This document shows, piece after piece, positions 1 through 64,000 of a DNA stretch of 64,000 nt. The translations under genes and the position numbers were made by a program. The notes beneath the pieces were generated by a model. The model made no database searches. It saw nothing but the letters and a program-made list of their open reading frames with translations, and had not been told where the DNA came from. How positions within the stretch are numbered: position 1 is the first letter of the stretch; each line of letters starts with the position of its first letter. The DNA comes from Desulfobacterales bacterium (GTDB taxonomy: Bacteria > Desulfobacterota > Desulfobacteria > Desulfobacterales > JAHEIW01): assembly GCA_030066985.1 (NCBI GenBank), contig JASJAN010000021.1, positions 1 to 64,000 of the forward strand, written 5' to 3'.

Positions 1-117
1 TTTTTGGCCCAAATGCTTGGTGATCGCCGCTGTCAGGGTTGTCTTACCATGATCAATGTGCCCGATGGTCCCCACATTTACATGCGGCTTGGTTCGCTCA
101 AACTTCTCCTTCGACAT
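1..117 (-). CDS. tuf: Elongation factor Tu, N-terminal part (cut by window edge)
   Basis: The first 39 residues of EF-Tu are present; the rest lies before base 1. EF-Tu is the GTPase that carries aminoacyl-tRNA to the ribosomal A site. The start [20 protein letters not shown] and the P-loop GHIDHGKT are diagnostic. A GGAGG-type ribosome binding site lies just upstream of the ATG at 115-117. It is the last gene of a minus-strand tRNA-tuf operon, and the closest tRNA gene (Thr-GGT) ends 114 bases upstream of the start codon. Confidence 0.97.
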
Positions 118-231
118 CTTCTCATCCTCCCATGGTGTTTTGAAACAGTTAAGTTATAAGACATTAAGATATATTCAGACCCATTAAAGGCCGCCCCAAG
201 CAAACACGCCCCAGAATGGCATATGCATTTG

Positions 232-308
232 TGGAGCCCACGACCGGAATCGAACCGGTGAACCTCTTCCTTACCAAGGAAGCGCTCTACCGACTGAGCT
301 ACGTGGGC
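232..308 (-). tRNA. tRNA-Thr (anticodon GGT)
   Basis: A cloverleaf is readable on the minus strand. The acceptor stem starts GCCCACG, the D arm has AGCTCAGTCGGTAGAGC, the anticodon loop TTGGTAA gives anticodon GGT, and the T arm contains GGTTCGAATCC. The 3' CCA is encoded (bases 232-234). It is the tRNA nearest tuf, equivalent in position to thrT of the E. coli tufB operon. Confidence 0.97.
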
Positions 309-351
309 AACAACTTAACGCTAAATGCTTAGAAACAACCGAATCTTCGTC

Positions 352-427
<76 letters not shown>

Positions 428-670
428 TTACGCACTTGTGCCGCTTATCACACACATGTTCAAAATGGCGGAACTGCGGCATACGGGATTGTCAAAAAAG
501 GCGTGCTTACCCGAATGCTTTTCTTGGCAATCCCCCACAACGAACTGAATTACAAATAGGGAGACTAAACCTGTTCCCACAAGAGAAACCAAATTCATGC
601 AGGAAGTCATGTAGTTCGAATCGATCCCTAAAGTTAAACCGAAATCTCCTACAAACGACTCAGCTAAGGT

Positions 671-755
671 TGGTGGTGGGGGGAGGATTCGAACCTCCGA
701 AGGCTTCGCCGACAGATTTACAGTCTGTTCCCTTTGACCACTCGGGAACCCCACC
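671..755 (-). tRNA. tRNA-Tyr (anticodon GTA)
   Basis: An 85-base class II tRNA on the minus strand. The acceptor is GGTGGGG, the anticodon loop CTGTAAA gives GTA, and a long variable arm (GGCGAAGCCTTCGG region) is followed by T-loop GTTCGAATC and an encoded CCA (671-673). The long variable arm and GTA anticodon identify tyrosine. It is the second gene of the tRNA-tuf operon. Confidence 0.96.
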
Positions 756-825
756 CAGAATAATCACATTTTAAACGGTCATGGTTACAGTGTTGCAGAA
801 AAATTTCGAAGTCCATGGTCGTGCC

Positions 826-901
826 TGGAGCCAGCGAAGGGATTCGAACCCCCGGCCTACTGATTACAAATCAGTTGCTCTACCAGCTGAGCTACGCTGG
901 C
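826..901 (-). tRNA. tRNA-Thr (anticodon TGT)
   Basis: Minus-strand cloverleaf with acceptor GCCAGCG, D arm TAGCTCAGCTGGTAGAGC, anticodon loop TTTGTAA (anticodon TGT), T-loop GTTCGAATC and encoded CCA (826-828). It is the first gene of the tRNA-tuf operon, so the operon promoter should lie in the A+T-rich DNA to its right (from about 910). Confidence 0.97.
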
Positions 902-1594
902 CTAACAACTTAACCATCGAGAATAATATAGAAATGAAAATAATCCGACGAGAAGATTTCCTGCAACTAAAACTGTTATTTTTAGTGATTTATGATAAAA
1001 ATAGCAAACGTGTTTATATTCAATAATAATCTGTTAATAGAAAATATTAGCTAATATAATTATAATTTTCCCATTTTTCTTTTAATTTCTTTTATTTTTG
1101 GTATAATTTGTCTTTTTTTACTTGCTTTAAATCACGGATTTTTGATCAGCGAACTTAAGCCATACATATAGGACGAAGCCCTTGATTCGATTTAATCTCC
1201 CAATGGCTTAAGGTGGAGGTGAGGGGATCCAGTCTGAAAAATCGCATTTTAGGGTGTTCATTTCGATAAAAATTTGGTAACATCTTAATATATCATAAAA
1301 ATTACAAAAGGTCGTCTATAGGCGACCTTTTAAGATAGCATTCTACGATGTATTCTAGGGTCTTTCAAGCTTTTTTCCGCTCCGTTTTTAAAAAGGCTGA
1401 GTCTGATGTTGGTTGTCTAATTTCCCCGGTTGCATCCGGCATCTATTTCCCAGAGTCCCGTGCCTAGGAGTTAAGTTTTTATAAAAATTGACGATATTGA
1501 ATATCAATCAATCGATTCGTTTTCCGCATTTCGTTTTACTAACTTAGGAAATGATGGTATAACCCAAAAAAAACTAACAATAGGAATTGAACTG
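902..1594. other. Intergenic region between the tRNA operon and the transglycosylase gene
   Basis: No convincing gene was seen in these 693 bases. The part next to the tRNA operon (about 930-1090) is strongly A+T rich and probably carries the minus-strand tRNA-tuf promoter, but no single -35/-10 pair stands out. A 10-base inverted repeat (CTTAAGCCAT at 1154-1163, ATGGCTTAAG at 1203-1212) and the hairpin at 1306-1331 are the only clear structures. Confidence 0.6.
1306..1331. terminator. Bidirectional terminator-like hairpin
   Basis: Perfect 9-base arms (AAAAGGTCG and CGACCTTTT) enclose an 8-base loop. The arms end in A and T runs, so the structure could act on either strand. No gene end is visible directly upstream, so what it terminates is unclear; a small unannotated transcript is possible. 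Confidence 0.5.
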
Positions 1595-3391
1595 ATGAAG
1601 AACGGCTTTCGTTTTGTTGCATGCTGGTTATGGATATTCGCTTTAGGCTGCGGTCATTTAATGCAAAACCCATCTTTGTCCCCGGATAGCCAGGATCAAA
1701 AAACAGCATCCAGTGCCATCCCGTCCGATAGAAGCGCGCGGTTCAATCAAAACGTCAGCGCATTAAGAACCAACGGTTCAGTTTTAGACGAGCAAGAGCT
1801 GGGATCCTACGAGGACGAAGACAAAACTTCGGCTATGGCTAAAAAGAGCGTGGCTGTTTTGGACGAAGCGCTTGAACTGTGTCAGCTTTCGCAGGAGTTC
1901 TGGCAAAACGGCGAACTGGAAAATGCGCTTGACGCGCTGGACCAGGCGTACGCTCTGATTCTTACAGCCAATCCGTCCGACCAGACCAAACTCATCCAGC
2001 AAAAAGAAGACCTGCGTTTTATGATATCAAAACGCATTCTGGAGATATATGCCTCCCGCAATATTGTTGTAAACGGCAGCTACAATGCCATTCCCCGCAT
2101 CATGAACAAACACGTCCAGGCCGAAATTGATCGTTTTACAATCGGCCATGAAAGGCAATATTTTATTCAATCTTATCAGCGTTCCGGTCTTTACCGCCAG
2201 CACATCTTAGCCGAATTGAAAGAAGCCGGGCTGCCGGAAGAGCTGTCCTGGCTGCCGCTTATTGAAAGCGGTTTTAAAGTAAAAGCGCTTTCACGATCCC
2301 GGGCATTAGGTCTGTGGCAATTTATTCCATCTACCGGTTATAAGTTCGGTCTTAAAAGAGACAAATTAATCGATGAGCGCATGGATCCGGAAAAATCGAC
2401 TCGGGCTGCCATCGATTATCTTAAGGAGCTCCACGCCATTTTCGGTGATTGGACCACCGTTTTGGCTGCATATAACTGCGGTGAAGGAAGGGTTTTAAAC
2501 GTCATTCGCCGCCAAAATCTCAACTATCTGGACAATTTCTGGGATCTTTATGAAAGACTGCCGCGAGAAACCGCACGCTATGTGCCCCGCTTTTTGGCCA
2601 CCCTTCATATTCTGGATCAACCGGAAAAGTATGGTATGAATCTGCCGGATCCGGACATGCCGCCCCAGTATGAAACGGTTACGATTTCAAAACAGGTACA
2701 CCTCAAGGATGTTGCTCGTTCGATCGGTGTGGCCGAAAACGAACTCTATCAGTTGAATCCAGAATTGCGCTATAAAATCTGTCCAGAGGATCAGTACCCC
2801 CTTAAAGTGCCTACCTATAAAGGTGAATTTCTATTGGCGAAACTGGATACCATACCGGTCTCTCGCCCCCCACAGCGTGCCTACGTCTATCATCGTGTTC
2901 GACCGGGCCAAACGCTTTCGCTTATCGCCAAGCGATACCGCACCAGCGTTAGAAAAATTATGCGAGCCAATAATTTACGAAAGTCCAACTATATCGTTGC
3001 CGGCCGATTGCTCAAAATACCGCGCAGCGGTTATCACTATCGTCCGCCCAAAAAGATGGCGTCGATGAGGGGCCGTCGTGTGGTTCATGTGGTTAAAAAG
3101 GGCGACTCACTGTGGACCATCGCCAAAAGATATGGTACCACCACTAAGAAGATTCAACAGCTCAATCAACTGACGTCCACCAGCCTGCACAAAGGTCAAA
3201 GGTTAACTATATTTGATGGCAAAAAGAAACTGACCAAGACTGAGGGCCTGGAGGTCTATCAAGTTAAATCGGGTGACAGCCCATTTTTAATTGCCAAACG
3301 GCATAATATGGCCTTAAACCGGTTTCTTTCTATAAATGAGCTTTGGCCAAGTTCCAAAATTTATCCTGGACAAAAGGTTTACGTCGAATAA
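1595..3391 (+). CDS. mltD: LysM-containing membrane-bound lytic murein transglycosylase (MltD-like lipoprotein)
   Basis: This enzyme would cleave peptidoglycan glycan strands to 1,6-anhydro products at the inner face of the outer membrane. The N-terminus is a lipoprotein signal with the lipobox Cys near residue 19 (FALGC). An SLT-type catalytic domain spans about residues 180-330, with the catalytic Glu in LPLIESGFKVKA (about residue 224), then SRALGLWQFIPSTG and AAYNCGEGRV. Three LysM peptidoglycan-binding repeats follow at about 430-475, 495-540 and 553-598, preceded by a weaker LysM-like segment near 370-415. The length of 598 residues is typical for MltD with several LysM repeats. The gene is monocistronic by context. 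Confidence 0.9.
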   Translation: MKNGFRFVACWLWIFALGCGHLMQNPSLSPDSQDQKTASSAIPSDRSARFNQNVSALRTNGSVLDEQELGSYEDEDKTSAMAKKSVAVLDEALELCQLSQEFWQNGELENALDALDQAYALILTANPSDQTKLIQQKEDLRFMISKRILEIYASRNIVVNGSYNAIPRIMNKHVQAEIDRFTIGHERQYFIQSYQRSGLYRQHILAELKEAGLPEELSWLPLIESGFKVKALSRSRALGLWQFIPSTGYKFGLKRDKLIDERMDPEKSTRAAIDYLKELHAIFGDWTTVLAAYNCGEGRVLNVIRRQNLNYLDNFWDLYERLPRETARYVPRFLATLHILDQPEKYGMNLPDPDMPPQYETVTISKQVHLKDVARSIGVAENELYQLNPELRYKICPEDQYPLKVPTYKGEFLLAKLDTIPVSRPPQRAYVYHRVRPGQTLSLIAKRYRTSVRKIMRANNLRKSNYIVAGRLLKIPRSGYHYRPPKKMASMRGRRVVHVVKKGDSLWTIAKRYGTTTKKIQQLNQLTSTSLHKGQRLTIFDGKKKLTKTEGLEVYQVKSGDSPFLIAKRHNMALNRFLSINELWPSSKIYPGQKVYVE

Positions 3392-3524
3392 TCAACAACC
3401 GCGACAACCTATCCTGTAAATCATCAACACTAGACTGCCCATTTAGCCTTGTTTTTGTGCGCAGGTGAATTGTTTTTTATGAGGGGTCAAGCCTGCAGTT
3501 AAACGGTGATGTGAACGCCTTCTG

Positions 3525-4061
3525 ATGAAGCCTCCCATCCAAACCACCCAATGGTATGTCATCACTGGTGCGCCTTGTTCAGGTAAAACTTCAGTCATCA
3601 AGCGCCTGGCGCAATCGGGCTACCCGGTTGTGCACGAAGTTGCGCGGGCCTATATTGATGCGCAATTGTCAGAAGGCAAAACACTGGAGCAGATAAAGGC
3701 TGATGAATGGGCCTTTGAACGCCAGATTCTGATGACAAAGGTCAAACTTGAAAGCAAACTGGCGCCCGATGACATCATATTTTTTGATCGCGCGATTCCC
3801 GACAGTATTGCCTATTACCAATTGTTGGGACTGGACCCCACAGAACCCTGGCAGAGGAGCCAAGCCGTTCGATACCAAAAAATTTTTCTTTTTGAACGAC
3901 TCAGCTTCCTGACCGATCCAGTCCGTTCTGAGGATGAAAAGACCGCCGGCCGCTTGAGTGATCTGATTGCCGAGTGTTATCGCGCACTGGGATACGATCT
4001 CATCCATGTGCCGCTGCTCAGCATTGAGGAGCGAACTGAATTTGTTCTACAGCACCTTTAA
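3525..4061 (+). CDS. AAA/P-loop NTPase (AAA_28-like) of unknown substrate
   Basis: A 178-residue protein with an N-terminal P-loop TGAPCSGKTSVIKRL (about residues 15-29) and FFDRAIPDSIAYY around residue 86, the layout of small nucleotide- or metabolite-kinase-like ATPases (AAA_28 group). No transmembrane segment or signal is visible. It converges with the pseudouridine synthase gene and overlaps its 3' end by 15 bases (4047-4061). The substrate cannot be told from sequence. The ATG at 3525 has only a weak ribosome binding site. Confidence 0.8.
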   Translation: MKPPIQTTQWYVITGAPCSGKTSVIKRLAQSGYPVVHEVARAYIDAQLSEGKTLEQIKADEWAFERQILMTKVKLESKLAPDDIIFFDRAIPDSIAYYQLLGLDPTEPWQRSQAVRYQKIFLFERLSFLTDPVRSEDEKTAGRLSDLIAECYRALGYDLIHVPLLSIEERTEFVLQHL

Positions 4062-4748
4062 CAGGTCATCTCTTTCGGTTTTGTTCAGATGTCGCCATTT
4101 ACCGGGCGGCAAATTGCCCAGCTCAATGTTCGCGACACGGATACGCTTTAAATTGACGACCTGATTTCCCACTTTTCGCACCATGCGTCGAATCTGTCTA
4201 TTTTTGCCTTCCTGCAAAATAATAGCGAAGCGTCTGGCCGAAAAACGCTTAACACGGGCCGGAAGTGTGCGGGTGCCCATCATCGGCAACCCACTTTCCA
4301 GCTTACGCAGCGCACCGTCAGGCAGCGGCCGGGCGACCGTCACAATATACTCCTTTTCGTGCTTAAAAGACGGATGCGATAAACGGTGATGCAGCTGACC
4401 GTCATTGGTCAGCAGTAACAACCCGGTTGAATCTTTGTCCAGCCTTCCGATGGGGTAAACTCTCTCAGATATGTCCAATAAGTCCATTACGATTTTTTCG
4501 TCAGGTTGATCGCAGCTAGAGACATAACCTTTGGGTTTATTCAGTGCGATATAGATTGAGGCCGCATCAGCGCGAATGGCCTCGCTATCGACCTCAATCC
4601 GGTCTCGGGCCGGGTCAACTTTTACGCCTAGTTCGGTGACGATGTTGCCGTTGACCTTTACCCAGCCGGCCTGAATATACGCCTCTCCCTTGCGCCGCGA
4701 GCAGATGCCCGCTTGGGAAAGAAATTTTTGCAATCGTATCTCAGCCAT
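4047..4748 (-). CDS. Ribosomal large-subunit pseudouridine synthase, RsuA/RluB/RluF family
   Basis: This enzyme isomerises a specific uridine in rRNA. An S4 RNA-binding domain occupies residues 1-60 (RLQKFLSQAGICSRRKGEAY). The catalytic domain follows, with the active-site Asp in GRLDKDSTGLLLLTNDG (about residue 98) and the family motif EGKNRQIRRMVRKVG near residue 180. The KDSTGL form and the LPPGKWRHL ending look closest to RluF (U2604-type), but the RsuA/RluB/RluE/RluF split is not safe from motifs alone. The length (233) fits the family. Confidence 0.88.
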   Translation of the reverse strand: MAEIRLQKFLSQAGICSRRKGEAYIQAGWVKVNGNIVTELGVKVDPARDRIEVDSEAIRADAASIYIALNKPKGYVSSCDQPDEKIVMDLLDISERVYPIGRLDKDSTGLLLLTNDGQLHHRLSHPSFKHEKEYIVTVARPLPDGALRKLESGLPMMGTRTLPARVKRFSARRFAIILQEGKNRQIRRMVRKVGNQVVNLKRIRVANIELGNLPPGKWRHLNKTERDDLLKVL

Positions 4749-5053
4749 GGTTCACATTATATCCCATTTTTTTCTGCAGAGCTTACAGATATTGAAATTG
4801 CAGCATATCAGTCAGCATGGTGAAAATAGCAAGACGCAAAAAAAAAGAAAACGCAGTGATATATATTAGGTAAAAATTTCTTTAAACCGTTAGATTTCGT
4901 CTGAGAGTACCGCCAACCAATTAAATTTCAAGCTTAATCAATAACTTAAGGCGAATGAAAATATTTGAATCAGACGAAAATTTTTGGTTTCCATTTAGAA
5001 ATGAGATAGTTTCTCGCTGAGCAAGGCCGCACAAGCCCGCCCGGCTCGCCTGA

Positions 5054-5070
5054 GTCCGCCTCAGGCGGAC
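5054..5070. repeat. Short REP-like palindrome GTCCGCC-TCA-GGCGGAC
   Basis: A perfect 7-base-pair hairpin with a 3-base loop. A related word (TCCGC-TGTA-GGCGGA) occurs at 8639-8653 and a degenerate one near 35849-35863, so it behaves like a dispersed extragenic palindrome. Confidence 0.5.
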
Positions 5071-5183
5071 GATGGCAGGCGTGGAATTCCTAAAACTTTT
5101 GATTGGCAGCACACACTTTGAAAAATATCAAATTTTTGAACTTTAGGCATTATCGAAGTTAAAATTGTTTTTAAACGGTTAGA

Positions 5184-5281
5184 TTTCGCCTGAGGGCAAG
5201 GCGCAATTGAATTCGAATGCGGAGCGTACATTTAGTACGTGACAATTTCGAATTCAATTGTAACACCGCCCTCGGGCGAAA
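5184..5281. repeat. Large palindromic extragenic element with nested inverted repeats
   Basis: Three nested arm pairs are visible. The outer pair is TTTCGCCTGAGGGC (5184-5197) with GCCCTCGGGCGAAA (5268-5281), one mismatch. The middle pair is CAATTGAATTCGAA (5204-5217) with its exact complement (5247-5260). The inner pair is CGTAC (5225-5229) with GTACG (5235-5239). The whole would fold into a long hairpin. It sits just 3' of argJ, where it may also act in transcript ending. Confidence 0.7.
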
Positions 5282-5303
5282 GATGAGGGTTTAAAAGCAA
5301 TTT

Positions 5304-6476
5304 TTAGCTGCGGTAGTCAGCGTTGATTTTGACATAGTCGATGGAAAAATCGCAGGTAAACACCGACGCCTTGCCGTTGCCGGCCTTTAAATCAATGGTA
5401 ATTGTAAACTCCGGTCTTTTGAGGACTTCGCTGGCTTGAGCCTCTGCTTTTTGACCGCACCCCATACCGTTTTGCACCATACATACATCCGCAAAAAAAA
5501 CATCAATCGCTTTCGTTTGAACCGGCACCCCTGCCCTTCCGACAGCACCCAGGATCCTTCCCCAGTTGGCATCTTCGCCAAACAGCGCTGTTTTAATCAG
5601 ATTCGAATGTGCGACCGTATCTGCAACTTGACGGGCATCGGCATCGGATTGGGCTCCCTTGACAACTACCTCGACCAGTTTAGTGGCACCTTCACCGTCT
5701 TTGACCAGCAGTTTGCCCAACGCCATTAAGACACTATCCAATACCCCCTGAAATATTTTCTTTCCGATGTCCTGTTTTATTTCGGCACCGCATAGACCGT
5801 TGGCCAACAATAGCGCCGTATCATTGGTGCTGGTATCGCCATCAATTGTGATGCAGTTCAGAGACCGATTGGTCGCGGCTACGAGCATCTCTTTGAGAAG
5901 TGCTGCATCGGCAGCAACATCGGTCATAACAAAACATAACAAGGTGGCCATGTCCGGGCGAATCATGCCTGCCCCTTTGGCAACACCGGTCACTGTAAAG
6001 GTTACCCCTTCTATCTGTCCTGTCTGGCTGACGATTTTGGGAACGGTATCGGTGGTCATGATGGCTTCGGCAAAATCGGAAATACCAGCCGGATCAAGCG
6101 CTTTAACCAGATCGGGGACCGCCTGTTGAATCCGGTCGACGGCCAAGGGTTCTCCGATAACTCCCGTGGAGGCCACCAAGACCTTCTCTTCTGCGATATT
6201 TAACCTATTGGCCGTCCACTGGCCCATGGCGAGGGCATCACGCATTCCTTTTTCCCCCGTACAACAATTGGCGTTTCCGCTGTTGACGATCACTGCCTGA
6301 CAAACGCCTGATGCTGTGCGTTCCATATCCAGAAGAACCGGAGCGGCTTTCACTTGATTGCGCGTAAATACGCCGGCAACGGTAGCCGGTCTTTCACAAA
6401 CAATCAGCCCAAGATCTTTCTGACCCTTTTTCTTTAATCCTGAAGTAACTCCCGCAAATTTGAATCCCTGGCACAT
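5304..6476 (-). CDS. argJ: Bifunctional glutamate N-acetyltransferase / amino-acid acetyltransferase
   Basis: ArgJ moves the acetyl group from N-acetylornithine to glutamate (and can use acetyl-CoA), closing the cyclic arginine pathway. The self-cleavage site and nucleophilic Thr lie in GAGMIRPDMATLL (about residue 185), and GDTSTNDT is also present. The frame stays open to 6749, but ArgJ homology begins at MCQGFKFAGVTSG. The ATG at 6476 has a GAGGAG ribosome binding site, giving 390 residues, the normal size. No other arg gene is adjacent. Confidence 0.93.
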   Translation of the reverse strand: MCQGFKFAGVTSGLKKKGQKDLGLIVCERPATVAGVFTRNQVKAAPVLLDMERTASGVCQAVIVNSGNANCCTGEKGMRDALAMGQWTANRLNIAEEKVLVASTGVIGEPLAVDRIQQAVPDLVKALDPAGISDFAEAIMTTDTVPKIVSQTGQIEGVTFTVTGVAKGAGMIRPDMATLLCFVMTDVAADAALLKEMLVAATNRSLNCITIDGDTSTNDTALLLANGLCGAEIKQDIGKKIFQGVLDSVLMALGKLLVKDGEGATKLVEVVVKGAQSDADARQVADTVAHSNLIKTALFGEDANWGRILGAVGRAGVPVQTKAIDVFFADVCMVQNGMGCGQKAEAQASEVLKRPEFTITIDLKAGNGKASVFTCDFSIDYVKINADYRS

Positions 6477-6709
6477 ATGCTCCTCACTGATTGGCAATGA
6501 ATGATGTGGCTCGATGCAACGCCTATAATATAAGAAAATAAAACAGCTGTCTACAGGGTTATCAACGTGCTTCGGTGATGCCATACTCCGGGATGGCATT
6601 TGACAGTAAGGTCCCTTTTCGCTACTTTGCAGACATAACCACCCAAACCCTAAGGTGAACACACAGCGCATCCTGGATGTTTCGCTGTGCTTTAAAGGAC
6701 CGAAAACGG

Positions 6710-6895
6710 ATGACCGAAAAACACCTGGCTGATTGCCCGCATTGTGCAAACGAGCTTATCATTGAAAGGGCTTGACCGTACGTTTATTTGCGCTGCAGGG
6801 GCTGCAGTCGGCGCTTTCCGGTCAAATTTTTCTCCGATTCCCTGGATGAAGAACTTGAATCGGCTCTCGGCAATTTGCCCTGCGACAGGTTATAA
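6710..6895 (+). CDS. Probable small selenoprotein with two CxxC motifs (in-frame TGA at 6773-6775)
   Basis: From ATG 6710 the frame reads 21 codons to TGA, then continues 39 sense codons to TAA at 6893-6895. The two halves form one coherent 61-residue protein. The first half has CPHC (residues 9-12), the second CRGC (29-32) and SLDEELESALGNLPCDRL at the end, so the zinc-ribbon-like pair of CxxC motifs spans the TGA (residue 22). A hairpin built around the TGA resembles a bacterial SECIS, and selA is present at 37536. An AAAGGA ribosome binding site lies about 10 bases upstream of the ATG. The permease gene starts 5 bases after the stop. The alternative is a nonsense mutation (pseudogene), which would not explain the hairpin. 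I recall a family of small dual-CxxC (seleno)proteins but cannot verify membership. Function is unknown. Confidence 0.8.
6772..6825 (+). promoter_or_regulatory. SECIS-like hairpin at the in-frame TGA
   Basis: TTGACCG (6772-6778, containing the TGA) pairs perfectly with CGGTCAA (6819-6825). The apex is CTGCAG (6793-6798), loop GGG (6799-6801), CTGCAG (6802-6807), extendable by C6791-G6810 and G6792-C6809 around a bulged T6808. The first apical G is 24 bases after the TGA. A UGA at the foot of a stem with G residues in the apical loop is the known layout of the E. coli fdhF SECIS bound by SelB. The fold is read by eye, not computed. Confidence 0.75.
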
Positions 6896-6900
6896 GACGG

Positions 6901-7812
6901 ATGGTGGTCAATAATCTTTTTCCGGTATTTGCACTTTTGTTGTCCGGGCATCTGCTCAAACGCGCGGGCATTACCAATGATGCATTTTTAGAGACGGCCG
7001 ACAAACTCATTTACTTCATTTTTTTCCCGGTATTGCTGTTTTGGAAAATTGGCGCCGCTGCATCGGACCACATCGGCGATCCTGGACTCTACAAAGCGGC
7101 GGTTTGTGCGGTGGTCAGTGTTTATGTTCTGAGCAGCCTATATATCAGAATCTTTAAAGTCGGTGCCTTTCAGGCCGGCTCTTTTTCCCAGAGCTGTTAT
7201 CGCTTCAACACCTATATCGGAATGGCAGTGGTCCTCAGTGCTCTGGGAGAAGATGGCGCCCGGCAGTTTAGTATTTTAATCGGACTTGTCATCCCGCTGA
7301 TTAACATTCTGGCCGTCAGCACCCTATCCTGGTTTGACAAAAATAGCGTATCGCTGAAAAGGCGGGCGTCGCTGACCGCAAAAGCTTTATTGACCAATCC
7401 CTTGATCATTGCCTGCCTTGCCGGCATCGCCTATTGGAAATGGATCGGCGGCTTTCCGATCTTTGTCGACAACACCTTCCGACTGGCCTCTTTTGTTACC
7501 CTGCCCCTGGCGCTGCTTTCAATTGGGGGCGCATTAACCCTCAGCGGCATCAAAACGCATTTCAGATTGTCCATGGTGGCCTGTGTGTTCAAATTAGTCA
7601 TTTTGCCACTGATCGGATATCTTTTTCTAAATGCCTTTGACACGGGTGGCATCTCATATAAGGTCGGCATGATCTATTTTGCATTACCGACATCAACGGC
7701 GCTTTACATTTTATCCGCACAGCTGAACAGCGATACACAACTGGCATCTGCGACCATCGCTTTGTCGACCCTATTGTCGTTTTTTTCTTTATCACTGGCG
7801 TTGCTCGTCTGA
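6901..7812 (+). CDS. AEC-family permease (auxin efflux carrier family)
   Basis: A 303-residue polytopic membrane protein with about ten hydrophobic helices in the two-half arrangement of the AEC family. It starts NNLFPVFALLLSGHLLKRAG and contains the family's conserved positions in FNTYIGMAV (about residue 103) and ALPTSTALYIL (about 258). Such carriers export or import small organic anions; the substrate is not predictable. It begins 5 bases after the small selenoprotein gene and is probably co-transcribed with it. No strong ribosome binding site is seen, which fits translational coupling. Confidence 0.88.
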   Translation: MVVNNLFPVFALLLSGHLLKRAGITNDAFLETADKLIYFIFFPVLLFWKIGAAASDHIGDPGLYKAAVCAVVSVYVLSSLYIRIFKVGAFQAGSFSQSCYRFNTYIGMAVVLSALGEDGARQFSILIGLVIPLINILAVSTLSWFDKNSVSLKRRASLTAKALLTNPLIIACLAGIAYWKWIGGFPIFVDNTFRLASFVTLPLALLSIGGALTLSGIKTHFRLSMVACVFKLVILPLIGYLFLNAFDTGGISYKVGMIYFALPTSTALYILSAQLNSDTQLASATIALSTLLSFFSLSLALLV

Positions 7813-7842
7813 TCAGACATGCACGCGCCCAAATGGCTGAGA

Positions 7843-8583
7843 ATGACCAAAAATTTTAAATTAACGATCGAATACGACGGCGGCCGTTATCATGGCTGGC
7901 AGCGTCAGAAAAATGATCGCAGTATCCAGGACGAAATTGAAAAAGTCCTGAAAAAGATGACCTCCGCCAATGTGGCATTAGTGGGCTCCGGGCGCACCGA
8001 TGCCGGCGTGCATGCTTTAGGACAGGTGGCCAATTTTAAATGCGATACGCATTTGGGCCCCGAAACATTCCTCAGCGGGCTAAACAGCTTATTGCCAAAT
8101 GATATTATTATCACGGATTGCACATTGGTTGGTGCGGACTTTCACGCCCGCTATGATGTCCAAAGCAAAATCTATCATTACAGAATTTTAAACCGATCCG
8201 TTCCAGCGGCCATCGGGCGCCAGTATGCATGGTTCATTCGCAAAGCTTTAAACCGCCAAGCAATGCGAGCCGCCATAGATCACATTGTCGGTCGCCATGA
8301 TTTTAAAGCATTTGAGGGCACCGGCAGTCCCCGAAAAGATACCACCCGCAACGTCTTCTCAGCTGAACTCATCGAGCATCAAGACGAGATATTAATCTTT
8401 GCCATCGAGGCCGAGGGGTTTTTACGCTATATGGTTCGCAACTTGGTGGGCACTTTGGTCGATGTGGGGCTGGAAAAAATAACACCTTCCGATTTTAAAC
8501 AGATCCTGGATACAAAGGATCGCTCACAAGCCGGTGCGACGGCGCCAGCTCGAGGGCTTACACTAATGAGAGTGATCTATTAA
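7843..8583 (+). CDS. truA: tRNA pseudouridine(38-40) synthase
   Basis: TruA converts uridines 38-40 in the tRNA anticodon arm to pseudouridine. The catalytic Asp is in GSGRTDAGVHALGQVA (about residue 52), with the N-terminal KLTIEYDGGRYHGWQRQ and the C-terminal FLRYMVRNLVGTLVDVG motifs. The frame also has an ATG at 7819, but family homology starts at the MTKNFKLTIEYDG methionine (7843), giving 246 residues. The gene follows the permease by about 30 bases. Confidence 0.94.
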   Translation: MTKNFKLTIEYDGGRYHGWQRQKNDRSIQDEIEKVLKKMTSANVALVGSGRTDAGVHALGQVANFKCDTHLGPETFLSGLNSLLPNDIIITDCTLVGADFHARYDVQSKIYHYRILNRSVPAAIGRQYAWFIRKALNRQAMRAAIDHIVGRHDFKAFEGTGSPRKDTTRNVFSAELIEHQDEILIFAIEAEGFLRYMVRNLVGTLVDVGLEKITPSDFKQILDTKDRSQAGATAPARGLTLMRVIY

Positions 8584-8622
8584 ACAGCCATCTAAACCAC
8601 AGATCAGGGCCATTAATTCGCT

Positions 8623-8727
8623 GGTTGAGCCCGTTGAGTCCGCTGTAGGCGGATTGCGCCCGTTCCACAAGCAAAAAGCCAATTGGTTTCCACCGGCAAA
8701 CGGGCAAACGGGCTAACAGGCTCAACC
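8623..8727. repeat. Intergenic inverted repeat with GGTTGAGCC / GGCTCAACC ends
   Basis: The left end reads GGTTGAGCCCGTTGAG and the right end contains AACGGGCTAACAGGCTCAACC in shorter imperfect pieces, so the ends pair. Inside lies the small palindrome TCCGC-TGTA-GGCGGA (8639-8653) and the tandem word AAACGGGC repeated twice. It fills most of the truA-aminotransferase gap. Confidence 0.5.
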
Positions 8728-8860
8728 TATGTAAATAAAGAATTTTGTTGCCAACTCCATACGAGGGTTGATGCTGCCGAAATACGATGTTATAGAGGCG
8801 GCTGACGATTTGAAGGTCAGGTGTTTTGATCATTAACAGCGGACAAAAGGAATCTGGCAA

Positions 8861-10138
8861 ATGACGGACTTTACACAACTAAGTAATCAAGAACGTGGGC
8901 GAGTAAAAGAAGCGTTGGAACAGCGTTATCAGGACTTTAAATCCCGCCAGATGGCTCTGGACATGACGCGCGGAAAGCCGTGTCCCGAACAGCTGGACCT
9001 GGCATTGGACATGATAAAAGGCGATGCAGGCAAAACATTTCGGACTGAAGATGGCCTGGATTGCCGCAACTATGGCGGACTCGATGGCATTCCCGCGGCC
9101 AAAGCGCTATTTTCCGAATATATGGAAGTTAAGCCGCAGGAATTGCTGATTGGCGGCAATTCAAGTCTCAATTTGATGCATGATACGATCCTACGGGCCA
9201 TGATCAAAGGGGTGACCGACGAAGCGCCGCCCTGGTCGCAGCTGCCAAAAATAAAATTTCTGTGTCCCAGCCCGGGATATGATCGCCATTTTTTTATCTG
9301 CGAATACTTAGGGATCGAAATGATTCCGATTCAGATGACAGACAGCGGGCCGGCGATGGATGATATTGAAGAATTTGTCGCCCAGGATGACCGGATCAAA
9401 GGAATATGGTGCGTCCCCAAGTACAGCAACCCGACGGGTATCGTTTATTCCGATGATACGGTAGAGCGTCTGGCCCAAATGAAAACCAGTGCTTCAGATT
9501 TTCGCATATTTTGGGACAACGCCTACGCCGTTCACCACCTCGTCGATCAGCCGGCGCCCTTGAAAAATATCCTATCTGCCTGCAAACAAGCCGGCAATCC
9601 GGACCGTGTCTTTATGTTTGCCTCAACTTCAAAAATCTCTTTTGCTGGCGCCGGTCTGGCAATTATGGCAGGCAGTGAAACGAATCTGGATTGGGTAAAA
9701 AACCAGATGGCTTTTCAGACCATCGGCCCGGACAAACTTAATCAGCTTCGCCATGTTCTTTTTTTTAAAAATATGGCCGGTATACTGGCGCACATGCAAA
9801 AACATGCCGCGATATTAACACCCAGGTTTGAAGCTGTCCAGAAGGTGCTTGCAACTGAGTTGGACGGAAAACAAATCGCGCGCTGGAGCCGACCGCAAGG
9901 GGGATATTTTGTGAGCATTGACACCCTTGACGGCTGTGCGGCTGCGGTCATACAAAAGGCCGCCGATGCCGGTGTCAAACTAACACCCGCCGGCTCGACC
10001 TATCCGTACAAAAAGGATCCCCAGGATCGTAATATACGTATCGCACCTACATTTCCGCCATTAGAAGATATTCAGGCTGCCATGGAGCTGGTGGCAATTT
10101 GTATTCAGTTGGTCAGCCTTGAAAAAACCCGCAAATGA
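8861..10138 (+). CDS. PLP-dependent aminotransferase, aspartate aminotransferase subgroup Ic-like
   Basis: A 425-residue fold-type I enzyme. The N-terminus (MALDMTRGKPCPEQL near residue 32), YGGLDGIP, the PLP-phosphate and Asp/Tyr segment IFWDNAYAVHHL (about 220) and the Schiff-base Lys in FASTSKISFAGAGLA (about 260) match the MocR-like/AAT-Ic group, which includes corynebacterial aspartate aminotransferase. It probably transaminates aspartate with 2-oxoglutarate. A weak GGAA-type ribosome binding site precedes ATG 8861. Confidence 0.85.
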   Translation: MTDFTQLSNQERGRVKEALEQRYQDFKSRQMALDMTRGKPCPEQLDLALDMIKGDAGKTFRTEDGLDCRNYGGLDGIPAAKALFSEYMEVKPQELLIGGNSSLNLMHDTILRAMIKGVTDEAPPWSQLPKIKFLCPSPGYDRHFFICEYLGIEMIPIQMTDSGPAMDDIEEFVAQDDRIKGIWCVPKYSNPTGIVYSDDTVERLAQMKTSASDFRIFWDNAYAVHHLVDQPAPLKNILSACKQAGNPDRVFMFASTSKISFAGAGLAIMAGSETNLDWVKNQMAFQTIGPDKLNQLRHVLFFKNMAGILAHMQKHAAILTPRFEAVQKVLATELDGKQIARWSRPQGGYFVSIDTLDGCAAAVIQKAADAGVKLTPAGSTYPYKKDPQDRNIRIAPTFPPLEDIQAAMELVAICIQLVSLEKTRK

Positions 10139-10263
10139 GATGAATTAACATCCTGAAGCCACCAGCTTTTGAATCGATGGTTTTAGTTGTGGGCTTTGCG
10201 GTTTTGGGAGGAAATTACTGGCGCATCGGCAGACAAATGCCAGAAAAAGCGTGATCGCAAAAC

Positions 10264-10296
10264 AAAAACCCCGCCCTAAACGGGGACGGGGTTTTT
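10264..10296. terminator. Bidirectional rho-independent terminator
   Basis: A-rich arm AAAAACCCCG followed by CCC, a short loop, then GGG and CGGGGTTTTT. The hairpin is flanked by A and T runs on both sides, so it can end the plus-strand aminotransferase transcript and the converging PxxKW gene. Confidence 0.85.
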
Positions 10297-10316
10297 ATGG
10301 TAACCAATCGAATCGC

Positions 10317-10595
10317 TTATCGGCTTCTGCGTTTTGATGCTTTAAGCGGGTTAATTTTTGCTTTGGCTTTGTTGGATTCAACGGTTACGTGGGTGGCCAG
10401 GTTGCAATCGCCGTTTTTCCATTTAACGGAAGGATCTGGGCAGGCGCTGCAGTACCAGCCACTGGAAAGCTCGGTACCCCGTTTACAGCCGTTGCATTGT
10501 TCGACGGTCTGATGGCAGATGCCGCCATTGTAGGAGCAGCCTTTGGACGTCATAAAAGCACACTCCGTACCTTTTTTTATTGTTGCGCAATCCAT
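10317..10595 (-). CDS. PxxKW family cysteine-rich protein
   Basis: A small 92-residue protein with many cysteines in CxxC-like spacing (for example QCNGCKRG and YCSACPDP) and the naming motif PSVKW. The C-terminus is basic (KASKRRSR). Function is unknown; the cysteines suggest metal or Fe-S binding. I recall this family from sulfate-reducing deltaproteobacteria. The frame could start at GTG 10604, but ATG 10595 is correctly spaced from AAGGGGGTG, so it is chosen. Confidence 0.8.
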   Translation of the reverse strand: MDCATIKKGTECAFMTSKGCSYNGGICHQTVEQCNGCKRGTELSSGWYCSACPDPSVKWKNGDCNLATHVTVESNKAKAKINPLKASKRRSR

Positions 10596-11086
10596 TGGAA
10601 TCACCCCCTTCCAGCGCTAGGTCATCGTGAAAAATATAAGTAGCTAAACTTGAGCAAGATCTATGCCAGATTAAAGCAGCACAAAAAAGGGGGACTATAA
10701 TGGGCGGCGGGTTGCTTGTCAATAAAAATTTAAAAAATAATGCTATATCGTAAAAAGGGTCGTCAATCGCCGTTCTTGCAGACCTTTCAGCGCTTGCGGT
10801 GAATGTTTAACCCCACCGCCAATACCGAATAGGCATGGCATTGGGATCGCATTGACTTTGCAATAAACGCCATTATTTTGGCACCAATCGGTTTTTTTCC
10901 TAATATAACCGGCTTTTGGGGGTTTGTTTTCAATCAGAGAAATACCGTATCGGGGCCTGCAAAAACGCGGCTACACAAGGCACTTGGCTTTTTGGCAACT
11001 GTTAAGGCTTAAAAACAGACGCACTTGCCGGCAATAGTTGCCGGTTTGATCGATTTATCGAAACCACATCTTCACAAGAGGTGATC
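10596..11086. other. Intergenic region upstream of phosphofructokinase
   Basis: About 490 bases without a gene. It must hold divergent promoters for the PxxKW gene and for pfkA, but no -35/-10 or sigma-54 pair could be fixed with confidence. A short inverted word (GCCGGCAATAGTTGCCGG, 11029-11046) lies about 40 bases before the pfkA start. Confidence 0.5.
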
Positions 11087-12418
11087 ATGGAATCAACACC
11101 CATAGGGACTGATATACCGAAACTGGGCGAGACCAAAATACCATCACCCGGTCAAAATCGCGCCAAAGGTGGCAGCAACAATATCTCATTTGTTACAGAT
11201 GATGAGCTTGTGCTGATTGATGTCGATGCCCACAGCTTGATGCAACAGGTTCAAAATGGTCAAACACCCGCTAGCTTTGAAAGGGCCGGTCCCAGGAGTA
11301 ATATTTTCTTTGATCCGAGCAAACTGCGCTGTGCGCTGGTGACCTGCGGCGGATTGTGTCCCGGTTTAAATGATATTATTCGCTCCATCGTATTGGAACT
11401 TCATTGGGGCTATGGTGTCCGCTGCATATATGGTATTCGCTACGGCCTTCAGGGATTTGTCCCGAAATACGGACATAATGTCATCGACCTGACACCGGAC
11501 GAGGTCAGCAATATTCATGAAAGGGGCGGTTCGGTTCTGGGATCCTCGCGAGGACCGCAGGATGTCGATGAGATCGTGGATTGTCTCGAACGCATGAATG
11601 TCGGTATCTTGTTTATGATCGGAGGCGATGGCACGCTGATGGCCGCAACCCGCATCGCAGCCGCCATCCAGCAAAGAAATCTGAAAATTAGCGTCGTCGG
11701 TGTCCCCAAAACCATTGATAATGACATCTACCTGGTATCCCGATCGTTCGGATTTGAAACCGCCGTCGATGTGGCCACCCGGGCGATCACAAGCGCCCAT
11801 AATGAGGCCGCCGGCTACCCGAACGGTATCGGCCTTTTAAAATTAATGGGCCGTCACTCAGGATTTATTGCAGCTACAGCAACACTGGCGCAGCAGGATG
11901 TGAATTTTGTGTTGATTCCTGAAGTCGATTTTGATCTGGATGGACCCAATGGATTATTGAGTGCGATAGAAAAGCGGCTGGCAGATAGAGGGCATGCGGT
12001 CATTGTTGCAGCTGAAGGTGCCGGGCAGAAATTTTTTGATGATGAAAAGACCGAGCGCGATGCCTCCGGAAATATCAAACTGAAAGATATAGGTCTGTAT
12101 TTGAAAGAGGCCATCATTTCTTATTTTGAAGCCAAACACACCGGCATCACGATCAAATATATAGACCCCAGTTATATGATCAGAAGCTTACCGGCCAATG
12201 CCAACGATCGTGTGTTTTGCAATTTTCTGGGCCGCAACGCCGTACATGCCGGTATGGCGGGTAAAACAAATCTGTTAATCGGTAATTGGAATAACTTCTT
12301 CGTGCATGTACCCATGCAGACGGTGGCCGGCAAACGCAAACAGATAAATCCAAGAGGAACGCTATGGCGCAGCACATTGGAGGCTACCGGTCAAGGGTCG
12401 CTCAAAAATGCTTCTTGA
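11087..12418 (+). CDS. pfkA: 6-phosphofructokinase, probably ATP-dependent
   Basis: Phosphorylates fructose 6-phosphate in glycolysis. Motifs visible: TCGGLCPGLNDIIR near residue 88, GSSRGPQ, MIGGDGTLMAA (about 180) and PKTIDNDI (about 208), then MGRHSGFIA and EGAGQ. In this family the position after GGD (Gly here) and the residue before TIDND (Lys here) inform donor choice. The Gly+Lys combination is known from ATP-using long-type enzymes such as those of trypanosomatids, whereas PPi enzymes have Asp there. A GTG at 11081 is possible, but ATG 11087 fits AAGAGGTG better (443 residues). Confidence 0.88.
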   Translation: MESTPIGTDIPKLGETKIPSPGQNRAKGGSNNISFVTDDELVLIDVDAHSLMQQVQNGQTPASFERAGPRSNIFFDPSKLRCALVTCGGLCPGLNDIIRSIVLELHWGYGVRCIYGIRYGLQGFVPKYGHNVIDLTPDEVSNIHERGGSVLGSSRGPQDVDEIVDCLERMNVGILFMIGGDGTLMAATRIAAAIQQRNLKISVVGVPKTIDNDIYLVSRSFGFETAVDVATRAITSAHNEAAGYPNGIGLLKLMGRHSGFIAATATLAQQDVNFVLIPEVDFDLDGPNGLLSAIEKRLADRGHAVIVAAEGAGQKFFDDEKTERDASGNIKLKDIGLYLKEAIISYFEAKHTGITIKYIDPSYMIRSLPANANDRVFCNFLGRNAVHAGMAGKTNLLIGNWNNFFVHVPMQTVAGKRKQINPRGTLWRSTLEATGQGSLKNAS

Positions 12419-12741
12419 TGGGCCTCAACTGCATTCATTACTGGTGCGGATAATCAAAACGCATTGCTGATGTGCACATCCACCAAAGCTTTAAAGCAAC
12501 TAAATCGAGCTAAAATGCTCAAAATTAAACGCTGCCATTGAAATGAATGCAGAGCGCAGCGAAACAGCAACTTTAGGCACTTCGAGCCCAGGCCCAGATT
12601 TGGACATCAAAAAAACTAAGCGATTTCTTTTCTGTTGATTTCAATTGCGGCGTGACTCAAATGTTATCAAAGGCGGTATAAAGGGGTTAAGCTCAGTTTG
12701 GGCCCTAAGGTATTGATAAAGATCGCAAGTCATAAATGTTG
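12419..12741. other. Intergenic region between convergent genes
   Basis: Separates the pfkA end from the end of the LpoA-like gene. No gene, clear terminator or long repeat was recognised in these 323 bases. Confidence 0.5.
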
Positions 12742-14724
12742 TCAACGCACCAACTCGACAAACTCTCTGCCCTTGATCCGTAAAAGGTGCAGCTGCTTTT
12801 GTGCCTCTCCGTTTTCATCAAATTGGGTCGGTCCGGTGACACCCATAAATGACGCCATAGTAAATAACTTATTTTTCAGATCACTTTTGAAACGTATGTC
12901 GGGTTGGGCCAGCAATTCGAAGAACATCATTGCCGAATCATAAACCACCGCTTCGATAAAACCGGGCTTTTCCTGATAGGTCTCTTCAAAAGCGCTGACA
13001 AAATCCTGAACAACAGGTGCTGCGCTGCCGGCAAAAAAGCCGTCTGGCATGATGGCCCCCTGCACATACTGGTTTGCCATTTTGATCAAGACTTCGGAAT
13101 GCCACAGATTCGTGCCGAGAAGATAAACATCTTTAACATCATAAAAGGCCAGTTGTGGGATGATGAGACCCGCTGTTTTGGGGTAGTCCGGAATAAATAC
13201 CGCATCGAAATCAACAATGGCTTGCGGCTCTTCTTCATCGTCATTTTGCTCGTTTCTGGTATCTTCGCTATTTTCCGGATTTTGTGCCGCGTCCTGCACC
13301 TGTTGATCAACGCCATCGACATTCCTCATTTCAGCGGCTTCTCTTAAATCCTCGGGAATATCATAATAGAGGCCCACCAATTTCTTAATGGGGTCGGCAA
13401 AATCCGTATGCTGGGGGTCATAGGATTCGACCCCAACAATTCTACCACCACTGGCAATTAACTCATCCCAAAACAGATTCATGAACGCAATACCATACGG
13501 TTCATCCGGATAAAGGATGGCAAATCGGTACAAGCCCAGCGTGGATGTAGTGTAATCAATGATATTATTGACCTGCATTTGCGGTGTAATAAAGTTTCGA
13601 AAGACGTAATCCCCAATAGAAGTGACATTATCCTTTTGGGTTAAGGTCATGATGGGAATTTTATTCGCCTGGGATTCAACCGCAGCAATCTCAGCAGTGA
13701 TAATCGGACCGACTATGGCGGCGACCTGTTCATCAATCAATTCTTGCATTGCCTGGCGTGTCTGCTCCGGGTTGCCGCCGGAATCTTTAACGATAATATT
13801 CATTTGCGGGCCGCTGGCTTGAGTGCTAAAACGGTCAAGGGCGAGTTCAATACCCTTTAGGGCTTGGAAACCTATTTTCTGGTACGGGCCGCTGAGGGGC
13901 AGCAGACAACCCAGTGTATATCGGTTAAATAATGCACTTTGTTTGATCTGTTCAATCAAATCTTCAGCAAGAGGCGCATTTTCGTGCGCTGGAAACTCGC
14001 CTAAAAAGTCTTCCAAAGCCACAAGTGCTTCATCATACTGGTCAACCATGGCATAATTCAGACCCCGCTGAAACATGAGATCTCCGCGCGGAATTGTGCG
14101 ATCCCCGCTTTCCAGCAGCCGGGTAATTTGATCTGCATCCAGCTGAGCAATCGCGGCTTTAACCTTCTGATCGATGGCATCCTGTTCCAACTCTGTTGCT
14201 ACACGTGAGGCTTCACCATAATATTGAAAGGCCTCCATGGGTAAACCCAGTGCCATGTATGCGTCACCGACCAGGGCATAGGTACGAAATATGTGAGAAT
14301 TTGACTCGACACTCCATAAAACCTCGGGTGCCTGTTCGATCACCGACCGATAATCTTCCTGCTGATAAAAAGTTAACAAAATATCGACCTGGGCATCCGC
14401 GGTAAAGGGGCTCTGGGGATATTCTGAAATCAAATGCCGATATGCATGGCGCGCCTCAACATAATTGCCCAATTCCGAATTGATCTTACCGATTTTCATC
14501 AAAGCTGCAGGCGCTAATGGCCTTTGCGGATACTGGCGCACAAAGGCCTGGTAAGCCTCCAGTGCCGCAGCATAGTCTTCAGCCGCATACAAATCCTCGC
14601 CTGTGACAAATAGCTGGTCTTCAGCACCCAACGGAGCCGGTTCGGTGGACACCGGCGGTTTCTGGACGCAGGCACTCAGCGCCCAGCATAACATTATCAA
14701 AAATATGATACGGGTTGTCTTCAT
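12742..14724 (-). CDS. Lipoprotein with TPR and periplasmic-binding-protein fold (LpoA/YraM-like)
   Basis: A lipoprotein signal (MKTTRIIFLIMLCWALSAC) defines the start at 14724; an upstream in-frame start at 14793 would bury it. Residues about 20-260 form TPR-like repeats (AAEDYAAALEAYQAFVRQYP). From about 270 a type I periplasmic-binding fold follows (GCLLPLSGPYQKIGFQALKG, VAAIVGPIITAEIAAVESQA). This domain order is that of LpoA, the outer-membrane activator of PBP1A, or of a ligand-binding lipoprotein. A 35-residue acidic, Asn/Gln/Glu-rich insertion lies around residue 470. The family role is established; the role here is inferred. Confidence 0.82.
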   Translation of the reverse strand: MKTTRIIFLIMLCWALSACVQKPPVSTEPAPLGAEDQLFVTGEDLYAAEDYAAALEAYQAFVRQYPQRPLAPAALMKIGKINSELGNYVEARHAYRHLISEYPQSPFTADAQVDILLTFYQQEDYRSVIEQAPEVLWSVESNSHIFRTYALVGDAYMALGLPMEAFQYYGEASRVATELEQDAIDQKVKAAIAQLDADQITRLLESGDRTIPRGDLMFQRGLNYAMVDQYDEALVALEDFLGEFPAHENAPLAEDLIEQIKQSALFNRYTLGCLLPLSGPYQKIGFQALKGIELALDRFSTQASGPQMNIIVKDSGGNPEQTRQAMQELIDEQVAAIVGPIITAEIAAVESQANKIPIMTLTQKDNVTSIGDYVFRNFITPQMQVNNIIDYTTSTLGLYRFAILYPDEPYGIAFMNLFWDELIASGGRIVGVESYDPQHTDFADPIKKLVGLYYDIPEDLREAAEMRNVDGVDQQVQDAAQNPENSEDTRNEQNDDEEEPQAIVDFDAVFIPDYPKTAGLIIPQLAFYDVKDVYLLGTNLWHSEVLIKMANQYVQGAIMPDGFFAGSAAPVVQDFVSAFEETYQEKPGFIEAVVYDSAMMFFELLAQPDIRFKSDLKNKLFTMASFMGVTGPTQFDENGEAQKQLHLLRIKGREFVELVR

Positions 14725-14794
14725 AAATCGGTTCGGTTTCCTTGTGGTCGTAAGTAAAGGCAAACTTTTATAAATCGCACTGATTAATTTCATG

Positions 14795-14853
14795 GGTTTC
14801 AGGTGTCAGGTGTCAGGTTTCAGGATCGATTGCAGGAGCTGACACCTGAAACC
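14795..14853. repeat. Inverted repeat GGTTTCAGGTGTCAG / CTGACACCTGAAACC
   Basis: Perfect 15-base arms (14795-14809 and 14839-14853), with extra tandem copies of GGTGTCAG inside. It lies upstream of the LpoA-like gene. A longer relative of the same word set is at 35808-35962, so this is a dispersed family. Confidence 0.7.
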
Positions 14854-14907
14854 AAGTAATAAGTAAAGAAATGATTCTTATGTTATAGCTGCATTAACAA
14901 TGCTAAC

Positions 14908-16140
14908 CTAACTATCCTGATACCGCTGCTGAATCGCACGTAAGAAATCCAGACTATCAAAAAAAATGTCAACAAGCTCAGGATCAAAATGCCGCCCGGA
15001 TTCACTTTGAATCGTTTCCAATACTTTAGATTCGTCCCAGGCGTCTTTATAAACGCGTGCTGATGACAACGCATCGTAAACATCGGCCAAAGCGACAATC
15101 CTGCCGTACAACGGAATCTGTTCGCCTTGTTTGCCCATTGGTCGACCGTCTGGGTGTGCATGGCCTTTTTGGGCTTTGCTGGTTTCAACATCCACATGTC
15201 CGGGATAACCATTGCCGTCCCAGCGTTCATGATGGTTCAGGGCCACCGCAGCCGCCGCTTCATCAAAGTCTGACTGGCGCTCTGAAAATAGACGGGCACC
15301 CAAGACGGTATGCTGTTTCATCTTTGTAAATTCCGCTTCGTCTAAGCGACCGGGTTTTTTTAAAATCAGATCTGAAATGGCAATTTTTCCGACATCATGC
15401 AGCATAGCGGCCATTCTGAGAATATCCCGGCAGCGATCAATTTCTCTTTGGTTCAAATTTCGCCTTTTGGCCCAGCGCTCGTAAAGCTCGACGGCATATC
15501 CGCCAACGCGATTGACATGCGCGCCGGTCTCTTTGGGATCCCGCATTTCCGCCATGAGGATCATGCGCAACAAAATGGCCCGGGTCATTTGCGCACGTTC
15601 CAATGCAACCGCTGCAATGCTGGCAAAGTGCAGCATCATGCGTTCGTCATTTTGTGAGAAAGTGATGACATTTTGGGATGCATCCTCGGCATTGATAATC
15701 TGCAGGATACCAATCACATCGTCATGGTGGTTTTTCAGGGGTATCGTCAGCACCGATTGGGTTTGGTACTGTGTTTTTTTATCAAATTCCTTGCTGAAAT
15801 GATACGGGCGACTCGGATCCAAAGAATAAACGTCTTTTAAGTTGAGAGGTTTACCTGTTGCCGCCACATAGCCGGCTATGCTTTCCTTGTTGATGGGCAT
15901 GTGGAACGTCGAGTAGATGAGTTTCTCTCCATCAGATAGCCGTTGCTGCAAAGTATTGTTTTGGGTGTAAGTAAAATGAAGCATATCCTTTTCACGGATA
16001 TAAATGGAACCCGCATCCGCATTGACGAAACGGCGGGCTTCGGTCAGGATATGCTCCATGACGATATCCAGGTCCTGTACACGGCTAAGTTCGATACCCA
16101 GGTTTGCCAGGGCGTCCAATTTTTCCTTTTCATTGAGCAT
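14908..16140 (-). CDS. GAF and HD-GYP domain cyclic-di-GMP phosphodiesterase
   Basis: An N-terminal GAF sensor (about residues 15-180) is followed by an HD-GYP domain (about 200-400) with LHDVGKI, HHERWDGNGYPG and GRIVALADVYDAL, the signature metal ligands of active phosphodiesterases. It should hydrolyse c-di-GMP in response to a ligand or redox signal sensed by GAF. No transmembrane segment is seen, so it is cytosolic. ATG 16140 (410 residues) has an AAAGG site; a GTG at 16170 lacks one. A PilZ effector gene lies elsewhere in the window (52811). Confidence 0.9.
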   Translation of the reverse strand: MLNEKEKLDALANLGIELSRVQDLDIVMEHILTEARRFVNADAGSIYIREKDMLHFTYTQNNTLQQRLSDGEKLIYSTFHMPINKESIAGYVAATGKPLNLKDVYSLDPSRPYHFSKEFDKKTQYQTQSVLTIPLKNHHDDVIGILQIINAEDASQNVITFSQNDERMMLHFASIAAVALERAQMTRAILLRMILMAEMRDPKETGAHVNRVGGYAVELYERWAKRRNLNQREIDRCRDILRMAAMLHDVGKIAISDLILKKPGRLDEAEFTKMKQHTVLGARLFSERQSDFDEAAAAVALNHHERWDGNGYPGHVDVETSKAQKGHAHPDGRPMGKQGEQIPLYGRIVALADVYDALSSARVYKDAWDESKVLETIQSESGRHFDPELVDIFFDSLDFLRAIQQRYQDS

Positions 16141-16423
16141 GGCGAGACCTTTCTGGAACTGGTTATGCACTTAAACAGTGAAAAAAGTAAACTGATTTTT
16201 TAAAGTATATTCTTTTTTGGTCGAAATTTAACATATAAGTGTCAAAATACTCGGGTTTATTGTTGCGGTGCCAGACGAAATTTACTACCCGATGGCAGGG
16301 TAAATTATGGATGCCAGGCATCGACCCCTCATCGTGTAATTTGCAATCAAAAGCCGCATATGATAAATTTTTATTATAAACCGACAACCAATAATATGCT
16401 ACACCGCTAGGGAGAATGATAAC

Positions 16424-16972
16424 ATGAAAATCATCAAATATATGATATTAATAATTTTTTTACTGTTTTCGTTCAATGCCTCCGCTGAATTTTACAAATA
16501 TGAAGACGAAAATGGCAATGTCCGCTTTACCGATGATATTAATGAGGTTCCTGAAGCGCAACGTAACAAAATTCGCAGTTATGTAGAATCACAGAGCAAA
16601 GAAGTTCCTGAGCAAAAAGAAGCTCTGGAAAATCAGGCTGAACCCGAAGAAGTCGAACCTGCCGAGCAGCAAGCCAATTTCCCGAATTTATCTGAGGATG
16701 AACCTGAAAACCTCGATGATGTCAAAGCCCGACTGGAGCAGATGAAAACTGAAATCGATCAAGAATACGAGACTTTAAAAGAAGAGCAGGCAAAGCTTGA
16801 AAAAGAAAAAGAAAAGGCCAAAACCCGCGAAGAAATTATTGAATATAACAAAAAAACCGAGGCGCTGAATGCGCGTGTTAAAGCCTATGTTGAAAAAGGC
16901 AAGGCCTACGAAACCGGGGTTGATGAATACAATCAGCGCATCATGGAAATAAATCAGAAAAAAGAAGAATAA
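16424..16972 (+). CDS. DUF4124 domain protein with coiled coil
   Basis: A signal peptide (residues 1-20, ending FNASA) precedes a DUF4124 domain recognised by EFYKYEDENGNVRFTDDINE (about 22-42). From residue 60 on it is highly charged, with a long coiled coil rich in Glu and Lys. It is probably periplasmic or secreted. DUF4124 has no assigned function. Ribosome binding site GGGAG lies upstream of ATG 16424. Confidence 0.85.
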   Translation: MKIIKYMILIIFLLFSFNASAEFYKYEDENGNVRFTDDINEVPEAQRNKIRSYVESQSKEVPEQKEALENQAEPEEVEPAEQQANFPNLSEDEPENLDDVKARLEQMKTEIDQEYETLKEEQAKLEKEKEKAKTREEIIEYNKKTEALNARVKAYVEKGKAYETGVDEYNQRIMEINQKKEE

Positions 16973-17313
16973 AACCAATAACCATCCAAAATTCAACCGC
17001 CACGTGTCATTGGTGCGCGCAGTCTGCTCGAACGTTTGCAGGCGGTTGCGAATAAACCGATATCAAAAAATTCTTTAGCGTAAGTCTATAAAAGGCGATT
17101 CATCTCTGTTTGCCGCCCATTCTGCATTACCGGAAAGTTATTCCGCGTTACCTTGAAGTCTTCAACTGTGCTCAAAACCTTTCCAACCTTTTCTTTAATT
17201 CAGGCGGAATGAAAAATATTATTGGGTATTTAAGCCTTTTTTTTCTTGACAGTACCCCCCATTTATCTTTATTCTTGGCTACCGCGCCATACATAAAATT
17301 GAAGGAATATTTT
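16973..17313. other. Intergenic region with promoter
   Basis: No gene is convincing here; an open frame from 17110 into the next gene lacks a translation signal. The distal part carries the promoter candidate at 17246-17274. Confidence 0.5.
17246..17274 (+). promoter_or_regulatory. Sigma-70-type promoter candidate
   Basis: A consensus -35 TTGACA (17246-17251) is followed, 16-17 bases later, by TTTATT/TTATTC as a weak -10. Transcription would start about 30 bases before the ATG at 17314. Confidence 0.4.
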
Positions 17314-17601
17314 ATGGCCGTTAAAATATTCATCAAACGTAACATTCCTGAAGACCAGACAAATGTTTTGTTGCCTCTTTTCAGGCGCTTACGAAATTTG
17401 GCGACCAACCAATTTGGGTATATATCCGGCGAAACCTTAAGGAGCTTGGATAATCCCGAAGAATTTCTGGTCATCAGCACATGGCAATCAATTGATAACT
17501 GGCGGGAATATGTGGTCTCCCGTGAGAGAATCGAAATCCAAAGTGAAATCGATGCCAGGGTTGGAGAGGCGTCGGTTTACGAGATTTACCAATATGGATA
17601 G
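17314..17601 (+). CDS. Antibiotic biosynthesis monooxygenase (ABM) domain protein
   Basis: A 95-residue alpha/beta barrel-type protein. It has the pattern of ABM/dimeric ferredoxin-like proteins: MAVKIFIKRNIPE at the start, then FGYISGETLRSLDNPEEFLV and STWQSIDNWREYVVSRER. The family includes heme-degrading and quinol monooxygenases, but many members have no known activity. ATG 17314 has a GAAGGA ribosome binding site, so upstream in-frame codons from 17110 are not used. Confidence 0.82.
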   Translation: MAVKIFIKRNIPEDQTNVLLPLFRRLRNLATNQFGYISGETLRSLDNPEEFLVISTWQSIDNWREYVVSRERIEIQSEIDARVGEASVYEIYQYG

Positions 17602-17635
17602 CTGGGATTACCCTTAACCGGTAAGTGGAAAACTG

Positions 17636-17881
17636 ATGGTCATTACATCCGATGCCAATATAATCGTCTCAGACCAACGTCATTATCCGGTGCGGCCAGC
17701 ACCGCCAGGAAATACGGTTCTCATGAGAGAAGATGCTGTTCGGCGTCATTACAGCTACGAACAAGCGCCATTGGATAAAATGACCCCTGGTGACCACAGC
17801 GGCAACCGATACACAAGCAACCAATTTTTGCAATACGCCGACGATTATCAGTTAGGGCGCTTGATCGATCTCTATGCCTGA
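17636..17881 (+). CDS. Small hypothetical protein
   Basis: An 81-residue soluble protein that I do not recognise. It is rich in Tyr, Asp and Arg and ends FLQYADDYQLGRLIDLYA, a pattern seen in short conserved proteins near flagellar or secretion genes in this group (weak recollection). An AAGTGG site lies upstream of ATG 17636. A minus-strand frame (17721-17966) covers the same bases but lacks a ribosome binding site. Confidence 0.5.
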   Translation: MVITSDANIIVSDQRHYPVRPAPPGNTVLMREDAVRRHYSYEQAPLDKMTPGDHSGNRYTSNQFLQYADDYQLGRLIDLYA

Positions 17882-18090
17882 CGATATCCGATGGTGCAAT
17901 ACCTTCCTTCTTAAGATATTCCGTAAGCACACCCATCTGACCATAGACCTGAAACTTATTTAACATACTATTATTGTTTATATTTTAAAACTCACCAGCA
18001 CCATGCTTGACAATTTAAATTTCATTGCCAAAATAAAGAAACCAGAGTCAATCGACAAGCAAGATAAACCATCAACGGCAGGAGAATGCC

Positions 18091-19368
18091 ATGACGTCGC
18101 AAACGTTTGATGAGGCGCTTAAGGTGGGTCGGCCGCCGAATATTGAAAGGCTTTTCCCAAATTCAAAGGCTTTGATAATCAGCGGAAAATTTATCGACAA
18201 AGCCATGCTGGCCAAAGGTAAAGCCATTGCCATGGCAGCCAATGGCAGAAACAGCTTTGTGATCCGCGGCGCCCTGCAAGCTGCCCAGAAAGCCAATGCA
18301 GCCCTGATTATCGAAATTGCCAAATCTGAAGGTGGAGCCGCTGCCTATTGCGCTGTTAATTATTGGAATATAGCACGAATTGTAGATGCCGCCTGCAATG
18401 AGTTGGCAATTCGAATACCGGTAGCTATCCATGCGGATCATTATGGCATAAAAAACGACGAAGACATCGCTGCAGCCAAAATAGAGATCCCCACCCTTTT
18501 CGAAGCCGGCATTACCTCGATTGCCATCGATGCTTCCCATATGGCGGATGATAAAAATCTATTGGCCAGCATCGCGCTCAATCAGTATGTTCCTGTGTGG
18601 GCCGGCCTCGAAACCGAAGTTGGTGAAATAAAAGGCAAAGAAGGCCTTTCTACCGTCGAGGAAGCCTTATTTTTGATCCAAGGGTTAAACGCCCATGACA
18701 TCTTTCCCGACTGGATCGCTCTAAACAACGGCACGACCCATGGCATCGAAGCCAGCGGCCAGGGCATACAGGTGGAGTTAACCGCACGCATTCATCAAGC
18801 ATTAAGCGCCTATCGTATTTCCGGGGCACAACACGGAACCTCGGGCAATAATTCAGATAGATTGCGACAAATTGCAAACAGCACACAAACCACAAAGGCC
18901 AACGTGGCAACTGCCCTGCAGATGATATCCTGGGGTCTGGAGGTCAATGATTATGGCAATGCCATCCTGGATGACGAGGGCAATTTTAAGAAAGTAACAG
19001 ACGCCGGGGTGACCGAATCAATGTGGTCTGAAATGCAGGCCTACGCCGAGGCTCAGGGATACAAAGGCGGCAATTTTAAGAAACTAAATCTGCCTTTTGA
19101 AAATAGGCTGCTCAGCCAGCCACAGGCCGTGCGTGAACGCATGATAAAGAGAGTCGAGGATTTTGCCTACCATATGATCGTCGATGTCTTCAACGCCGAA
19201 AATACAGCATCACTAGCCATTGAGGCGGTGCTAGATACCGGGTCTTACACCAGTGCCCCGAAGGTGCAACGTATTGAAGATCCCCAGCAATGGACGCCCG
19301 AGTTGATCACAGAAAGGGCGGCTAAAATTGACAGCGATAAAGGCCCGTCCGGCGATTTTGATGACTAG
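18091..19368 (+). CDS. fba: Class II fructose-bisphosphate aldolase (long form)
   Basis: Cleaves or forms fructose 1,6-bisphosphate with a zinc-bound enediolate. Visible motifs: PVAIHADHYGIKND (catalytic Asp and zinc His, about residue 112), GLETEVGEIKGKEG (about 170), ALNNGTTHG, AQHGTSGN (about 247) and GLEVNDYGNA. At 425 residues it is longer than E. coli FbaA and belongs to a long class II branch. A GGAG site precedes ATG 18091. With pfkA at 11087 it supplies two central glycolysis/gluconeogenesis steps. Confidence 0.9.
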   Translation: MTSQTFDEALKVGRPPNIERLFPNSKALIISGKFIDKAMLAKGKAIAMAANGRNSFVIRGALQAAQKANAALIIEIAKSEGGAAAYCAVNYWNIARIVDAACNELAIRIPVAIHADHYGIKNDEDIAAAKIEIPTLFEAGITSIAIDASHMADDKNLLASIALNQYVPVWAGLETEVGEIKGKEGLSTVEEALFLIQGLNAHDIFPDWIALNNGTTHGIEASGQGIQVELTARIHQALSAYRISGAQHGTSGNNSDRLRQIANSTQTTKANVATALQMISWGLEVNDYGNAILDDEGNFKKVTDAGVTESMWSEMQAYAEAQGYKGGNFKKLNLPFENRLLSQPQAVRERMIKRVEDFAYHMIVDVFNAENTASLAIEAVLDTGSYTSAPKVQRIEDPQQWTPELITERAAKIDSDKGPSGDFDD

Positions 19369-19615
19369 CGCGCAATGTTTCAAATTTAAATGATATGTTA
19401 GTGTTTATCCCGCCCTGCTGTGCGCACCACCTATGGCTGGATTTCAGCCAACTGTTTGTTTTCTATCCAAAATTCGAGCCTTTCGGCGCCATTTCACAAG
19501 AATTTATATTATAAATATTTTCAATTAGTTATAAGTATGCCTGCCCACCGAAGGTCATTTTTCCCTAAAGTTTAGCAAGGATAAACCGATAAAAAAGACT
19601 GGGGGATAGTGTTAT

Positions 19616-20038
19616 ATGTTTGTATCCAGTTATCAGATTCATAATGTCTTAAACACGTACAGCAAACAGCTCAGTCAGGACAGGAGCACACAAAAGCAAG
19701 TAACGGGAAACAAACGCCAACTGTCCGATAAGATCCACCTGTCGACCGAAGGCAAGCGACGCGCCACGATCGAAAAAGTCGCCAAGGATATTTTGACGAA
19801 AATTTCCGATTACGGTGCCAAGGGTCAGGTTGAAGACGATGAGCAGACGCCAGGCGGGGGAAGTGAACAAAAGGCAATCGAATCTGATAGCAAAAAGGAA
19901 ACAGCGTTTGTTTTTAATGTGATTGATGATTTAAATCAGAAAACAACAACCGCGCTATCCGTAAAAGATACAAACTTTCTGATCAACAAAGTCGAGCAAT
20001 TTGAGCAAGACGCGGTTGAAAAGGATGCTGCCAGCTAA
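19616..20038 (+). CDS. DVU0524-like FlgM-associated family protein (tentative)
   Basis: A 140-residue hydrophilic protein starting MFVSSYQIHNVLNTYSKQLS, which resembles a family named after Desulfovibrio DVU0524, encoded beside flgM. It has no signal or membrane segment and is rich in Lys, Asp and Gln. No flgM is seen in this window. Function is unknown; a link to flagellar regulation is by family context only. It precedes another small gene by 57 bases. Confidence 0.6.
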   Translation: MFVSSYQIHNVLNTYSKQLSQDRSTQKQVTGNKRQLSDKIHLSTEGKRRATIEKVAKDILTKISDYGAKGQVEDDEQTPGGGSEQKAIESDSKKETAFVFNVIDDLNQKTTTALSVKDTNFLINKVEQFEQDAVEKDAAS

Positions 20039-20095
20039 GATAGCAGCAATTGCATGTGAGTCAGAAGGGCTCATGATAAACAAAAGGAGGACACC

Positions 20096-20389
20096 ATGCT
20101 AGATGCTATTGGAGACGCCGCCATGCAACATTCGGTGCGCGCAAACTATGACAGCGAGATGCAAGATCAGGAACTCGCTGTTAAAAAGAGTGCTGAAATC
20201 CGTAAGAAAAGACCCGTTGAAAAAACAGAAAACAACGCGAAATCCGAACAAAACTTAAAACAGGAAGAGCAGACACAAAGAAAGAACTCTCTTGAAGACG
20301 GCCATATAGTCGTTGAGGAGTATAACGAAGACGGGGAGATTGTGCGCAAGATACCCCCCGGCTATGTGCTGTCGAACGAAATGGCCTAA
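20096..20389 (+). CDS. Small charged protein, FlaG-like ending
   Basis: A 97-residue, strongly charged protein with an excellent AGGAGG ribosome binding site before ATG 20096. The C-terminal HIVVEEYNEDGEIVRKIPPG resembles the conserved end of FlaG-type flagellar proteins (a beta pair followed by RxIPP), but the rest is low complexity. It follows the DVU0524-like gene and may form an operon with it. The flagellar assignment is inference. Confidence 0.6.
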   Translation: MLDAIGDAAMQHSVRANYDSEMQDQELAVKKSAEIRKKRPVEKTENNAKSEQNLKQEEQTQRKNSLEDGHIVVEEYNEDGEIVRKIPPGYVLSNEMA

Positions 20390-20542
20390 CGCCGCTGTTT
20401 GGGCCCTAATGCGCACGGGCAATAGATGTTAAGCCCGCTGCAAAACCTCAAGTGATACCCGACCGCGATGGTGCAACGGGTGTGGGATTCCCGTATGCCC
20501 CATCGAAGGGGATATTTATATCCTGCTGATGCCAGCGCTACC

Positions 20543-21322
20543 CTACCAGGTCTTGCGAATCTTCACGCCGCTGTTTATCAAAAAAGACTTAATTTCTTTA
20601 ATCGTATAAGTTCCATAGTGGACCATAGAAGCAATCAGGGCAGCATCGGCCCTTGCAAGGGTAAGGACATCCCGCAAGTGTTCCGGTGTGCCGGCGCCCC
20701 CGGAGGCGATGACCGGGATATTTACCTTATCAGAAATCAGTTGGGTCAAATTGAGTTCGTAACCAGCCTTGGTGCCGTCGGCATCAATTGAATTGAGGCA
20801 GATCTCCCCTGCCCCGAGCTTTTGGGCCTCAATTGCCCAGTTTAACGCATCCAATTTCATGGGTGTTCTGCCGCCATTGATATAGATTTCATAGCCCGAG
20901 GGTGTTTCTTTGCTCGCCCCAACATATTTTGCATCCATACCGAGAACAATGCATTGGTTGCCGAATGCTTTGGCCCCTTGGGCAATAATATCCGGATTTT
21001 TGACAGCCGCACTGTTGACGCTAACTTTTTCGGCACCTGCCAAAAGGACATTGCGCATATCCGACACGGTTCGAATGCCGCCGCCCACAGAGAAAGGGAT
21101 AAATATGGTCTCGGCCACCTGGCGGACCACGTCCAGCATAATATTGCGTTTTTCGTATGATGCCGTGATATCATAGAAGACGATCTCATCGGCGCCGGCT
21201 TCATAATAGAGTCGGGCCATATCAACCGGATCGCCTATATCGACATTATCTTTAAACTTGATGCCCTTGGTGGTTTTGCCTTCCCGGACGTCCAAGCACG
21301 GTATGATTCGCTTACTTAGCAC
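20543..21322 (-). CDS. hisF: Imidazole glycerol phosphate synthase, cyclase subunit
   Basis: HisF uses ammonia from HisH to form imidazole glycerol phosphate and AICAR. The (beta/alpha)8 barrel shows the catalytic Asp in [11 protein letters not shown] (residue 11), SVGGGIRT, and the phosphate-binding VIASGGAG (about 225). The length of 259 is normal. It is the last gene of the cvpA-mazG-hisH-hisF cluster, separated from hisH by a 169-base palindromic repeat. Confidence 0.96.
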
Positions 21323-21384
21323 CTTAATATCCTTTAGATTAAATTAGCGTGTTTCAGATTCGTCTCGTCGCATAAGGGCGGTAA

Positions 21385-21553
21385 GGTCATATTGTTTTCT
21401 GAAATGCGCTACGCTGACAAACTGCCATTAAAGGTGGTCGTGGTCTGATATTTGGGATATTTGGCATGCAAGCCTTTGGTATTTGTTCTAATCCCAAATA
21501 TCGGACCACAGGCAATTTTAGGATCGTAGCGCAAGGAAGAAAATTATATGACC
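21385..21553. repeat. Palindromic repeat element, family A, copy 1
   Basis: The ends are inverted: GGTCATAT..TTTTCT at 21385 pairs with AGAAAATTATATGACC at 21538-21553. GCGCTACG pairs with CGTAGCGC inside, and the core has GTGGTCTGATATTTGGGAT with ATCCCAAATATCGGACCAC. The same layout and much the same words occur at 33610-33789. It lies between hisH and hisF, so it is transcribed within the operon. Confidence 0.8.
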
Positions 21554-21589
21554 GCTTCAGCTCTTATAATGATCTTCTCATAGGGCGCA

Positions 21590-22216
21590 TTATGGTTTCC
21601 ACGTACAGAAGTTATCCAAAATCTTCAGCCCCGCTGGGCCGCTTTTTTCAAGATGAAATTGGGTCGCAAATAAATTGTTCAGCCCAATAATAGAGGCAAA
21701 GGAAACCCCATATTCGGTCACGGCGTACACGCAGTCCGGATTCTGCGGCTGTGGGTAATAACTGTGCACAAAATAAAATTCATCATCAGCGCTGACACCG
21801 GATAACAGCGGATGGGGCTGTTTAATATCCAGTCCGTTCCATCCCATGTGCGGGATTTTCAGCTTTTGACCATCCGCCGTTCGAACATCAGGCGCAAAGC
21901 TGCGCACCGTCCCATCAATGATTCCCAGACAAGGCGTGTCATTTTCTTCGCTGTGGGTTAAAATAATCTGCGAACCAATACAAATACCCAGCACCGGTTT
22001 TCCGTTAGCCAGTTCTTCTTTGATGACACGATCCAGGCTATAATTTTGCAAACTTTGCATGGCGGCACCAGCAGCACCAACTCCCGGAAAAATGATCCGC
22101 TCGGCAGCTTTAATCTCTGCCTCTTCTTTGGTAATGACACAGTCAACGCCGAGGTGTGAAACTGCGCGCTGCACACTGGCCAAATTACCGGCATCATAAT
22201 CTATAATGGCAATCAT
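21590..22216 (-). CDS. hisH: Imidazole glycerol phosphate synthase, glutaminase subunit
   Basis: HisH hydrolyses glutamine and channels ammonia to HisF. The nucleophile Cys is in PVLGICIGSQIILTHSEE (about residue 77), the oxyanion loop PGVGAAG near 50, and the His/Glu pair is in FATQFHLEKSG (about 185). The canonical LGMQL/F-type segment after the Cys differs slightly here (IGSQI). The start MIAIIDYDAGN at 22216 is chosen over 22240; it lies one base after the mazG stop. Confidence 0.94.
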   Translation of the reverse strand: MIAIIDYDAGNLASVQRAVSHLGVDCVITKEEAEIKAAERIIFPGVGAAGAAMQSLQNYSLDRVIKEELANGKPVLGICIGSQIILTHSEENDTPCLGIIDGTVRSFAPDVRTADGQKLKIPHMGWNGLDIKQPHPLLSGVSADDEFYFVHSYYPQPQNPDCVYAVTEYGVSFASIIGLNNLFATQFHLEKSGPAGLKILDNFCTWKP

Positions 22217-22217
22217 C

Positions 22218-22949
22218 TTAAGTCCTTGAATCCGCCTCAATCATTTCTTGCAAGTGTTTTTCAAACGTCTTTACTGCTGCGGACAGGGCAGTTTCAGGGT
22301 GAATATTTAAAAGACGCGCCAAATTCACCAGCGACAACAAATAGCTTCCGATAACTTCTGCAAGGCGGTTTGTATCGTTGATTTCAATGGCCTGTCTTAA
22401 TTGATTGAAGCCCGATTCCAGCTCGCTCATGAGATGATCACGATTCGTGTGATAAAAACCTTGGCGGGCCGCTCGCTGGCCGATTTGGTAGGCACGCATC
22501 AATGCTGGCATGTTTCTAGGGACCGAATCGACAATAGCCGATTTTAGGGACTGTTTTTTTTCGTTTTGTTTTATGGCATACCAATTTTGCCGGATTTGTT
22601 CGGTATTCTCAACTTTAGCGGCGCCGAAAACATGGGGGTGGCGCCTGATCATTTTAGCGGTAATATCACGGGCAACGTCATCAATAGTAAAGTCATTCTT
22701 TTCCTGATACAAACGCGTTACAAAGACAATATGAAATAACACATCCCCCAGCTCCTCTCTGACCGCTGCTGCATCATCGGACTCGATGGCGTCTGCAAGT
22801 TCGTAGATCTCTTCTATTAGATAAACGAGCATGCTTTTGGGCGTCTGTTTTCGATCCCAAGGACATCCGTCCTCAGCCCGCAAAGATTCGACCAGGGCAA
22901 CCAGAGCATTGACCGAATCCTTGGCTGATTTTATTTTTGAATTTTCCAC
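22218..22949 (-). CDS. mazG: Nucleoside triphosphate pyrophosphohydrolase
   Basis: MazG hydrolyses NTPs/dNTPs to monophosphates, cleaning the nucleotide pool. The signature CPWDRKQT is at about residue 30, followed by YELADAIE and EELGDVLFHIVF with the metal-binding Glu/Asp, and HVFG with a second, degenerate domain. The length of 243 is usual. It overlaps cvpA by 19 bases at its start and abuts hisH, which suggests translational coupling. Confidence 0.93.
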   Translation of the reverse strand: MENSKIKSAKDSVNALVALVESLRAEDGCPWDRKQTPKSMLVYLIEEIYELADAIESDDAAAVREELGDVLFHIVFVTRLYQEKNDFTIDDVARDITAKMIRRHPHVFGAAKVENTEQIRQNWYAIKQNEKKQSLKSAIVDSVPRNMPALMRAYQIGQRAARQGFYHTNRDHLMSELESGFNQLRQAIEINDTNRLAEVIGSYLLSLVNLARLLNIHPETALSAAVKTFEKHLQEMIEADSRT

Positions 22950-23458
22950 GCTTTTTTAAATTCGTCGAGTTTAGCAAAAAAATCGTTCTTCATATCATCG
23001 GAAACAAGACCCACCATCTGCTCGGATATCCAGATGACATGCGGCGCAAGGATCGATTTTTTGATTAACGGTGTGCCTTTGGAGAGAAAAGTGGTGAGAA
23101 TGATAAATATAACCGTTATAATTAAAACACCCTTGATTAACCCAAACCCGACACCACAGATACGATCGATCCACCCTAAAAAGGCAATATTCAACAGATA
23201 CTTGATGACAACCCCCAGGATGCTGATAAGCAAAAGGATTCCGCAAAAAATAATCATAAAACTCAATATGTTAAGATATGATTCCTCTTGAATGATACCG
23301 GAGAGCAATTTGGCCACCATCGGAAAATAGGAATATGCGGCATAAAACCCGCCCAGAACGCCGATAATGGAGGACACTTCTTTGACCAGGCCCCTAAACA
23401 GGCCGCGAACAATACTATAACCCATTATAAGTATTATGAATACATCAAAAGGACTCAT
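22931..23458 (-). CDS. cvpA: CvpA family membrane protein
   Basis: A 175-residue inner-membrane protein with four predicted helices (about 5-20, 26-45, 63-87, 104-124). It begins FDVFIILIMGYSIVRGLFRG, the CvpA family start, with a Gly-rich turn KEVSSIIGVLGGFYAAY. CvpA proteins were first tied to colicin V production and more recently to envelope stress; the exact job is unsettled. It is the first gene of the cluster with mazG and his genes. Confidence 0.88.
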   Translation of the reverse strand: MSPFDVFIILIMGYSIVRGLFRGLVKEVSSIIGVLGGFYAAYSYFPMVAKLLSGIIQEESYLNILSFMIIFCGILLLISILGVVIKYLLNIAFLGWIDRICGVGFGLIKGVLIITVIFIILTTFLSKGTPLIKKSILAPHVIWISEQMVGLVSDDMKNDFFAKLDEFKKAWKIQK

Positions 23459-23777
23459 TTAATCACATAAACGCCAAAAGATAAAAGGCCGGCAAACTGT
23501 GTGATTTTCCCACATCTGGCCTGATTTTAGGGGATACCTGCTGATGATACGCCTATCCGCCGGTTCAACTAACAGAGCCAATTTGGTGAGTCAAGGTATT
23601 TTTAGATCTCCAAAATAGACTCTGATTTGTAATTTGCGCCAGTTCGGTCTACAATTAGAACTTGAAACTAGCTTGCAATCATTTTAGGTTGTGATAGGAA
23701 TAGGGCCCGCAACTAAAGGGGTTAATTCCGCTTGCAGCTGTTTTTCAGACACCGCTTTAGCGGTCATGATATTGCAG
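23459..23777. other. Divergent intergenic region cvpA / phoH
   Basis: Holds the start regions of two divergent genes. An imperfect inverted repeat (AGGCCGGCAAACTGTGTG with CCACATCTGGCCT, about 23487-23523) lies near cvpA. No clear promoter boxes were assigned. The phoH frame stays open upstream to a GTG at 23691. Confidence 0.45.
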
Positions 23778-24794
23778 ATGAATTCACTTTCAGAAAACAA
23801 ACAAACAACCGTCGATTTTTCCGATAACCATCTGGCCCAGCAACTGTTTGGCGAGCACAACCACCATCTAAAACGGATTGCTAAGGCAACCGATACGGCT
23901 GTGAATGCCAGAGGCAACACGGTATTCATTCAAGGCGAGGCCATCGCTGCGCGTCTGGCCCAAAATGTCCTTGAGCAGCTTTACGAAATATTAAAAGAAG
24001 GCTATCCCATTCATGCCAATGATATTGATTACGCTGTCAGGGTGCTCAGCGGTAATGACCGCGCCGATCTGAAAAAAATATTCTTGGATACTGTTTTCAT
24101 AACGTCCAAAAAAGCGACGATCAGCCCTAAAAGTCCTGCTCAGAAAGATTATATTGATGCCATGCGAAAATATGATATTGTTTTCGGCATCGGTCCGGCC
24201 GGCACGGGGAAAACCTATCTGGCGATGGCGATGGCGGTTTCAGCCCTCACAAAGGGTATTGTTGATCGGATCATTTTAACGCGGCCGGCAGTAGAAGCCG
24301 GCGAGGAATTAGGCTTTTTACCGGGCGATCTTGCCGAGAAAGTAGATCCCTATCTGAGGCCCTTGTATGACGCCCTGCATGATATGATACGTTTTGAGAA
24401 AGTCGCCCATTTAATGCAAAAAGGTGCCATCGAAGTAGCGCCGATTGCCTTCATGCGGGGGCGTACGTTAAATGATTCCTTTATTATTCTCGATGAAGCC
24501 CAGAACACAACCCCGGAACAGATGAAAATGTTTTTAACCCGTATCGGCTTTAATTCAAAAGCGGTTATAACCGGAGACATTACCCAGATTGATCTGCCGG
24601 CCCAAAGAACATCAGGCTTGATTCAGGCCAAAAATATATTGCAAGGTATCGAAGGCCTCAAATTTGTTTTCTTTTCAAAACTCGATGTTGTCCGGCACAG
24701 ACTTGTCCAGGACATCATCAATGCTTACGAGCAGCTTGATGCCGATAAAGAAAACGAAAATGCCGCTAACGATATAAACCAAAATTCGCGCTGA
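23778..24794 (+). CDS. phoH: PhoH family ATPase
   Basis: A cytosolic P-loop NTPase related to the helicase half of superfamily I proteins, linked to RNA metabolism with YbeY. Walker A is GIGPAGTGKTYLAMA (about residue 136) and Walker B is FIILDEAQNTTPEQMK (about 235), with VITGD after it. An N-terminal KH-like region precedes the ATPase. The start is uncertain: ATG 23778 (338 residues) gives family-normal length, while a GTG at 23691 would add 29 unconserved residues. It leads the phoH-pgpH-ybeY block. Confidence 0.92.
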   Translation: MNSLSENKQTTVDFSDNHLAQQLFGEHNHHLKRIAKATDTAVNARGNTVFIQGEAIAARLAQNVLEQLYEILKEGYPIHANDIDYAVRVLSGNDRADLKKIFLDTVFITSKKATISPKSPAQKDYIDAMRKYDIVFGIGPAGTGKTYLAMAMAVSALTKGIVDRIILTRPAVEAGEELGFLPGDLAEKVDPYLRPLYDALHDMIRFEKVAHLMQKGAIEVAPIAFMRGRTLNDSFIILDEAQNTTPEQMKMFLTRIGFNSKAVITGDITQIDLPAQRTSGLIQAKNILQGIEGLKFVFFSKLDVVRHRLVQDIINAYEQLDADKENENAANDINQNSR

Positions 24795-24907
24795 AAACGG
24801 CGCAAGTGCTCAATTACAAACCTTTGAGCATTTATGGGTTTCCAAACGCAGCAGGCACGGTCTATGGTTTAGCGCAATGCCTGCCGCTGAAAACTGATTG
24901 AATACGG

Positions 24908-27331
24908 ATGAATTTCGACAAAAGCAAAGAATCGATCAATAAACTTCTGGACAACAACACCCGAATCCGTTGGGGAGTTATGGTGTTGTTTGTGATTCTA
25001 TTTATTATCATCTTATATCCAAGCCTCGTCATCACAGAACACCGTTATAAGTTGGGAGATGTGGTTGAACGGGATATCAAGGCATCCCGTGATTTTTTTA
25101 TTGAAGACCAAGCTGCCACTGAAAAAAACCGTCAGCAGTCCATGGCCGAGGTATTGACCGTTTATGATTTTGACGCCAATATGGCCAAAAGCCTGATGCG
25201 CAATGTAGTGCAGGCATTTGATGATTTGAGAGCCGTCATCGAATCCGCCCAAAGCAACCAGCTCCAGGAATTGGGGAACGAATCCAAAGCAGACCAAATC
25301 CTGGTGGGTGACACCAAGCCCTCAACGCAGGTATTGATCTGGGAAAAACAGGCCCATTTTGAAGAAACCATCGGTATCCGCGTTAGCAAAGGGGCTTACC
25401 AGGCCCTTGCCAATGAGGCCTTTTCCAGCGATGTTGCCGACCTTATCGTAAAAATACTAAATGCCATTTTATCTACGGGCGTTGTTACCAACAAAGAAAT
25501 TTTGCTAAAGGAACAGGACAAAGGCATTATCCTAAGAGATGTCGCCACAAAAAATGAGAAATTTGTGGCCAATCTAAACCAATTCTACGGCCTCAACCAA
25601 GCCAAGGCCATGGTGCGAAGCATCAGTCAGCCCTACCTTCAGGATCTGGACTATACCTTGAAAAACTTGGTCGTTGACTTTGTTCAAGAACTGATTCAAC
25701 CAAACATCACCCTTAACCGCAGTGAGACCCAGGAACGGCAAAATAAAATAGCGGGCGAAATCAAGCCGGTGCTATATAAAATCAAGGCCGGCGAAATGGT
25801 GCTCAGAGAAGGCTCACTGGTGTCTGAATTTGATTTGCGAAAACTTGAAGCATTACAGGCGCAGACCCAGAAGGAACAAATTCTGCTCAGCAGCCTTGGG
25901 GCGGCCCTGTTGCTGATGTGTCTTCTGATGACCACCTACATTTTGCATTTAAATCAGCAGGGGTTGATGGTCAACTATCATAATAAAAATTTGCTACTGC
26001 TCGCGAGTCTGGCCCTGACCTTTTTTTTCATCTCGGAGGTTTCCGTCTCCTTATCTGAACTGCTAACCCAGAATTCACCTGTCTCCATCCCCCGTTCGTC
26101 GACCTATTTTGGTATTCCGCTAACGTCAACCGCCATGATCATCTGCCTGTTTCTAGGGTTGTCCGTAGCGGTCCCCATGGCCCTGGTAATGGCAGTTGGC
26201 TTTGGTCTAATTTTTCAGAATAGTTTTGAAATGTTTCTGTATTTTTTGGTCAGCGGTACGATGGCCGCTTACTGGCTGCGAAGCTGCCGTGAAAGAAAAG
26301 TGTTTATCATCGCCGGTGCTAAGCTCGGTTTGCTAAACATTGTGCTGGCAACTGCCATCCACTTCTATACCGGAGAATTGTCGACGGCCAAATTGATTTG
26401 GGATTGGGTGTTCGCTTTTTTAGGGGGTATCAGCGCCGGTATTGTGACGGCCGGCATTGTCCCATTGGTTGAAATTGCATTCGATTATACGACTGATATT
26501 ACGCTGCTAGAGCTTGCACATCTGGACCGGCCAATAATGCGCCGCTTGATGATCGAAGCGCCTGGCACATATCACCACTCGGTTATTGTCGGTTCACTGG
26601 TGGAAGCTGCTGCTACAGAGATCGGCGCCAACCCAATGTTGGCAAAGGTCTGCGGCTATTATCATGACATCGGTAAAATCAGAAAACCGCTTTACTTTAT
26701 TGAAAACCAGACCGAAGGAAAAAACCGACACGATAAACTGGCACCGTCCATGTCGGGTCTGATCCTGATTGCCCATATTAAGGACGGCGTTGAAATTGCC
26801 AAGGAAAATAAACTGGGGCAATTGATCAGCGATACCATTCGACAACACCATGGCACCAGCATCATTAAATTTTTCTATGAAAAGGCCAAACAGAAAAAGG
26901 GTGCCGCGGCTGTCAATATTGATGATTACCGGTATCCGGGCCCCAAGCCACAAACCAAAGAGGCCGGCCTTGTCATGCTGGCGGACGTGGTTGAAGCGGC
27001 CACGCGTGCCCTGGACAACCCCACTCCGTCAAGAATTCAGGGGCTGGTTCAAAAATTGATCAACCAGGTTTTCTCAGACGGCCAACTGGATGACTGCGAA
27101 TTAACCCTCAAAGACCTGCATAATATTGCAAAAAGCTTTAACAAGATATTATACGGCATCCATCATCACCGCATCGAATACAGCGAAGGCCGCGCAGCCG
27201 GCAACGGTAATGAAAAAGGGAAATCGAAGAATGGAAGTTCAGATCGAAAACAGGCAAGGCAAACACAGGATCTCAAAGAAGACGATTCTGCAAACAGCAA
27301 GGGCCATCTTAAACGCCTTGGGTTATCCTGA
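24908..27331 (+). CDS. pgpH: 7TM receptor with intracellular HD hydrolase (PgpH-like c-di-AMP phosphodiesterase)
   Basis: An 807-residue membrane enzyme. One N-terminal helix (about 20-40), a large extracytoplasmic domain (40-330), about seven helices (330-540), then an HD domain (about 550-740) with YHHSVIVGSLVEAA, YYHDIGKI, HHGT and LADVVEAATR, the metal ligands of the 7TMR-HD family. Characterised members degrade c-di-AMP, though no cyclase is in this window. A Lys/Ser-rich tail (about 770-807) overlaps the ybeY start. Confidence 0.9.
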   Translation: MNFDKSKESINKLLDNNTRIRWGVMVLFVILFIIILYPSLVITEHRYKLGDVVERDIKASRDFFIEDQAATEKNRQQSMAEVLTVYDFDANMAKSLMRNVVQAFDDLRAVIESAQSNQLQELGNESKADQILVGDTKPSTQVLIWEKQAHFEETIGIRVSKGAYQALANEAFSSDVADLIVKILNAILSTGVVTNKEILLKEQDKGIILRDVATKNEKFVANLNQFYGLNQAKAMVRSISQPYLQDLDYTLKNLVVDFVQELIQPNITLNRSETQERQNKIAGEIKPVLYKIKAGEMVLREGSLVSEFDLRKLEALQAQTQKEQILLSSLGAALLLMCLLMTTYILHLNQQGLMVNYHNKNLLLLASLALTFFFISEVSVSLSELLTQNSPVSIPRSSTYFGIPLTSTAMIICLFLGLSVAVPMALVMAVGFGLIFQNSFEMFLYFLVSGTMAAYWLRSCRERKVFIIAGAKLGLLNIVLATAIHFYTGELSTAKLIWDWVFAFLGGISAGIVTAGIVPLVEIAFDYTTDITLLELAHLDRPIMRRLMIEAPGTYHHSVIVGSLVEAAATEIGANPMLAKVCGYYHDIGKIRKPLYFIENQTEGKNRHDKLAPSMSGLILIAHIKDGVEIAKENKLGQLISDTIRQHHGTSIIKFFYEKAKQKKGAAAVNIDDYRYPGPKPQTKEAGLVMLADVVEAATRALDNPTPSRIQGLVQKLINQVFSDGQLDDCELTLKDLHNIAKSFNKILYGIHHHRIEYSEGRAAGNGNEKGKSKNGSSDRKQARQTQDLKEDDSANSKGHLKRLGLS

Positions 27332-27680
27332 CGCAGAGCTTTCTATTCTTATCGTTGACGATCAACAGATTGCACGCCTCAATCAACAATACCTCAACAG
27401 AGAAGGTCCCACCAATGTAATTGCATTTGCCATGCAAGAGGGGCCGTTTGCAGAGATCTCACCTCACCTTTTGGGCGATGTTGTCATTTCAGTAGAAACT
27501 GCGCACCGGCAAGCCCAAAACGCCGGTCTGGAAATGCTGGATTACCTTGACCAGCTTCTCATCCACGGCATATTGCACCTGTTGGGTTACGACCATGAAA
27601 ATGACAAATCCGAAGCCCACAAGATGGAGCAGAAGGCAAGAGAGGTCTTCGAATTTATTAGATCGCAAGCAGCATCTTAA
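27231..27680 (+). CDS. ybeY: Endoribonuclease / rRNA maturation factor
   Basis: YbeY is a metal-dependent RNase needed for 16S rRNA 3'-end maturation. The H3xH5xH zinc motif HGILHLLGYDH is near residue 113. The frame is open from 27126, but ATG 27231 begins the conserved MEVQIENRQ and gives 149 residues. Its first 101 bases overlap the pgpH 3' end in another frame, a long overlap that couples the genes. The phoH-pgpH-ybeY order is conserved in many bacteria. Confidence 0.94.
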   Translation: MEVQIENRQGKHRISKKTILQTARAILNALGYPDAELSILIVDDQQIARLNQQYLNREGPTNVIAFAMQEGPFAEISPHLLGDVVISVETAHRQAQNAGLEMLDYLDQLLIHGILHLLGYDHENDKSEAHKMEQKAREVFEFIRSQAAS

Positions 27681-27742
27681 TCAATGAGCCGCATTCAGGT
27701 ATAGGGATCAAAAATGACCCTGGTAAAGAAGGAGGTTCGTCA

Positions 27743-28462
27743 ATGGCCGGATTAGCCGTTAAAATAGACCTTGTGGCTGCCATGCGGGAGACCCGAAAAA
27801 GCGCTTTGCCAGATCCGGTAGTCGCCGCACTTATGGCCGAACTAGCCGGCGCCGATGGCATCGCCATGCACCTGCGGGGCGACCGTCGCGACATTCAGGA
27901 TAGAGATGTCCGCATTCTGCGCCAAATGATTCAAAGCAAACTGATTCTGGAAATGGCACCCACCACGGAAATGGTTGGTATGGCGCTGGATATCAAACCG
28001 GATCATGTGACCTTGGTGCCCGAAAAACGAGTGGAATTCAGTGCTGGTGGCGGTCTGGACCTGGTTATAAACAGAGATGAGATCCGAGAAATCGTTGACA
28101 CCCTGCAAAACAGCGGCATCCCCGTCGGTATTCTGATAGACCCTGATCCCGAACAACTCAAGCAGGCCCATCGCACCAATGCCAAAATTGTCGAACTTCA
28201 TACCGGTGCTTATTGTGAGGCCAAAACATCTAAAACACGGCATCAGGAATTTTTAAAAATGGTGGACGCCGTCAAGCTATCCCAAAAACTCAATCTCAAT
28301 ATAAAAGCCGGACATGGCCTCTGTTACAAATCGATTAAAGCATTCAAGGGCCTGGGTAAAATTGATGAGTTCAGCATCGGTCATAGTGTTATCTCACGCG
28401 CGATATTAACGGGCATGGAAAAGGCCGTCAAGGAGATGATAGAGCTGATACAAGCCCTTTAG
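27743..28462 (+). CDS. pdxJ: Pyridoxine 5'-phosphate synthase
   Basis: PdxJ condenses 1-deoxy-D-xylulose 5-phosphate with 3-amino-2-oxopropyl phosphate to pyridoxine 5'-phosphate. Visible: GADGIAMHLRGDRRDIQD (about residue 35), MAPTTEM, VTLVPEKR (about 92), LHTGAY and NIKAGHGLCYKSI (about 185). The length of 239 is typical. AAGGAGG lies 7 bases before ATG 27743. The acpS gene that often follows pdxJ is missing; nnr comes next. Confidence 0.95.
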   Translation: MAGLAVKIDLVAAMRETRKSALPDPVVAALMAELAGADGIAMHLRGDRRDIQDRDVRILRQMIQSKLILEMAPTTEMVGMALDIKPDHVTLVPEKRVEFSAGGGLDLVINRDEIREIVDTLQNSGIPVGILIDPDPEQLKQAHRTNAKIVELHTGAYCEAKTSKTRHQEFLKMVDAVKLSQKLNLNIKAGHGLCYKSIKAFKGLGKIDEFSIGHSVISRAILTGMEKAVKEMIELIQAL

Positions 28463-28549
28463 CTTTATGTTGCCCGGTTGAAGTCCGTAATAACATTAAC
28501 TTTATATACTTCGCTTATCTAGAACCATATCAACCCAATCGGGATTCAA

Positions 28550-30100
28550 ATGATTCTTGTCACCGCAGCTGAAATGCAGGAAATGGATCGTCAAACGATC
28601 GAAGTGCATGCGATCCCCGGTCTGGAGCTCATGGAAGCTGCCGGGCAAGGCGCCGCACTCGTTTTGCTTACCCAATTTGCCGATCAAATCGAAGATGGCG
28701 TCAGTATCATTTGCGGCAAAGGCAACAATGGCGGTGACGGGTTTGTTATCGCTAGGGAGCTGGCGGCAAGGGAAGTTAAGGTAACGGTTTATCTGCTGGC
28801 CAAGACCACTGCCGTCAAAGGTGATGCCGCAACCAATCTCAAACGTCTCGAAGAACTCAAAGTACCTGTTATCGAGGTGTCGGACGAAAATTCTTTTTTG
28901 GCACACCAATCCGAGATCGCCCGCTCAGGCTTGCTGGTGGACGCCATTCTGGGGACCGGGTTGACGTCTGATGTCAGAGGCTTTTTTAGGGTCGTTATTG
29001 ATTTTATCAACCGCACTGGACTACCGGTATTTGCCGTTGATATTCCCTCGGGCCTAAATTCCGATACCGGCCAGCCCTGTGGGATATCCACCCAGACGCA
29101 GGCAACAGCCACTTTTGGGCTCGCCAAAATAGGTCATTATACCTATCCAGGTGCCGATTACACCGGAAAGCTCGATATCATCGATATTGGCATACCAGAT
29201 GCAGTTGTCGAGGCTGTTGCGCCACAGCAGCACCTGCTAGACGCTGAACAACTCAGCACCTATTTTCAGTCGCGCGCGTCAGATACGCACAAGGGCAAGA
29301 CCGGCCATCTGCTGGTGGTTGCCGGTTCAACCGGAAAAACCGGCGCGGCCGCGATGACCGCCATCTCGGCTATGCGAGCCGGTGCCGGCTTGGTTACGCT
29401 GGGAGTGGCCGAAAGCCTCAACCCGGTTGTTGAGCCTCAGGTGTTGGAAGTCATGACAGCCCCCTTACCCCAAAGCCGGCCCGGTATCCTTGGTGACACG
29501 GCCTTTAAACAAATCCAGACATTGATCGTCGGCAAATCGTGTATGGCTATCGGGCCGGGTATCGGTCAGGCACCTGAAACCCGAAGACTGGTTGAAAAAA
29601 TCATGCGTGAAACCAACATTCCATTGGTCATCGATGCCGATGGACTCAACAATATTGCCGGGCAAACCGATTTGTTGAAAAAACTTGACGCACCGGCCGT
29701 ACTAACCCCCCATCCTGGAGAAATGGCCCGATTGATTGAAAGCACGCCTGCTGCAGTTCAACAGAACCGTCTGGCGTGCGCTCGGGAATTTGCCGTCAAA
29801 TACGGAGTGCATGTGGTGTTGAAGGGAGCGGCAACTGTCATTGCCCATCCTGATGGTTCTGCGTTTATCAATCCAACCGGCAACCCCGGCATGGCCTCTG
29901 GCGGAATGGGTGATGTACTGACAGGGGTTCTGGCCGGATTCATCACCCAGGGTCTTTCTCCGGAAGCAGCTGCCCATGCGGCCGTTTATCTTCACGGGGC
30001 CGCAGCCGACACCCTCGCAAATACCAAGGGCCCCATCGGCTATTTGGCCGGTGACGTCATGTATGCCATTCCTGCGGAGATCAAAAAGATACTGGGCTAA
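28550..30100 (+). CDS. nnr: Bifunctional NAD(P)HX epimerase / ADP-dependent dehydratase
   Basis: Repairs hydrated NAD(P)H. The N-terminal YjeF_N epimerase (about 1-215) has CGKGNNGGDGFVIAREL near 55-71 and DAILGTGL. The C-terminal ribokinase-like dehydratase (about 240-510) has GHLLVVAGSTGKTGAAAM, LTPHPGEMARL and the catalytic GMGDVLTGVLAG (about 455). At 516 residues it is a complete fusion of both enzymes. It lies between pdxJ and tsaE. Confidence 0.95.
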   Translation: MILVTAAEMQEMDRQTIEVHAIPGLELMEAAGQGAALVLLTQFADQIEDGVSIICGKGNNGGDGFVIARELAAREVKVTVYLLAKTTAVKGDAATNLKRLEELKVPVIEVSDENSFLAHQSEIARSGLLVDAILGTGLTSDVRGFFRVVIDFINRTGLPVFAVDIPSGLNSDTGQPCGISTQTQATATFGLAKIGHYTYPGADYTGKLDIIDIGIPDAVVEAVAPQQHLLDAEQLSTYFQSRASDTHKGKTGHLLVVAGSTGKTGAAAMTAISAMRAGAGLVTLGVAESLNPVVEPQVLEVMTAPLPQSRPGILGDTAFKQIQTLIVGKSCMAIGPGIGQAPETRRLVEKIMRETNIPLVIDADGLNNIAGQTDLLKKLDAPAVLTPHPGEMARLIESTPAAVQQNRLACAREFAVKYGVHVVLKGAATVIAHPDGSAFINPTGNPGMASGGMGDVLTGVLAGFITQGLSPEAAAHAAVYLHGAAADTLANTKGPIGYLAGDVMYAIPAEIKKILG

Positions 30101-30198
30101 CCAAACCTAAAGTTATTGGTTATTAGATTTGAGCCCACGACAAAAACGGTCAAACGTTTCAGACGAATAACGAATAACCTATAACGATAAACAGTCCC

Positions 30199-30672
30199 AT
30201 GACTGAACAACATATTCAGATATCTACCCGTTCTGCAGCAGACACACAACATCTGGGGCGAACTCTGGGCGCACTGATTCAGCAACCGGTCACCATTGGC
30301 TTAAGCGGTGATCTGGGTAGCGGAAAAACCGCCTTGGTGCAGGGACTGGCCAGAGGTCTTGATGTTTCTGACCAGTACTATATTACCAGCCCGACATTCA
30401 CATTGATCAATGAATACCCCGGTCGTTTTCCGCTGTATCACGTGGATTTATACCGCATTGACGACCCTTTTGAACTGGAGGATATTGGTTTGGACGAAGT
30501 TCTGCGGGCAGATGCGGTCATCGCCATCGAATGGGCCGAAAAGCTATCGAAAGGTACGCTGCTGAACTATCTACAGCTACAGTTTAAAATCATAAGCGAG
30601 ATGACCCGCCGCATTGATCTATTTGCATATGGACATCCGGCTGCTAATTTGCTAAAAGCTCTGGAATTCTAG
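30199..30672 (+). CDS. tsaE: tRNA threonylcarbamoyladenosine biosynthesis ATPase
   Basis: TsaE is the ATPase that cycles the TsaB-TsaD complex in forming t6A37 of ANN-decoding tRNAs. Walker A GDLGSGKTALVQGLA is at about residue 39, SPTFTLINEYPG (about 66) and the Walker-B-like HVDLYRI follow, then IAIEWAEK (about 110). The length of 157 is normal. It follows nnr by about 100 bases, a common pairing. Confidence 0.94.
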   Translation: MTEQHIQISTRSAADTQHLGRTLGALIQQPVTIGLSGDLGSGKTALVQGLARGLDVSDQYYITSPTFTLINEYPGRFPLYHVDLYRIDDPFELEDIGLDEVLRADAVIAIEWAEKLSKGTLLNYLQLQFKIISEMTRRIDLFAYGHPAANLLKALEF

Positions 30673-30737
30673 TTTTAGATGATAAATAATAGCAGCCATG
30701 AGTTGGGCGTCTAGCTAGATAAGCGTATTAACATCTA

Positions 30738-30818
30738 CCACGAAGAACACGAAGACCAAAAATTATAGACGAAATTTAATGTTGTCATCATCTTCGTGCT
30801 CCTACGTGTTCTTTGTGG
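30738..30818. repeat. Imperfect inverted repeat in the lysC leader
   Basis: The arm CCACGAAGAACACGAAGA (30738-30755) pairs with TCTTCGTGCTCCTACGTGTTCTTTGTGG (30791-30818) with a few bulges. Repeats of the words ACGAAGAACACGAAG are scattered in many bacterial genomes. It ends 23 bases before the lysC start, so it forms the gene's leader if transcribed from upstream. Confidence 0.55.
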
Positions 30819-30841
30819 TGAAGGGAGAAACCACGAAAAAA

Positions 30842-32068
30842 ATGGCTTTAATTGTTCAAAAGTATGGCGGCACTTCGGTTGCGGACCTGGAACGGATCCA
30901 AAATGTGGCCACCCGGGTTGCCAAAACCTATGACCAAGGCAATTCGGTGGTCGTTATCCTTTCAGCTATGGCCGGTATTACCGACAACCTGATTGGTATG
31001 GCCAGTGACATTTCCCAAGTACCGGACAAAAGGGAGCTGGATGTGTTGCTGGCCACCGGCGAACAGACCACTTCTGCCCTGCTGGCCATGACGCTCAAAT
31101 CGATGAATTATCCGGCCCAGTCGTTACTGGGGCATCAGGCCGAAGTCCTGACCGACCAATGCCACGGTAATGCCCGCATTCTTGATATTCGGGCCGAACG
31201 TATTCAGGAGCTGCTGGATGACCGTCATATTGTTGTGGTGGCCGGGTTTCAGGGATGCGATCCCAATGGCAACATCACAACCCTGGGGCGCGGCGGGTCA
31301 GACACATCCGCTGTGGCCATTGCTGCGGCGCTTAAAGCCGATGTTTGTGAAATCTATACCGACGTGGATGGTGTCTACACAGCCGATCCCAACATTTGCC
31401 CGCAAGCCCGCAAGCTGGATGCCATTTCCTATGATGAAATGCTGAACATGGCCAGCCTGGGAGCTAAGGTCTTGCAAATCCGCTCCGTGGGTTTTGCCAA
31501 AAAATACAACATCCCGGTGCACGTCAGATCATCGTTCAGCGAGGAGGAGGGAACCATGGTAGTCGATGAAAATTCCGGAATGGAGCGCCTGGTCGTATCC
31601 GGCGTCACCCATGATAAAAATCAAGCCCGCATCACTTTAAAAAAAGTCCCAGACATACCAGGAATCGCCGCCAAGATTTTCACCCCGGTGGCTGATGCCG
31701 GTATCGTTGTGGATATGATCATTCAAAATACCCGCGCAGGGGGACAAACCGATTTGACGTTCACCGTTCCGCGTCCTGATTTTAAGCAAGCCATGGAAAT
31801 GCAGACCCAAATTGCCAAAGACATTAAGGCTGAAGATGTATTTGGCGATGAAAAGATTGCCAAGGTCTCCGTTATTGGCGTCGGTATGAAAGATCACTCG
31901 GGGGTTGCTTCCAAAATGTTCAATGCCCTGGCCAAAGAAAACATCAACATTATGATGATCAGCACTTCTGAAATCAGAATTTCCTGTATCATTGAAGAAA
32001 AATACACCGAACTGGCCGTACGCGTGCTGCACACAGCTTTTGAATTGGATAAAAACGGCCAGTCATAA
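30842..32068 (+). CDS. lysC: Aspartate kinase
   Basis: Phosphorylates aspartate, the first step to lysine, threonine and methionine. The kinase domain has [14 protein letters not shown] (residue 7 on), [20 protein letters not shown] (about 135-155) and [15 protein letters not shown]. Two ACT domains (about 265-400) with [15 protein letters not shown] end in a regulatory site ([13 protein letters not shown]). The frame is open from 30779, but ATG 30842 (408 residues) matches the family start. Lysine/threonine feedback is likely. Confidence 0.95.
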
Positions 32069-32136
32069 GCGTTTGCAAGACACGCATGTTCTCCTTGGGC
32101 ACATAGGGGTGACCCGAAAAAAATAGGCCGGGAAAC

Positions 32137-32232
32137 ATGAAGAAATTTAGCACCGAACAGATGCTGTTTGCTATAATGATCGGCGCCCTTGTTCTGGGGA
32201 TATTTGGGTATCGTTTTTTTCATATGTTCTGA
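32137..32232 (+). CDS. Single-pass membrane microprotein (31 residues)
   Basis: A short reading frame starting MKKFSTEQMLFAIMIGALVL and ending in FFHMF. Residues 9-27 form one hydrophobic helix flanked by basic ends. A GGGAA ribosome binding site sits 5 bases before ATG 32137. It follows lysC by 68 bases and could be co-transcribed. No family is recognised; such short membrane proteins are easily missed. Confidence rests only on codon layout, helix and ribosome binding site. Confidence 0.5.
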   Translation: MKKFSTEQMLFAIMIGALVLGIFGYRFFHMF

Positions 32233-32774
32233 ATGGCGTTGACGCAATATTTTTGAAAACATCTTCAATTTAAGGCGGCTGCCGTAGGCTCCGTGTCTGG
32301 ACAAAGTGGTATCCAAAATTAAACTTGGCAGCCACATTGACTTCTGCTTGGCAAAGTTGTTAAGGTCGACTTCAGCGCAAGGATTCGACCAACCGTAAGG
32401 CGTCGCAAGGGTTGACACCGCTCAATGACTTGGAATATCCTTGCGCTACTGACTTTGCCGCAAAGCAACCTGGTCGCACCAATAATAATAAAAGCCAGAA
32501 TTGGCCCTGTTTTTCTATCTGAAGAACAGGGTTTTTGATTTTGACCAACATCACCAGACTGCCAGATGCTCTGTGCTGGCCTCTAACAATCGACCCTACC
32601 CTACCGCATCCAAATGAGCCTTCAAGACAGCCTGCGAAAAATTTGACAAACCTAAAAATTCCTGTTTTGCTTATAAGGGCACCTAAAAATGGTATCCACT
32701 TCCATTTTCCCTTTAAAATTTTTAGCACAAATGTGTTTATCCGTTGTTAAAAAACCCGCTAAAGGAGGCTGATC
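32233..32774. other. Intergenic region before the OmpA-like lipoprotein
   Basis: About 540 bases without a supported gene. An imperfect inverted repeat has arms AGCGCAAGGAT (32374-32384) and ATCCTTGCGCT (32437-32447), with GGCAAAGT/ACTTTGCC further out (32350-32461). A TTGACA at 32643 could be part of a promoter for the lipoprotein gene, but the nearest TATAAG is 23 bases away, which is too far for a normal spacer. Confidence 0.5.
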
Positions 32775-33455
32775 ATGTCCAAAAAATTCATGTTTTTCGC
32801 ATTGAGTTTGAGTATTTTGCTGGTGTTCTCCTGTGTTTCTAAAAATAAATACGTCGAACTTGAAAACCAGGCAAATACCACGCGTGAAAGATTGGAACAA
32901 GAAAACAAAAGCCTGTCAAATCAGGTTGCGCAGTTGGAACGGGAGTTGGATAAGGAAAGAACAACGGTTGAGGTTCAAAAAAAAGAAATCTCAGAATTGG
33001 ATCAAACGCGACAGGAAATTGAAAATAATCTAAAATCACAGATTGCCAGCAAAGACGTCCGCATACAGGAAATCGAAGGTAAATTAATGGTGACTTTTGT
33101 CGATAAAATTTTGTTCGATTCAGGCAGTGTCAAAATCAAACCCGAAGGACAGGAAGTCATATTAAGATTGGCCGAATCGTTTAAGGATAAGGCCGACCAG
33201 ATGATTGTCGTGCAGGGCCACACCGATGACGTCAAAATCGGCGGAGCGCTGCTCGCGAAATTTCCCACCAACTGGGAATTGTCGGCCGCCAGAGCGACAG
33301 CGGTTGTGCGTTTTTTACAGGAGCAGGGCGGAATCGAACCCGAAAGGCTCACCGCCAGCGGTTTCAGCTATTACAAACCGGTGGCCTCGAACGAGGATGA
33401 AGAGGGGCGCAAACAAAATCGCCGCATTGAAATTATGCTCATTCCGGTGCGCTAA
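32775..33455 (+). CDS. OmpA-family peptidoglycan-binding lipoprotein
   Basis: A 226-residue outer-membrane lipoprotein. Lipobox LVFSC puts the lipid Cys at about residue 20. A coiled coil (about 28-100, Glu/Gln/Lys heptads) leads to an OmpA domain (about 105-225) with the peptidoglycan-binding pattern VVQGHTDD, NWELSAARATAVVRFLQE and NRRIEIML. This coiled-coil plus OmpA layout is like MotB-type or Pal-like cell wall anchors without a TM segment. AAAGGAGG gives a strong ribosome binding site before ATG 32775. Confidence 0.9.
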   Translation: MSKKFMFFALSLSILLVFSCVSKNKYVELENQANTTRERLEQENKSLSNQVAQLERELDKERTTVEVQKKEISELDQTRQEIENNLKSQIASKDVRIQEIEGKLMVTFVDKILFDSGSVKIKPEGQEVILRLAESFKDKADQMIVVQGHTDDVKIGGALLAKFPTNWELSAARATAVVRFLQEQGGIEPERLTASGFSYYKPVASNEDEEGRKQNRRIEIMLIPVR

Positions 33456-33484
33456 ACCATTCAAAAATATCCTAAACGAACGAT

Positions 33485-33518
33485 AAAAAAGCAGGGACCG
33501 AAAGAGCCCTGCTTTTTT
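33485..33518 (+). terminator. Rho-independent terminator
   Basis: Arms AAAAAAGCAGGG (33485-33496) and CCCTGCTTTTTT (33507-33518) with a 10-base loop and a T run directly after. It lies 30 bases past the OmpA-like gene. Confidence 0.9.
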
Positions 33519-33609
33519 GATGGGTTGAGCCGGTTGGCCCGTAATGCCGTTTGCTCATTTTTTAAAGCCCAACAGGTGCTCAATGTATCCCGGCATATCT
33601 CATAAAAAA

Positions 33610-33789
33610 GGTCATGTTAATTTCTGAAAGGCGCTATGCTGATATACCGCCCCCATGGTTGATATTGGCCTGGATATTTGGGATTTCGGCACCCAGGCCT
33701 TTGGATCTGGTACAAATATCGGTTAAATCCCAAATATCAGGCCACAGGCGGTTTGCCGATCATAGCGCCTTGAAGAAAATGACATGATC
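33610..33789. repeat. Palindromic repeat element, family A, copy 2
   Basis: Matches copy 1 (21385-21553) in order: GGTCAT..TTTCTGAAA, GGCGCTATGCTGA, TATTTGGGAT, CCTTTGG, ATCCCAAATATC, ATAGCGCCTTGAAGAAAAT and an inverted end ATGATC. It occupies the gap between the OmpA lipoprotein terminator and pyrF. Confidence 0.8.
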
Positions 33790-33818
33790 TTTAAAAAATT
33801 ATTTAAAAAGCGTAAAAA

Positions 33819-34538
33819 CTAAAAAGCGCCCTCAATCTCCTCGGCAATGCGTTTCGCTGCTTCTACAGGGTCCTTTGCATCCCGAATCGGTCTGCCAATG
33901 ACCAGATAGTCCGCTCCGGCGCTGATGGCATCAGCCGGCGTGGTAATCCGGCGTTGATCCTCTTCGGCTGTCACGGTCCAGGCCGGACGAATTCCCGGTG
34001 TCACCGCTAAGAACGCATGACCTATTTTATCTTTGATGTAACTGACTTCAAGACCCGAGCAGATGACGCCGGCACAACCGGCGGCATGGGCGATAGCCGC
34101 CTTTTCCATGACTGTCTGTTGCATATCGCTGTAATATTCCGGACGATAGCCAGCTGATTTCAAATCCTCGGTTGACACGCTGGTCAAAACGGTAACTCCC
34201 AATACCCTCACCTGCCCGCCACTGCCCTTGACTGCTGCGGCCAGCATCCGCTGGCTTTCGCCCACGTGGACCGTGGCAAAGGCAACGCCCAAATCTGCGA
34301 TCCGCGCCATGGCCCGTTCGACTGTGGCCGGTATATCATGCAATTTTAAATCCAGAAATACCCGGGCTTGAGTTTGTGAATGGATGAAACCGATAATTTC
34401 CGGGCCGGCCTGAATAAATAATTCCAGCCCCACCTTGAACAGACCCACGCTTCCGGCCAATAGCTCAATAAAGCTCTTGGCTTCTGCAATTGAGGCCACA
34501 TCCAGGGGAAATATTATCCGGTCTTTAGCTTGTTTCAT
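33819..34538 (-). CDS. pyrF: Orotidine 5'-phosphate decarboxylase
   Basis: Makes UMP from OMP in pyrimidine synthesis. The barrel shows IIFPLDVAS at the N-terminus, the catalytic FLDLKLHDIPATV (Lys and Asp, about residue 63) and LVIGRPIRDAKDP (phosphate-binding, about 212). The length of 239 is normal. No other pyr gene is in this window. The gene is flanked by palindromic repeats on both sides. Confidence 0.95.
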   Translation of the reverse strand: MKQAKDRIIFPLDVASIAEAKSFIELLAGSVGLFKVGLELFIQAGPEIIGFIHSQTQARVFLDLKLHDIPATVERAMARIADLGVAFATVHVGESQRMLAAAVKGSGGQVRVLGVTVLTSVSTEDLKSAGYRPEYYSDMQQTVMEKAAIAHAAGCAGVICSGLEVSYIKDKIGHAFLAVTPGIRPAWTVTAEEDQRRITTPADAISAGADYLVIGRPIRDAKDPVEAAKRIAEEIEGAF

Positions 34539-34583
34539 TCGTGAGCATTTCTTTTTACAATATGAAGCCGATCACTTTTTGCA

Positions 34584-34679
34584 GGAGTAATGGAGTACTG
34601 GAGTGCTGGAGTAATGGTAAAATGAAGGACACCAAAAAATCAAACAGTACATACAAAACTCCATTACGCCAATACTCCA
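34584..34679. repeat. Tandem and inverted GGAGTAATGG / GGAGTACT words
   Basis: Near-tandem words GGAGTAATGGAGTACTGGAG, with another copy of GCTGGAGTAATGG, at 34584-34617 face their inverted form (ACTCCATTACGCCAATACTC at 34658). It fills the pyrF-rfbB gap. These simple word families are common between genes in this group (recollection). Confidence 0.55.
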
Positions 34680-34688
34680 AGGGATTTT

Positions 34689-35747
34689 TTACCCTTTCCC
34701 ATATTGCTGCTTCATCCAGCGCTGATAGTAAGTGCCGCTCTTGATCTGATCCACCCAAGACTGATGATCCAAATACCATTGAATGGTTTTTCGGATACCG
34801 CTATCAAAGGTTTCCGCCGGCAGCCAGCCCAGTTCATCTGTCAACTTGCTGAAATCGATGGCGTATCGCAGATCATGACCGGGTCGGTCTTCGACAAAGG
34901 TAATCAGATCGCGCCGCGGAAATGCATCAGGTCGCGGGACGAGCTCATCGAGTAGATCGCAGATACGCTCCACCAAATCGATGTTGGCCATTTCGCAGCG
35001 TCCCCCGATATTGTACATCTCCCCCCGGGTGCCGGCCTGCATAATCTTCCAAATGGCCTGGCAGTGATCCGTAACGTATAGCCAGTCCCTTACATTTTGC
35101 CCTTGGCCGTAAACCGGTAGCGGCTTGCCCTCCAGTGCATTGATGATCATCAGCGGAATCATTTTTTCGGGAAACTGGTAAGGCCCGTAATTATTGGAGC
35201 AATTGGAAATCGTCACTGGCAGGCCAAAGGTTTTAAAGTACGCTCTGACGAGATGATCGGAAGAGGCTTTGGAAGCTGAATAAGGGCTGTTGGGCCGATA
35301 AGGGGTTTGTTCGGTAAAATGACCTTCCAGGCCCAGTGAGCCATAGACCTCGTCGGTGCTGACATGGTGGAACAGTTTCAGCTGGTGTTGATGGTGACGG
35401 GCCAATTCCAGCAGACAAAACGTACCTTCAATATTGGTTTTGATGAAGGCATCCGGCGCTACAATCGAGCGGTCGACATGCGATTCAGCAGCAAAATTAC
35501 AGATGGCATCCACCGCATAGCGTTCAAATACGGTCTTTAGCGCCTGCTGATCACAAATATCGGCCTGCACAAATACATAGCGATTTGAAAATTGTTTTTG
35601 GGCAGCCGCCAGATTATCCAGATTGCCGGCATAGGTCAGTTTATCGACATTGATAATGCGACCATTGAATTCTGGATGTGACAGCATATAATAAATGAAA
35701 TTTGTTCCAATGAAGCCACAGCCGCCGGTTACCAGTATATTTTGCAT
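34689..35747 (-). CDS. rfbB: dTDP-glucose 4,6-dehydratase
   Basis: Converts dTDP-glucose to dTDP-4-keto-6-deoxyglucose, the branch point to rhamnose and other deoxysugars of the envelope. The extended SDR fold shows [12 protein letters not shown] (residue 6), [10 protein letters not shown] (about 85), the catalytic TDEVYG (about 130) and [10 protein letters not shown] with Tyr/Lys (about 155-160). The length of 352 is normal. No rfbA, rfbC or rfbD is adjacent, so the gene stands apart from a rhamnose cluster. Confidence 0.95.
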
Positions 35748-35807
35748 TGCATCTCCTAATGTTCTTATGAAACGCTCACAAAAGTTGGGGCTCTCTAATT
35801 CTATTAG

Positions 35808-35962
35808 GGTTTCAGGTGTCGGGCCTTCGCCGCGCCGTAGCGGCTACGTCCGCGCAGGCGGGTGTCAGGGTCTAAAGTACCGCAGTTGGCGGTTCAGGTG
35901 TCGGGTTTCAGGTGTCAGGGACGAATAGAAGGACTGACACCAGAACACTGAAACCTGAAACC
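35808..35962. repeat. Composite inverted repeat of TTTCAGGTGTC words
   Basis: Three copies of TTTCAGGTGTC or TTCAGGTGTC (near 35811, 35893 and 35906) face CTGACACC and CTGAAACCTGAAACC (35934-35962). A GC-rich insert (35823-35870) contains CGCGCCGTAGCGGCTACG and a degenerate GTCCGC/GCGGG palindrome. Related to 14795-14853. It lies upstream of rfbB and of the CheD-HDOD gene. Confidence 0.6.
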
Positions 35963-36139
35963 TTTATCTTACTCACATCTTATATGATTTGCATCATAAA
36001 GTAAATTGAGCGACTCGCACATGAGGTGTCTATAATTGTATTGAAACAATTGACTTTATAATGATATATGATAAATTTTGAATATTTACAGATAAATATC
36101 AAATACACATGCAGCCGTTCAAGTGAGACGAAGAGCCTG

Positions 36140-37501
36140 ATGCAAGAAAAAAATCGATACCATGTCGCCGCCGGAAGCTACCGTGTGGATGGCCAACAGC
36201 CCTTGGTACTGGAAGCCTATCTGGGAACGTGTGTCGGCGTAGCGCTTTATGATGCGGTTGCCGGTGTCGGTGGCTTAATTCATCTGCTGCTTCCGGAACC
36301 TGCAACCCCGGACGAAAGCTTTCAACCTGAAAAATATGCATCTACCGGCTTTCCGCCTTTTGTTCACGCTTTGTACAAAGACGGCGCTACGGCTGGGAAC
36401 CTGAAAGCCTGCATCGCCGGCGGTGCGCTGGTGGGACCGTTAAGTGATACCGACCTTGAAATGGATATTGGCGGGCGCACCACCGAACGGGTCATGCAGT
36501 TGATAGCCGCCGAAAATATAACAGTTGATAAATTGGAAACCGGTGGGTTTTTCACCTGCCGGCTTGAGCTGGATTTGGACACAGGCGAATTTTGCATTGA
36601 GCCGGCAGGGTTTGACAAGCTTTCAGGCGATGCCGATATTAACATACCTGAGCGCCGGGAAATCTCCGATTCGATAAAAAAATTACAGCCCGTACCGCAA
36701 ATTGCATTAAAAATAATGCGCATCATCCATTCTGACCAGTATGAAATCAAAACGATAACCGATGAAATCCGAAAGGATCAGGTGATCAGCGCCAGGACAC
36801 TGCAGCTTTGCAACTCCGTCATGTTTGCCCGTCACAAAAGGATCGAGTCTCTGGATCACGCTCTGGTAATGATGGGTCAACATCTGTTGCTAAAGTTTGT
36901 CATTTCGGCCTCCTTGAACAACTTCTTTAATCAGATCGGTTGGGGTTATTCACTGTGCAAGGGCGGCATTTACCATCATGCGATCGGCACAGCGGTCATT
37001 GCTGAAAAACTGGCGACTTTGACCGGCCGGGCAGACCCATCAACAGCCTATATGGCGGGACTGCTGCATGATATCGGCAAGGTGGCATTGGATCAATTTA
37101 TCCACGCCGGCTTTCCGCTCTTTTACCGTGAACTTATTCAGGGTGAAAAAAATTTCTCCGAGGTTGAAAGACAAGTGCTGGGAACCGATCATACCGAGGT
37201 CGGCGCAGAGCTCGCACTGAATTGGTCTTTTCCAGAATCTTTGGTGGAAGCCATACGCCATCATCATTATCCCGATAAGGCGACCCAACACAAGCCACTC
37301 GTCCATACTGTTTATCTGGCTGATCTTCTCATGAGCAGATTTCATACCGGGCTGGAACTGGAACGATTAAACACCGACGACCTTGCCAGACGGATGGGCG
37401 TGATTGGATTGTCGCTTTCTGATTTTCCGCAAATTATTGACCAAATCCCGATAAAGGTGCTGGAATCTTCACCTGAATTGGCATTGATGGCAGACGCATA
37501 A
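36140..37501 (+). CDS. CheD-like and HDOD domain fusion protein
   Basis: Residues about 1-150 look like CheD, the chemoreceptor glutamine deamidase: LGTCVGVALYD carries the catalytic Cys, VGGLIHLLLPEP the catalytic His, and CIAGGAL the glycine motif. Residues about 185-400 are an HDOD domain (LQPVPQIALKIMRIIHSD, GLLHDIGKVALDQF, HHHYPD) with HD-type residues. CheD usually stands alone beside chemotaxis genes, so the fusion ties receptor modification to HDOD signalling. The frame opens at 36068, but GAAGAG before ATG 36140 favours this start (453 residues). Confidence 0.82.
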   Translation: MQEKNRYHVAAGSYRVDGQQPLVLEAYLGTCVGVALYDAVAGVGGLIHLLLPEPATPDESFQPEKYASTGFPPFVHALYKDGATAGNLKACIAGGALVGPLSDTDLEMDIGGRTTERVMQLIAAENITVDKLETGGFFTCRLELDLDTGEFCIEPAGFDKLSGDADINIPERREISDSIKKLQPVPQIALKIMRIIHSDQYEIKTITDEIRKDQVISARTLQLCNSVMFARHKRIESLDHALVMMGQHLLLKFVISASLNNFFNQIGWGYSLCKGGIYHHAIGTAVIAEKLATLTGRADPSTAYMAGLLHDIGKVALDQFIHAGFPLFYRELIQGEKNFSEVERQVLGTDHTEVGAELALNWSFPESLVEAIRHHHYPDKATQHKPLVHTVYLADLLMSRFHTGLELERLNTDDLARRMGVIGLSLSDFPQIIDQIPIKVLESSPELALMADA

Positions 37502-37535
37502 AATGCGTAACATGCTCTAAATTCGGAATCACATC

Positions 37536-38990
37536 ATGACAAAAGCAAAATCACAAAAGAAAAAATTGGTGGCCATTGCGCCGGATCAACAGGCGCTGTT
37601 GCGCAAGCTACCAGGTGTGGATTACCTGCTAGACCTGGTTTCAAAAGAAGCATTCTTTGAAAGCATTCCACATTCGGTGGTTGTCAATTCAATTCGTGAT
37701 GTCATCGCTCGCAAACGACAACAAATCCTCGACAAGGATTCTGCGATAGACCAAAACAGCGTGTCAGATAAGCAAATGACAGATGCGGTGGCACAGGCGG
37801 TTCGCAAAGCCATGACGCCGAACCTCAAACGCACGATCAATGCAACCGGGATTGTGGTCCATACCAATTTGGGCCGCTCTTTGCTGGCGCCTGAGGTAAT
37901 TGACAACCTCTTGGCGATTGCCGGCCGTTATTCTAATCTGGAATACGATCTGGCGGCAGGCAAAAGGGGGTCGCGCTACAGCAATGTCGAAGCGTTGATC
38001 TGTGAAATCAGCGGGGCAGAGGCAGCTTTAGCCGTTAACAACAATGCCGGTGCGGTTCTTTTGAGCCTGGATACCTTGGCTAGAGATAAAGAAGTGATTG
38101 TCTCCCGCGGTGAACTCGTTGAAATCGGTGGGTCCTTCCGGGTGCCGGACGTGATGGCCAAAAGCGGTGCGATTCTCAAAGAAGTCGGAACCACCAACCG
38201 CACGCATCTGAAAGATTATGAGACGGCTATCGGACCGCAATCCGGCTTACTGTTAAAAGTCCACACCAGCAACTACAGCGTTGTCGGTTTCACGGCGGAA
38301 GTTTCATTGCGAGAGCTGGTTGACCTGGGTGCAGCGCACCAACTGCCGGTCATGGAGGATCTTGGCAGCGGCACGTTTATTGATTTTTCAAAGTACGGCC
38401 TGCTCAAAGAGCCCACTGTTCAGGAATCCGTTAATACCGGAACCGATGTGATTGCCTTCAGCGGCGATAAGCTGCTGGGCGGTCCCCAGGCCGGCATTAT
38501 TGTCGGCAAAAAGAAAGTCATCGATGCCATCAAGCAAAACCCGATGACACGAGCGCTGCGAATTGATAAACTCACACTGGCCGCATTGGAGGGCACCCTG
38601 CGACTGTACCGTGACGAAGCAAAGGCTGCACGCAATATACCCACTTTGCAGATGATCATGCTGTCATTGCCTGAAATCCAAGCCCGCGCCCAAGAATTAG
38701 CTGAGCGCCTGAAGCGAATCGATGATTCCCGCATGCACATCCACCTACTGGAACGCGCTTCCAAAACCGGAGGCGGTGCGTTGCCGCTTATGGAGCTTCC
38801 CAGTTTGTGTATTGGCGTCCAAATCGATGGCGTATCGCCCAACAAGCTGGAAAAAATGATGCGCCAAAACGATCCCCCTATTGTTGGCCGAATTGAAGAT
38901 GACTTGTTTGTAATGGATCCGCGAACCATCCAGATGGACGAGGTCGCGATAATTGAAACGGCATTTAAAAATCGGATAATGAAAGCCTGA
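37536..38990 (+). CDS. selA: L-seryl-tRNA(Sec) selenium transferase
   Basis: SelA converts Ser-tRNA(Sec) to Sec-tRNA(Sec) using selenophosphate. The PLP Lys is in IAFSGDKLLGGPQAG (about residue 310), with TNLGRSLLAPE near 110, YSNLEYDL (about 133) and the N-terminal tRNA-binding part (residues 1-90, LPGVDYLL). The length of 484 is normal. selB, selD and selC are not seen here, so they lie elsewhere or the set is dispersed. It predicts selenoproteins, one candidate being at 6710. The TPR gene starts 1 base after its stop codon. Confidence 0.95.
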   Translation: MTKAKSQKKKLVAIAPDQQALLRKLPGVDYLLDLVSKEAFFESIPHSVVVNSIRDVIARKRQQILDKDSAIDQNSVSDKQMTDAVAQAVRKAMTPNLKRTINATGIVVHTNLGRSLLAPEVIDNLLAIAGRYSNLEYDLAAGKRGSRYSNVEALICEISGAEAALAVNNNAGAVLLSLDTLARDKEVIVSRGELVEIGGSFRVPDVMAKSGAILKEVGTTNRTHLKDYETAIGPQSGLLLKVHTSNYSVVGFTAEVSLRELVDLGAAHQLPVMEDLGSGTFIDFSKYGLLKEPTVQESVNTGTDVIAFSGDKLLGGPQAGIIVGKKKVIDAIKQNPMTRALRIDKLTLAALEGTLRLYRDEAKAARNIPTLQMIMLSLPEIQARAQELAERLKRIDDSRMHIHLLERASKTGGGALPLMELPSLCIGVQIDGVSPNKLEKMMRQNDPPIVGRIEDDLFVMDPRTIQMDEVAIIETAFKNRIMKA

Positions 38991-38991
38991 T

Positions 38992-40353
38992 ATGCGAAAT
39001 TACCCAACTGAACTCTATCACAACCGGGAATCCACGCGACACTTTCTGCACGCTAAGGCTGAAGCAGATAACTTGCAAAAAAAGAGAATCCACATTCCTG
39101 TCAGCATTCAAAAGGCGATTCAATCCATTTATCCCGGCCTGCTGACAGGGCAAGCGTTTTTAACTCACGCTTTAGAGCAGCTGGCTCAGACCACGCTGTT
39201 TGCCGGTCTTATTTTCCAGATCGATGATAACGACACTTCCGCTCCTGAAAAAAGGCCTAAAACCGATCCGGCGGTGGCCCACAAACGAGCAGCCAAATTA
39301 TTCAACAATTTTTGTCAAAAGCACAATGGCATTTGGGGATTGCTAAACCAGGGATTGTTCGGCGCCTATTTTGATCAGAAAAACAGCGACCGCTGTTTGA
39401 AACTGGCACTGCAGTTTCAAGAGACATCAAAAAATAAGGCTGATTTAACCGTCAGCGTTGGTATCGCCGAATACCCAACCCTTAATTATCAACCGGCTGA
39501 CATCCTCGCCAATGCGCTTAAGGCATTGAATCACGCAGCATTTCTGGGGCCCAACAGCGCTGTGGCTTTTGATTCGGTGAGTCTAAACATCAGCGGAGAT
39601 CAACTATTCGACCAAGGTGATATCAACGGTTCAATTGAAGAATTTCAACTCGCCCTGAAACTGGATCCGAAAAACATCAATGTTCACAACAGTCTGGGTG
39701 TTTGCTACGGCCTGCTCGGAGAATATGAAAAAGCCAAGCTGGAATTTAATTCAGCTGTCAAATTGAATCATAGTGAAGTCATGGCCTGGTACAATATGGG
39801 GTTTATCCACATGTTGAACGGCGATCGTCAAAAAGCGCTGGATCTTTTTTTAAAAGCCAATGCCATCAATCAGGATGTGTTTGAAATCACTTTTCAAACC
39901 GGCAGGCTGTTGATGGAAATGAAACAGCCTGAAAGCGGCAAAAAATTCCTGCAACGGGCTGCCGCCCTCGAACCGGCGTCCAGTGCGGCATTTCGCTACC
40001 TAGGCGAATGTTATACCGAAATTGGCGACACGCACGCCGCTATTACTGCCTTCAAAAAGGCCATTAAATACAATCCCTCTGATGCTGCTTCATTGTCGGC
40101 AATGGGCTGTCTGTTTTCCGAGCAGGAGGAGGATCCTAGTATTGCCCTGATGTTTTGTCGCGAAAGCGTGCAACTGTCCCCTGAAAATGGTCTTTTTCGG
40201 TACCGTTTAGGCCAGCTTTATCGCAAGCAAAACCGTCTGGATGACGCCTTAGTTGAGTTTAAAAAAGCCGAGCAACTGGGTAAAGACGCATCCGAAGAGA
40301 TAAGCGAAATCGAAAAGAAAAGTTCACCCAAGGCCACACGTTCAGCGGGTTGA
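38992..40353 (+). CDS. TPR protein with degenerate GGDEF-like domain
   Basis: Residues about 40-195 look like a GGDEF fold without its active site: the GGDEF position reads GLFGAYF, while the rest (TVSVGIAEYP, ILANALKALNHAAFLGPNSA) keeps the domain pattern. From about 200 there are five to six TPR repeats (DINGSIEEFQLALKLDPKN, EYEKAKLEFNSAVKLN). It probably binds partners or nucleotide rather than making c-di-GMP. It starts 1 base after selA and precedes gmhA by 13 bases. Confidence 0.75.
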   Translation: MRNYPTELYHNRESTRHFLHAKAEADNLQKKRIHIPVSIQKAIQSIYPGLLTGQAFLTHALEQLAQTTLFAGLIFQIDDNDTSAPEKRPKTDPAVAHKRAAKLFNNFCQKHNGIWGLLNQGLFGAYFDQKNSDRCLKLALQFQETSKNKADLTVSVGIAEYPTLNYQPADILANALKALNHAAFLGPNSAVAFDSVSLNISGDQLFDQGDINGSIEEFQLALKLDPKNINVHNSLGVCYGLLGEYEKAKLEFNSAVKLNHSEVMAWYNMGFIHMLNGDRQKALDLFLKANAINQDVFEITFQTGRLLMEMKQPESGKKFLQRAAALEPASSAAFRYLGECYTEIGDTHAAITAFKKAIKYNPSDAASLSAMGCLFSEQEEDPSIALMFCRESVQLSPENGLFRYRLGQLYRKQNRLDDALVEFKKAEQLGKDASEEISEIEKKSSPKATRSAG

Positions 40354-40366
40354 GCAGGATAATACA

Positions 40367-40939
40367 ATGAAAGACATTATTCTACAGCAGCTTGAGGAAA
40401 GCCTTGACGTCAAGCGCCAATTTATTGAAGCGCACATGGATAAGATTCAGTTTGCGGCTGAAAAGCTGGTAGACTGCGTGCGGACCAAAAACAAGATTCT
40501 CATTTTCGGCAACGGCGGCAGTGCCGCAGACGCACAACATTTGGCCGCCGAATTCGTTAACCGCTATAAAATCGAACGCCCACCTTTGGCAGCCATTGCG
40601 CTGACTACCGACACCTCTATTCTGACCAGCGTAGGAAACGATTTTCAGTTTGACGATATCTTTTCAAAGCAAATCCAAGCCCTGGGTAAAAAAAACGATA
40701 TCGCCTGGGGTATGAGCACCAGTGGAAAGTCGCAAAACGTTATACAGGCCCTCGAGCTGGCCAATGAAAAAGGTTTATTTTCCATTGCTTTCACCGGGCG
40801 CGGCGGAACGCTCGCCAACAGTGCCCAACTGGTGTTTACAGCTCCTTCCGATGATACCGCCCGGATCCAGGAAGCCCATATCACGCTAGGTCACATCTTA
40901 TGCGATCTGGTTGAACGCATGCTTTTTGCACCCAAATGA
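40367..40939 (+). CDS. gmhA: Phosphoheptose isomerase
   Basis: GmhA isomerises sedoheptulose 7-phosphate to D-glycero-D-manno-heptose 7-phosphate for the LPS core. The SIS fold shows LIFGNGGSAADAQHLAAEFV (about residue 45), TTDTSILTSVGNDF (about 87) and WGMSTSGKSQNV (about 116), with the C-terminal QEAHITLGHILCDLVE carrying the catalytic Glu/His pair. The length of 190 is normal. No other heptose gene is nearby. Confidence 0.92.
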   Translation: MKDIILQQLEESLDVKRQFIEAHMDKIQFAAEKLVDCVRTKNKILIFGNGGSAADAQHLAAEFVNRYKIERPPLAAIALTTDTSILTSVGNDFQFDDIFSKQIQALGKKNDIAWGMSTSGKSQNVIQALELANEKGLFSIAFTGRGGTLANSAQLVFTAPSDDTARIQEAHITLGHILCDLVERMLFAPK

Positions 40940-40972
40940 GAGAGGTTTGACTGTTAAGATAACCTCCGTTGA

Positions 40973-41935
40973 ATGGACACGATTATGCCCAAATCAATAA
41001 AACCACTGGACCTCAGACAGGTTAACACCTATTCATTGGCGCAGCGCACCAGCAAGGTGAGCACAAGCAGTTTTGCAAAAACCTGGCAGAAAGGATGCGC
41101 TTTTAAAGACTTTTTAAAAAAACTACCCGACATTCTGGCCGCCGGCGATCTTAAATGGGTTATCAACACGCTGGCAACCGCTGCACGCGCTAAAAAAATG
41201 GTGATTATGGGAATGGGCGCGCATGTAATCAAGGTGGGACTGAATCCGGTGGTAATTGATCTGATGGAGCGCGGTATTGTGGATTGTGTGGCTCTCAATG
41301 GTGCCGGCATTGTGCATGATGTCGAATTGGCCATGGTTGGTCACACGTCTGAAGACGTCGCCGCTGCAATCGATGATGGTTCCTTTGGCATGGCTGAGGA
41401 TACCGCTATATTTTTGGGGAAAGCGCTGGTTGATATGCAGCCGGACACAGAGGGGCTGGGGCAAGCCGTTGGGCGCGCCATTGATGAAAAAAAATTGCCC
41501 TACAACCAGCAGAGCATTCTGGCGACCGGCTATCGGCTGGGGATTCCAGTCACTGTGCATGTCGCCATCGGAACCGATATTGTTCACATGCATCCGCAAT
41601 GTGACGCCGCCCGAACCGGCGAGGCCTCTCACCGCGATTTCCGCTTATTGTCAGCCATGGTGGCCCGTCTTCAAAAGGGCGTCTATTTGAATGTCGGGTC
41701 CGCGGTCATCTTACCGGAAGTTTTTCTAAAGGCCGTCACCCTGGCGCGCAACCTGGGCCACAAACTAAATGAATTCACCACAGTTAATTTGGATTTTATC
41801 CAACACTATCGGCCTTTGACCAATGTTGTCCAGCGCCCGACAGCCCGCGGTGGACGAGGTGTCAATTTGGTCGGGCACCATGAAATCATGCTGCCATTGA
41901 TTGCCGCTGGGGTAATTGAGCAGCTCGAAGCTTGA
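40973..41935 (+). CDS. Deoxyhypusine-synthase-like family protein (uncharacterised)
   Basis: A 320-residue soluble protein with MGMGAHVIKVGLNPVVIDLM, CVALNGAGIVHDVELAMVG, NVGSAVILPEVFLKAV and GHHEIMLPLIAAG. The NAD-binding deoxyhypusine-synthase-like layout is recalled, but the catalytic Lys of true deoxyhypusine synthase is not identified. Bacteria lack eIF5A, so the real substrate must differ. It follows gmhA by 33 bases. The start could also be ATG 40985. Confidence 0.65.
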   Translation: MDTIMPKSIKPLDLRQVNTYSLAQRTSKVSTSSFAKTWQKGCAFKDFLKKLPDILAAGDLKWVINTLATAARAKKMVIMGMGAHVIKVGLNPVVIDLMERGIVDCVALNGAGIVHDVELAMVGHTSEDVAAAIDDGSFGMAEDTAIFLGKALVDMQPDTEGLGQAVGRAIDEKKLPYNQQSILATGYRLGIPVTVHVAIGTDIVHMHPQCDAARTGEASHRDFRLLSAMVARLQKGVYLNVGSAVILPEVFLKAVTLARNLGHKLNEFTTVNLDFIQHYRPLTNVVQRPTARGGRGVNLVGHHEIMLPLIAAGVIEQLEA

Positions 41936-42066
41936 CAGCACTGCGGATTTTATGTTTATTTACGTTTTTCTGACTTGATTTCATTCTGAAACCTTGCTTT
42001 TGAAGCCGTGATGATTACTTAATCAGAGAGGCCTGAGACGACTATACTAAATAGCGGGAGAACGCT

Positions 42067-42297
42067 ATGCCGATTTACGAATATCACTGTAATAACTGCG
42101 ACCAAGATTTTGAGTACCTGGTTTTTGGAAGCGAAAAGCCCGACTGTCCTTCCTGCAAGAGTAAAAAGGTGTCCAAACTGATGTCCCCTTGCGGGTTTAT
42201 CTCAAAAGGCAGTGGTGGGGAAACCGTATCCAGTTCTGCCGGGGCATCTTCCTGCGGCGGCTGCGCAGCATCGAGTTGCGACGGCTGCGGCCATTGA
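42067..42297 (+). CDS. FmdB-family zinc ribbon regulatory protein
   Basis: A 76-residue protein beginning MPIYEYHCNNCDQDFEYLV, the FmdB zinc-ribbon start, with CNNC (about residues 8-11) and CPSC (about 27-30) zinc-binding pairs. The tail is rich in Ser, Gly and Cys (SCGGCAASSCDGCGH), typical for the family. FmdB-type proteins are putative regulators of formate and amide metabolism; the target is not known here. GGGAG lies before ATG 42067. It runs directly into hemC (6 bases). Confidence 0.88.
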   Translation: MPIYEYHCNNCDQDFEYLVFGSEKPDCPSCKSKKVSKLMSPCGFISKGSGGETVSSSAGASSCGGCAASSCDGCGH

Positions 42298-42302
42298 GTC
42301 AG

Positions 42303-43250
42303 ATGAACGATCCAATCAGAATCGGAACCCGTGGCAGTAAACTGGCGCTGTGGCAGGCCAACTGGACCAAATCCTTTCTTGAAAAAAAATTCCCATCAAC
42401 TCCCATCGAGATAACCATCATAAAAACCCAAGGAGACAAGATTCTGGATGTGCCCCTTGCCAAGGTGGGCGGCAAAGGCCTTTTTGTAAAAGAAATTGAA
42501 GAAGCATTGCTGACCGGCCGCATTGATATTGCGGTTCACAGCATGAAAGATATGCCAGCTGACATTCCGGAAGGACTGTGTATCGGGGCGATCCCACAGC
42601 GTGAAAACCCGGTGGATGTCTTTATCTCCCGCAATGGCAAACCGTTCAAGGAAATGCCTGCAGGCAGTGTTATCGGCACCAGCAGTTTGCGGCGCGGTGC
42701 TCAGCTCAGGCATGCCCGACCGGATATGGTCATCCAGCCCATCCGAGGAAATCTTGATACGCGGCTTAAAAAGCTGGCGTCTGAAAATTTTGACGCCCTG
42801 GTCCTTGCAGCAGCGGGGGTCATACGGCTGAATCTGGAACATCAAATTACCGAATACCTGGACGCTACGGTCATGCTGCCAGCAATCGGCCAGGGCGCCT
42901 TGTGTGTGGAGGCTCGCACCGATGACCCGGCTGTGGGCCCGATGGTCGCGACCATGGATCATGCACCCACCCGGGCAGTGGTTGCCGGCGAACGCGCTTT
43001 TCTCAAGCGGCTCGAAGGCGGTTGCCAGGTACCCATTGCCGGTCACGGAACCATCAGTGATCAGACGTTTACGCTTATCGGGTTGGTAGCAGATGTTGAT
43101 GGTGCCAAGGTCATCAAAGGGGAAAAAAGCGGGCCGATTGCTTCATCGGAGACCATTGGTATCGATTTGGCTGAAGAGCTGCTTGCCAGGGGAGCGGATC
43201 ACATCTTGGAACAACTTAAAACCATATCACCCGAGGGCTATGAAAGCTAA
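42303..43250 (+). CDS. hemC: Porphobilinogen deaminase (hydroxymethylbilane synthase)
   Basis: Polymerises four porphobilinogens to hydroxymethylbilane. Motifs: IRIGTRGSKLALWQA (residue 5), HSMKDMP (about 80), GTSSLRRGAQL (about 125) and the dipyrromethane-cofactor Cys in EGGCQVPIAGHG (about 242). The frame opens earlier (42189), inside fmdB, but homology starts at MNDPIRIGTR. The length of 315 is normal. The next gene overlaps by 11 bases. Confidence 0.95.
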   Translation: MNDPIRIGTRGSKLALWQANWTKSFLEKKFPSTPIEITIIKTQGDKILDVPLAKVGGKGLFVKEIEEALLTGRIDIAVHSMKDMPADIPEGLCIGAIPQRENPVDVFISRNGKPFKEMPAGSVIGTSSLRRGAQLRHARPDMVIQPIRGNLDTRLKKLASENFDALVLAAAGVIRLNLEHQITEYLDATVMLPAIGQGALCVEARTDDPAVGPMVATMDHAPTRAVVAGERAFLKRLEGGCQVPIAGHGTISDQTFTLIGLVADVDGAKVIKGEKSGPIASSETIGIDLAEELLARGADHILEQLKTISPEGYES

Positions 43251-44760
43251 AGTATATCTGGTCGGTGCCGGTCCCGGTGATCCGGGTCTGGTCACCGTCA
43301 AAGGCAAAGAATGTATCCAAAGGGCAGATGTCATCATCTATGACTACCTGGCTGCCCCTGCCCTGTTAAAACACGCCCGTAAATCCGCCGAGCTGATCTA
43401 TGTTGGCAAAAAAGGCGGCGACCACACCCTTTCCCAGGATGAGATCAATCATTTGCTCGTCGAAAAAGCCCAATCCGGAGGCGTGATCACCCGACTTAAA
43501 GGCGGCGACCCGTTTATCTTCGGCCGCGGTGGTGAAGAGGCTGAAGCGCTTTTGAAAGCCGGCATCGCATTTGAAATCGTTCCCGGCGTTACTTCTGCCA
43601 TTGCCGCAGCAGCCTACGCCGGTATTCCACTGACCCATCGTCAATTAACCTCGACCCTGGCCTTTGTAACCGGCCATGAGGATCCAACCAAAGCAGAAAC
43701 GAGCATTAATTGGTCTTCGCTGGCCAAGGGCATCGGCACCCTTGTTTTTTTCATGGGCGTTAAAAATTTGCCCAATATATCAAAGCGTTTAATCGACAAC
43801 GGCAAATCGCCGGATACGCCGGTTGCCTTGATTCGATGGGGCACGACTTCCCGTCAAAAAACCGTTACCGGAACACTGAGCACAATTGCCGATACGGCCC
43901 AGGCAGCTGGTTTGAAGGCACCGGCCATTATAGTGGTTGGTGATGTCGTCACATTGCGTCAATCGCTGAAATGGTTTGAGGAACGACCGCTGATTGGGAA
44001 ACGTATCGTCGTCACCCGTGCGCGCCAACAGGCCAGTGATCTGGTCAAGCGGCTTGAGGAACTGGGTGCCGAATGCCTTGAGTACCCAACCATTGAAATT
44101 AGAGCACCCAAAGATCCCCAGCCTCTCAAGCAGGCAGTCGCGGGCCTATCCACCTATGATTGGATTGTCTTTACCAGCGTCAACGGGGTCAGCTATTTCT
44201 TCGAGCAGCTATTTGTCGCCGGTAATGACGTACGGGTATTGGGTCACTTGAAAACAGCGGCCATTGGTCCGGCCACTGCTGCCCGCTTGCTGGAATTTGG
44301 ATTGACCAGTGATATCGTGCCCGAAACATACCGAGCAGAATCGGTGATAAAAGCATTTAAAAAAGAAAATTTAAAGGGCAAAAAAATACTGCTGCCACGT
44401 GCTAAGGAAGCCCGTCCGATTTTACCGCAAGAGCTGACAAAAATGGGCGCTGCCGTCACTGAAATACCGGCCTACGAAACCTTAAAAGCAGCCGAAAATA
44501 TGGATGATCTCATCCAGCAGCTCAAGGATAAGCGGGTGGATATGATCACTTTTACCAGCTCGTCCACCGTAACAAATTTTAAAGCGCTTTTACCGCCAAC
44601 AGATTTTAAGGCGCTCATCCAAGATGTCACCATTGCCAGTATCGGACCGATTACCTCCGATACCGCTAAAGAACTGGGTTTTCAAGTCCATATCTCCGCC
44701 GAATCCTACACCATCCCCGGTCTGGTAGACGCCATCCTCCAATTTTACCAGAACAATTGA
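43240..44760 (+). CDS. cobA-hemD: Uroporphyrinogen-III C-methyltransferase / uroporphyrinogen-III synthase fusion
   Basis: Fusion of two tetrapyrrole enzymes. Residues about 1-245 are the SAM methyltransferase (VYLVGAGPGDPGLVTVKG, RLKGGDPFIFGRGGEE, GVTSAIAA) making precorrin-2. Residues about 250-505 are the HemD cyclase (GKRIVVTRAR, FTSVNGV, ITFTSSSTVTNF). Together with hemC they take porphobilinogen to uroporphyrinogen III and precorrin-2 for siroheme, cobamides or heme d1-type routes. Start ATG 43240 overlaps the hemC end; earlier in-frame codons lie within hemC. Confidence 0.94.
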   Translation: MKAKVYLVGAGPGDPGLVTVKGKECIQRADVIIYDYLAAPALLKHARKSAELIYVGKKGGDHTLSQDEINHLLVEKAQSGGVITRLKGGDPFIFGRGGEEAEALLKAGIAFEIVPGVTSAIAAAAYAGIPLTHRQLTSTLAFVTGHEDPTKAETSINWSSLAKGIGTLVFFMGVKNLPNISKRLIDNGKSPDTPVALIRWGTTSRQKTVTGTLSTIADTAQAAGLKAPAIIVVGDVVTLRQSLKWFEERPLIGKRIVVTRARQQASDLVKRLEELGAECLEYPTIEIRAPKDPQPLKQAVAGLSTYDWIVFTSVNGVSYFFEQLFVAGNDVRVLGHLKTAAIGPATAARLLEFGLTSDIVPETYRAESVIKAFKKENLKGKKILLPRAKEARPILPQELTKMGAAVTEIPAYETLKAAENMDDLIQQLKDKRVDMITFTSSSTVTNFKALLPPTDFKALIQDVTIASIGPITSDTAKELGFQVHISAESYTIPGLVDAILQFYQNN

Positions 44761-44881
44761 CCTGATCGCATTTTCGAAAAGAAGTCTTGACAGCTCGACG
44801 CGGATAAGAAATGACAACTGATTGGGGTCTTTTCTCACTCGGCTTATCTCAGCGTAAAGCCGGCTAGACAAGGAGGACAAC

Positions 44882-45943
44882 ATGAAAATACTGGCCCTTA
44901 ACTCCAGCCCCCGCACCGGGGGGCAAAGCCAAACCGAACTGATGCTCAATCATCTTGTCGAAGGTATGCAAGACGCAGGCGCAGAGGTGGAAGTCGTCAA
45001 TCTGCGTGAAAAAAAAATCAACTATTGCATCGGTTGCTACACCTGCTGGACCAAAACCCCCGGTAAATGTCTGCACAAAGACGACATGACCAAAGAACTG
45101 TTCCCCAAGTGGCTTGATTCGGATATAGCGGTTTATGCGACGCCCTTGTATAACTATACCCTCAACGCCGAGATGAAGGCTTTCATGGAGCGCACGATCC
45201 CATTTTTAGAACCCTTTATTGAACAACAAGGCAACCGCAGTGCGCACCCCCTGCGCTACACCCCTCCCGATGCGGTTGTGCTGTCGGTGGCGGGCTTTAT
45301 TGAGATGTCCGTTTTTGATCAGCTTTCACACTATGTCCAATTTTTACTGGACCGCCGCAACCAACTATTGGCTGAAATATATCGCCCAGCGGCAGAAATA
45401 TTATATCGGGATAAGGACGCAAAAGCAGCGGTACTTGCGGCAACGGTTCAGGCTGGGAGCGAATTGGTTGACTCCCGGCAAGTTTCCGCTGAAACGTTGC
45501 AACAGATCCAACAGCCTTTCATTGATTTTCAAACATTTGCCCTGACAAGTAATGTATTCTGGAAGACTTGTGTTGCCGAAGGTGTTACACCCAAAGAATT
45601 CCGCGAGAAAAATCTGGTTCCAAGGCCGGATACCATCGAAAGCTTTATGAGGACCTTCCCCATGGGGCTGAATAAGGAAGCCGTCGGTGAAGAGAAGAAA
45701 ATTTTGCAATTTCATTTTTCAGATGAAGTGACCGATGCTTGCCACTTCATCATTGAAAAAGATAATGTATTTGCTGAACAAGGTCACGCAGAGAATCCCG
45801 ACATCACCATTGTGACACCTTTTGAATTATGGATGGATATCATGACGCGCAAAGCCGATGGACAGCAAATGTTTATGGAGCAAAAATATACCGTTAGCGG
45901 TGACCTGGAATTGATGATTCAATTATTTCAAAAAGAAAGCTGA
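44882..45943 (+). CDS. NADPH-dependent FMN reductase-like protein with SCP2 domain
   Basis: The N-terminal flavodoxin-like fold (about 1-190) starts KILALNSSPRTGGQSQTELM and has a Cys set YCIGCYTCWTKTPGKC (about 50-65), as in iron-sulfur flavoproteins. From about 250 a SCP2-like sterol-carrier domain follows (ILQFHFSDEVTDACHFII, YTVSGDLELMIQLFQ). It probably reduces a hydrophobic or disulfide substrate with FMN. The fusion is unusual. A GGAGG site precedes ATG 44882. Confidence 0.8.
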   Translation: MKILALNSSPRTGGQSQTELMLNHLVEGMQDAGAEVEVVNLREKKINYCIGCYTCWTKTPGKCLHKDDMTKELFPKWLDSDIAVYATPLYNYTLNAEMKAFMERTIPFLEPFIEQQGNRSAHPLRYTPPDAVVLSVAGFIEMSVFDQLSHYVQFLLDRRNQLLAEIYRPAAEILYRDKDAKAAVLAATVQAGSELVDSRQVSAETLQQIQQPFIDFQTFALTSNVFWKTCVAEGVTPKEFREKNLVPRPDTIESFMRTFPMGLNKEAVGEEKKILQFHFSDEVTDACHFIIEKDNVFAEQGHAENPDITIVTPFELWMDIMTRKADGQQMFMEQKYTVSGDLELMIQLFQKES

Positions 45944-45981
45944 TTCAAATTAATAGACGGCTTTTTATCGCTTTTAGCCAG

Positions 45982-46728
45982 ATGGTGAAAAAAATGGGAA
46001 GACCCCTTGAAGAAAAATCATCAGTTAAGGACATCAAGAAAAGATTTGACCGGGATGTCGAACGTTTTTCTAATCTTGAAAACGGAGCCACAACCATAAT
46101 GGATGCCCCCCTGGCCATGGAGTTAATCAGCCGGGCAGCGGTTGGGTCTACCCGAACTATCCAGCGCGTTTTGGACATCGGCTGCGGCGCGGGTAATAAC
46201 ACCCTAAAGCTGTCTGAATACGTCAGCCCGTTTGATGTTGATCTGGTGGACCTTAGCCACCCTATGCTGGAAAAAGCCCATGAGCGCATCGCAGCCGTCA
46301 ATCGCGGTAATATCAGAACGTTACAGGGCGATTTTCGTGAAATTGAGCTGCCCGCACACCACTATAATGTCATTCTAGCAGCAGCTGTTTTGCATCATTT
46401 ACGGGATAAAAAAGATTGGGAGGCTGTATTTAAAAAAATCTTTGGGCTGACGGCTTCGGGCGGCAGCGTCTGGATTACGGACCTGGTGTCCCATGAGACG
46501 GAGCCTATCCAGGAACTGATGTGGCAACGGTATGGTGACTATCTTTACTCGCTGGGCGGTGATGACTATCGCGCGAAGGTCTTTGACTATATCGACAAGG
46601 AAGATTCACCTCGACCCGTCACCTACCAGTTGGCGCTTCTGCGCAAAGTCGGATTCGACCGTGTCGAGCTTTTGCATAAAAATGCCTGTTTTGCCGCGTT
46701 TGGCGCCATCAGGGAAGCACGTTTATAA
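45982..46728 (+). CDS. Class I SAM-dependent methyltransferase
   Basis: A 248-residue Rossmann methyltransferase. The SAM-binding motif I is RVLDIGCGAGNNTLKL (about residue 63), motif II DLVDLSHPMLEKAH and motif IV VILAAAVLHHLRDK. The substrate is not defined. It follows the flavoprotein-SCP2 gene by about 40 bases and may share its transcript. Confidence 0.82.
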   Translation: MVKKMGRPLEEKSSVKDIKKRFDRDVERFSNLENGATTIMDAPLAMELISRAAVGSTRTIQRVLDIGCGAGNNTLKLSEYVSPFDVDLVDLSHPMLEKAHERIAAVNRGNIRTLQGDFREIELPAHHYNVILAAAVLHHLRDKKDWEAVFKKIFGLTASGGSVWITDLVSHETEPIQELMWQRYGDYLYSLGGDDYRAKVFDYIDKEDSPRPVTYQLALLRKVGFDRVELLHKNACFAAFGAIREARL

Positions 46729-46749
46729 AATCAGAGTGTTGATATACCC

Positions 46750-47085
46750 ATGGGTCGCCTTAAATCGATATCCTGGTTTATCTTTTGCCTGCTGGGACTT
46801 TCCGGTTTCGGGGTCATCGTTGCCGAAGTTCTCAAAAAATGGCATTTCATCAGTGAAGATCTGAGTGTCGTTTGGGTTGTCGCGCCAATCCTAATTCTTT
46901 ATATTGTTCAACAAGCCACCCAATCATCTTATGTCAGACGCTACTTCAATCTATCTTCGCACTTCGTCAGCCGCTCGAGAACCATCATCAATATCATTTT
47001 GGTCATCCTGGGGGTTTTTGCATTGATCAGCCTGCCATTTCTCTGGTACGGCGTTATTGAAGAGCTGGCATCACAAAAACATTAA
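46750..47085 (+). CDS. Small multi-pass membrane protein, unknown
   Basis: A 111-residue protein with three hydrophobic helices (about 8-28, 39-55 and 81-101). No family was recognised. It lies 21 bases after the methyltransferase and is probably in the same operon. Confidence 0.6.
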   Translation: MGRLKSISWFIFCLLGLSGFGVIVAEVLKKWHFISEDLSVVWVVAPILILYIVQQATQSSYVRRYFNLSSHFVSRSRTIINIILVILGVFALISLPFLWYGVIEELASQKH

Positions 47086-47095
47086 TACCTGTATC

Positions 47096-47290
47096 TTGCA
47101 TGAAAATTAATGAATAATTTAAACGCCATTGATGGCGGTGGGTCTAATTATCTGTAATCGCAAGACAAGTTCTCTACGTGTCAAAGGATTTTTTTTCATT
47201 ATATCTGATAGCTGTTTTGTTGTATGTCTTGAATTTGTTTAACTTACTGTCTTAACATGGCTTTTTATTTTCACATTAATTTTCATGCAA
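47096..47290. repeat. Palindromic element, family B, copy 1
   Basis: The ends are exact inverted 17-mers TTGCATGAAAATTAATG (47096-47112) and CATTAATTTTCATGCAA (47274-47290), with about 160 bases inside. A second element with near-identical ends is at 56486-56615. The two differ in their interiors, so it resembles a non-autonomous element defined by its ends. It fills the gap before trxB. Confidence 0.7.
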
Positions 47291-47300
47291 AATCAAATTT

Positions 47301-48248
47301 TTATAAATTTTCAGCCGCCCGTTTAACTTCAACGTAATAAGCCGCTGCCAACGCTGCGGTGCAGCCGTCAGCTGCCGATAGCACGATTTGGCGCGCGTAT
47401 TTTTCCCTTACATCACCGACAGCAAACACACCGGGCAGATTGGTTTCACACTTTTCATCGGTACACACATACCCGTCGGGATTGACTTTGGTGCCGGCGG
47501 GCACCAGCTGGTTGCTGGGGTCAAACCCGATAAAGATAAAAACCCCATCTGTGGCCAACTTTCGCGTTTCACCGGTCTGGGTGTTCTGCAACGCAACGGC
47601 GCTGACTTGATCGGCATGTGAATCAATGGATGTGACAATGGAATCCCAGAGAATCTCAATTTTTTTGTCAGCCATCACACGCTGCTGCAAGATCGAACTG
47701 GCCCGTAAGGCATCCCGCCGATGAACCAGATATACCTTGGCAGTAATTTTGGAAAGATACAGCGCTTCTTCTGCGGCCGTGTCACCGCCGCCAACCACCA
47801 CAACGGTTTTGTTACGAAAAAAGAAACCATCACACACCGCACAGTATGAGACACCCTTGCCGTATAATTCATCTTCGCCCGGAATGTTCAGTTTGCGAGG
47901 CTGGCCACCAGCAGCCAAAATCACCGTATGCGATTTAAGGCGCTCGTCGTTATCCAGCGCCATGGTATGCCAATCAAGACCCGGTTCCAAGGCGGTGACT
48001 TCCTGGGAAAGGACCTCCAAGTTGTAGGATTTGGCATGGTCCAGAAATTTTTCAGACAGATCAAAGCCGTTAATATTTTTAAATCCGGGATAGTTTTCAA
48101 TGGCGTCGGTCTGCGTCATCTGTCCGCCAGCAGCGGCTTTTTCAATTAAAACCGTGCGCATCGATGCTCTGAGGGCATATATGGCGGCTGATAGGCCGGC
48201 GGGACCGCCACCGATAATAACAAGGTCATAATATTCACGATTTGCCAT
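47301..48248 (-). CDS. trxB: Thioredoxin-disulfide reductase
   Basis: NADPH-dependent flavoenzyme that reduces thioredoxin. FAD motif IIGGGPAGLSAAIYAL (residue 10), redox pair CAVCDGFF (about 138), NADPH motif VVGGGDTAAEEALYL (about 154) and the C-terminal FAVGDVREKYARQIVLSAADG (split by length, about 278-298). The length of 315 is normal. A GGAGG ribosome binding site lies upstream of ATG 48248. Confidence 0.95.
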   Translation of the reverse strand: MANREYYDLVIIGGGPAGLSAAIYALRASMRTVLIEKAAAGGQMTQTDAIENYPGFKNINGFDLSEKFLDHAKSYNLEVLSQEVTALEPGLDWHTMALDNDERLKSHTVILAAGGQPRKLNIPGEDELYGKGVSYCAVCDGFFFRNKTVVVVGGGDTAAEEALYLSKITAKVYLVHRRDALRASSILQQRVMADKKIEILWDSIVTSIDSHADQVSAVALQNTQTGETRKLATDGVFIFIGFDPSNQLVPAGTKVNPDGYVCTDEKCETNLPGVFAVGDVREKYARQIVLSAADGCTAALAAAYYVEVKRAAENL

Positions 48249-48706
48249 ATTTTTTCCTCCTTGAGTAGGCGCCGGCAGGTCCGATCGACCTTTGCTGTAA
48301 GACCAGCGCTAAAAATATCCTGTGCATCGCTATCTTCGATAACATGCTGAAATAATATGTACTCATTCCAATAAAAAGATGGCTGAGCAGTCAGTTAAGA
48401 TGACCCTATCCCTCTTTGCCATATAACTAAAAATGAATAAAAATTCAAACAATTATAGATATCTATGATTATACACGACCCGCAAAAATTTGGCTGATTG
48501 ATGATGAGATGTTGACCTTATCTTGGAATTTAGTGTAACTTAAATTGGTTTAACGTTTCGTATATGTATTCAGCACTGGTCATTTGCAAATTTCTTGGAT
48601 CCCCGAAACGGCCCGCTGATATCATTGGGTTTTGTGCAGCGATCTGCCGGACCGTGATCCAAAATTTGCCCTGCGCTGCAATCAACAAAAAGTGCTAAGG
48701 TGCGCC
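48249..48706. other. Divergent intergenic region trxB / M20 peptidase
   Basis: About 458 bases with no supported gene. It holds the two promoter regions of divergent genes; A+T-rich in its middle (48360-48560). No clear operator, hairpin or repeat was recognised. Confidence 0.5.
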
Positions 48707-49867
48707 ATGGCAAACTTTTTTGAACAATTACCCGACCTTGTCAATAAAATAAAATCTCTGCGCGAAATCATTATCACCAATATCGTGTTGATCGGCCAAA
48801 CCCCGGCGCCGACATTTCGCGAAAAAAAGCGTAGCAAACTGTTCATGGAGCGCTTGGCCGAATTTCAGGTAGACGAAGTCACCACCGATGGCTATCGCAA
48901 CCCGATCGGCATTATTCGTGGAACTGATGCCAGCAAGCCACCCATTTTTGTTCTGGCCCATATGGACACGTTTTATGAAAAAAATCGCCCGCTAAATTAC
49001 ACCATCAAAGAAAACACCATCACCGGCCCCGGGCTGTTGGACAACTCGTTGGGTGTCGGTGTGATCACATCTTTACCGGCCATATTTAAACAATTGGATA
49101 TCTCTTTTGAATCCGATATTGTGCTGGCCGGTACCATCCAATCCATTGGCAAGGGAAATCTGCGCGGCGTCAGACATCTGCTAAAAACATGGCCCACTCC
49201 CATCAGGGGCGGCATCTGTGTTGAAGGCATTGAATTGGGACGCCTCAATTATTATTCGGATGGAATGATCCGGGGCGAAATTGGGTGCACTATTTCTGAT
49301 GAAAGAAATCGACTGAACGAATACACACCCAATGCGATCATCGTTGTAAATGAGGTCATCAACGAGATCATGAACTTGAAGCTTTCCCAAAGGCCCCGGT
49401 CAAGAATCGTCATCGGGCGAATCAACGGTGGTGCCAATCACGGCAGACTGGCTCCCGAAGCAAATCTGGGGTTCGAGATACGCAGTGACTCCTATAAAGT
49501 CGTTAAAAATCTATTCGGAGAAATTCGAGACATTGTTGAAGGCATTGGTCACAGATATGAAGCCGATATTAATTTGAAAACCATCAGTAACCTGAGGGCT
49601 TCGCGCCTGAAGCACAACCACCCGCTGGTGAAACAGGCGGCATCGGTCCTAAACGCTTTGGGCATTAAACCGATTACCAAGCCGACAGAATCTGCGCTGT
49701 CTATTTTTCTTTCGCGCAAGATTCCAGCCGTTACGCTGGGCGTCACCAACGGCGAGAACCGCTACAAGGAAAACGCCACAATGGAAATTGAGCCCATGTA
49801 CCGGGGAATTGCTCAGGTTATCGGCGTATTGAAGGCAATCGACAGTGGGGTGTGCGATGAACATTAA
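48707..49867 (+). CDS. M20/M42-like zinc metallopeptidase
   Basis: A 386-residue protein with the zinc-peptidase pattern: FVLAHMDTFYEKN (about residue 85), GPGLLDNSLGVGVITSL (about 106) and ANHGRLAPEANLGFEIR (about 245). The active-site Glu after the second motif is not seen in its usual form. Which peptide or amide is cut is unknown. ATG 48707 has AAGGTG before it. The end overlaps gpgS by 11 bases, so the two are translated together. Confidence 0.72.
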   Translation: MANFFEQLPDLVNKIKSLREIIITNIVLIGQTPAPTFREKKRSKLFMERLAEFQVDEVTTDGYRNPIGIIRGTDASKPPIFVLAHMDTFYEKNRPLNYTIKENTITGPGLLDNSLGVGVITSLPAIFKQLDISFESDIVLAGTIQSIGKGNLRGVRHLLKTWPTPIRGGICVEGIELGRLNYYSDGMIRGEIGCTISDERNRLNEYTPNAIIVVNEVINEIMNLKLSQRPRSRIVIGRINGGANHGRLAPEANLGFEIRSDSYKVVKNLFGEIRDIVEGIGHRYEADINLKTISNLRASRLKHNHPLVKQAASVLNALGIKPITKPTESALSIFLSRKIPAVTLGVTNGENRYKENATMEIEPMYRGIAQVIGVLKAIDSGVCDEH

Positions 49868-50861
49868 ATGGCTTGAGAAAAATACGTTTCATTATTCGGA
49901 CTTCAAGGATCTGAACAGATTGGTCGACGCAAAGTCCAAAAAGAACCTTAAAATTTCCCTGTGTCTGCCGACGCTTAATGAAGAAAAGACCATTGCCAAA
50001 GAAATCATCATCATGAAATCAGAGCTGATGACCCGCTATCCATTGCTGGATGAAATCGTGGTCATCGATTCCGGCTCAAACGATCGAACCTGCGACATTG
50101 CCCAGCAATACGGCGCTGATGTTTATCAGGCCTCTGATATCTTACCTCACCTGGAACCTTATAAAGGCAAAGGCGAAAATCTCTGGAAAGCCCTTTTTAT
50201 TACCAAGGGGGATGTTATCGTTTACCTGGATGCCGACATCAAAAATATTCATCATCGCTTTGCGTATGGTCTGCTGGGCCCATTGCTGCTTAATGACGAC
50301 ATTAAATTTGTAAAAGCATTTTACGATCGGCCGATTTCAATCGGCAAAAAGAAGATGCGCCCCACCGGAGGCGGCCGTGTTACAGAGCTGGTTATCCGCC
50401 CGCTGTTTTCGTTATTTTTTCCAGAACTCACCCAATTAATTCAACCGCTTTCAGGAGAATATGCCGGTTTCCGCGAAGTATTTGAACGCATCCCGTTTCC
50501 CATCGGCTACGGGGTTGAAACCAGCATGAATATGGATATTTACGAAAAGTGGGGCCTGGATGTCATGGCTCAAGTCGATCTGGATCGTCGCATACATCGT
50601 AATCAAGATACCAAAGCCTTAGGGCGGATGGCCTTTGTCATTTTGAAAACCTTTATCAATCGCAAAATCCGCATGGGGCTAATCGATCTAAGAGATGAAC
50701 TATTTACTGAGATGATTCAATACAACCTTGTTAATGATAAGTATGAACCTGATATTTTCAAAATAGAAGGTCATGAGCGGCCTCCAATCATTGAAATTCC
50801 TGAGTACCGTGAAAAATTCGAAGTTGACCCCCAACAGATGAAAGAATTCCAGGAGGCCTAA
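49857..50861 (+). CDS. gpgS: Glucosyl-3-phosphoglycerate synthase
   Basis: GT81-type glycosyltransferase that joins NDP-glucose and 3-phosphoglycerate, the first step to glucosylglycerate, a compatible solute. Motifs: ISLCLPTLNEEKTIAKEI (about residue 38), EIVVIDSGSNDRT (about 67), VYLDADIKNI (DxD, about 122) and PLSGEYAGFREVF (about 198). The phosphatase GpgP that should follow is not in this window. It overlaps the peptidase gene by 11 bases and abuts moaA. Confidence 0.85.
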   Translation: MNIKWLEKNTFHYSDFKDLNRLVDAKSKKNLKISLCLPTLNEEKTIAKEIIIMKSELMTRYPLLDEIVVIDSGSNDRTCDIAQQYGADVYQASDILPHLEPYKGKGENLWKALFITKGDVIVYLDADIKNIHHRFAYGLLGPLLLNDDIKFVKAFYDRPISIGKKKMRPTGGGRVTELVIRPLFSLFFPELTQLIQPLSGEYAGFREVFERIPFPIGYGVETSMNMDIYEKWGLDVMAQVDLDRRIHRNQDTKALGRMAFVILKTFINRKIRMGLIDLRDELFTEMIQYNLVNDKYEPDIFKIEGHERPPIIEIPEYREKFEVDPQQMKEFQEA

Positions 50862-50864
50862 TTG
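50851..50864 (+). promoter_or_regulatory. Ribosome binding site fixing a TTG start for moaA
   Basis: AGGAGG at 50851-50856 is 5 bases before TTG 50862, right after the gpgS stop (50859-50861). The next ATG (50883) lacks a site, so TTG is the likely start. The site overlaps the end of gpgS. Confidence 0.65.
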
Positions 50865-51881
50865 CAATCCGAATTCGACATAATGGCATCAAAACCATCC
50901 AAGCTAATTGACAGCTGCAACCGCCATTTGAATTACCTGCGAATATCCATAACCGACCGTTGCAACCTGCAGTGCCGTTATTGCGTGCCACAAGAATTAA
51001 TTCCCAAACTGTCTCACGCTGATATATTGACCTACGAAGAGATCTTAAGGGTCGTTCGCGTGGCCACCCGTCTGGGTATATCTAAAGTACGCATTACCGG
51101 GGGTGAGCCGCTGGTCAGAAAAGGTGTTTATAATTTTTTGCATAAATTGGTTGCCACTGAAGGTCTCAAAGATGTGTCATTGACCACCAATGGCGTTTAT
51201 TTGAATGAGAACATCGAAAAAATCCAGGCCGCCGGTATATCCAGAATCAATATCAGCCTTGATACACTCAGTCGATCGAAATATCACGATATTACCGGTT
51301 TTGATAGATTTGAACGGGTCTGGCAAGGAATCGAAACGGCCCATCGAGCGGGGTTTTACCCGATAAAGCTAAATATAGTCGCCTTGCGGGGCGTCAACGA
51401 CGATGAGCTTGTTGATATGGCGCGCCTCTCTTTTCAATCTCCGTTTCATGTCCGCTTTATTGAATACATGCCCATCGGCCAGGCCGATTTTAGTCCGGAT
51501 CCACCGCTACTGGTTCCGGAAATAAAAGATCGTATCAGCGTGCTCGGCAATCTGGAGCCGATACGGGAAATCACCCATGACGGGCCGGCCCAGCGTTATC
51601 AATATACAGATGCCAAGGGTGAGGTCGGTTTTATTCCGGCAATTAGCCAGCATTTTTGCGACAGATGCAATCGACTCAGACTGACTGCCAGTGGTCAACT
51701 CAGACCTTGCCTGCTGAGTGATCGTCAAGAAAATTTGAAAAAAGTGATCAGAGAAAATGGTTCGGACAATGATTTGGCGCAAATCTTTCTGAATACCGTC
51801 ATACATAAGCCTTCAAATCATAACTTGGCGCCTCAAAAGTCGGCACATGTCTGTGGGCAAATGCGCGCCATCGGGGGATAA
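50862..51881 (+). CDS. moaA: GTP 3',8-cyclase (molybdopterin biosynthesis)
   Basis: Radical-SAM enzyme forming 3',8-cyclo-GTP, the first step to molybdenum cofactor. N-terminal Fe-S cluster motif CNLQCRYC (about residue 33), GGEPLVRKG (about 85), and the second cluster region CDRCNRLRLTASGQLRPC (about 267-284). The length of 339 includes the TTG start. No other moa gene is adjacent; the product feeds Mo/W enzymes such as formate dehydrogenase, themselves often selenoproteins. Confidence 0.93.
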   Translation: MQSEFDIMASKPSKLIDSCNRHLNYLRISITDRCNLQCRYCVPQELIPKLSHADILTYEEILRVVRVATRLGISKVRITGGEPLVRKGVYNFLHKLVATEGLKDVSLTTNGVYLNENIEKIQAAGISRINISLDTLSRSKYHDITGFDRFERVWQGIETAHRAGFYPIKLNIVALRGVNDDELVDMARLSFQSPFHVRFIEYMPIGQADFSPDPPLLVPEIKDRISVLGNLEPIREITHDGPAQRYQYTDAKGEVGFIPAISQHFCDRCNRLRLTASGQLRPCLLSDRQENLKKVIRENGSDNDLAQIFLNTVIHKPSNHNLAPQKSAHVCGQMRAIGG

Positions 51882-51887
51882 CAAAAA

Positions 51888-51955
51888 AAGCCCGGATCGC
51901 AGCAGTGGGAGGCTACATTTACTCACGCACGTGTCATTGGATGCAATCCGGGCTT
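51888..51955 (+). terminator. Hairpin after moaA (terminator-like)
   Basis: AAGCCCGGAT (51888-51897) pairs with ATCCGGGCTT (51946-51955) across a 48-base loop. An A run precedes it but there is no strong T run after, so termination is uncertain. Confidence 0.4.
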
Positions 51956-51962
51956 AAAGCGG

Positions 51963-52019
51963 TAAGCCTGGAGGAGTTTGTGGTGCTCAGTTAAGATGCC
52001 ACAACGTATCACAGGCTTA
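51963..52019 (+). other. Two-tier stem-loop upstream of the adenosine-specific kinase gene
   Basis: TAAGCCTG (51963-51970) pairs with CAGGCTTA (52012-52019); inside, TTGTGG (51978-51983) pairs with CCACAA (51999-52004). It lies about 110 bases before the start at 52130. It could be leader RNA or the tail of the moaA transcript. Confidence 0.4.
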
Positions 52020-52129
52020 TAAAAATGAGCAATTATCAGACCCACGCACGCAGGTCAAGATTTATTTTTACACGCCGGCAATTTTTTGTTTTATGAAAAA
52101 AGGACAACATTTTCACGCTGGAGGGTTTT

Positions 52130-52612
52130 ATGGAAATCACTACCGTTAAAATCGAAAATCCGGCAGGACTCAATTTTATCCTGGGCCAGTCTCATTTTAT
52201 CAAGACCGTTGAAGACATCTATGAAACCATGGTGACCACAGTCCCCATGGCAAAATTTGCTGTGGCCTTCTGCGAAGCATCAGATGTATGCCTGATCCGG
52301 CATGCTGCCACAGATGATGCCCTTTTGGAACTGGCACAGCAAAACGCCCTTAATCTATCTGCCGGGCACAGCTTTATTATTTTTATGAAGGATCTTTTCC
52401 CCATTAACGTCTTGAATGCGATTAAAAATGTGCCCGAAGTCTGTCGAATCTTTTGCGCCACTGCAAATCCGGTTGAGGTCATTATCGCTGAAACCGAGCT
52501 GGGACGCGGAATTTTGGGTGTCATTGATGGATATAAATCTAAAGGCATTGAAAATGAGGCGGATATCGAGGTTCGCAAGGAATTTCTGAGAAAAATCGGC
52601 TATAAACAATAA
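52130..52612 (+). CDS. Adenosine-specific kinase (DUF355 family)
   Basis: A 160-residue protein with ITTVKIENPAGLNFILGQSH at the N-terminus and FCATANPVEVIIAETELG (about 105-122), matching the small adenosine-specific kinase family known from archaea and some bacteria. It may phosphorylate adenosine; biochemical support in bacteria is thin. A GGAGGG site precedes ATG 52130. Confidence 0.82.
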   Translation: MEITTVKIENPAGLNFILGQSHFIKTVEDIYETMVTTVPMAKFAVAFCEASDVCLIRHAATDDALLELAQQNALNLSAGHSFIIFMKDLFPINVLNAIKNVPEVCRIFCATANPVEVIIAETELGRGILGVIDGYKSKGIENEADIEVRKEFLRKIGYKQ

Positions 52613-52729
52613 CATAAGCCCTTATAAAAATAACCTATTAATATTACTCTATATTTATTTTCAAAACCGATTGCTTTTTTCTTTGACTTCTTTGGGCTTT
52701 GGGTTTATTTGTCAGTTGGTCACCATCTC

Positions 52730-52757
52730 TAAAATGGTGTCGGCCAACACCATTTTA
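52730..52757. other. Perfect hairpin upstream of the PilZ gene
   Basis: TAAAATGGTGT (52730-52740) and ACACCATTTTA (52747-52757) form an 11-base-pair stem with loop CGGCCA. It is 53 bases before the PilZ start. It may be an operator or an RNA stem; there is no T run. Confidence 0.5.
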
Positions 52758-52810
52758 CGAAGCGATTGCAAAACGATTGGGATGTCGCATCCAGGTGGAA
52801 GGGGGCATGA

Positions 52811-53119
52811 ATGATAGATTCAGAGCAACGCGGCGCGGCGCGTGTAAAGCACACCGCCAATATCCTGCTTGAAAATTTACCGGCAGGAACCCATTATAAA
52901 GCTAAAATGTATAACTACAGCCGCGGTGGTATGTATTTCGAGTCCGATTATGCGCCGCTGCCCGGATCTGAAATTTATATTGGCATCGAGCGTTCACCTT
53001 ATGATGCCAGCCCTGATATCTATCGGGTGCAGGTTCGATGGCGCAGAGAGCTGGCCGCCAAAAATTCCGATTATACATTCGGTGTGGGCGTCAAATATCA
53101 CTATCCCATCGAGCCCTAG
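52811..53119 (+). CDS. PilZ domain protein
   Basis: A 102-residue cyclic-di-GMP receptor-type protein. Arg-rich N-terminus (SEQRGAARVKHTANILLE) and the D/NxSxxG-type motif NYSRGGMYFES (about residue 37) fit PilZ, then a beta-barrel IEVQ/RVQVRWRREL region and FGVGVKYH. It likely binds c-di-GMP and acts on motility or surface traits. AAGGGGG gives a ribosome binding site before ATG 52811. Confidence 0.82.
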   Translation: MIDSEQRGAARVKHTANILLENLPAGTHYKAKMYNYSRGGMYFESDYAPLPGSEIYIGIERSPYDASPDIYRVQVRWRRELAAKNSDYTFGVGVKYHYPIEP

Positions 53120-53500
53120 TACCAGGAAAGCCGACACCCGCCGCCCTCATCAAGCAGCACCGGCCATTCATAGTCCATTGGCCGCTTCCCGGCTCCAATC
53201 GAATGGATGCTACGCCTCAGATATTAAACCTTGACGCTTTTCTGCCAAATTGAAATCTAGATCTTGATCTCACGCAGCAAAATAGCGAGTTCGATGGCTG
53301 CAATTCAGCACGATCACAGCCCTAAAGAGGGTTGTCTTAAGGCAGATAAATTAAATTTATTGTGATATCAATATAATACAATAGATTTTCCTTGTCTTGC
53401 TTGACTGCCTGCAATAAAGTGTTACCGTAATTTTACCCGTATACCTTTTAGCTACCGTAAATATCGATAACGTAAGGCATTGGAGACGAAGGGAGCGATC
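53120..53500. other. Intergenic region after the PilZ gene
   Basis: About 380 bases with no supported gene. TTGTCT followed by 17 bases and TAAAGT (about 53393-53421) could be a promoter for the next gene; the pair is weak. Confidence 0.4.
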
Positions 53501-53803
53501 ATGGAGGTAAAAGACTACTGCAAAGCAATGTTGGCTGAAGCGTCTGGGTGGAAAGAAAAGCTCGAAGCGATGAAAAAGGTCGCAGACAGTTATGGAACGG
53601 AGCAAAGGGAAAAAATACTTCCCCTGATCGGACAGATAGAGCAAGAGGTTACTAATGCACAGTTGCGTGTGCAAAAGCTTGAAACAGAGTGCCCTTCTGA
53701 CTGGTCACCACTGAAAAATGAACTCGACGATCTTTTCGGCACCATCGGAAGTAGTGTAGACCGCGCCTGGCGCGACCTGGCTCCTGGTGAGGTCGGCGGA
53801 TAG
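53501..53803 (+). CDS. Small coiled-coil hypothetical protein
   Basis: A 100-residue cytosolic helical protein, mostly one coiled coil (about 5-65), ending RAWRDLAPGEVGG. No family was recognised. GGGAG lies 7 bases before ATG 53501, and the shape resembles short conserved proteins next to stress genes, but this is weak. Confidence 0.6.
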   Translation: MEVKDYCKAMLAEASGWKEKLEAMKKVADSYGTEQREKILPLIGQIEQEVTNAQLRVQKLETECPSDWSPLKNELDDLFGTIGSSVDRAWRDLAPGEVGG

Positions 53804-53814
53804 AAAATTTCAGG

Positions 53815-53836
53815 AGGAGAGGCATCGACCTCTCCT
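53815..53836. terminator. Hairpin between convergent genes
   Basis: AGGAGAGG (53815-53822) and CCTCTCCT (53829-53836) form an 8-base stem with loop CATCGA. It sits just after the coiled-coil gene and before the end of the FAD oxidoreductase gene. There is no T run, so it may not be a full terminator. Confidence 0.45.
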
Positions 53837-53931
53837 TCGAAAACATGCAACCCATCTGGTCGCTTTACCTCTAATGTGGCGGCCACATCAATATCGCCAA
53901 TGGGTCAATTCATAAGTTGATAGCATTTTTG

Positions 53932-55650
53932 CTAAGATGCTTTCAGATAATCGATCAGGCCTTCCGCAATTGTGGCCGTTGACCGCACGATACCACGCGC
54001 CATACTCGCATCAATAATCTGACCTCTTGTCATGGCACCAACAGCGTAAACGGTTTTCGATTGATCGAGCTTATCGCCAGAAACCCGTCGAATGATAAAA
54101 TGGGAATAAGGATCGATCCAAATGCTACCGGTTTGGTAAACCTGTGGTTTCGATTTCTGTTGATTGGCTGAGGCACCTCGTTTGTCAACAAGTGGGACGT
54201 CTTGGATTTCTTCAATTTGAACAATACCCCGACCCAGCAAATTTTTCATGAATGTCGAAGGATCGGTCTGGACGGATTTCGCCTGCCCGCGGGCGTCGAC
54301 AACATACGTATATGTGTCTCTTTGTTGAATCCCAGCATTATTTGGGTAAAGAAAGTCGTAAACGCCCTTGGTGTCATTTTTTGCAAACTGGTAATCTTTT
54401 CCCAGCTTGATGACGTCAACAAGTCCGCACCGCATGAGGGCCAAAATTTTTTCAGCATTTATGGCAGGCTGAGTAGCAGCATGGGTAAAGAAAACCGAGG
54501 TATATTCACGATCAAAATGCGCTCTGTCTTCTAAAGATAATCTCAGATAAATTTCTCTGACCATATCAAATGACTGGTAAAGCACCGTTTGCCAGATGAG
54601 CTCACCATTCGGCCCATCTCCTTTTCTCGCGTCTTCCAAATATTGCTGTAAGAGATCAGTCGGTGTACGGGTCGGATTTAGAACTGCTTGCCAATCGATA
54701 CTGTGGCCGTATGCCGCTTTCAGTTCACGGCTTAACAACTCAAAAACGGCCTCGAGCTTGACATATCCCTGGTTTTCAGCAATCAAGCTATCCAGATTCT
54801 CGCGCGTCAGAAACGTGTTGCGGTAGGTTCCCATCTTGCCCCTGACCTTTGGCAACAATCCTCTTCTGGAATAAAGCACGAACCGTCTCGGATTAGCTGG
54901 CGGCACAAAAACCAGCTGATTAAAATCATCACGAATAAAATGTCCATCAGAGGTGAGCGTTAATACAACCTCGATGGCACTTAAGCTGGTTCCAATAACA
55001 GCGATCTTTTCACCGACCGGTATCTTTTGGAGCAAGTTTTCCGCTGGCCAAGGTGAGGGAAAGTATGTCGCTCCTTCCATCTTTTCAAACCAGTGGCCCG
55101 TGGCAATTAAGACACGATCAGCGACACATGAGAAAGTTGATCCAGATCCAAGATGCTTAACGGTCAGGTGAATTTTATCGCGTTTCTCCTCAATATCGAT
55201 CACTTCAGACTGGGAATGAAGCGCAACCGTCAAACCGAGTTTTTGAGCTTTATGATAGGACTCCTGAAATTTAGCTTTCAGATATGCGCCCATTATGGCA
55301 CGGGGGTAATGGTTGCAAGGGGCTGGGTTGTTGGCTGCATTAGCTAACCACATGGGAGACTCTTTGAATCGATGGTGATGATGGACCACCCATCTCTGAA
55401 AATCAGCTGGTTGGTCCAATACAATACCCATGTCTTCGGCACACATGTTCGTAATGTGAAAGGGCATGACGTTGCGATCACAATGCGGAAAGCCGGGTCC
55501 AAAGGTATCTTGTTTTTCAAAAATCTGAATTTGAACTTGTGGGAGCTTTGCCAGGATTTGATTATTTTCTTGCCGCACTTTTTCGACAAGTTGAAACAGC
55601 ATCGTGGTTGCCGTTAACCCACCGCCGATTATGGCAAAATTGAAGCCCAT
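53932..55650 (-). CDS. FAD/NAD(P)-binding oxidoreductase (NAD_binding_9 type)
   Basis: A 572-residue flavoprotein with N-terminal FAIIGGGLTATTMLFQ and GPGFPHCDRNVMPFHI, plus a second nucleotide motif VAVIGTSLSAIEVVL (about residue 205). This is the architecture of the FAD/NAD(P)-binding domain (PF13454) group, whose substrates are mostly unknown. The C-terminus has VYAVGAMTRGQ, a second FAD contact. The neighbour to its right is phzF-like, 33 bases away. Confidence 0.72.
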   Translation of the reverse strand: MGFNFAIIGGGLTATTMLFQLVEKVRQENNQILAKLPQVQIQIFEKQDTFGPGFPHCDRNVMPFHITNMCAEDMGIVLDQPADFQRWVVHHHHRFKESPMWLANAANNPAPCNHYPRAIMGAYLKAKFQESYHKAQKLGLTVALHSQSEVIDIEEKRDKIHLTVKHLGSGSTFSCVADRVLIATGHWFEKMEGATYFPSPWPAENLLQKIPVGEKIAVIGTSLSAIEVVLTLTSDGHFIRDDFNQLVFVPPANPRRFVLYSRRGLLPKVRGKMGTYRNTFLTRENLDSLIAENQGYVKLEAVFELLSRELKAAYGHSIDWQAVLNPTRTPTDLLQQYLEDARKGDGPNGELIWQTVLYQSFDMVREIYLRLSLEDRAHFDREYTSVFFTHAATQPAINAEKILALMRCGLVDVIKLGKDYQFAKNDTKGVYDFLYPNNAGIQQRDTYTYVVDARGQAKSVQTDPSTFMKNLLGRGIVQIEEIQDVPLVDKRGASANQQKSKPQVYQTGSIWIDPYSHFIIRRVSGDKLDQSKTVYAVGAMTRGQIIDASMARGIVRSTATIAEGLIDYLKAS

Positions 55651-55683
55651 TTAAGCCTTAATCCTGACCTGATATTCTTATAT

Positions 55684-56472
55684 TTAAAAAAGAGTTGCCT
55701 GCATAACGGTTACCGCCTGCCCAATGAGGTAGACCCGATCACCGCCAACCCTCACCTTGACAACACCTCCCCGCGCTGAGGCCTGATAGCCGGTGAGCTC
55801 ATTTAAATTCAGCTTATCGGCCCAATAAGGCCCTAAACAGCAATGCGCCGACCCAGTGACCGGATCTTCGTTAATACCGGCTGCCGGCGCAAAAAACCGC
55901 GAAATAAAATCACACGTTTCCTTATCCGAGCGGCTGGTAACGATAAATCCTCGTCCGGAAATCTCATTGAGCATGGAAAAATTCGGCGCCATATTCCGTA
56001 CGGTATCAGCCGAAGCAAATTCTAGAAGATAATCAAATCGATTTTTACCAACATACAGCGCATCAGCCCCAAAGGCTTTGAAGACCTCTTGCGGGAAATC
56101 AGCAGGCTTCTCGGGCTCAGCCGGAAAGTCCATTTCGATCCAGGAATCTTTGCGTACGGCGCTCAGAAGACCGCTTTGGGTATAAAATCGTGCCGGGCTG
56201 TCTGCCGGCAAAAAACCTTGCTCCCACAAAATATGGGCGCTGGCCAAAGTGGCATGCCCGCACAATTCAACCTCGACCGCTGGGGTAAACCAGCGAAGGT
56301 GATAACCGTCATCCTGTTCTACCAAAAAAGCGGTTTCTGACAAATTCATTTCATTGGCCACCTGCTGCATCCAGGTCTCATCGACGGCTTGCGACAGCAC
56401 ACAAACACCTGCCGGATTGCCAGCAAATGGCGTGTCTGTAAAGGCATCGACTTGAAATATGTCCTGCTTCAT
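55684..56472 (-). CDS. PhzF family isomerase/epimerase-like protein
   Basis: A 262-residue protein of two similar halves, the diaminopimelate-epimerase-like fold. VDAFTDTPFAGNPAGVCVL (residue 8), MNLSETAFLV with the catalytic Glu (about 45), CGHATLASAHIL (about 72) and EDPVTGSAHCCLGP (about 205) are all PhzF motifs. The substrate is unknown in most PhzF relatives. GGAGG lies upstream of ATG 56472. Confidence 0.87.
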   Translation of the reverse strand: MKQDIFQVDAFTDTPFAGNPAGVCVLSQAVDETWMQQVANEMNLSETAFLVEQDDGYHLRWFTPAVEVELCGHATLASAHILWEQGFLPADSPARFYTQSGLLSAVRKDSWIEMDFPAEPEKPADFPQEVFKAFGADALYVGKNRFDYLLEFASADTVRNMAPNFSMLNEISGRGFIVTSRSDKETCDFISRFFAPAAGINEDPVTGSAHCCLGPYWADKLNLNELTGYQASARGGVVKVRVGGDRVYLIGQAVTVMQATLF

Positions 56473-56485
56473 TCACCCCTCCTTT

Positions 56486-56615
56486 TTGCATAAAAATTAA
56501 TGAGAAATCTAAAATATATTCAATGATAGCATGGTCATTAAACAAGTTCTGTAATATAAATTGCCGATCAAGTATAAAGGATAAATATCATTTTATCTCA
56601 TAAATTTTCATGCAA
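56486..56615. repeat. Palindromic element, family B, copy 2
   Basis: Left end TTGCATAAAAATTAATGA (56486-56503) and right end CATAAATTTTCATGCAA (56599-56615), complementary with 2 mismatches in 17. The same ends are at 47096 and 47274. It lies between the phzF-like gene and the HAD gene. Confidence 0.65.
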
Positions 56616-56685
56616 AATATGGTAAAAGGTTACATGCGATTTCTAAAACCTTGAACGATTGAACCTTTGAACCCTGAACCTTTTC

Positions 56686-57156
56686 TTACGAGCGCAGCGT
56701 GGCAATCAGCCTCAATGGATGTTGTAACAACTGCAGCGCGGAAACAATATCAGAGCAAACAATATCGGCGGCAGCGACCGTACCAGCCGCGGCCCCCTCC
56801 TGCAATATGACGGTAATACCCAGGGCCGCCTCCTTTAGCATGAGGCGATCGTTACGCCCGTTGCCCACACAAACAACATGATCAATTCCCAGCGCCTTGA
56901 TGTAGTTTAGCTTGCCCATATCCTGGGCATCCGGGGCAAGAATCGAAAGCCGGCAGTCAAGACCTTCTAAATTGTCATGAACGTTGCCGAAAGTATCAGC
57001 CGTTAGAACATGCACCTGCAGCGTATCCGCCAGGGACGTCAGGTTTTCGCTGACACCCGCGATTAGCGCCCCATCACAGGCAATCGTCCCGTTATAGTCC
57101 AAAACGATATGCTTCAGTTGTAATGTTTTGTGTCCGGGGATATTGATTTCGAGCAT
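56686..57156 (-). CDS. HAD-superfamily soluble hydrolase (P-type ATPase-like fold)
   Basis: A 156-residue protein. The HAD motif I is IVLDYNGTIACDG (about residue 18) with the nucleophile Asp, motif II VHVLTADTFG (about 48) and motif III/IV VCVGNGRNDRLMLKEA (about 95). It looks like the hydrolase half of a P-type ATPase, with no membrane helices and no cap. The role is unknown. It is downstream of the PatB-like gene, 57 bases away. Confidence 0.8.
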   Translation of the reverse strand: MLEINIPGHKTLQLKHIVLDYNGTIACDGALIAGVSENLTSLADTLQVHVLTADTFGNVHDNLEGLDCRLSILAPDAQDMGKLNYIKALGIDHVVCVGNGRNDRLMLKEAALGITVILQEGAAAGTVAAADIVCSDIVSALQLLQHPLRLIATLRS

Positions 57157-57213
57157 CTTTCATTTCCTGATGATGTGATCTTTACAAAAGCGTTTATGGA
57201 GATGGCGATACGT

Positions 57214-58374
57214 TCAGGCGATATGTTTGTCCATGGCTTGTTTCATTCGAGCCAGCGCCTCTTCCAACTGTTGCCGCTGACAGCCAAAATTAAGACGCAC
57301 AAATCCGGGGCCGCCAAATTCGATGCCGTCCTGAAGACCCACAGCGGCATTTTCAAAAAACCGTGCGGGTGTCGGCAAGTCAGCGTTGCGCACATCGATC
57401 CAGGCCAAATAGGTGGCTTCAACCGGCGCCATGGAAAGCGTTGGCATGGCGGCCATAGCCTGCGCTACCGTGTCCCGGTTGCCGCGAAGGTAATCCAGTA
57501 GTTGTGTATGCCAGTCAGCGCAGCCCCGATAGGCGGCTTCAGCAGCCGTATAGCCCATAACGTTAACATGCGGGACAATGCCTGCCGTGGCCTTGATAAA
57601 GCGTTTACGCAGATCTTTATCAGAGATGACGGCGAAAGCACACCCCAGACCCGGCAAATTATAGGTTTTGCTGGGCGACATCAAAGTAATGGTCCGCCGG
57701 GCGATGGCCGCATCGAGGGTTGCCGTCGGGATGTGGTTCTTATCGTCGTCCAGAATTAATTCGCAATGAATCTCATCGGAACAGATAATGATATCGTGTT
57801 TTTCACAGATAGCCGCCAGAGTGGTGAGTTCGTCGCGACTGAATACCCGTCCGACCGGATTATGCGGATTGCAGAGTATAAACAGTCGTGTGTTGGGGGT
57901 TATCGCTTTTTCCAGACGATCGAAATCAAATGACCATTGATTGTCTTTTTCCCGCAGGGGCACTTTTATCAAGTTGCGCCGGGAGTTTTGGGGGGCAGTC
58001 AGAAAGTGGGGATAAACCGGTATGGCTGTCATGACATCATCATTGTCCTGACCGACGGCACGGCAGGCCACATTAAAGCCGGTTACCAGCCCGGGCAACC
58101 ACACCTGCCATTCGGGTTGTGTGGTCCAGCCATAATCGGCTTCAAGCTTTTCAACCACGAGGGCCTTTAAACTTTCCGGTGCAATCGTATATCCGAAAAC
58201 ACCATGGTCAATGCGCTGGCGCAGGGCTTCAATAACGGCCGGCGGTGAACAAAAATCCATGTCGGCCACCCACAGCGGGATGATGTTGCGATCCTTGTAT
58301 TTGTCCCATTTCATACTGGCGGTATTTCGCCGCTCTACCGGTAGGCTAAAATCGAAACACGCGTCTTTTTTCAC
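57214..58374 (-). CDS. PLP-dependent C-S lyase/aminotransferase, MalY/PatB type
   Basis: A 386-residue fold-type I PLP enzyme. The start DFSLPVERRNTASMKWDKYK and IPLWVADMDFCSPPAV (about residue 33) are the MalY/PatB mark; LCNPHNPVGRVFSRDEL (about 165) and the Lys in LMSPSKTYNLPGLGCAF (about 232) are conserved. It probably cleaves cystathionine or another beta-C-S bond. GGAAAATCAG lies upstream of ATG 58374, a weak site. Confidence 0.88.
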   Translation of the reverse strand: MKKDACFDFSLPVERRNTASMKWDKYKDRNIIPLWVADMDFCSPPAVIEALRQRIDHGVFGYTIAPESLKALVVEKLEADYGWTTQPEWQVWLPGLVTGFNVACRAVGQDNDDVMTAIPVYPHFLTAPQNSRRNLIKVPLREKDNQWSFDFDRLEKAITPNTRLFILCNPHNPVGRVFSRDELTTLAAICEKHDIIICSDEIHCELILDDDKNHIPTATLDAAIARRTITLMSPSKTYNLPGLGCAFAVISDKDLRKRFIKATAGIVPHVNVMGYTAAEAAYRGCADWHTQLLDYLRGNRDTVAQAMAAMPTLSMAPVEATYLAWIDVRNADLPTPARFFENAAVGLQDGIEFGGPGFVRLNFGCQRQQLEEALARMKQAMDKHIA

Positions 58375-58518
58375 AGTCTGATTTTCCTTAATTTCATATT
58401 TGCTACCTGATCAGCAACTTATTGTGACGGGGGCTAATTCGATGCCATCTTACAAACCTCAAATAGCTGAATCTGTATCCATAAGTCAACGGGCAATCGA
58501 TCAGCTAAGTTTGTAAGT

Positions 58519-60024
58519 TCAATTTAGGTTGAATTCGAAGTGCTCATCAAAAAGGTAGGGATCGTCGAAATGTGCCCGTCCGACGAATTTGATGGCATGA
58601 TGACCGCGCTGTCGCATACGACCAACTTGAGGAACACCCATGGGGATAAAGATATCCGATTCCACCCGTTCCGTATATTTTGCGATGCCCCTTGAGTTAA
58701 ATATACTTTCATGCCGGGCATCTGCTTTCGGCAGCATCTCTAAGCGATCGTAGGGCTCGAATTGATAGGGCCTGTAATCGGATGGCATGCTGCGAGACCC
58801 TATATGCTCCACCTGGTGCCATCCTGACATAACGCGAATGGCCAATCTTTGTCGGGGGTAATCATCCGGCAGCCAGGCTGGCACGAAGGCATCGATTGCC
58901 ATTGGTGAAGGTAAAATCCGTTCAACCCTCTCATGGCGCGGAACATAAAAATGATAACAGCCGCAGTTGTTCATGACATCGACCATGAAAGGGCTGCCGT
59001 TTTCATCCAAACTGACGCGTATGGTTAATCCGTCCAGATTGCCGCGTTCGATGCGTGGCGAATTGGGCCCGCTGCGTTCCGAATACCAGATCACATAATT
59101 GATCTGTAATATTGGCGTGTTGTTTAAATAGGCATGTGAAAAATAAAAATACATCAGAGGCCTGTCGGCGTCCACGCTTACCTGCCGGACCGTCCATACA
59201 ACCGCACCAAGTTTATCATAATCGGCGGCCTCATCCTGAATAATAAGCGGCGCAAACATCGCCAGCAATTTGTTTTGATCGTCCACCGAAGGCAAAGGAA
59301 TGCCCAGTGGGTTTTTCCTGGACCGTTCCATCATCTTGCGAATTTCCGGCCCGGAGAATGCCATCCAATCTGCTGGTCCATAAGTGGTTAAGGTGCCCAG
59401 AATCGGCCGCTCATCTTCAGGCAATTGATGCCATTCAGCAATCTCGTTATTGACGCGCAGGGTGACAATGGCAACCGGAATGGCAGCCAGGGGGTACAAA
59501 CCAAAAACCCGCATCAGGGTGGAATACTCACTTGAGTCTTGAACAGCCACGTTCAAAACTTCAAAGAAATCAGGCTGACGTTGATCATGGGTTAGCAGTT
59601 GATCGGAAGCAACCACAACTTTGGCCATTAAATTTTCACGACCCGGCCCCAAACCGAAATCGGTGACCAATCGTTGCACCTGGGCTGCCGGCAAATTCTG
59701 GATTTCCGCTTTGCGGGCAGCTAAATTCAATTGCTGCAGCAAAAAAACCCATTGACGTCTTTGAGCATCATTTTCCAGCCGCTGTTTTAGGGAAACAAGA
59801 AACCGATTGGCCCGTAAATAGGGAAAACCTTCGATTCGAAAATCAGCGCCGTGTCCCACCCCGGTCTTGTAAACGGCAGCATCCAGCTCTGCGAAAAAAC
59901 GGACTGTTTCCGGCGGCCTTTGCGAATCGCTTTCAAATCGATATGCAACCCGGCTCGCACAACCTATGGCAGCAACGATGACCACTATGACCATCAGAAC
60001 ACTGTTACGATGCCTAAACCGCAT
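58519..60024 (-). CDS. Large lipoprotein of unknown function
   Basis: A 501-residue protein with a lipoprotein signal MRFRHRNSVLMVIVVIVAAI followed by GC. The ATG at 60024 is chosen for its AAGGGGTG site and the signal; the frame opens at 60150. The mature part has no repeats or known motif, with SLDENGSPFMVDVMNNCGCY (about 320) the most distinct stretch. It is probably anchored in the outer membrane or periplasm. Confidence 0.7.
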   Translation of the reverse strand: MRFRHRNSVLMVIVVIVAAIGCASRVAYRFESDSQRPPETVRFFAELDAAVYKTGVGHGADFRIEGFPYLRANRFLVSLKQRLENDAQRRQWVFLLQQLNLAARKAEIQNLPAAQVQRLVTDFGLGPGRENLMAKVVVASDQLLTHDQRQPDFFEVLNVAVQDSSEYSTLMRVFGLYPLAAIPVAIVTLRVNNEIAEWHQLPEDERPILGTLTTYGPADWMAFSGPEIRKMMERSRKNPLGIPLPSVDDQNKLLAMFAPLIIQDEAADYDKLGAVVWTVRQVSVDADRPLMYFYFSHAYLNNTPILQINYVIWYSERSGPNSPRIERGNLDGLTIRVSLDENGSPFMVDVMNNCGCYHFYVPRHERVERILPSPMAIDAFVPAWLPDDYPRQRLAIRVMSGWHQVEHIGSRSMPSDYRPYQFEPYDRLEMLPKADARHESIFNSRGIAKYTERVESDIFIPMGVPQVGRMRQRGHHAIKFVGRAHFDDPYLFDEHFEFNLN

Positions 60025-60202
60025 AGATACCCACCCCTTTGGTCCGCATAAAAGCTTCGGTTCAAAAACCCTTGCCATAATTAATCTTAAGTTTAGCCTG
60101 CCCCGGATTTTATTCCCCCACACTGGCTGTCTTTTTGGGGAATCGCTCAAAACCGAAAGTTAACACACTTTAGGATCGCATGACGGTGCCTATAATGCTG
60201 CG

Positions 60203-61213
60203 CTAATCTTTTTTGGTTCGCAAAAGAGCATCGTAGGCCCGAGTTAATTCAACAAACTTTTCCTGATCACCGCCCTGATCCGGGTGAAGAGCCCGTGCTC
60301 TGCGCCGGAAAAGACGACTCAGCTCCTGTCGGTTCAATTTTTGGAGAGTGTCTTCGGTCTCATTGAAAATCGAGCTGGCGTCTTTCATACTAACCGTATT
60401 GTCACGTGACGGTGATTGATGAAAACGTCGGCTGTTAATAAAGTTGCGAATGTAGTCTTCCACCCAGGAACGCGGCGCAAAATCGAAATCAAAGAACATG
60501 AACAGATAGCGCACTAAGTATTCATGCAGCCAACCATCAAACGCCATACCAGCCCAAAAATCCGGGTCACCATTTAATTTGCAGATTTCCGCAATGAAGT
60601 AATCGTCGATATCCTTTTGCTTTAAAAACTGTGGCTTTTTGGCAGCAAACGATTCGGCAAAGAAACGGTTGATATCAAAAATGACATAGCTGTAAGCTTT
60701 ATATTCTCGGGGGTTTAATTGTCGCTCCATGTGGATAAATTGCTGCTCAATTTCGTCTCTGGATTTGTGGCGCAATACATTGAAAACTTTATGTGGCACA
60801 AGCCACAAATAGCCCTGCTCCATACGGCCAAATTTAAGATAATGCAACCGGCGTTTATCGAAAATATGCACCTGCAGCTTGGTTTTGGCCGGCGCACCAC
60901 TGGGTACCCTTACCTGTTGTGAACGTTTGCCTCGATTGCGAAAATGCTCCAATGCGTGTTGAATCCGCGGATTTAAAAACGGCCAAAAAATATCTTCAAG
61001 GTCATCTGCCGGCGTGGATACGCCCAGTCCTTCTAAATGATCTTCGATGTCCGGGTCGACATAAAATGCGTTTCCTCCCGGATAGATAATGTGCTCACCC
61101 GGATTGGTGCCCAGGTCAAATAAATCCCGGCTTACGTAATGTTGGCCGTCCCAGTAGGATTCCCGGATATAATAATGCAGCACACCTTCGATGGTTTTAC
61201 GCGCTAGATACAT
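60203..61213 (-). CDS. Protein with C-terminal J-domain
   Basis: A 336-residue cytosolic protein. The last 60 residues are a J-domain (LFRRRARALHPDQGGDQEKF, with HPD intact), so it should stimulate an Hsp70/DnaK ATPase. The rest (residues 1-275) has no recognised domain and is rich in Tyr, Phe and Arg. Unlike DnaJ, the J-domain is at the C-terminus and there is no zinc or G/F region, so it is likely a special-purpose co-chaperone. Confidence 0.75.
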   Translation of the reverse strand: MYLARKTIEGVLHYYIRESYWDGQHYVSRDLFDLGTNPGEHIIYPGGNAFYVDPDIEDHLEGLGVSTPADDLEDIFWPFLNPRIQHALEHFRNRGKRSQQVRVPSGAPAKTKLQVHIFDKRRLHYLKFGRMEQGYLWLVPHKVFNVLRHKSRDEIEQQFIHMERQLNPREYKAYSYVIFDINRFFAESFAAKKPQFLKQKDIDDYFIAEICKLNGDPDFWAGMAFDGWLHEYLVRYLFMFFDFDFAPRSWVEDYIRNFINSRRFHQSPSRDNTVSMKDASSIFNETEDTLQKLNRQELSRLFRRRARALHPDQGGDQEKFVELTRAYDALLRTKKD

Positions 61214-61289
61214 TCCTGGTTGTTTCCCCTCAAAAGCATTATTCAGTTTTTTCCAGTCTATCGGTTTCTAAAGCGTTAGGTTTCAGTGT

Positions 61290-62456
61290 TTAGGTGAAGG
61301 CTGAGATACCCGTAATCTCCTGCCCCAACACCAGCGTATGCATACTGCTCGTCCCCTCCAAAGCACTGATCGCCTCCAGATCGCATAAATGCCGGATGAC
61401 ATGGTGATCCGCCAGGATACCCCGCGCCCCGAGGATATCCCTCGCAATGCGTGCGATCTTAATAGCTTCCTGCACGTTGTTCATTTTTGCCAGCGATATT
61501 TGTGCCGGCCGGGCTTGGTGAGCATCTAGTAATCGCCCCAGATGAAAATTAATTAACTGCGCTTTGGTGATTTCAATCAGCATGCGAGCCAACCGATCTT
61601 GAACCAGCTGATAGCCGGCAATGGCACGATCGAATACCTGCCGCTCAAGGGCAAACTGTCTGGCTGTCTGATAACAGGCAATGGCTGATCCAACTGCACC
61701 GCAGGCAACGCCATATCTGGCAAAATTAAGGCATTCAAATATGGATTTGAGACCGTTGGCATTCGGCAAGATGCTATCCGCATCAACTCTACAGTCCTTT
61801 AGATCAATAAGCGCCGTCGGGGAGGTCCGATAGGAAAATTTACGCTGAATTGCCGTGGCGCGAAACCCGGGTCTGTCGGATTCCACCAGAAAACCCCTAA
61901 TTTCTCCTTCGTATTTTGCCCAGATAATGGCCACTTTTGCCATTGTACCATTGGTAATCCACATTTTCTTACCATTCAGAACATATCCATTTTTCGTCTT
62001 TTGCGCCCACGTCTCCATACCGCTGGGATTTGAGCCATATCCCGGTTCAGATAAACCAAAACAGCCAATAATGTTGCCGCGGGCCATTTTAGGCAGCCAT
62101 TTTTTGCGCTGTTTCTCTGAACCAAACTGATAAATGGGGAACATGACCAGGGAATTTTGAACCGAAAACATGGCCCGCAGGCCGCTGTCACAACGACTCA
62201 ATTCCTGACAGATGAGACCATAAACGGCGTGGCTGCGCGGTTTGCATCGGTGGCCATCGACATGCACCCCCAAAAGGCCCAGCTCAGCCATTCTTGGAAT
62301 CAGCTGCACGGGAAAAGTTGCCTTGTCAAAATGTTCAGCGATGACCGGCATACATTCCTGGTCTACAAATGCGCGAACGATACCTCTAATGGTCTTTTCT
62401 TCTTTGCTGAGCAAGGTGTCAATCTGGTAAAAATCAACATTTTCGCCTGTAGTCAT
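61290..62456 (-). CDS. Acyl-CoA dehydrogenase, glutaryl-CoA dehydrogenase-like
   Basis: A 388-residue FAD enzyme. GCFGLSEPGYGSNPSGMET (about residue 130), KMWITNGTMAKVAIIWAK and the catalytic Glu in ALEGTSSMHTLVLGQEITG (about residue 367) fit the family; LRAMFSVQNSLVM (about 90) matches the glutaryl-CoA dehydrogenase Arg region. It may oxidise glutaryl-CoA or a similar dicarboxylic thioester in aromatic or amino-acid breakdown. No partner genes are adjacent. Confidence 0.87.
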   Translation of the reverse strand: MTTGENVDFYQIDTLLSKEEKTIRGIVRAFVDQECMPVIAEHFDKATFPVQLIPRMAELGLLGVHVDGHRCKPRSHAVYGLICQELSRCDSGLRAMFSVQNSLVMFPIYQFGSEKQRKKWLPKMARGNIIGCFGLSEPGYGSNPSGMETWAQKTKNGYVLNGKKMWITNGTMAKVAIIWAKYEGEIRGFLVESDRPGFRATAIQRKFSYRTSPTALIDLKDCRVDADSILPNANGLKSIFECLNFARYGVACGAVGSAIACYQTARQFALERQVFDRAIAGYQLVQDRLARMLIEITKAQLINFHLGRLLDAHQARPAQISLAKMNNVQEAIKIARIARDILGARGILADHHVIRHLCDLEAISALEGTSSMHTLVLGQEITGISAFT

Positions 62457-62632
62457 TAGCGATCTCCTGCTGTGGTAGGATTTGCATATGAGTTATCATA
62501 AGACCCCATGAGAAAAAGAGCAACCAATGACGGTGCACATCGTCGGCGATTCTTGTTTTTTGGACTCAAATGGTTAGAATGTCGTATGATAGATGCAAAT
62601 ACATCTCTGACATCACAGGAATGGAGGAAATC

Positions 62633-63592
62633 ATGCAATATCGCCAGCTGGGACTATCGGGCATTCAAATTTCGTCGATTATCATGGGCCTCTGGCAGGC
62701 CGGCAAAGAGATGTGGGTCGGCATAGATGACCAAGAAACCATCCGAGCGATTCGTGCGGCCTATGAAGCCGGTATGACCACATTCGACACAGCCGAAGCC
62801 TATGGTAAAGGACATTCGGAGAAAATACTGGCATCGGCAATATCCGATCACCGCAATCAGGTTATTTATGCCACTAAGGTATTTGCTAACCATCTCAAAC
62901 ACGATCAGGTGCTGGCAGCCTGCGAGCGTTCACTCAAAAACCTGCAGACGGATTATATTGACCTCTATCAAATCCACTGGCCCTCGGATTCATTTGGCTT
63001 TAAACCGGTGCCCATTTCAGAGACAATGAAGGCGATGAATTTACTAAAAGAGCAGGGAAAAATCCGCTCGATCGGCGTTTCCAACTTTTCGCGCTCTCAG
63101 CTTCAGGAAGCACTTCAATACGGCCGCATCGACAGCCTGCAACCACCGTATTCCCTTTTCTGGCGACATATAGAAAAAGATCTGATGCCCTTCTGTGCTG
63201 ACAACCATATCACTGTTTTGGCTTACTCATCCATGGCTCAGGGGTTTTTAACGGGCAGATTTGGGCCGGGTCACAAATTTGAAAAAGGGGATGTGCGGGC
63301 AAAAAATAGATTGTTTCAGCCGGATATGTATGCCCGCGTTCAGGAAGCCCTCTCCCGCCTGGAACCGCTTGCAAAGCAACATAATGTTACGCTAGGTCAA
63401 TTGGCCTTGGGCTGGGTCATATCGCATGCGGGCACCTGTGCCATTGCCGGTGCTCGAAATGCCCATCAAGCAATCGACAACGCGGCGGCAGGCGCCTTGA
63501 TCCTATCGCAACAAGATCTGGCCAAAATCGATGAAATTGGGCGCGGTGTTACCGATTATCTGGATGATAATCCGGTGATGTGGGATTTCTAG
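62633..63592 (+). CDS. Aldo/keto reductase
   Basis: A 319-residue NAD(P)H-dependent reductase with the four catalytic residues Asp (TTFDTAEAYG), Tyr (same motif), Lys (IYATKVF) and His (YQIHWPSD), and the cofactor segment GVSNFSRSQ (about 150). Substrates are likely small aldehydes or ketones. The start ATG 62633 has GGAGG; the frame opens earlier (62570). Its end overlaps the zinc protein gene by 4 bases. Confidence 0.9.
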   Translation: MQYRQLGLSGIQISSIIMGLWQAGKEMWVGIDDQETIRAIRAAYEAGMTTFDTAEAYGKGHSEKILASAISDHRNQVIYATKVFANHLKHDQVLAACERSLKNLQTDYIDLYQIHWPSDSFGFKPVPISETMKAMNLLKEQGKIRSIGVSNFSRSQLQEALQYGRIDSLQPPYSLFWRHIEKDLMPFCADNHITVLAYSSMAQGFLTGRFGPGHKFEKGDVRAKNRLFQPDMYARVQEALSRLEPLAKQHNVTLGQLALGWVISHAGTCAIAGARNAHQAIDNAAAGALILSQQDLAKIDEIGRGVTDYLDDNPVMWDF

Positions 63593-63852
63593 CATTTGAA
63601 AGGGTAGAAGTGATGATAGCAGTATCCCTGCGGGTCTCCCCATTTCATTTCTGTATCAATTAGGCATTGCCCGATCATCTGTTTGGATATCTCTTCATAA
63701 TCAGGGCGTTGCTCCTCTTGTCGTTTACACTCCATACATATGGCTTGATGATCATATACCGATAAAATCCGATGATCATCGCTGCCAATTTGTTTGTCGC
63801 AACGATTGCATTGTATGGCGCAGGTTAGCTGCTCTACCCACTGGTCAGCCAT
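63589..63852 (-). CDS. Small zinc-binding protein with two CxxC pairs
   Basis: An 87-residue protein. CNRC (about residues 15-18) and CMEC (about 39-42) could bind one zinc ion. Other Cys and His residues lie at the C-terminus (GYCYHHFYPFKC). No family was recognised. GGAGGATATC before ATG 63852 gives a good ribosome binding site. Its role is not known. Confidence 0.75.
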   Translation of the reverse strand: MADQWVEQLTCAIQCNRCDKQIGSDDHRILSVYDHQAICMECKRQEEQRPDYEEISKQMIGQCLIDTEMKWGDPQGYCYHHFYPFKC

Positions 63853-63907
63853 CAGATATCCTCCTTATCTAAATTGAGCGCTTCGAATAATTTCATCACC
63901 AGAATGT

Positions 63908-64000
63908 TTATTTCTTTATATCATTCACCAAATCCTTGATTATGGCAACAACATTTCGTCCCCTTTCGCGTGCAATGCGATGCGCATCCGCGACAATTTG
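63908..64000 (-). CDS. 3' end of an unidentified gene (cut by window edge)
   Basis: The last 30 residues of a minus-strand frame are readable to TAA (63908-63910): QIVADAHRIARERGRNVVAI, then IKDLVNDIKK. The helical, charged sequence does not identify a family. It lies upstream of the small zinc protein gene in the same orientation and may be its operon partner. Confidence 0.5.
   Translation of the reverse strand, partial: QIVADAHRIARERGRNVVAIIKDLVNDIKK

Follow-up and report, generated by a model that had tools for sequence, protein, structure and literature searches.

Does the TGA codon inside a short reading frame of a Desulfobacterales genome end a peptide of 21 residues, or is it read as selenocysteine within a protein of 61? 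The frame lies at positions 6710-6895 of the window, the whole 64,000-nucleotide stretch of DNA that was analysed, and a first-pass annotation had taken it for a candidate selenoprotein with two CxxC pairs and a SECIS-like hairpin. Translation confirms the course described there, a single frame running from the ATG at 6710 past the TGA at 6773-6775 to the TAA at 6893-6895, and with TGA read as U the product is MTEKHLADCPHCANELIIERAUPYVYLRCRGCSRRFPVKFFSDSLDEELESALGNLPCDRL. The features of the locus, together with selA, are the following:

6694-6699, plus strand: AAAGGA, a likely ribosome-binding sequence some 10 nt upstream of the ATG, as read from the sequence
6710-6895, plus strand: gene of a very probable 61-residue selenoprotein, family NF041197, stop codon TAA included (translation with TGA as U; NF041197 match)
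6734-6745, plus strand: first CxxC (CPHC), its Cys columns invariant in 57 homologues
6773-6775, plus strand: in-frame TGA, almost certainly selenocysteine 22, homologues having either Cys or TGA at this position
6793-6807, plus strand: upper hairpin CTGCAG-GGG-CTGCAG, the putative SECIS, loop at 6799-6801, overlapping the second CxxC codons; stem pairing and loop G are kept only where TGA is present (synonymous-codon test)
6794-6805, plus strand: second CxxC (CRGC), its Cys columns likewise invariant in 57 homologues
6881-6892, plus strand: C-terminal CDRL tail with the fifth Cys (from counts of the C-terminal tetrapeptide)
37536-38990, plus strand: selA, L-seryl-tRNA(Sec) selenium transferase (TIGR00474, 614 bits, cut-off 267.9)

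A catalogued family with Sec or Cys at one position

The frame matches the NCBIfam model NF041197, 'dual CXXC motif small (seleno)protein', along its entire length (profile 1-53 of 53) with 69.7 bits, the curated cut-off being 40 bits. The small bacterial selenoproteins of this family had been catalogued before, and the gene is one more of them. This family has been listed as hypothetical protein OS_HP3, with the motif RxU, and credited to Zhang and Gladyshev 2007 (PMC13188914). The protein described here shares with it both CxxC pairs, the Sec/Cys position, the length and the C-terminal end, and its R-A-U corresponds to RxU; what the locus adds is only a new sequence, together with a SECIS shown to coincide with the codons of the second CxxC. 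The expectation that such a gene would be missed or called a pseudogene was too pessimistic, since NCBI already has a model by which it can be found. In one genome, by its own report, deep-Sep failed to pick up OS_HP3 (PMC12013277).

Within the same order, the family is matched in 187 of 291 sampled genomes, and nearly all of the rows shown carry exactly one internal stop, only four having none. The phylum sample gives matches in 112 of 395 genomes, with Cys and TGA forms mixed. In most rows shown from the two samples there is an in-frame stop, in every case TGA, with neither TAA nor TAG seen; other lineages have Cys in place of the TGA at the Sec position. Relatives of the kind that the first-pass annotation had proposed to search for, with Cys or an in-frame TGA at position 22, therefore exist. 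Across 57 homologues the invariant alignment columns are C9, C12, U22, C29 and C32, with Cys or Sec between the two CxxC pairs. For the comparisons, 93 genes of the subfamily were extracted, 65 with TGA and 28 with a Cys codon; because the pattern used to extract them admitted only Sec or Cys in between the two CxxC pairs, and four fetched loci of weaker matches fell outside it, the rule of 'Sec or Cys only' depends in part on the extraction.

On the tree of the subfamily, well-supported branches show no fewer than two exchanges between Sec and Cys, and parsimony counts five changes; in one case a Sec form and a Cys form are paired inside a single genus (L051 and L036, support 92/90). The same analysis separates the RxU from a GxU clade with 100/100 support. 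This second UGA-coded subfamily, CxxCGGxAxIxG[RK]U..A[RK]VxCxxCG, was seen at about position 4000 of each of the loci L088-L107. The two are often found together in a genome, although a single query found no member of the second in the present one. The second subfamily resembles the first in its C..C - U - C..C layout and in a UGA with a hairpin downstream, and differs from it in forming its own clade, in the GxU motif and in having no DR[LI] end. The NF041197 model spans two clades, as part of this second subfamily also scores above its cut-off. Judged by its motif, the GxU clade is probably 'hypothetical protein DW', a GxU entry of deep-Sep (PMC12013277) that has been assigned to NF041197 (PMC13188914).

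A hairpin across the codons of the second CxxC

The upper hairpin consists of a 6-bp stem (6793-6798 with 6802-6807) and a 3-nt loop, and, as expected of a bacterial SECIS, it stands just downstream of the UGA and has G in its apical loop (GGG). An Rfam scan of 6400-7200 gave no match up to E = 1. The region folds with no better energy than shuffles of it (z = -0.43), so that the significance of the hairpin rests on comparison between genes. These all have the same distance between the TGA and the second CxxC and can therefore be stacked without gaps. At least five of the six upper-stem pairs together with the loop G are found in 56/65 TGA forms versus 1/28 Cys forms. The loop G by itself is present in 63/65 versus 15/28 (p = 1e-6) and, apart from two stem pairs that come free with the Cys codons, the remaining four differ between TGA and Cys forms (p = 6e-5 to 7e-4); these p-values, like those below, treat related genes as independent and thus overstate the significance, but the effect is large and spans many families.

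Since the two forms differ in amino acids as well, synonymous codons were tested where the second CxxC has its first x, at the codon whose last base is the loop G. Arg is written there as AGG in 29 of 32 cases, compared with 68 of the 420 Arg codons at other positions of these genes (p = 3e-18), and Lys as AAG in all 15 cases, compared with 61 of 202 elsewhere (p = 5e-8). The position is occupied by 13 different codons for ten amino acids, and the last base is G in 63/65 genes. By this pattern of codon choice, the constraint at the loop-G codon is one that acts on the RNA.

The hairpin CTGCAG-GGG-CTGCAG, to which the first-pass annotation had drawn attention, is accordingly present, conserved in TGA homologues and missing in Cys homologues. 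The 7-bp stem at the TGA that was proposed along with it (6772-6778 with 6819-6825) fares differently, as it pairs 7/7 in this gene but 4/7 in L108 and 5/7 in L142, and among 66 TGA forms the full pairing occurs here only; the SECIS comprises the upper hairpin alone.

Decoding of the TGA

SelA, which had been named as the maker of Sec-tRNA at 37536, is real by its score and lies in the window, and the genome as a whole holds the full decoding set of selA, selB, selC and selD. SelB scores 376 bits (cut-off 242), and tRNA-Sec, with anticodon TCA, 75 bits (gathering 47); the absence of selB or selC had been offered as grounds for rejecting the reading, and both are there. SelD scores 356 bits (G000:C48:37903-38817, L138) and contains one in-frame TGA, so that it is probably a selenoprotein itself. 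As SelA is found in 355/395 phylum genomes, its co-occurrence with the family is not discriminating; two genomes (G005 and G042, L080) have a TGA form and no SelA match, which is probably a matter of missing data, both being fragmented and 67-79% complete.

The code behind the TGA was compared over 39 codons with that of the nearest relative (L108, protein 87% identical), giving 13 synonymous and 3 nonsynonymous changes, with 12 of the 16 base differences at third positions; the comparison with L142 gives 10 synonymous and 6 nonsynonymous changes. With synonymous changes in such excess, the part of the frame behind the TGA is under purifying selection.

That the TGA is a true stop, behind a 21-residue peptide and in front of decayed sequence, agrees with translation table 11 and with the unremarkable folding energy of the hairpin region, yet a pseudogene is hard to reconcile with purifying selection that goes on past the TGA, with a TGA that almost every relative in the order has retained and with a hairpin and loop G that track TGA and not Cys. 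It is strongly disfavoured, and its chance appears minimal. Passage through the TGA without SelB, by suppression or by insertion of another residue such as Trp, has nothing specific in its favour, although a stop codon can be read through with no hairpin at all; Cys as the sense counterpart among homologues, the SECIS-type constraint and the complete Sec machinery of the genome leave it just as improbable.

Selenocysteine is supported computationally by family membership, the exchange of Sec and Cys, selection after the UGA, the RNA-level constraint on the hairpin and the complete machinery, and the decoding of UGA 6773-6775 as Sec, as first proposed, is near certain; with very high probability, the locus is a SelB-dependent selenoprotein gene whose internal TGA is read in this way. 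When a ribosome reaches this UGA, SelB carrying Sec-tRNA(UCA) would bind the hairpin at 6793-6807 (loop GGG), which starts 17 nt past the UGA, and translation, instead of terminating, would go on with selenocysteine at residue 22 to the full 61-residue protein.

Fold, possible role and gene neighbourhood

The structure model is of low confidence (pLDDT 65.5, pTM 0.42), with strands at 15-21, 24-29 and 35-37, a C-terminal helix and residue 22 at the turn between the first two strands. Profile and fold matches are weak and mainly to zinc ribbons. Small zinc ribbons such as Lar, YnfU, ECs_2282, the RPB9 N-terminal ribbon and Trm112 likewise have two CxxC pairs around a beta-hairpin, but every match to them is below threshold, and none of them is known to contain selenocysteine. 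Given the poor model and the weak fold matches, the zinc-ribbon assignment rests on the CxxC spacing and the weak profile matches, which suggest that the four Cys of the two pairs may hold one zinc in a zinc-ribbon fold. An identity with Trm112 was rejected for its sub-threshold match. A LysW-type carrier protein was weighed for the adjoining argJ and the conserved C-terminal end, and was set aside because argJ, divergently oriented, is found in near relatives alone and the tail is not the same.

By the model, Sec22 would be exposed where the first beta-hairpin turns. A fifth Cys is found near the C-terminus of about 50 of the 65 TGA forms. Sec22 may act as a redox-active residue, with the fifth Cys, in the CDRL tail, as a possible partner that could resolve a selenenyl-sulfide; the biochemical role proposed here is a guess, and a tentative one. 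The earlier wording of a 'redox or metal protein' is plausible as a hypothesis. Granted Sec decoding, selenocysteine might instead bind zinc or another metal directly, as in storage, a chaperone or a sensor, and not be redox-active. The two invariant CxxC pairs and the weak zinc-ribbon profile matches would suit such a ligand; in a normal zinc ribbon, the hairpin turn is the end away from the CxxC pairs, and the low-confidence model puts residue 22 at that turn, which makes direct ligation rather unlikely. Returning to an exposed, redox-active Sec22, a new functional class, namely a zinc ribbon with selenocysteine at the hairpin tip and the fifth Cys of a CDR[LI] tail as resolving partner, serving general thiol or metal handling in anaerobic bacteria, is a speculative possibility.

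An AEC-type permease (6901-7812; weak match to the auxin efflux carrier model TIGR00946, 48.7 bits) starts 5 nt after the stop of the gene and is followed by truA at 7819, and argJ lies divergently on the left. The permease had been noted as a neighbour, and it does adjoin the gene, but the link is kept only in near relatives: of about 80 loci, only the window, L108 and L055 have it. Elsewhere the neighbours, compared by eye, differ by lineage (truA, argJ, fabD, asd, pyrE, topA, alaS and others), and the permease therefore says little on function; clustering of neighbouring ORFs over the roughly 80 loci found no functional linkage. Elsewhere in the window, at 232-901 on the minus strand, lies a cluster of four tRNA genes (Thr-GGT, Gly-TCC, Tyr-GTA and Thr-TGT).

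A UGA-containing mini-protein called from raw sequence is thus, very probably, a true selenoprotein, and its family is widespread in its order. The codons of its second CxxC double as the SECIS stem, so that one conserved motif serves both protein and RNA, and this dual use leaves a clean synonymous-codon signature, AGG or AAG before the loop, which could help to find other short selenoproteins that are missed by tools.
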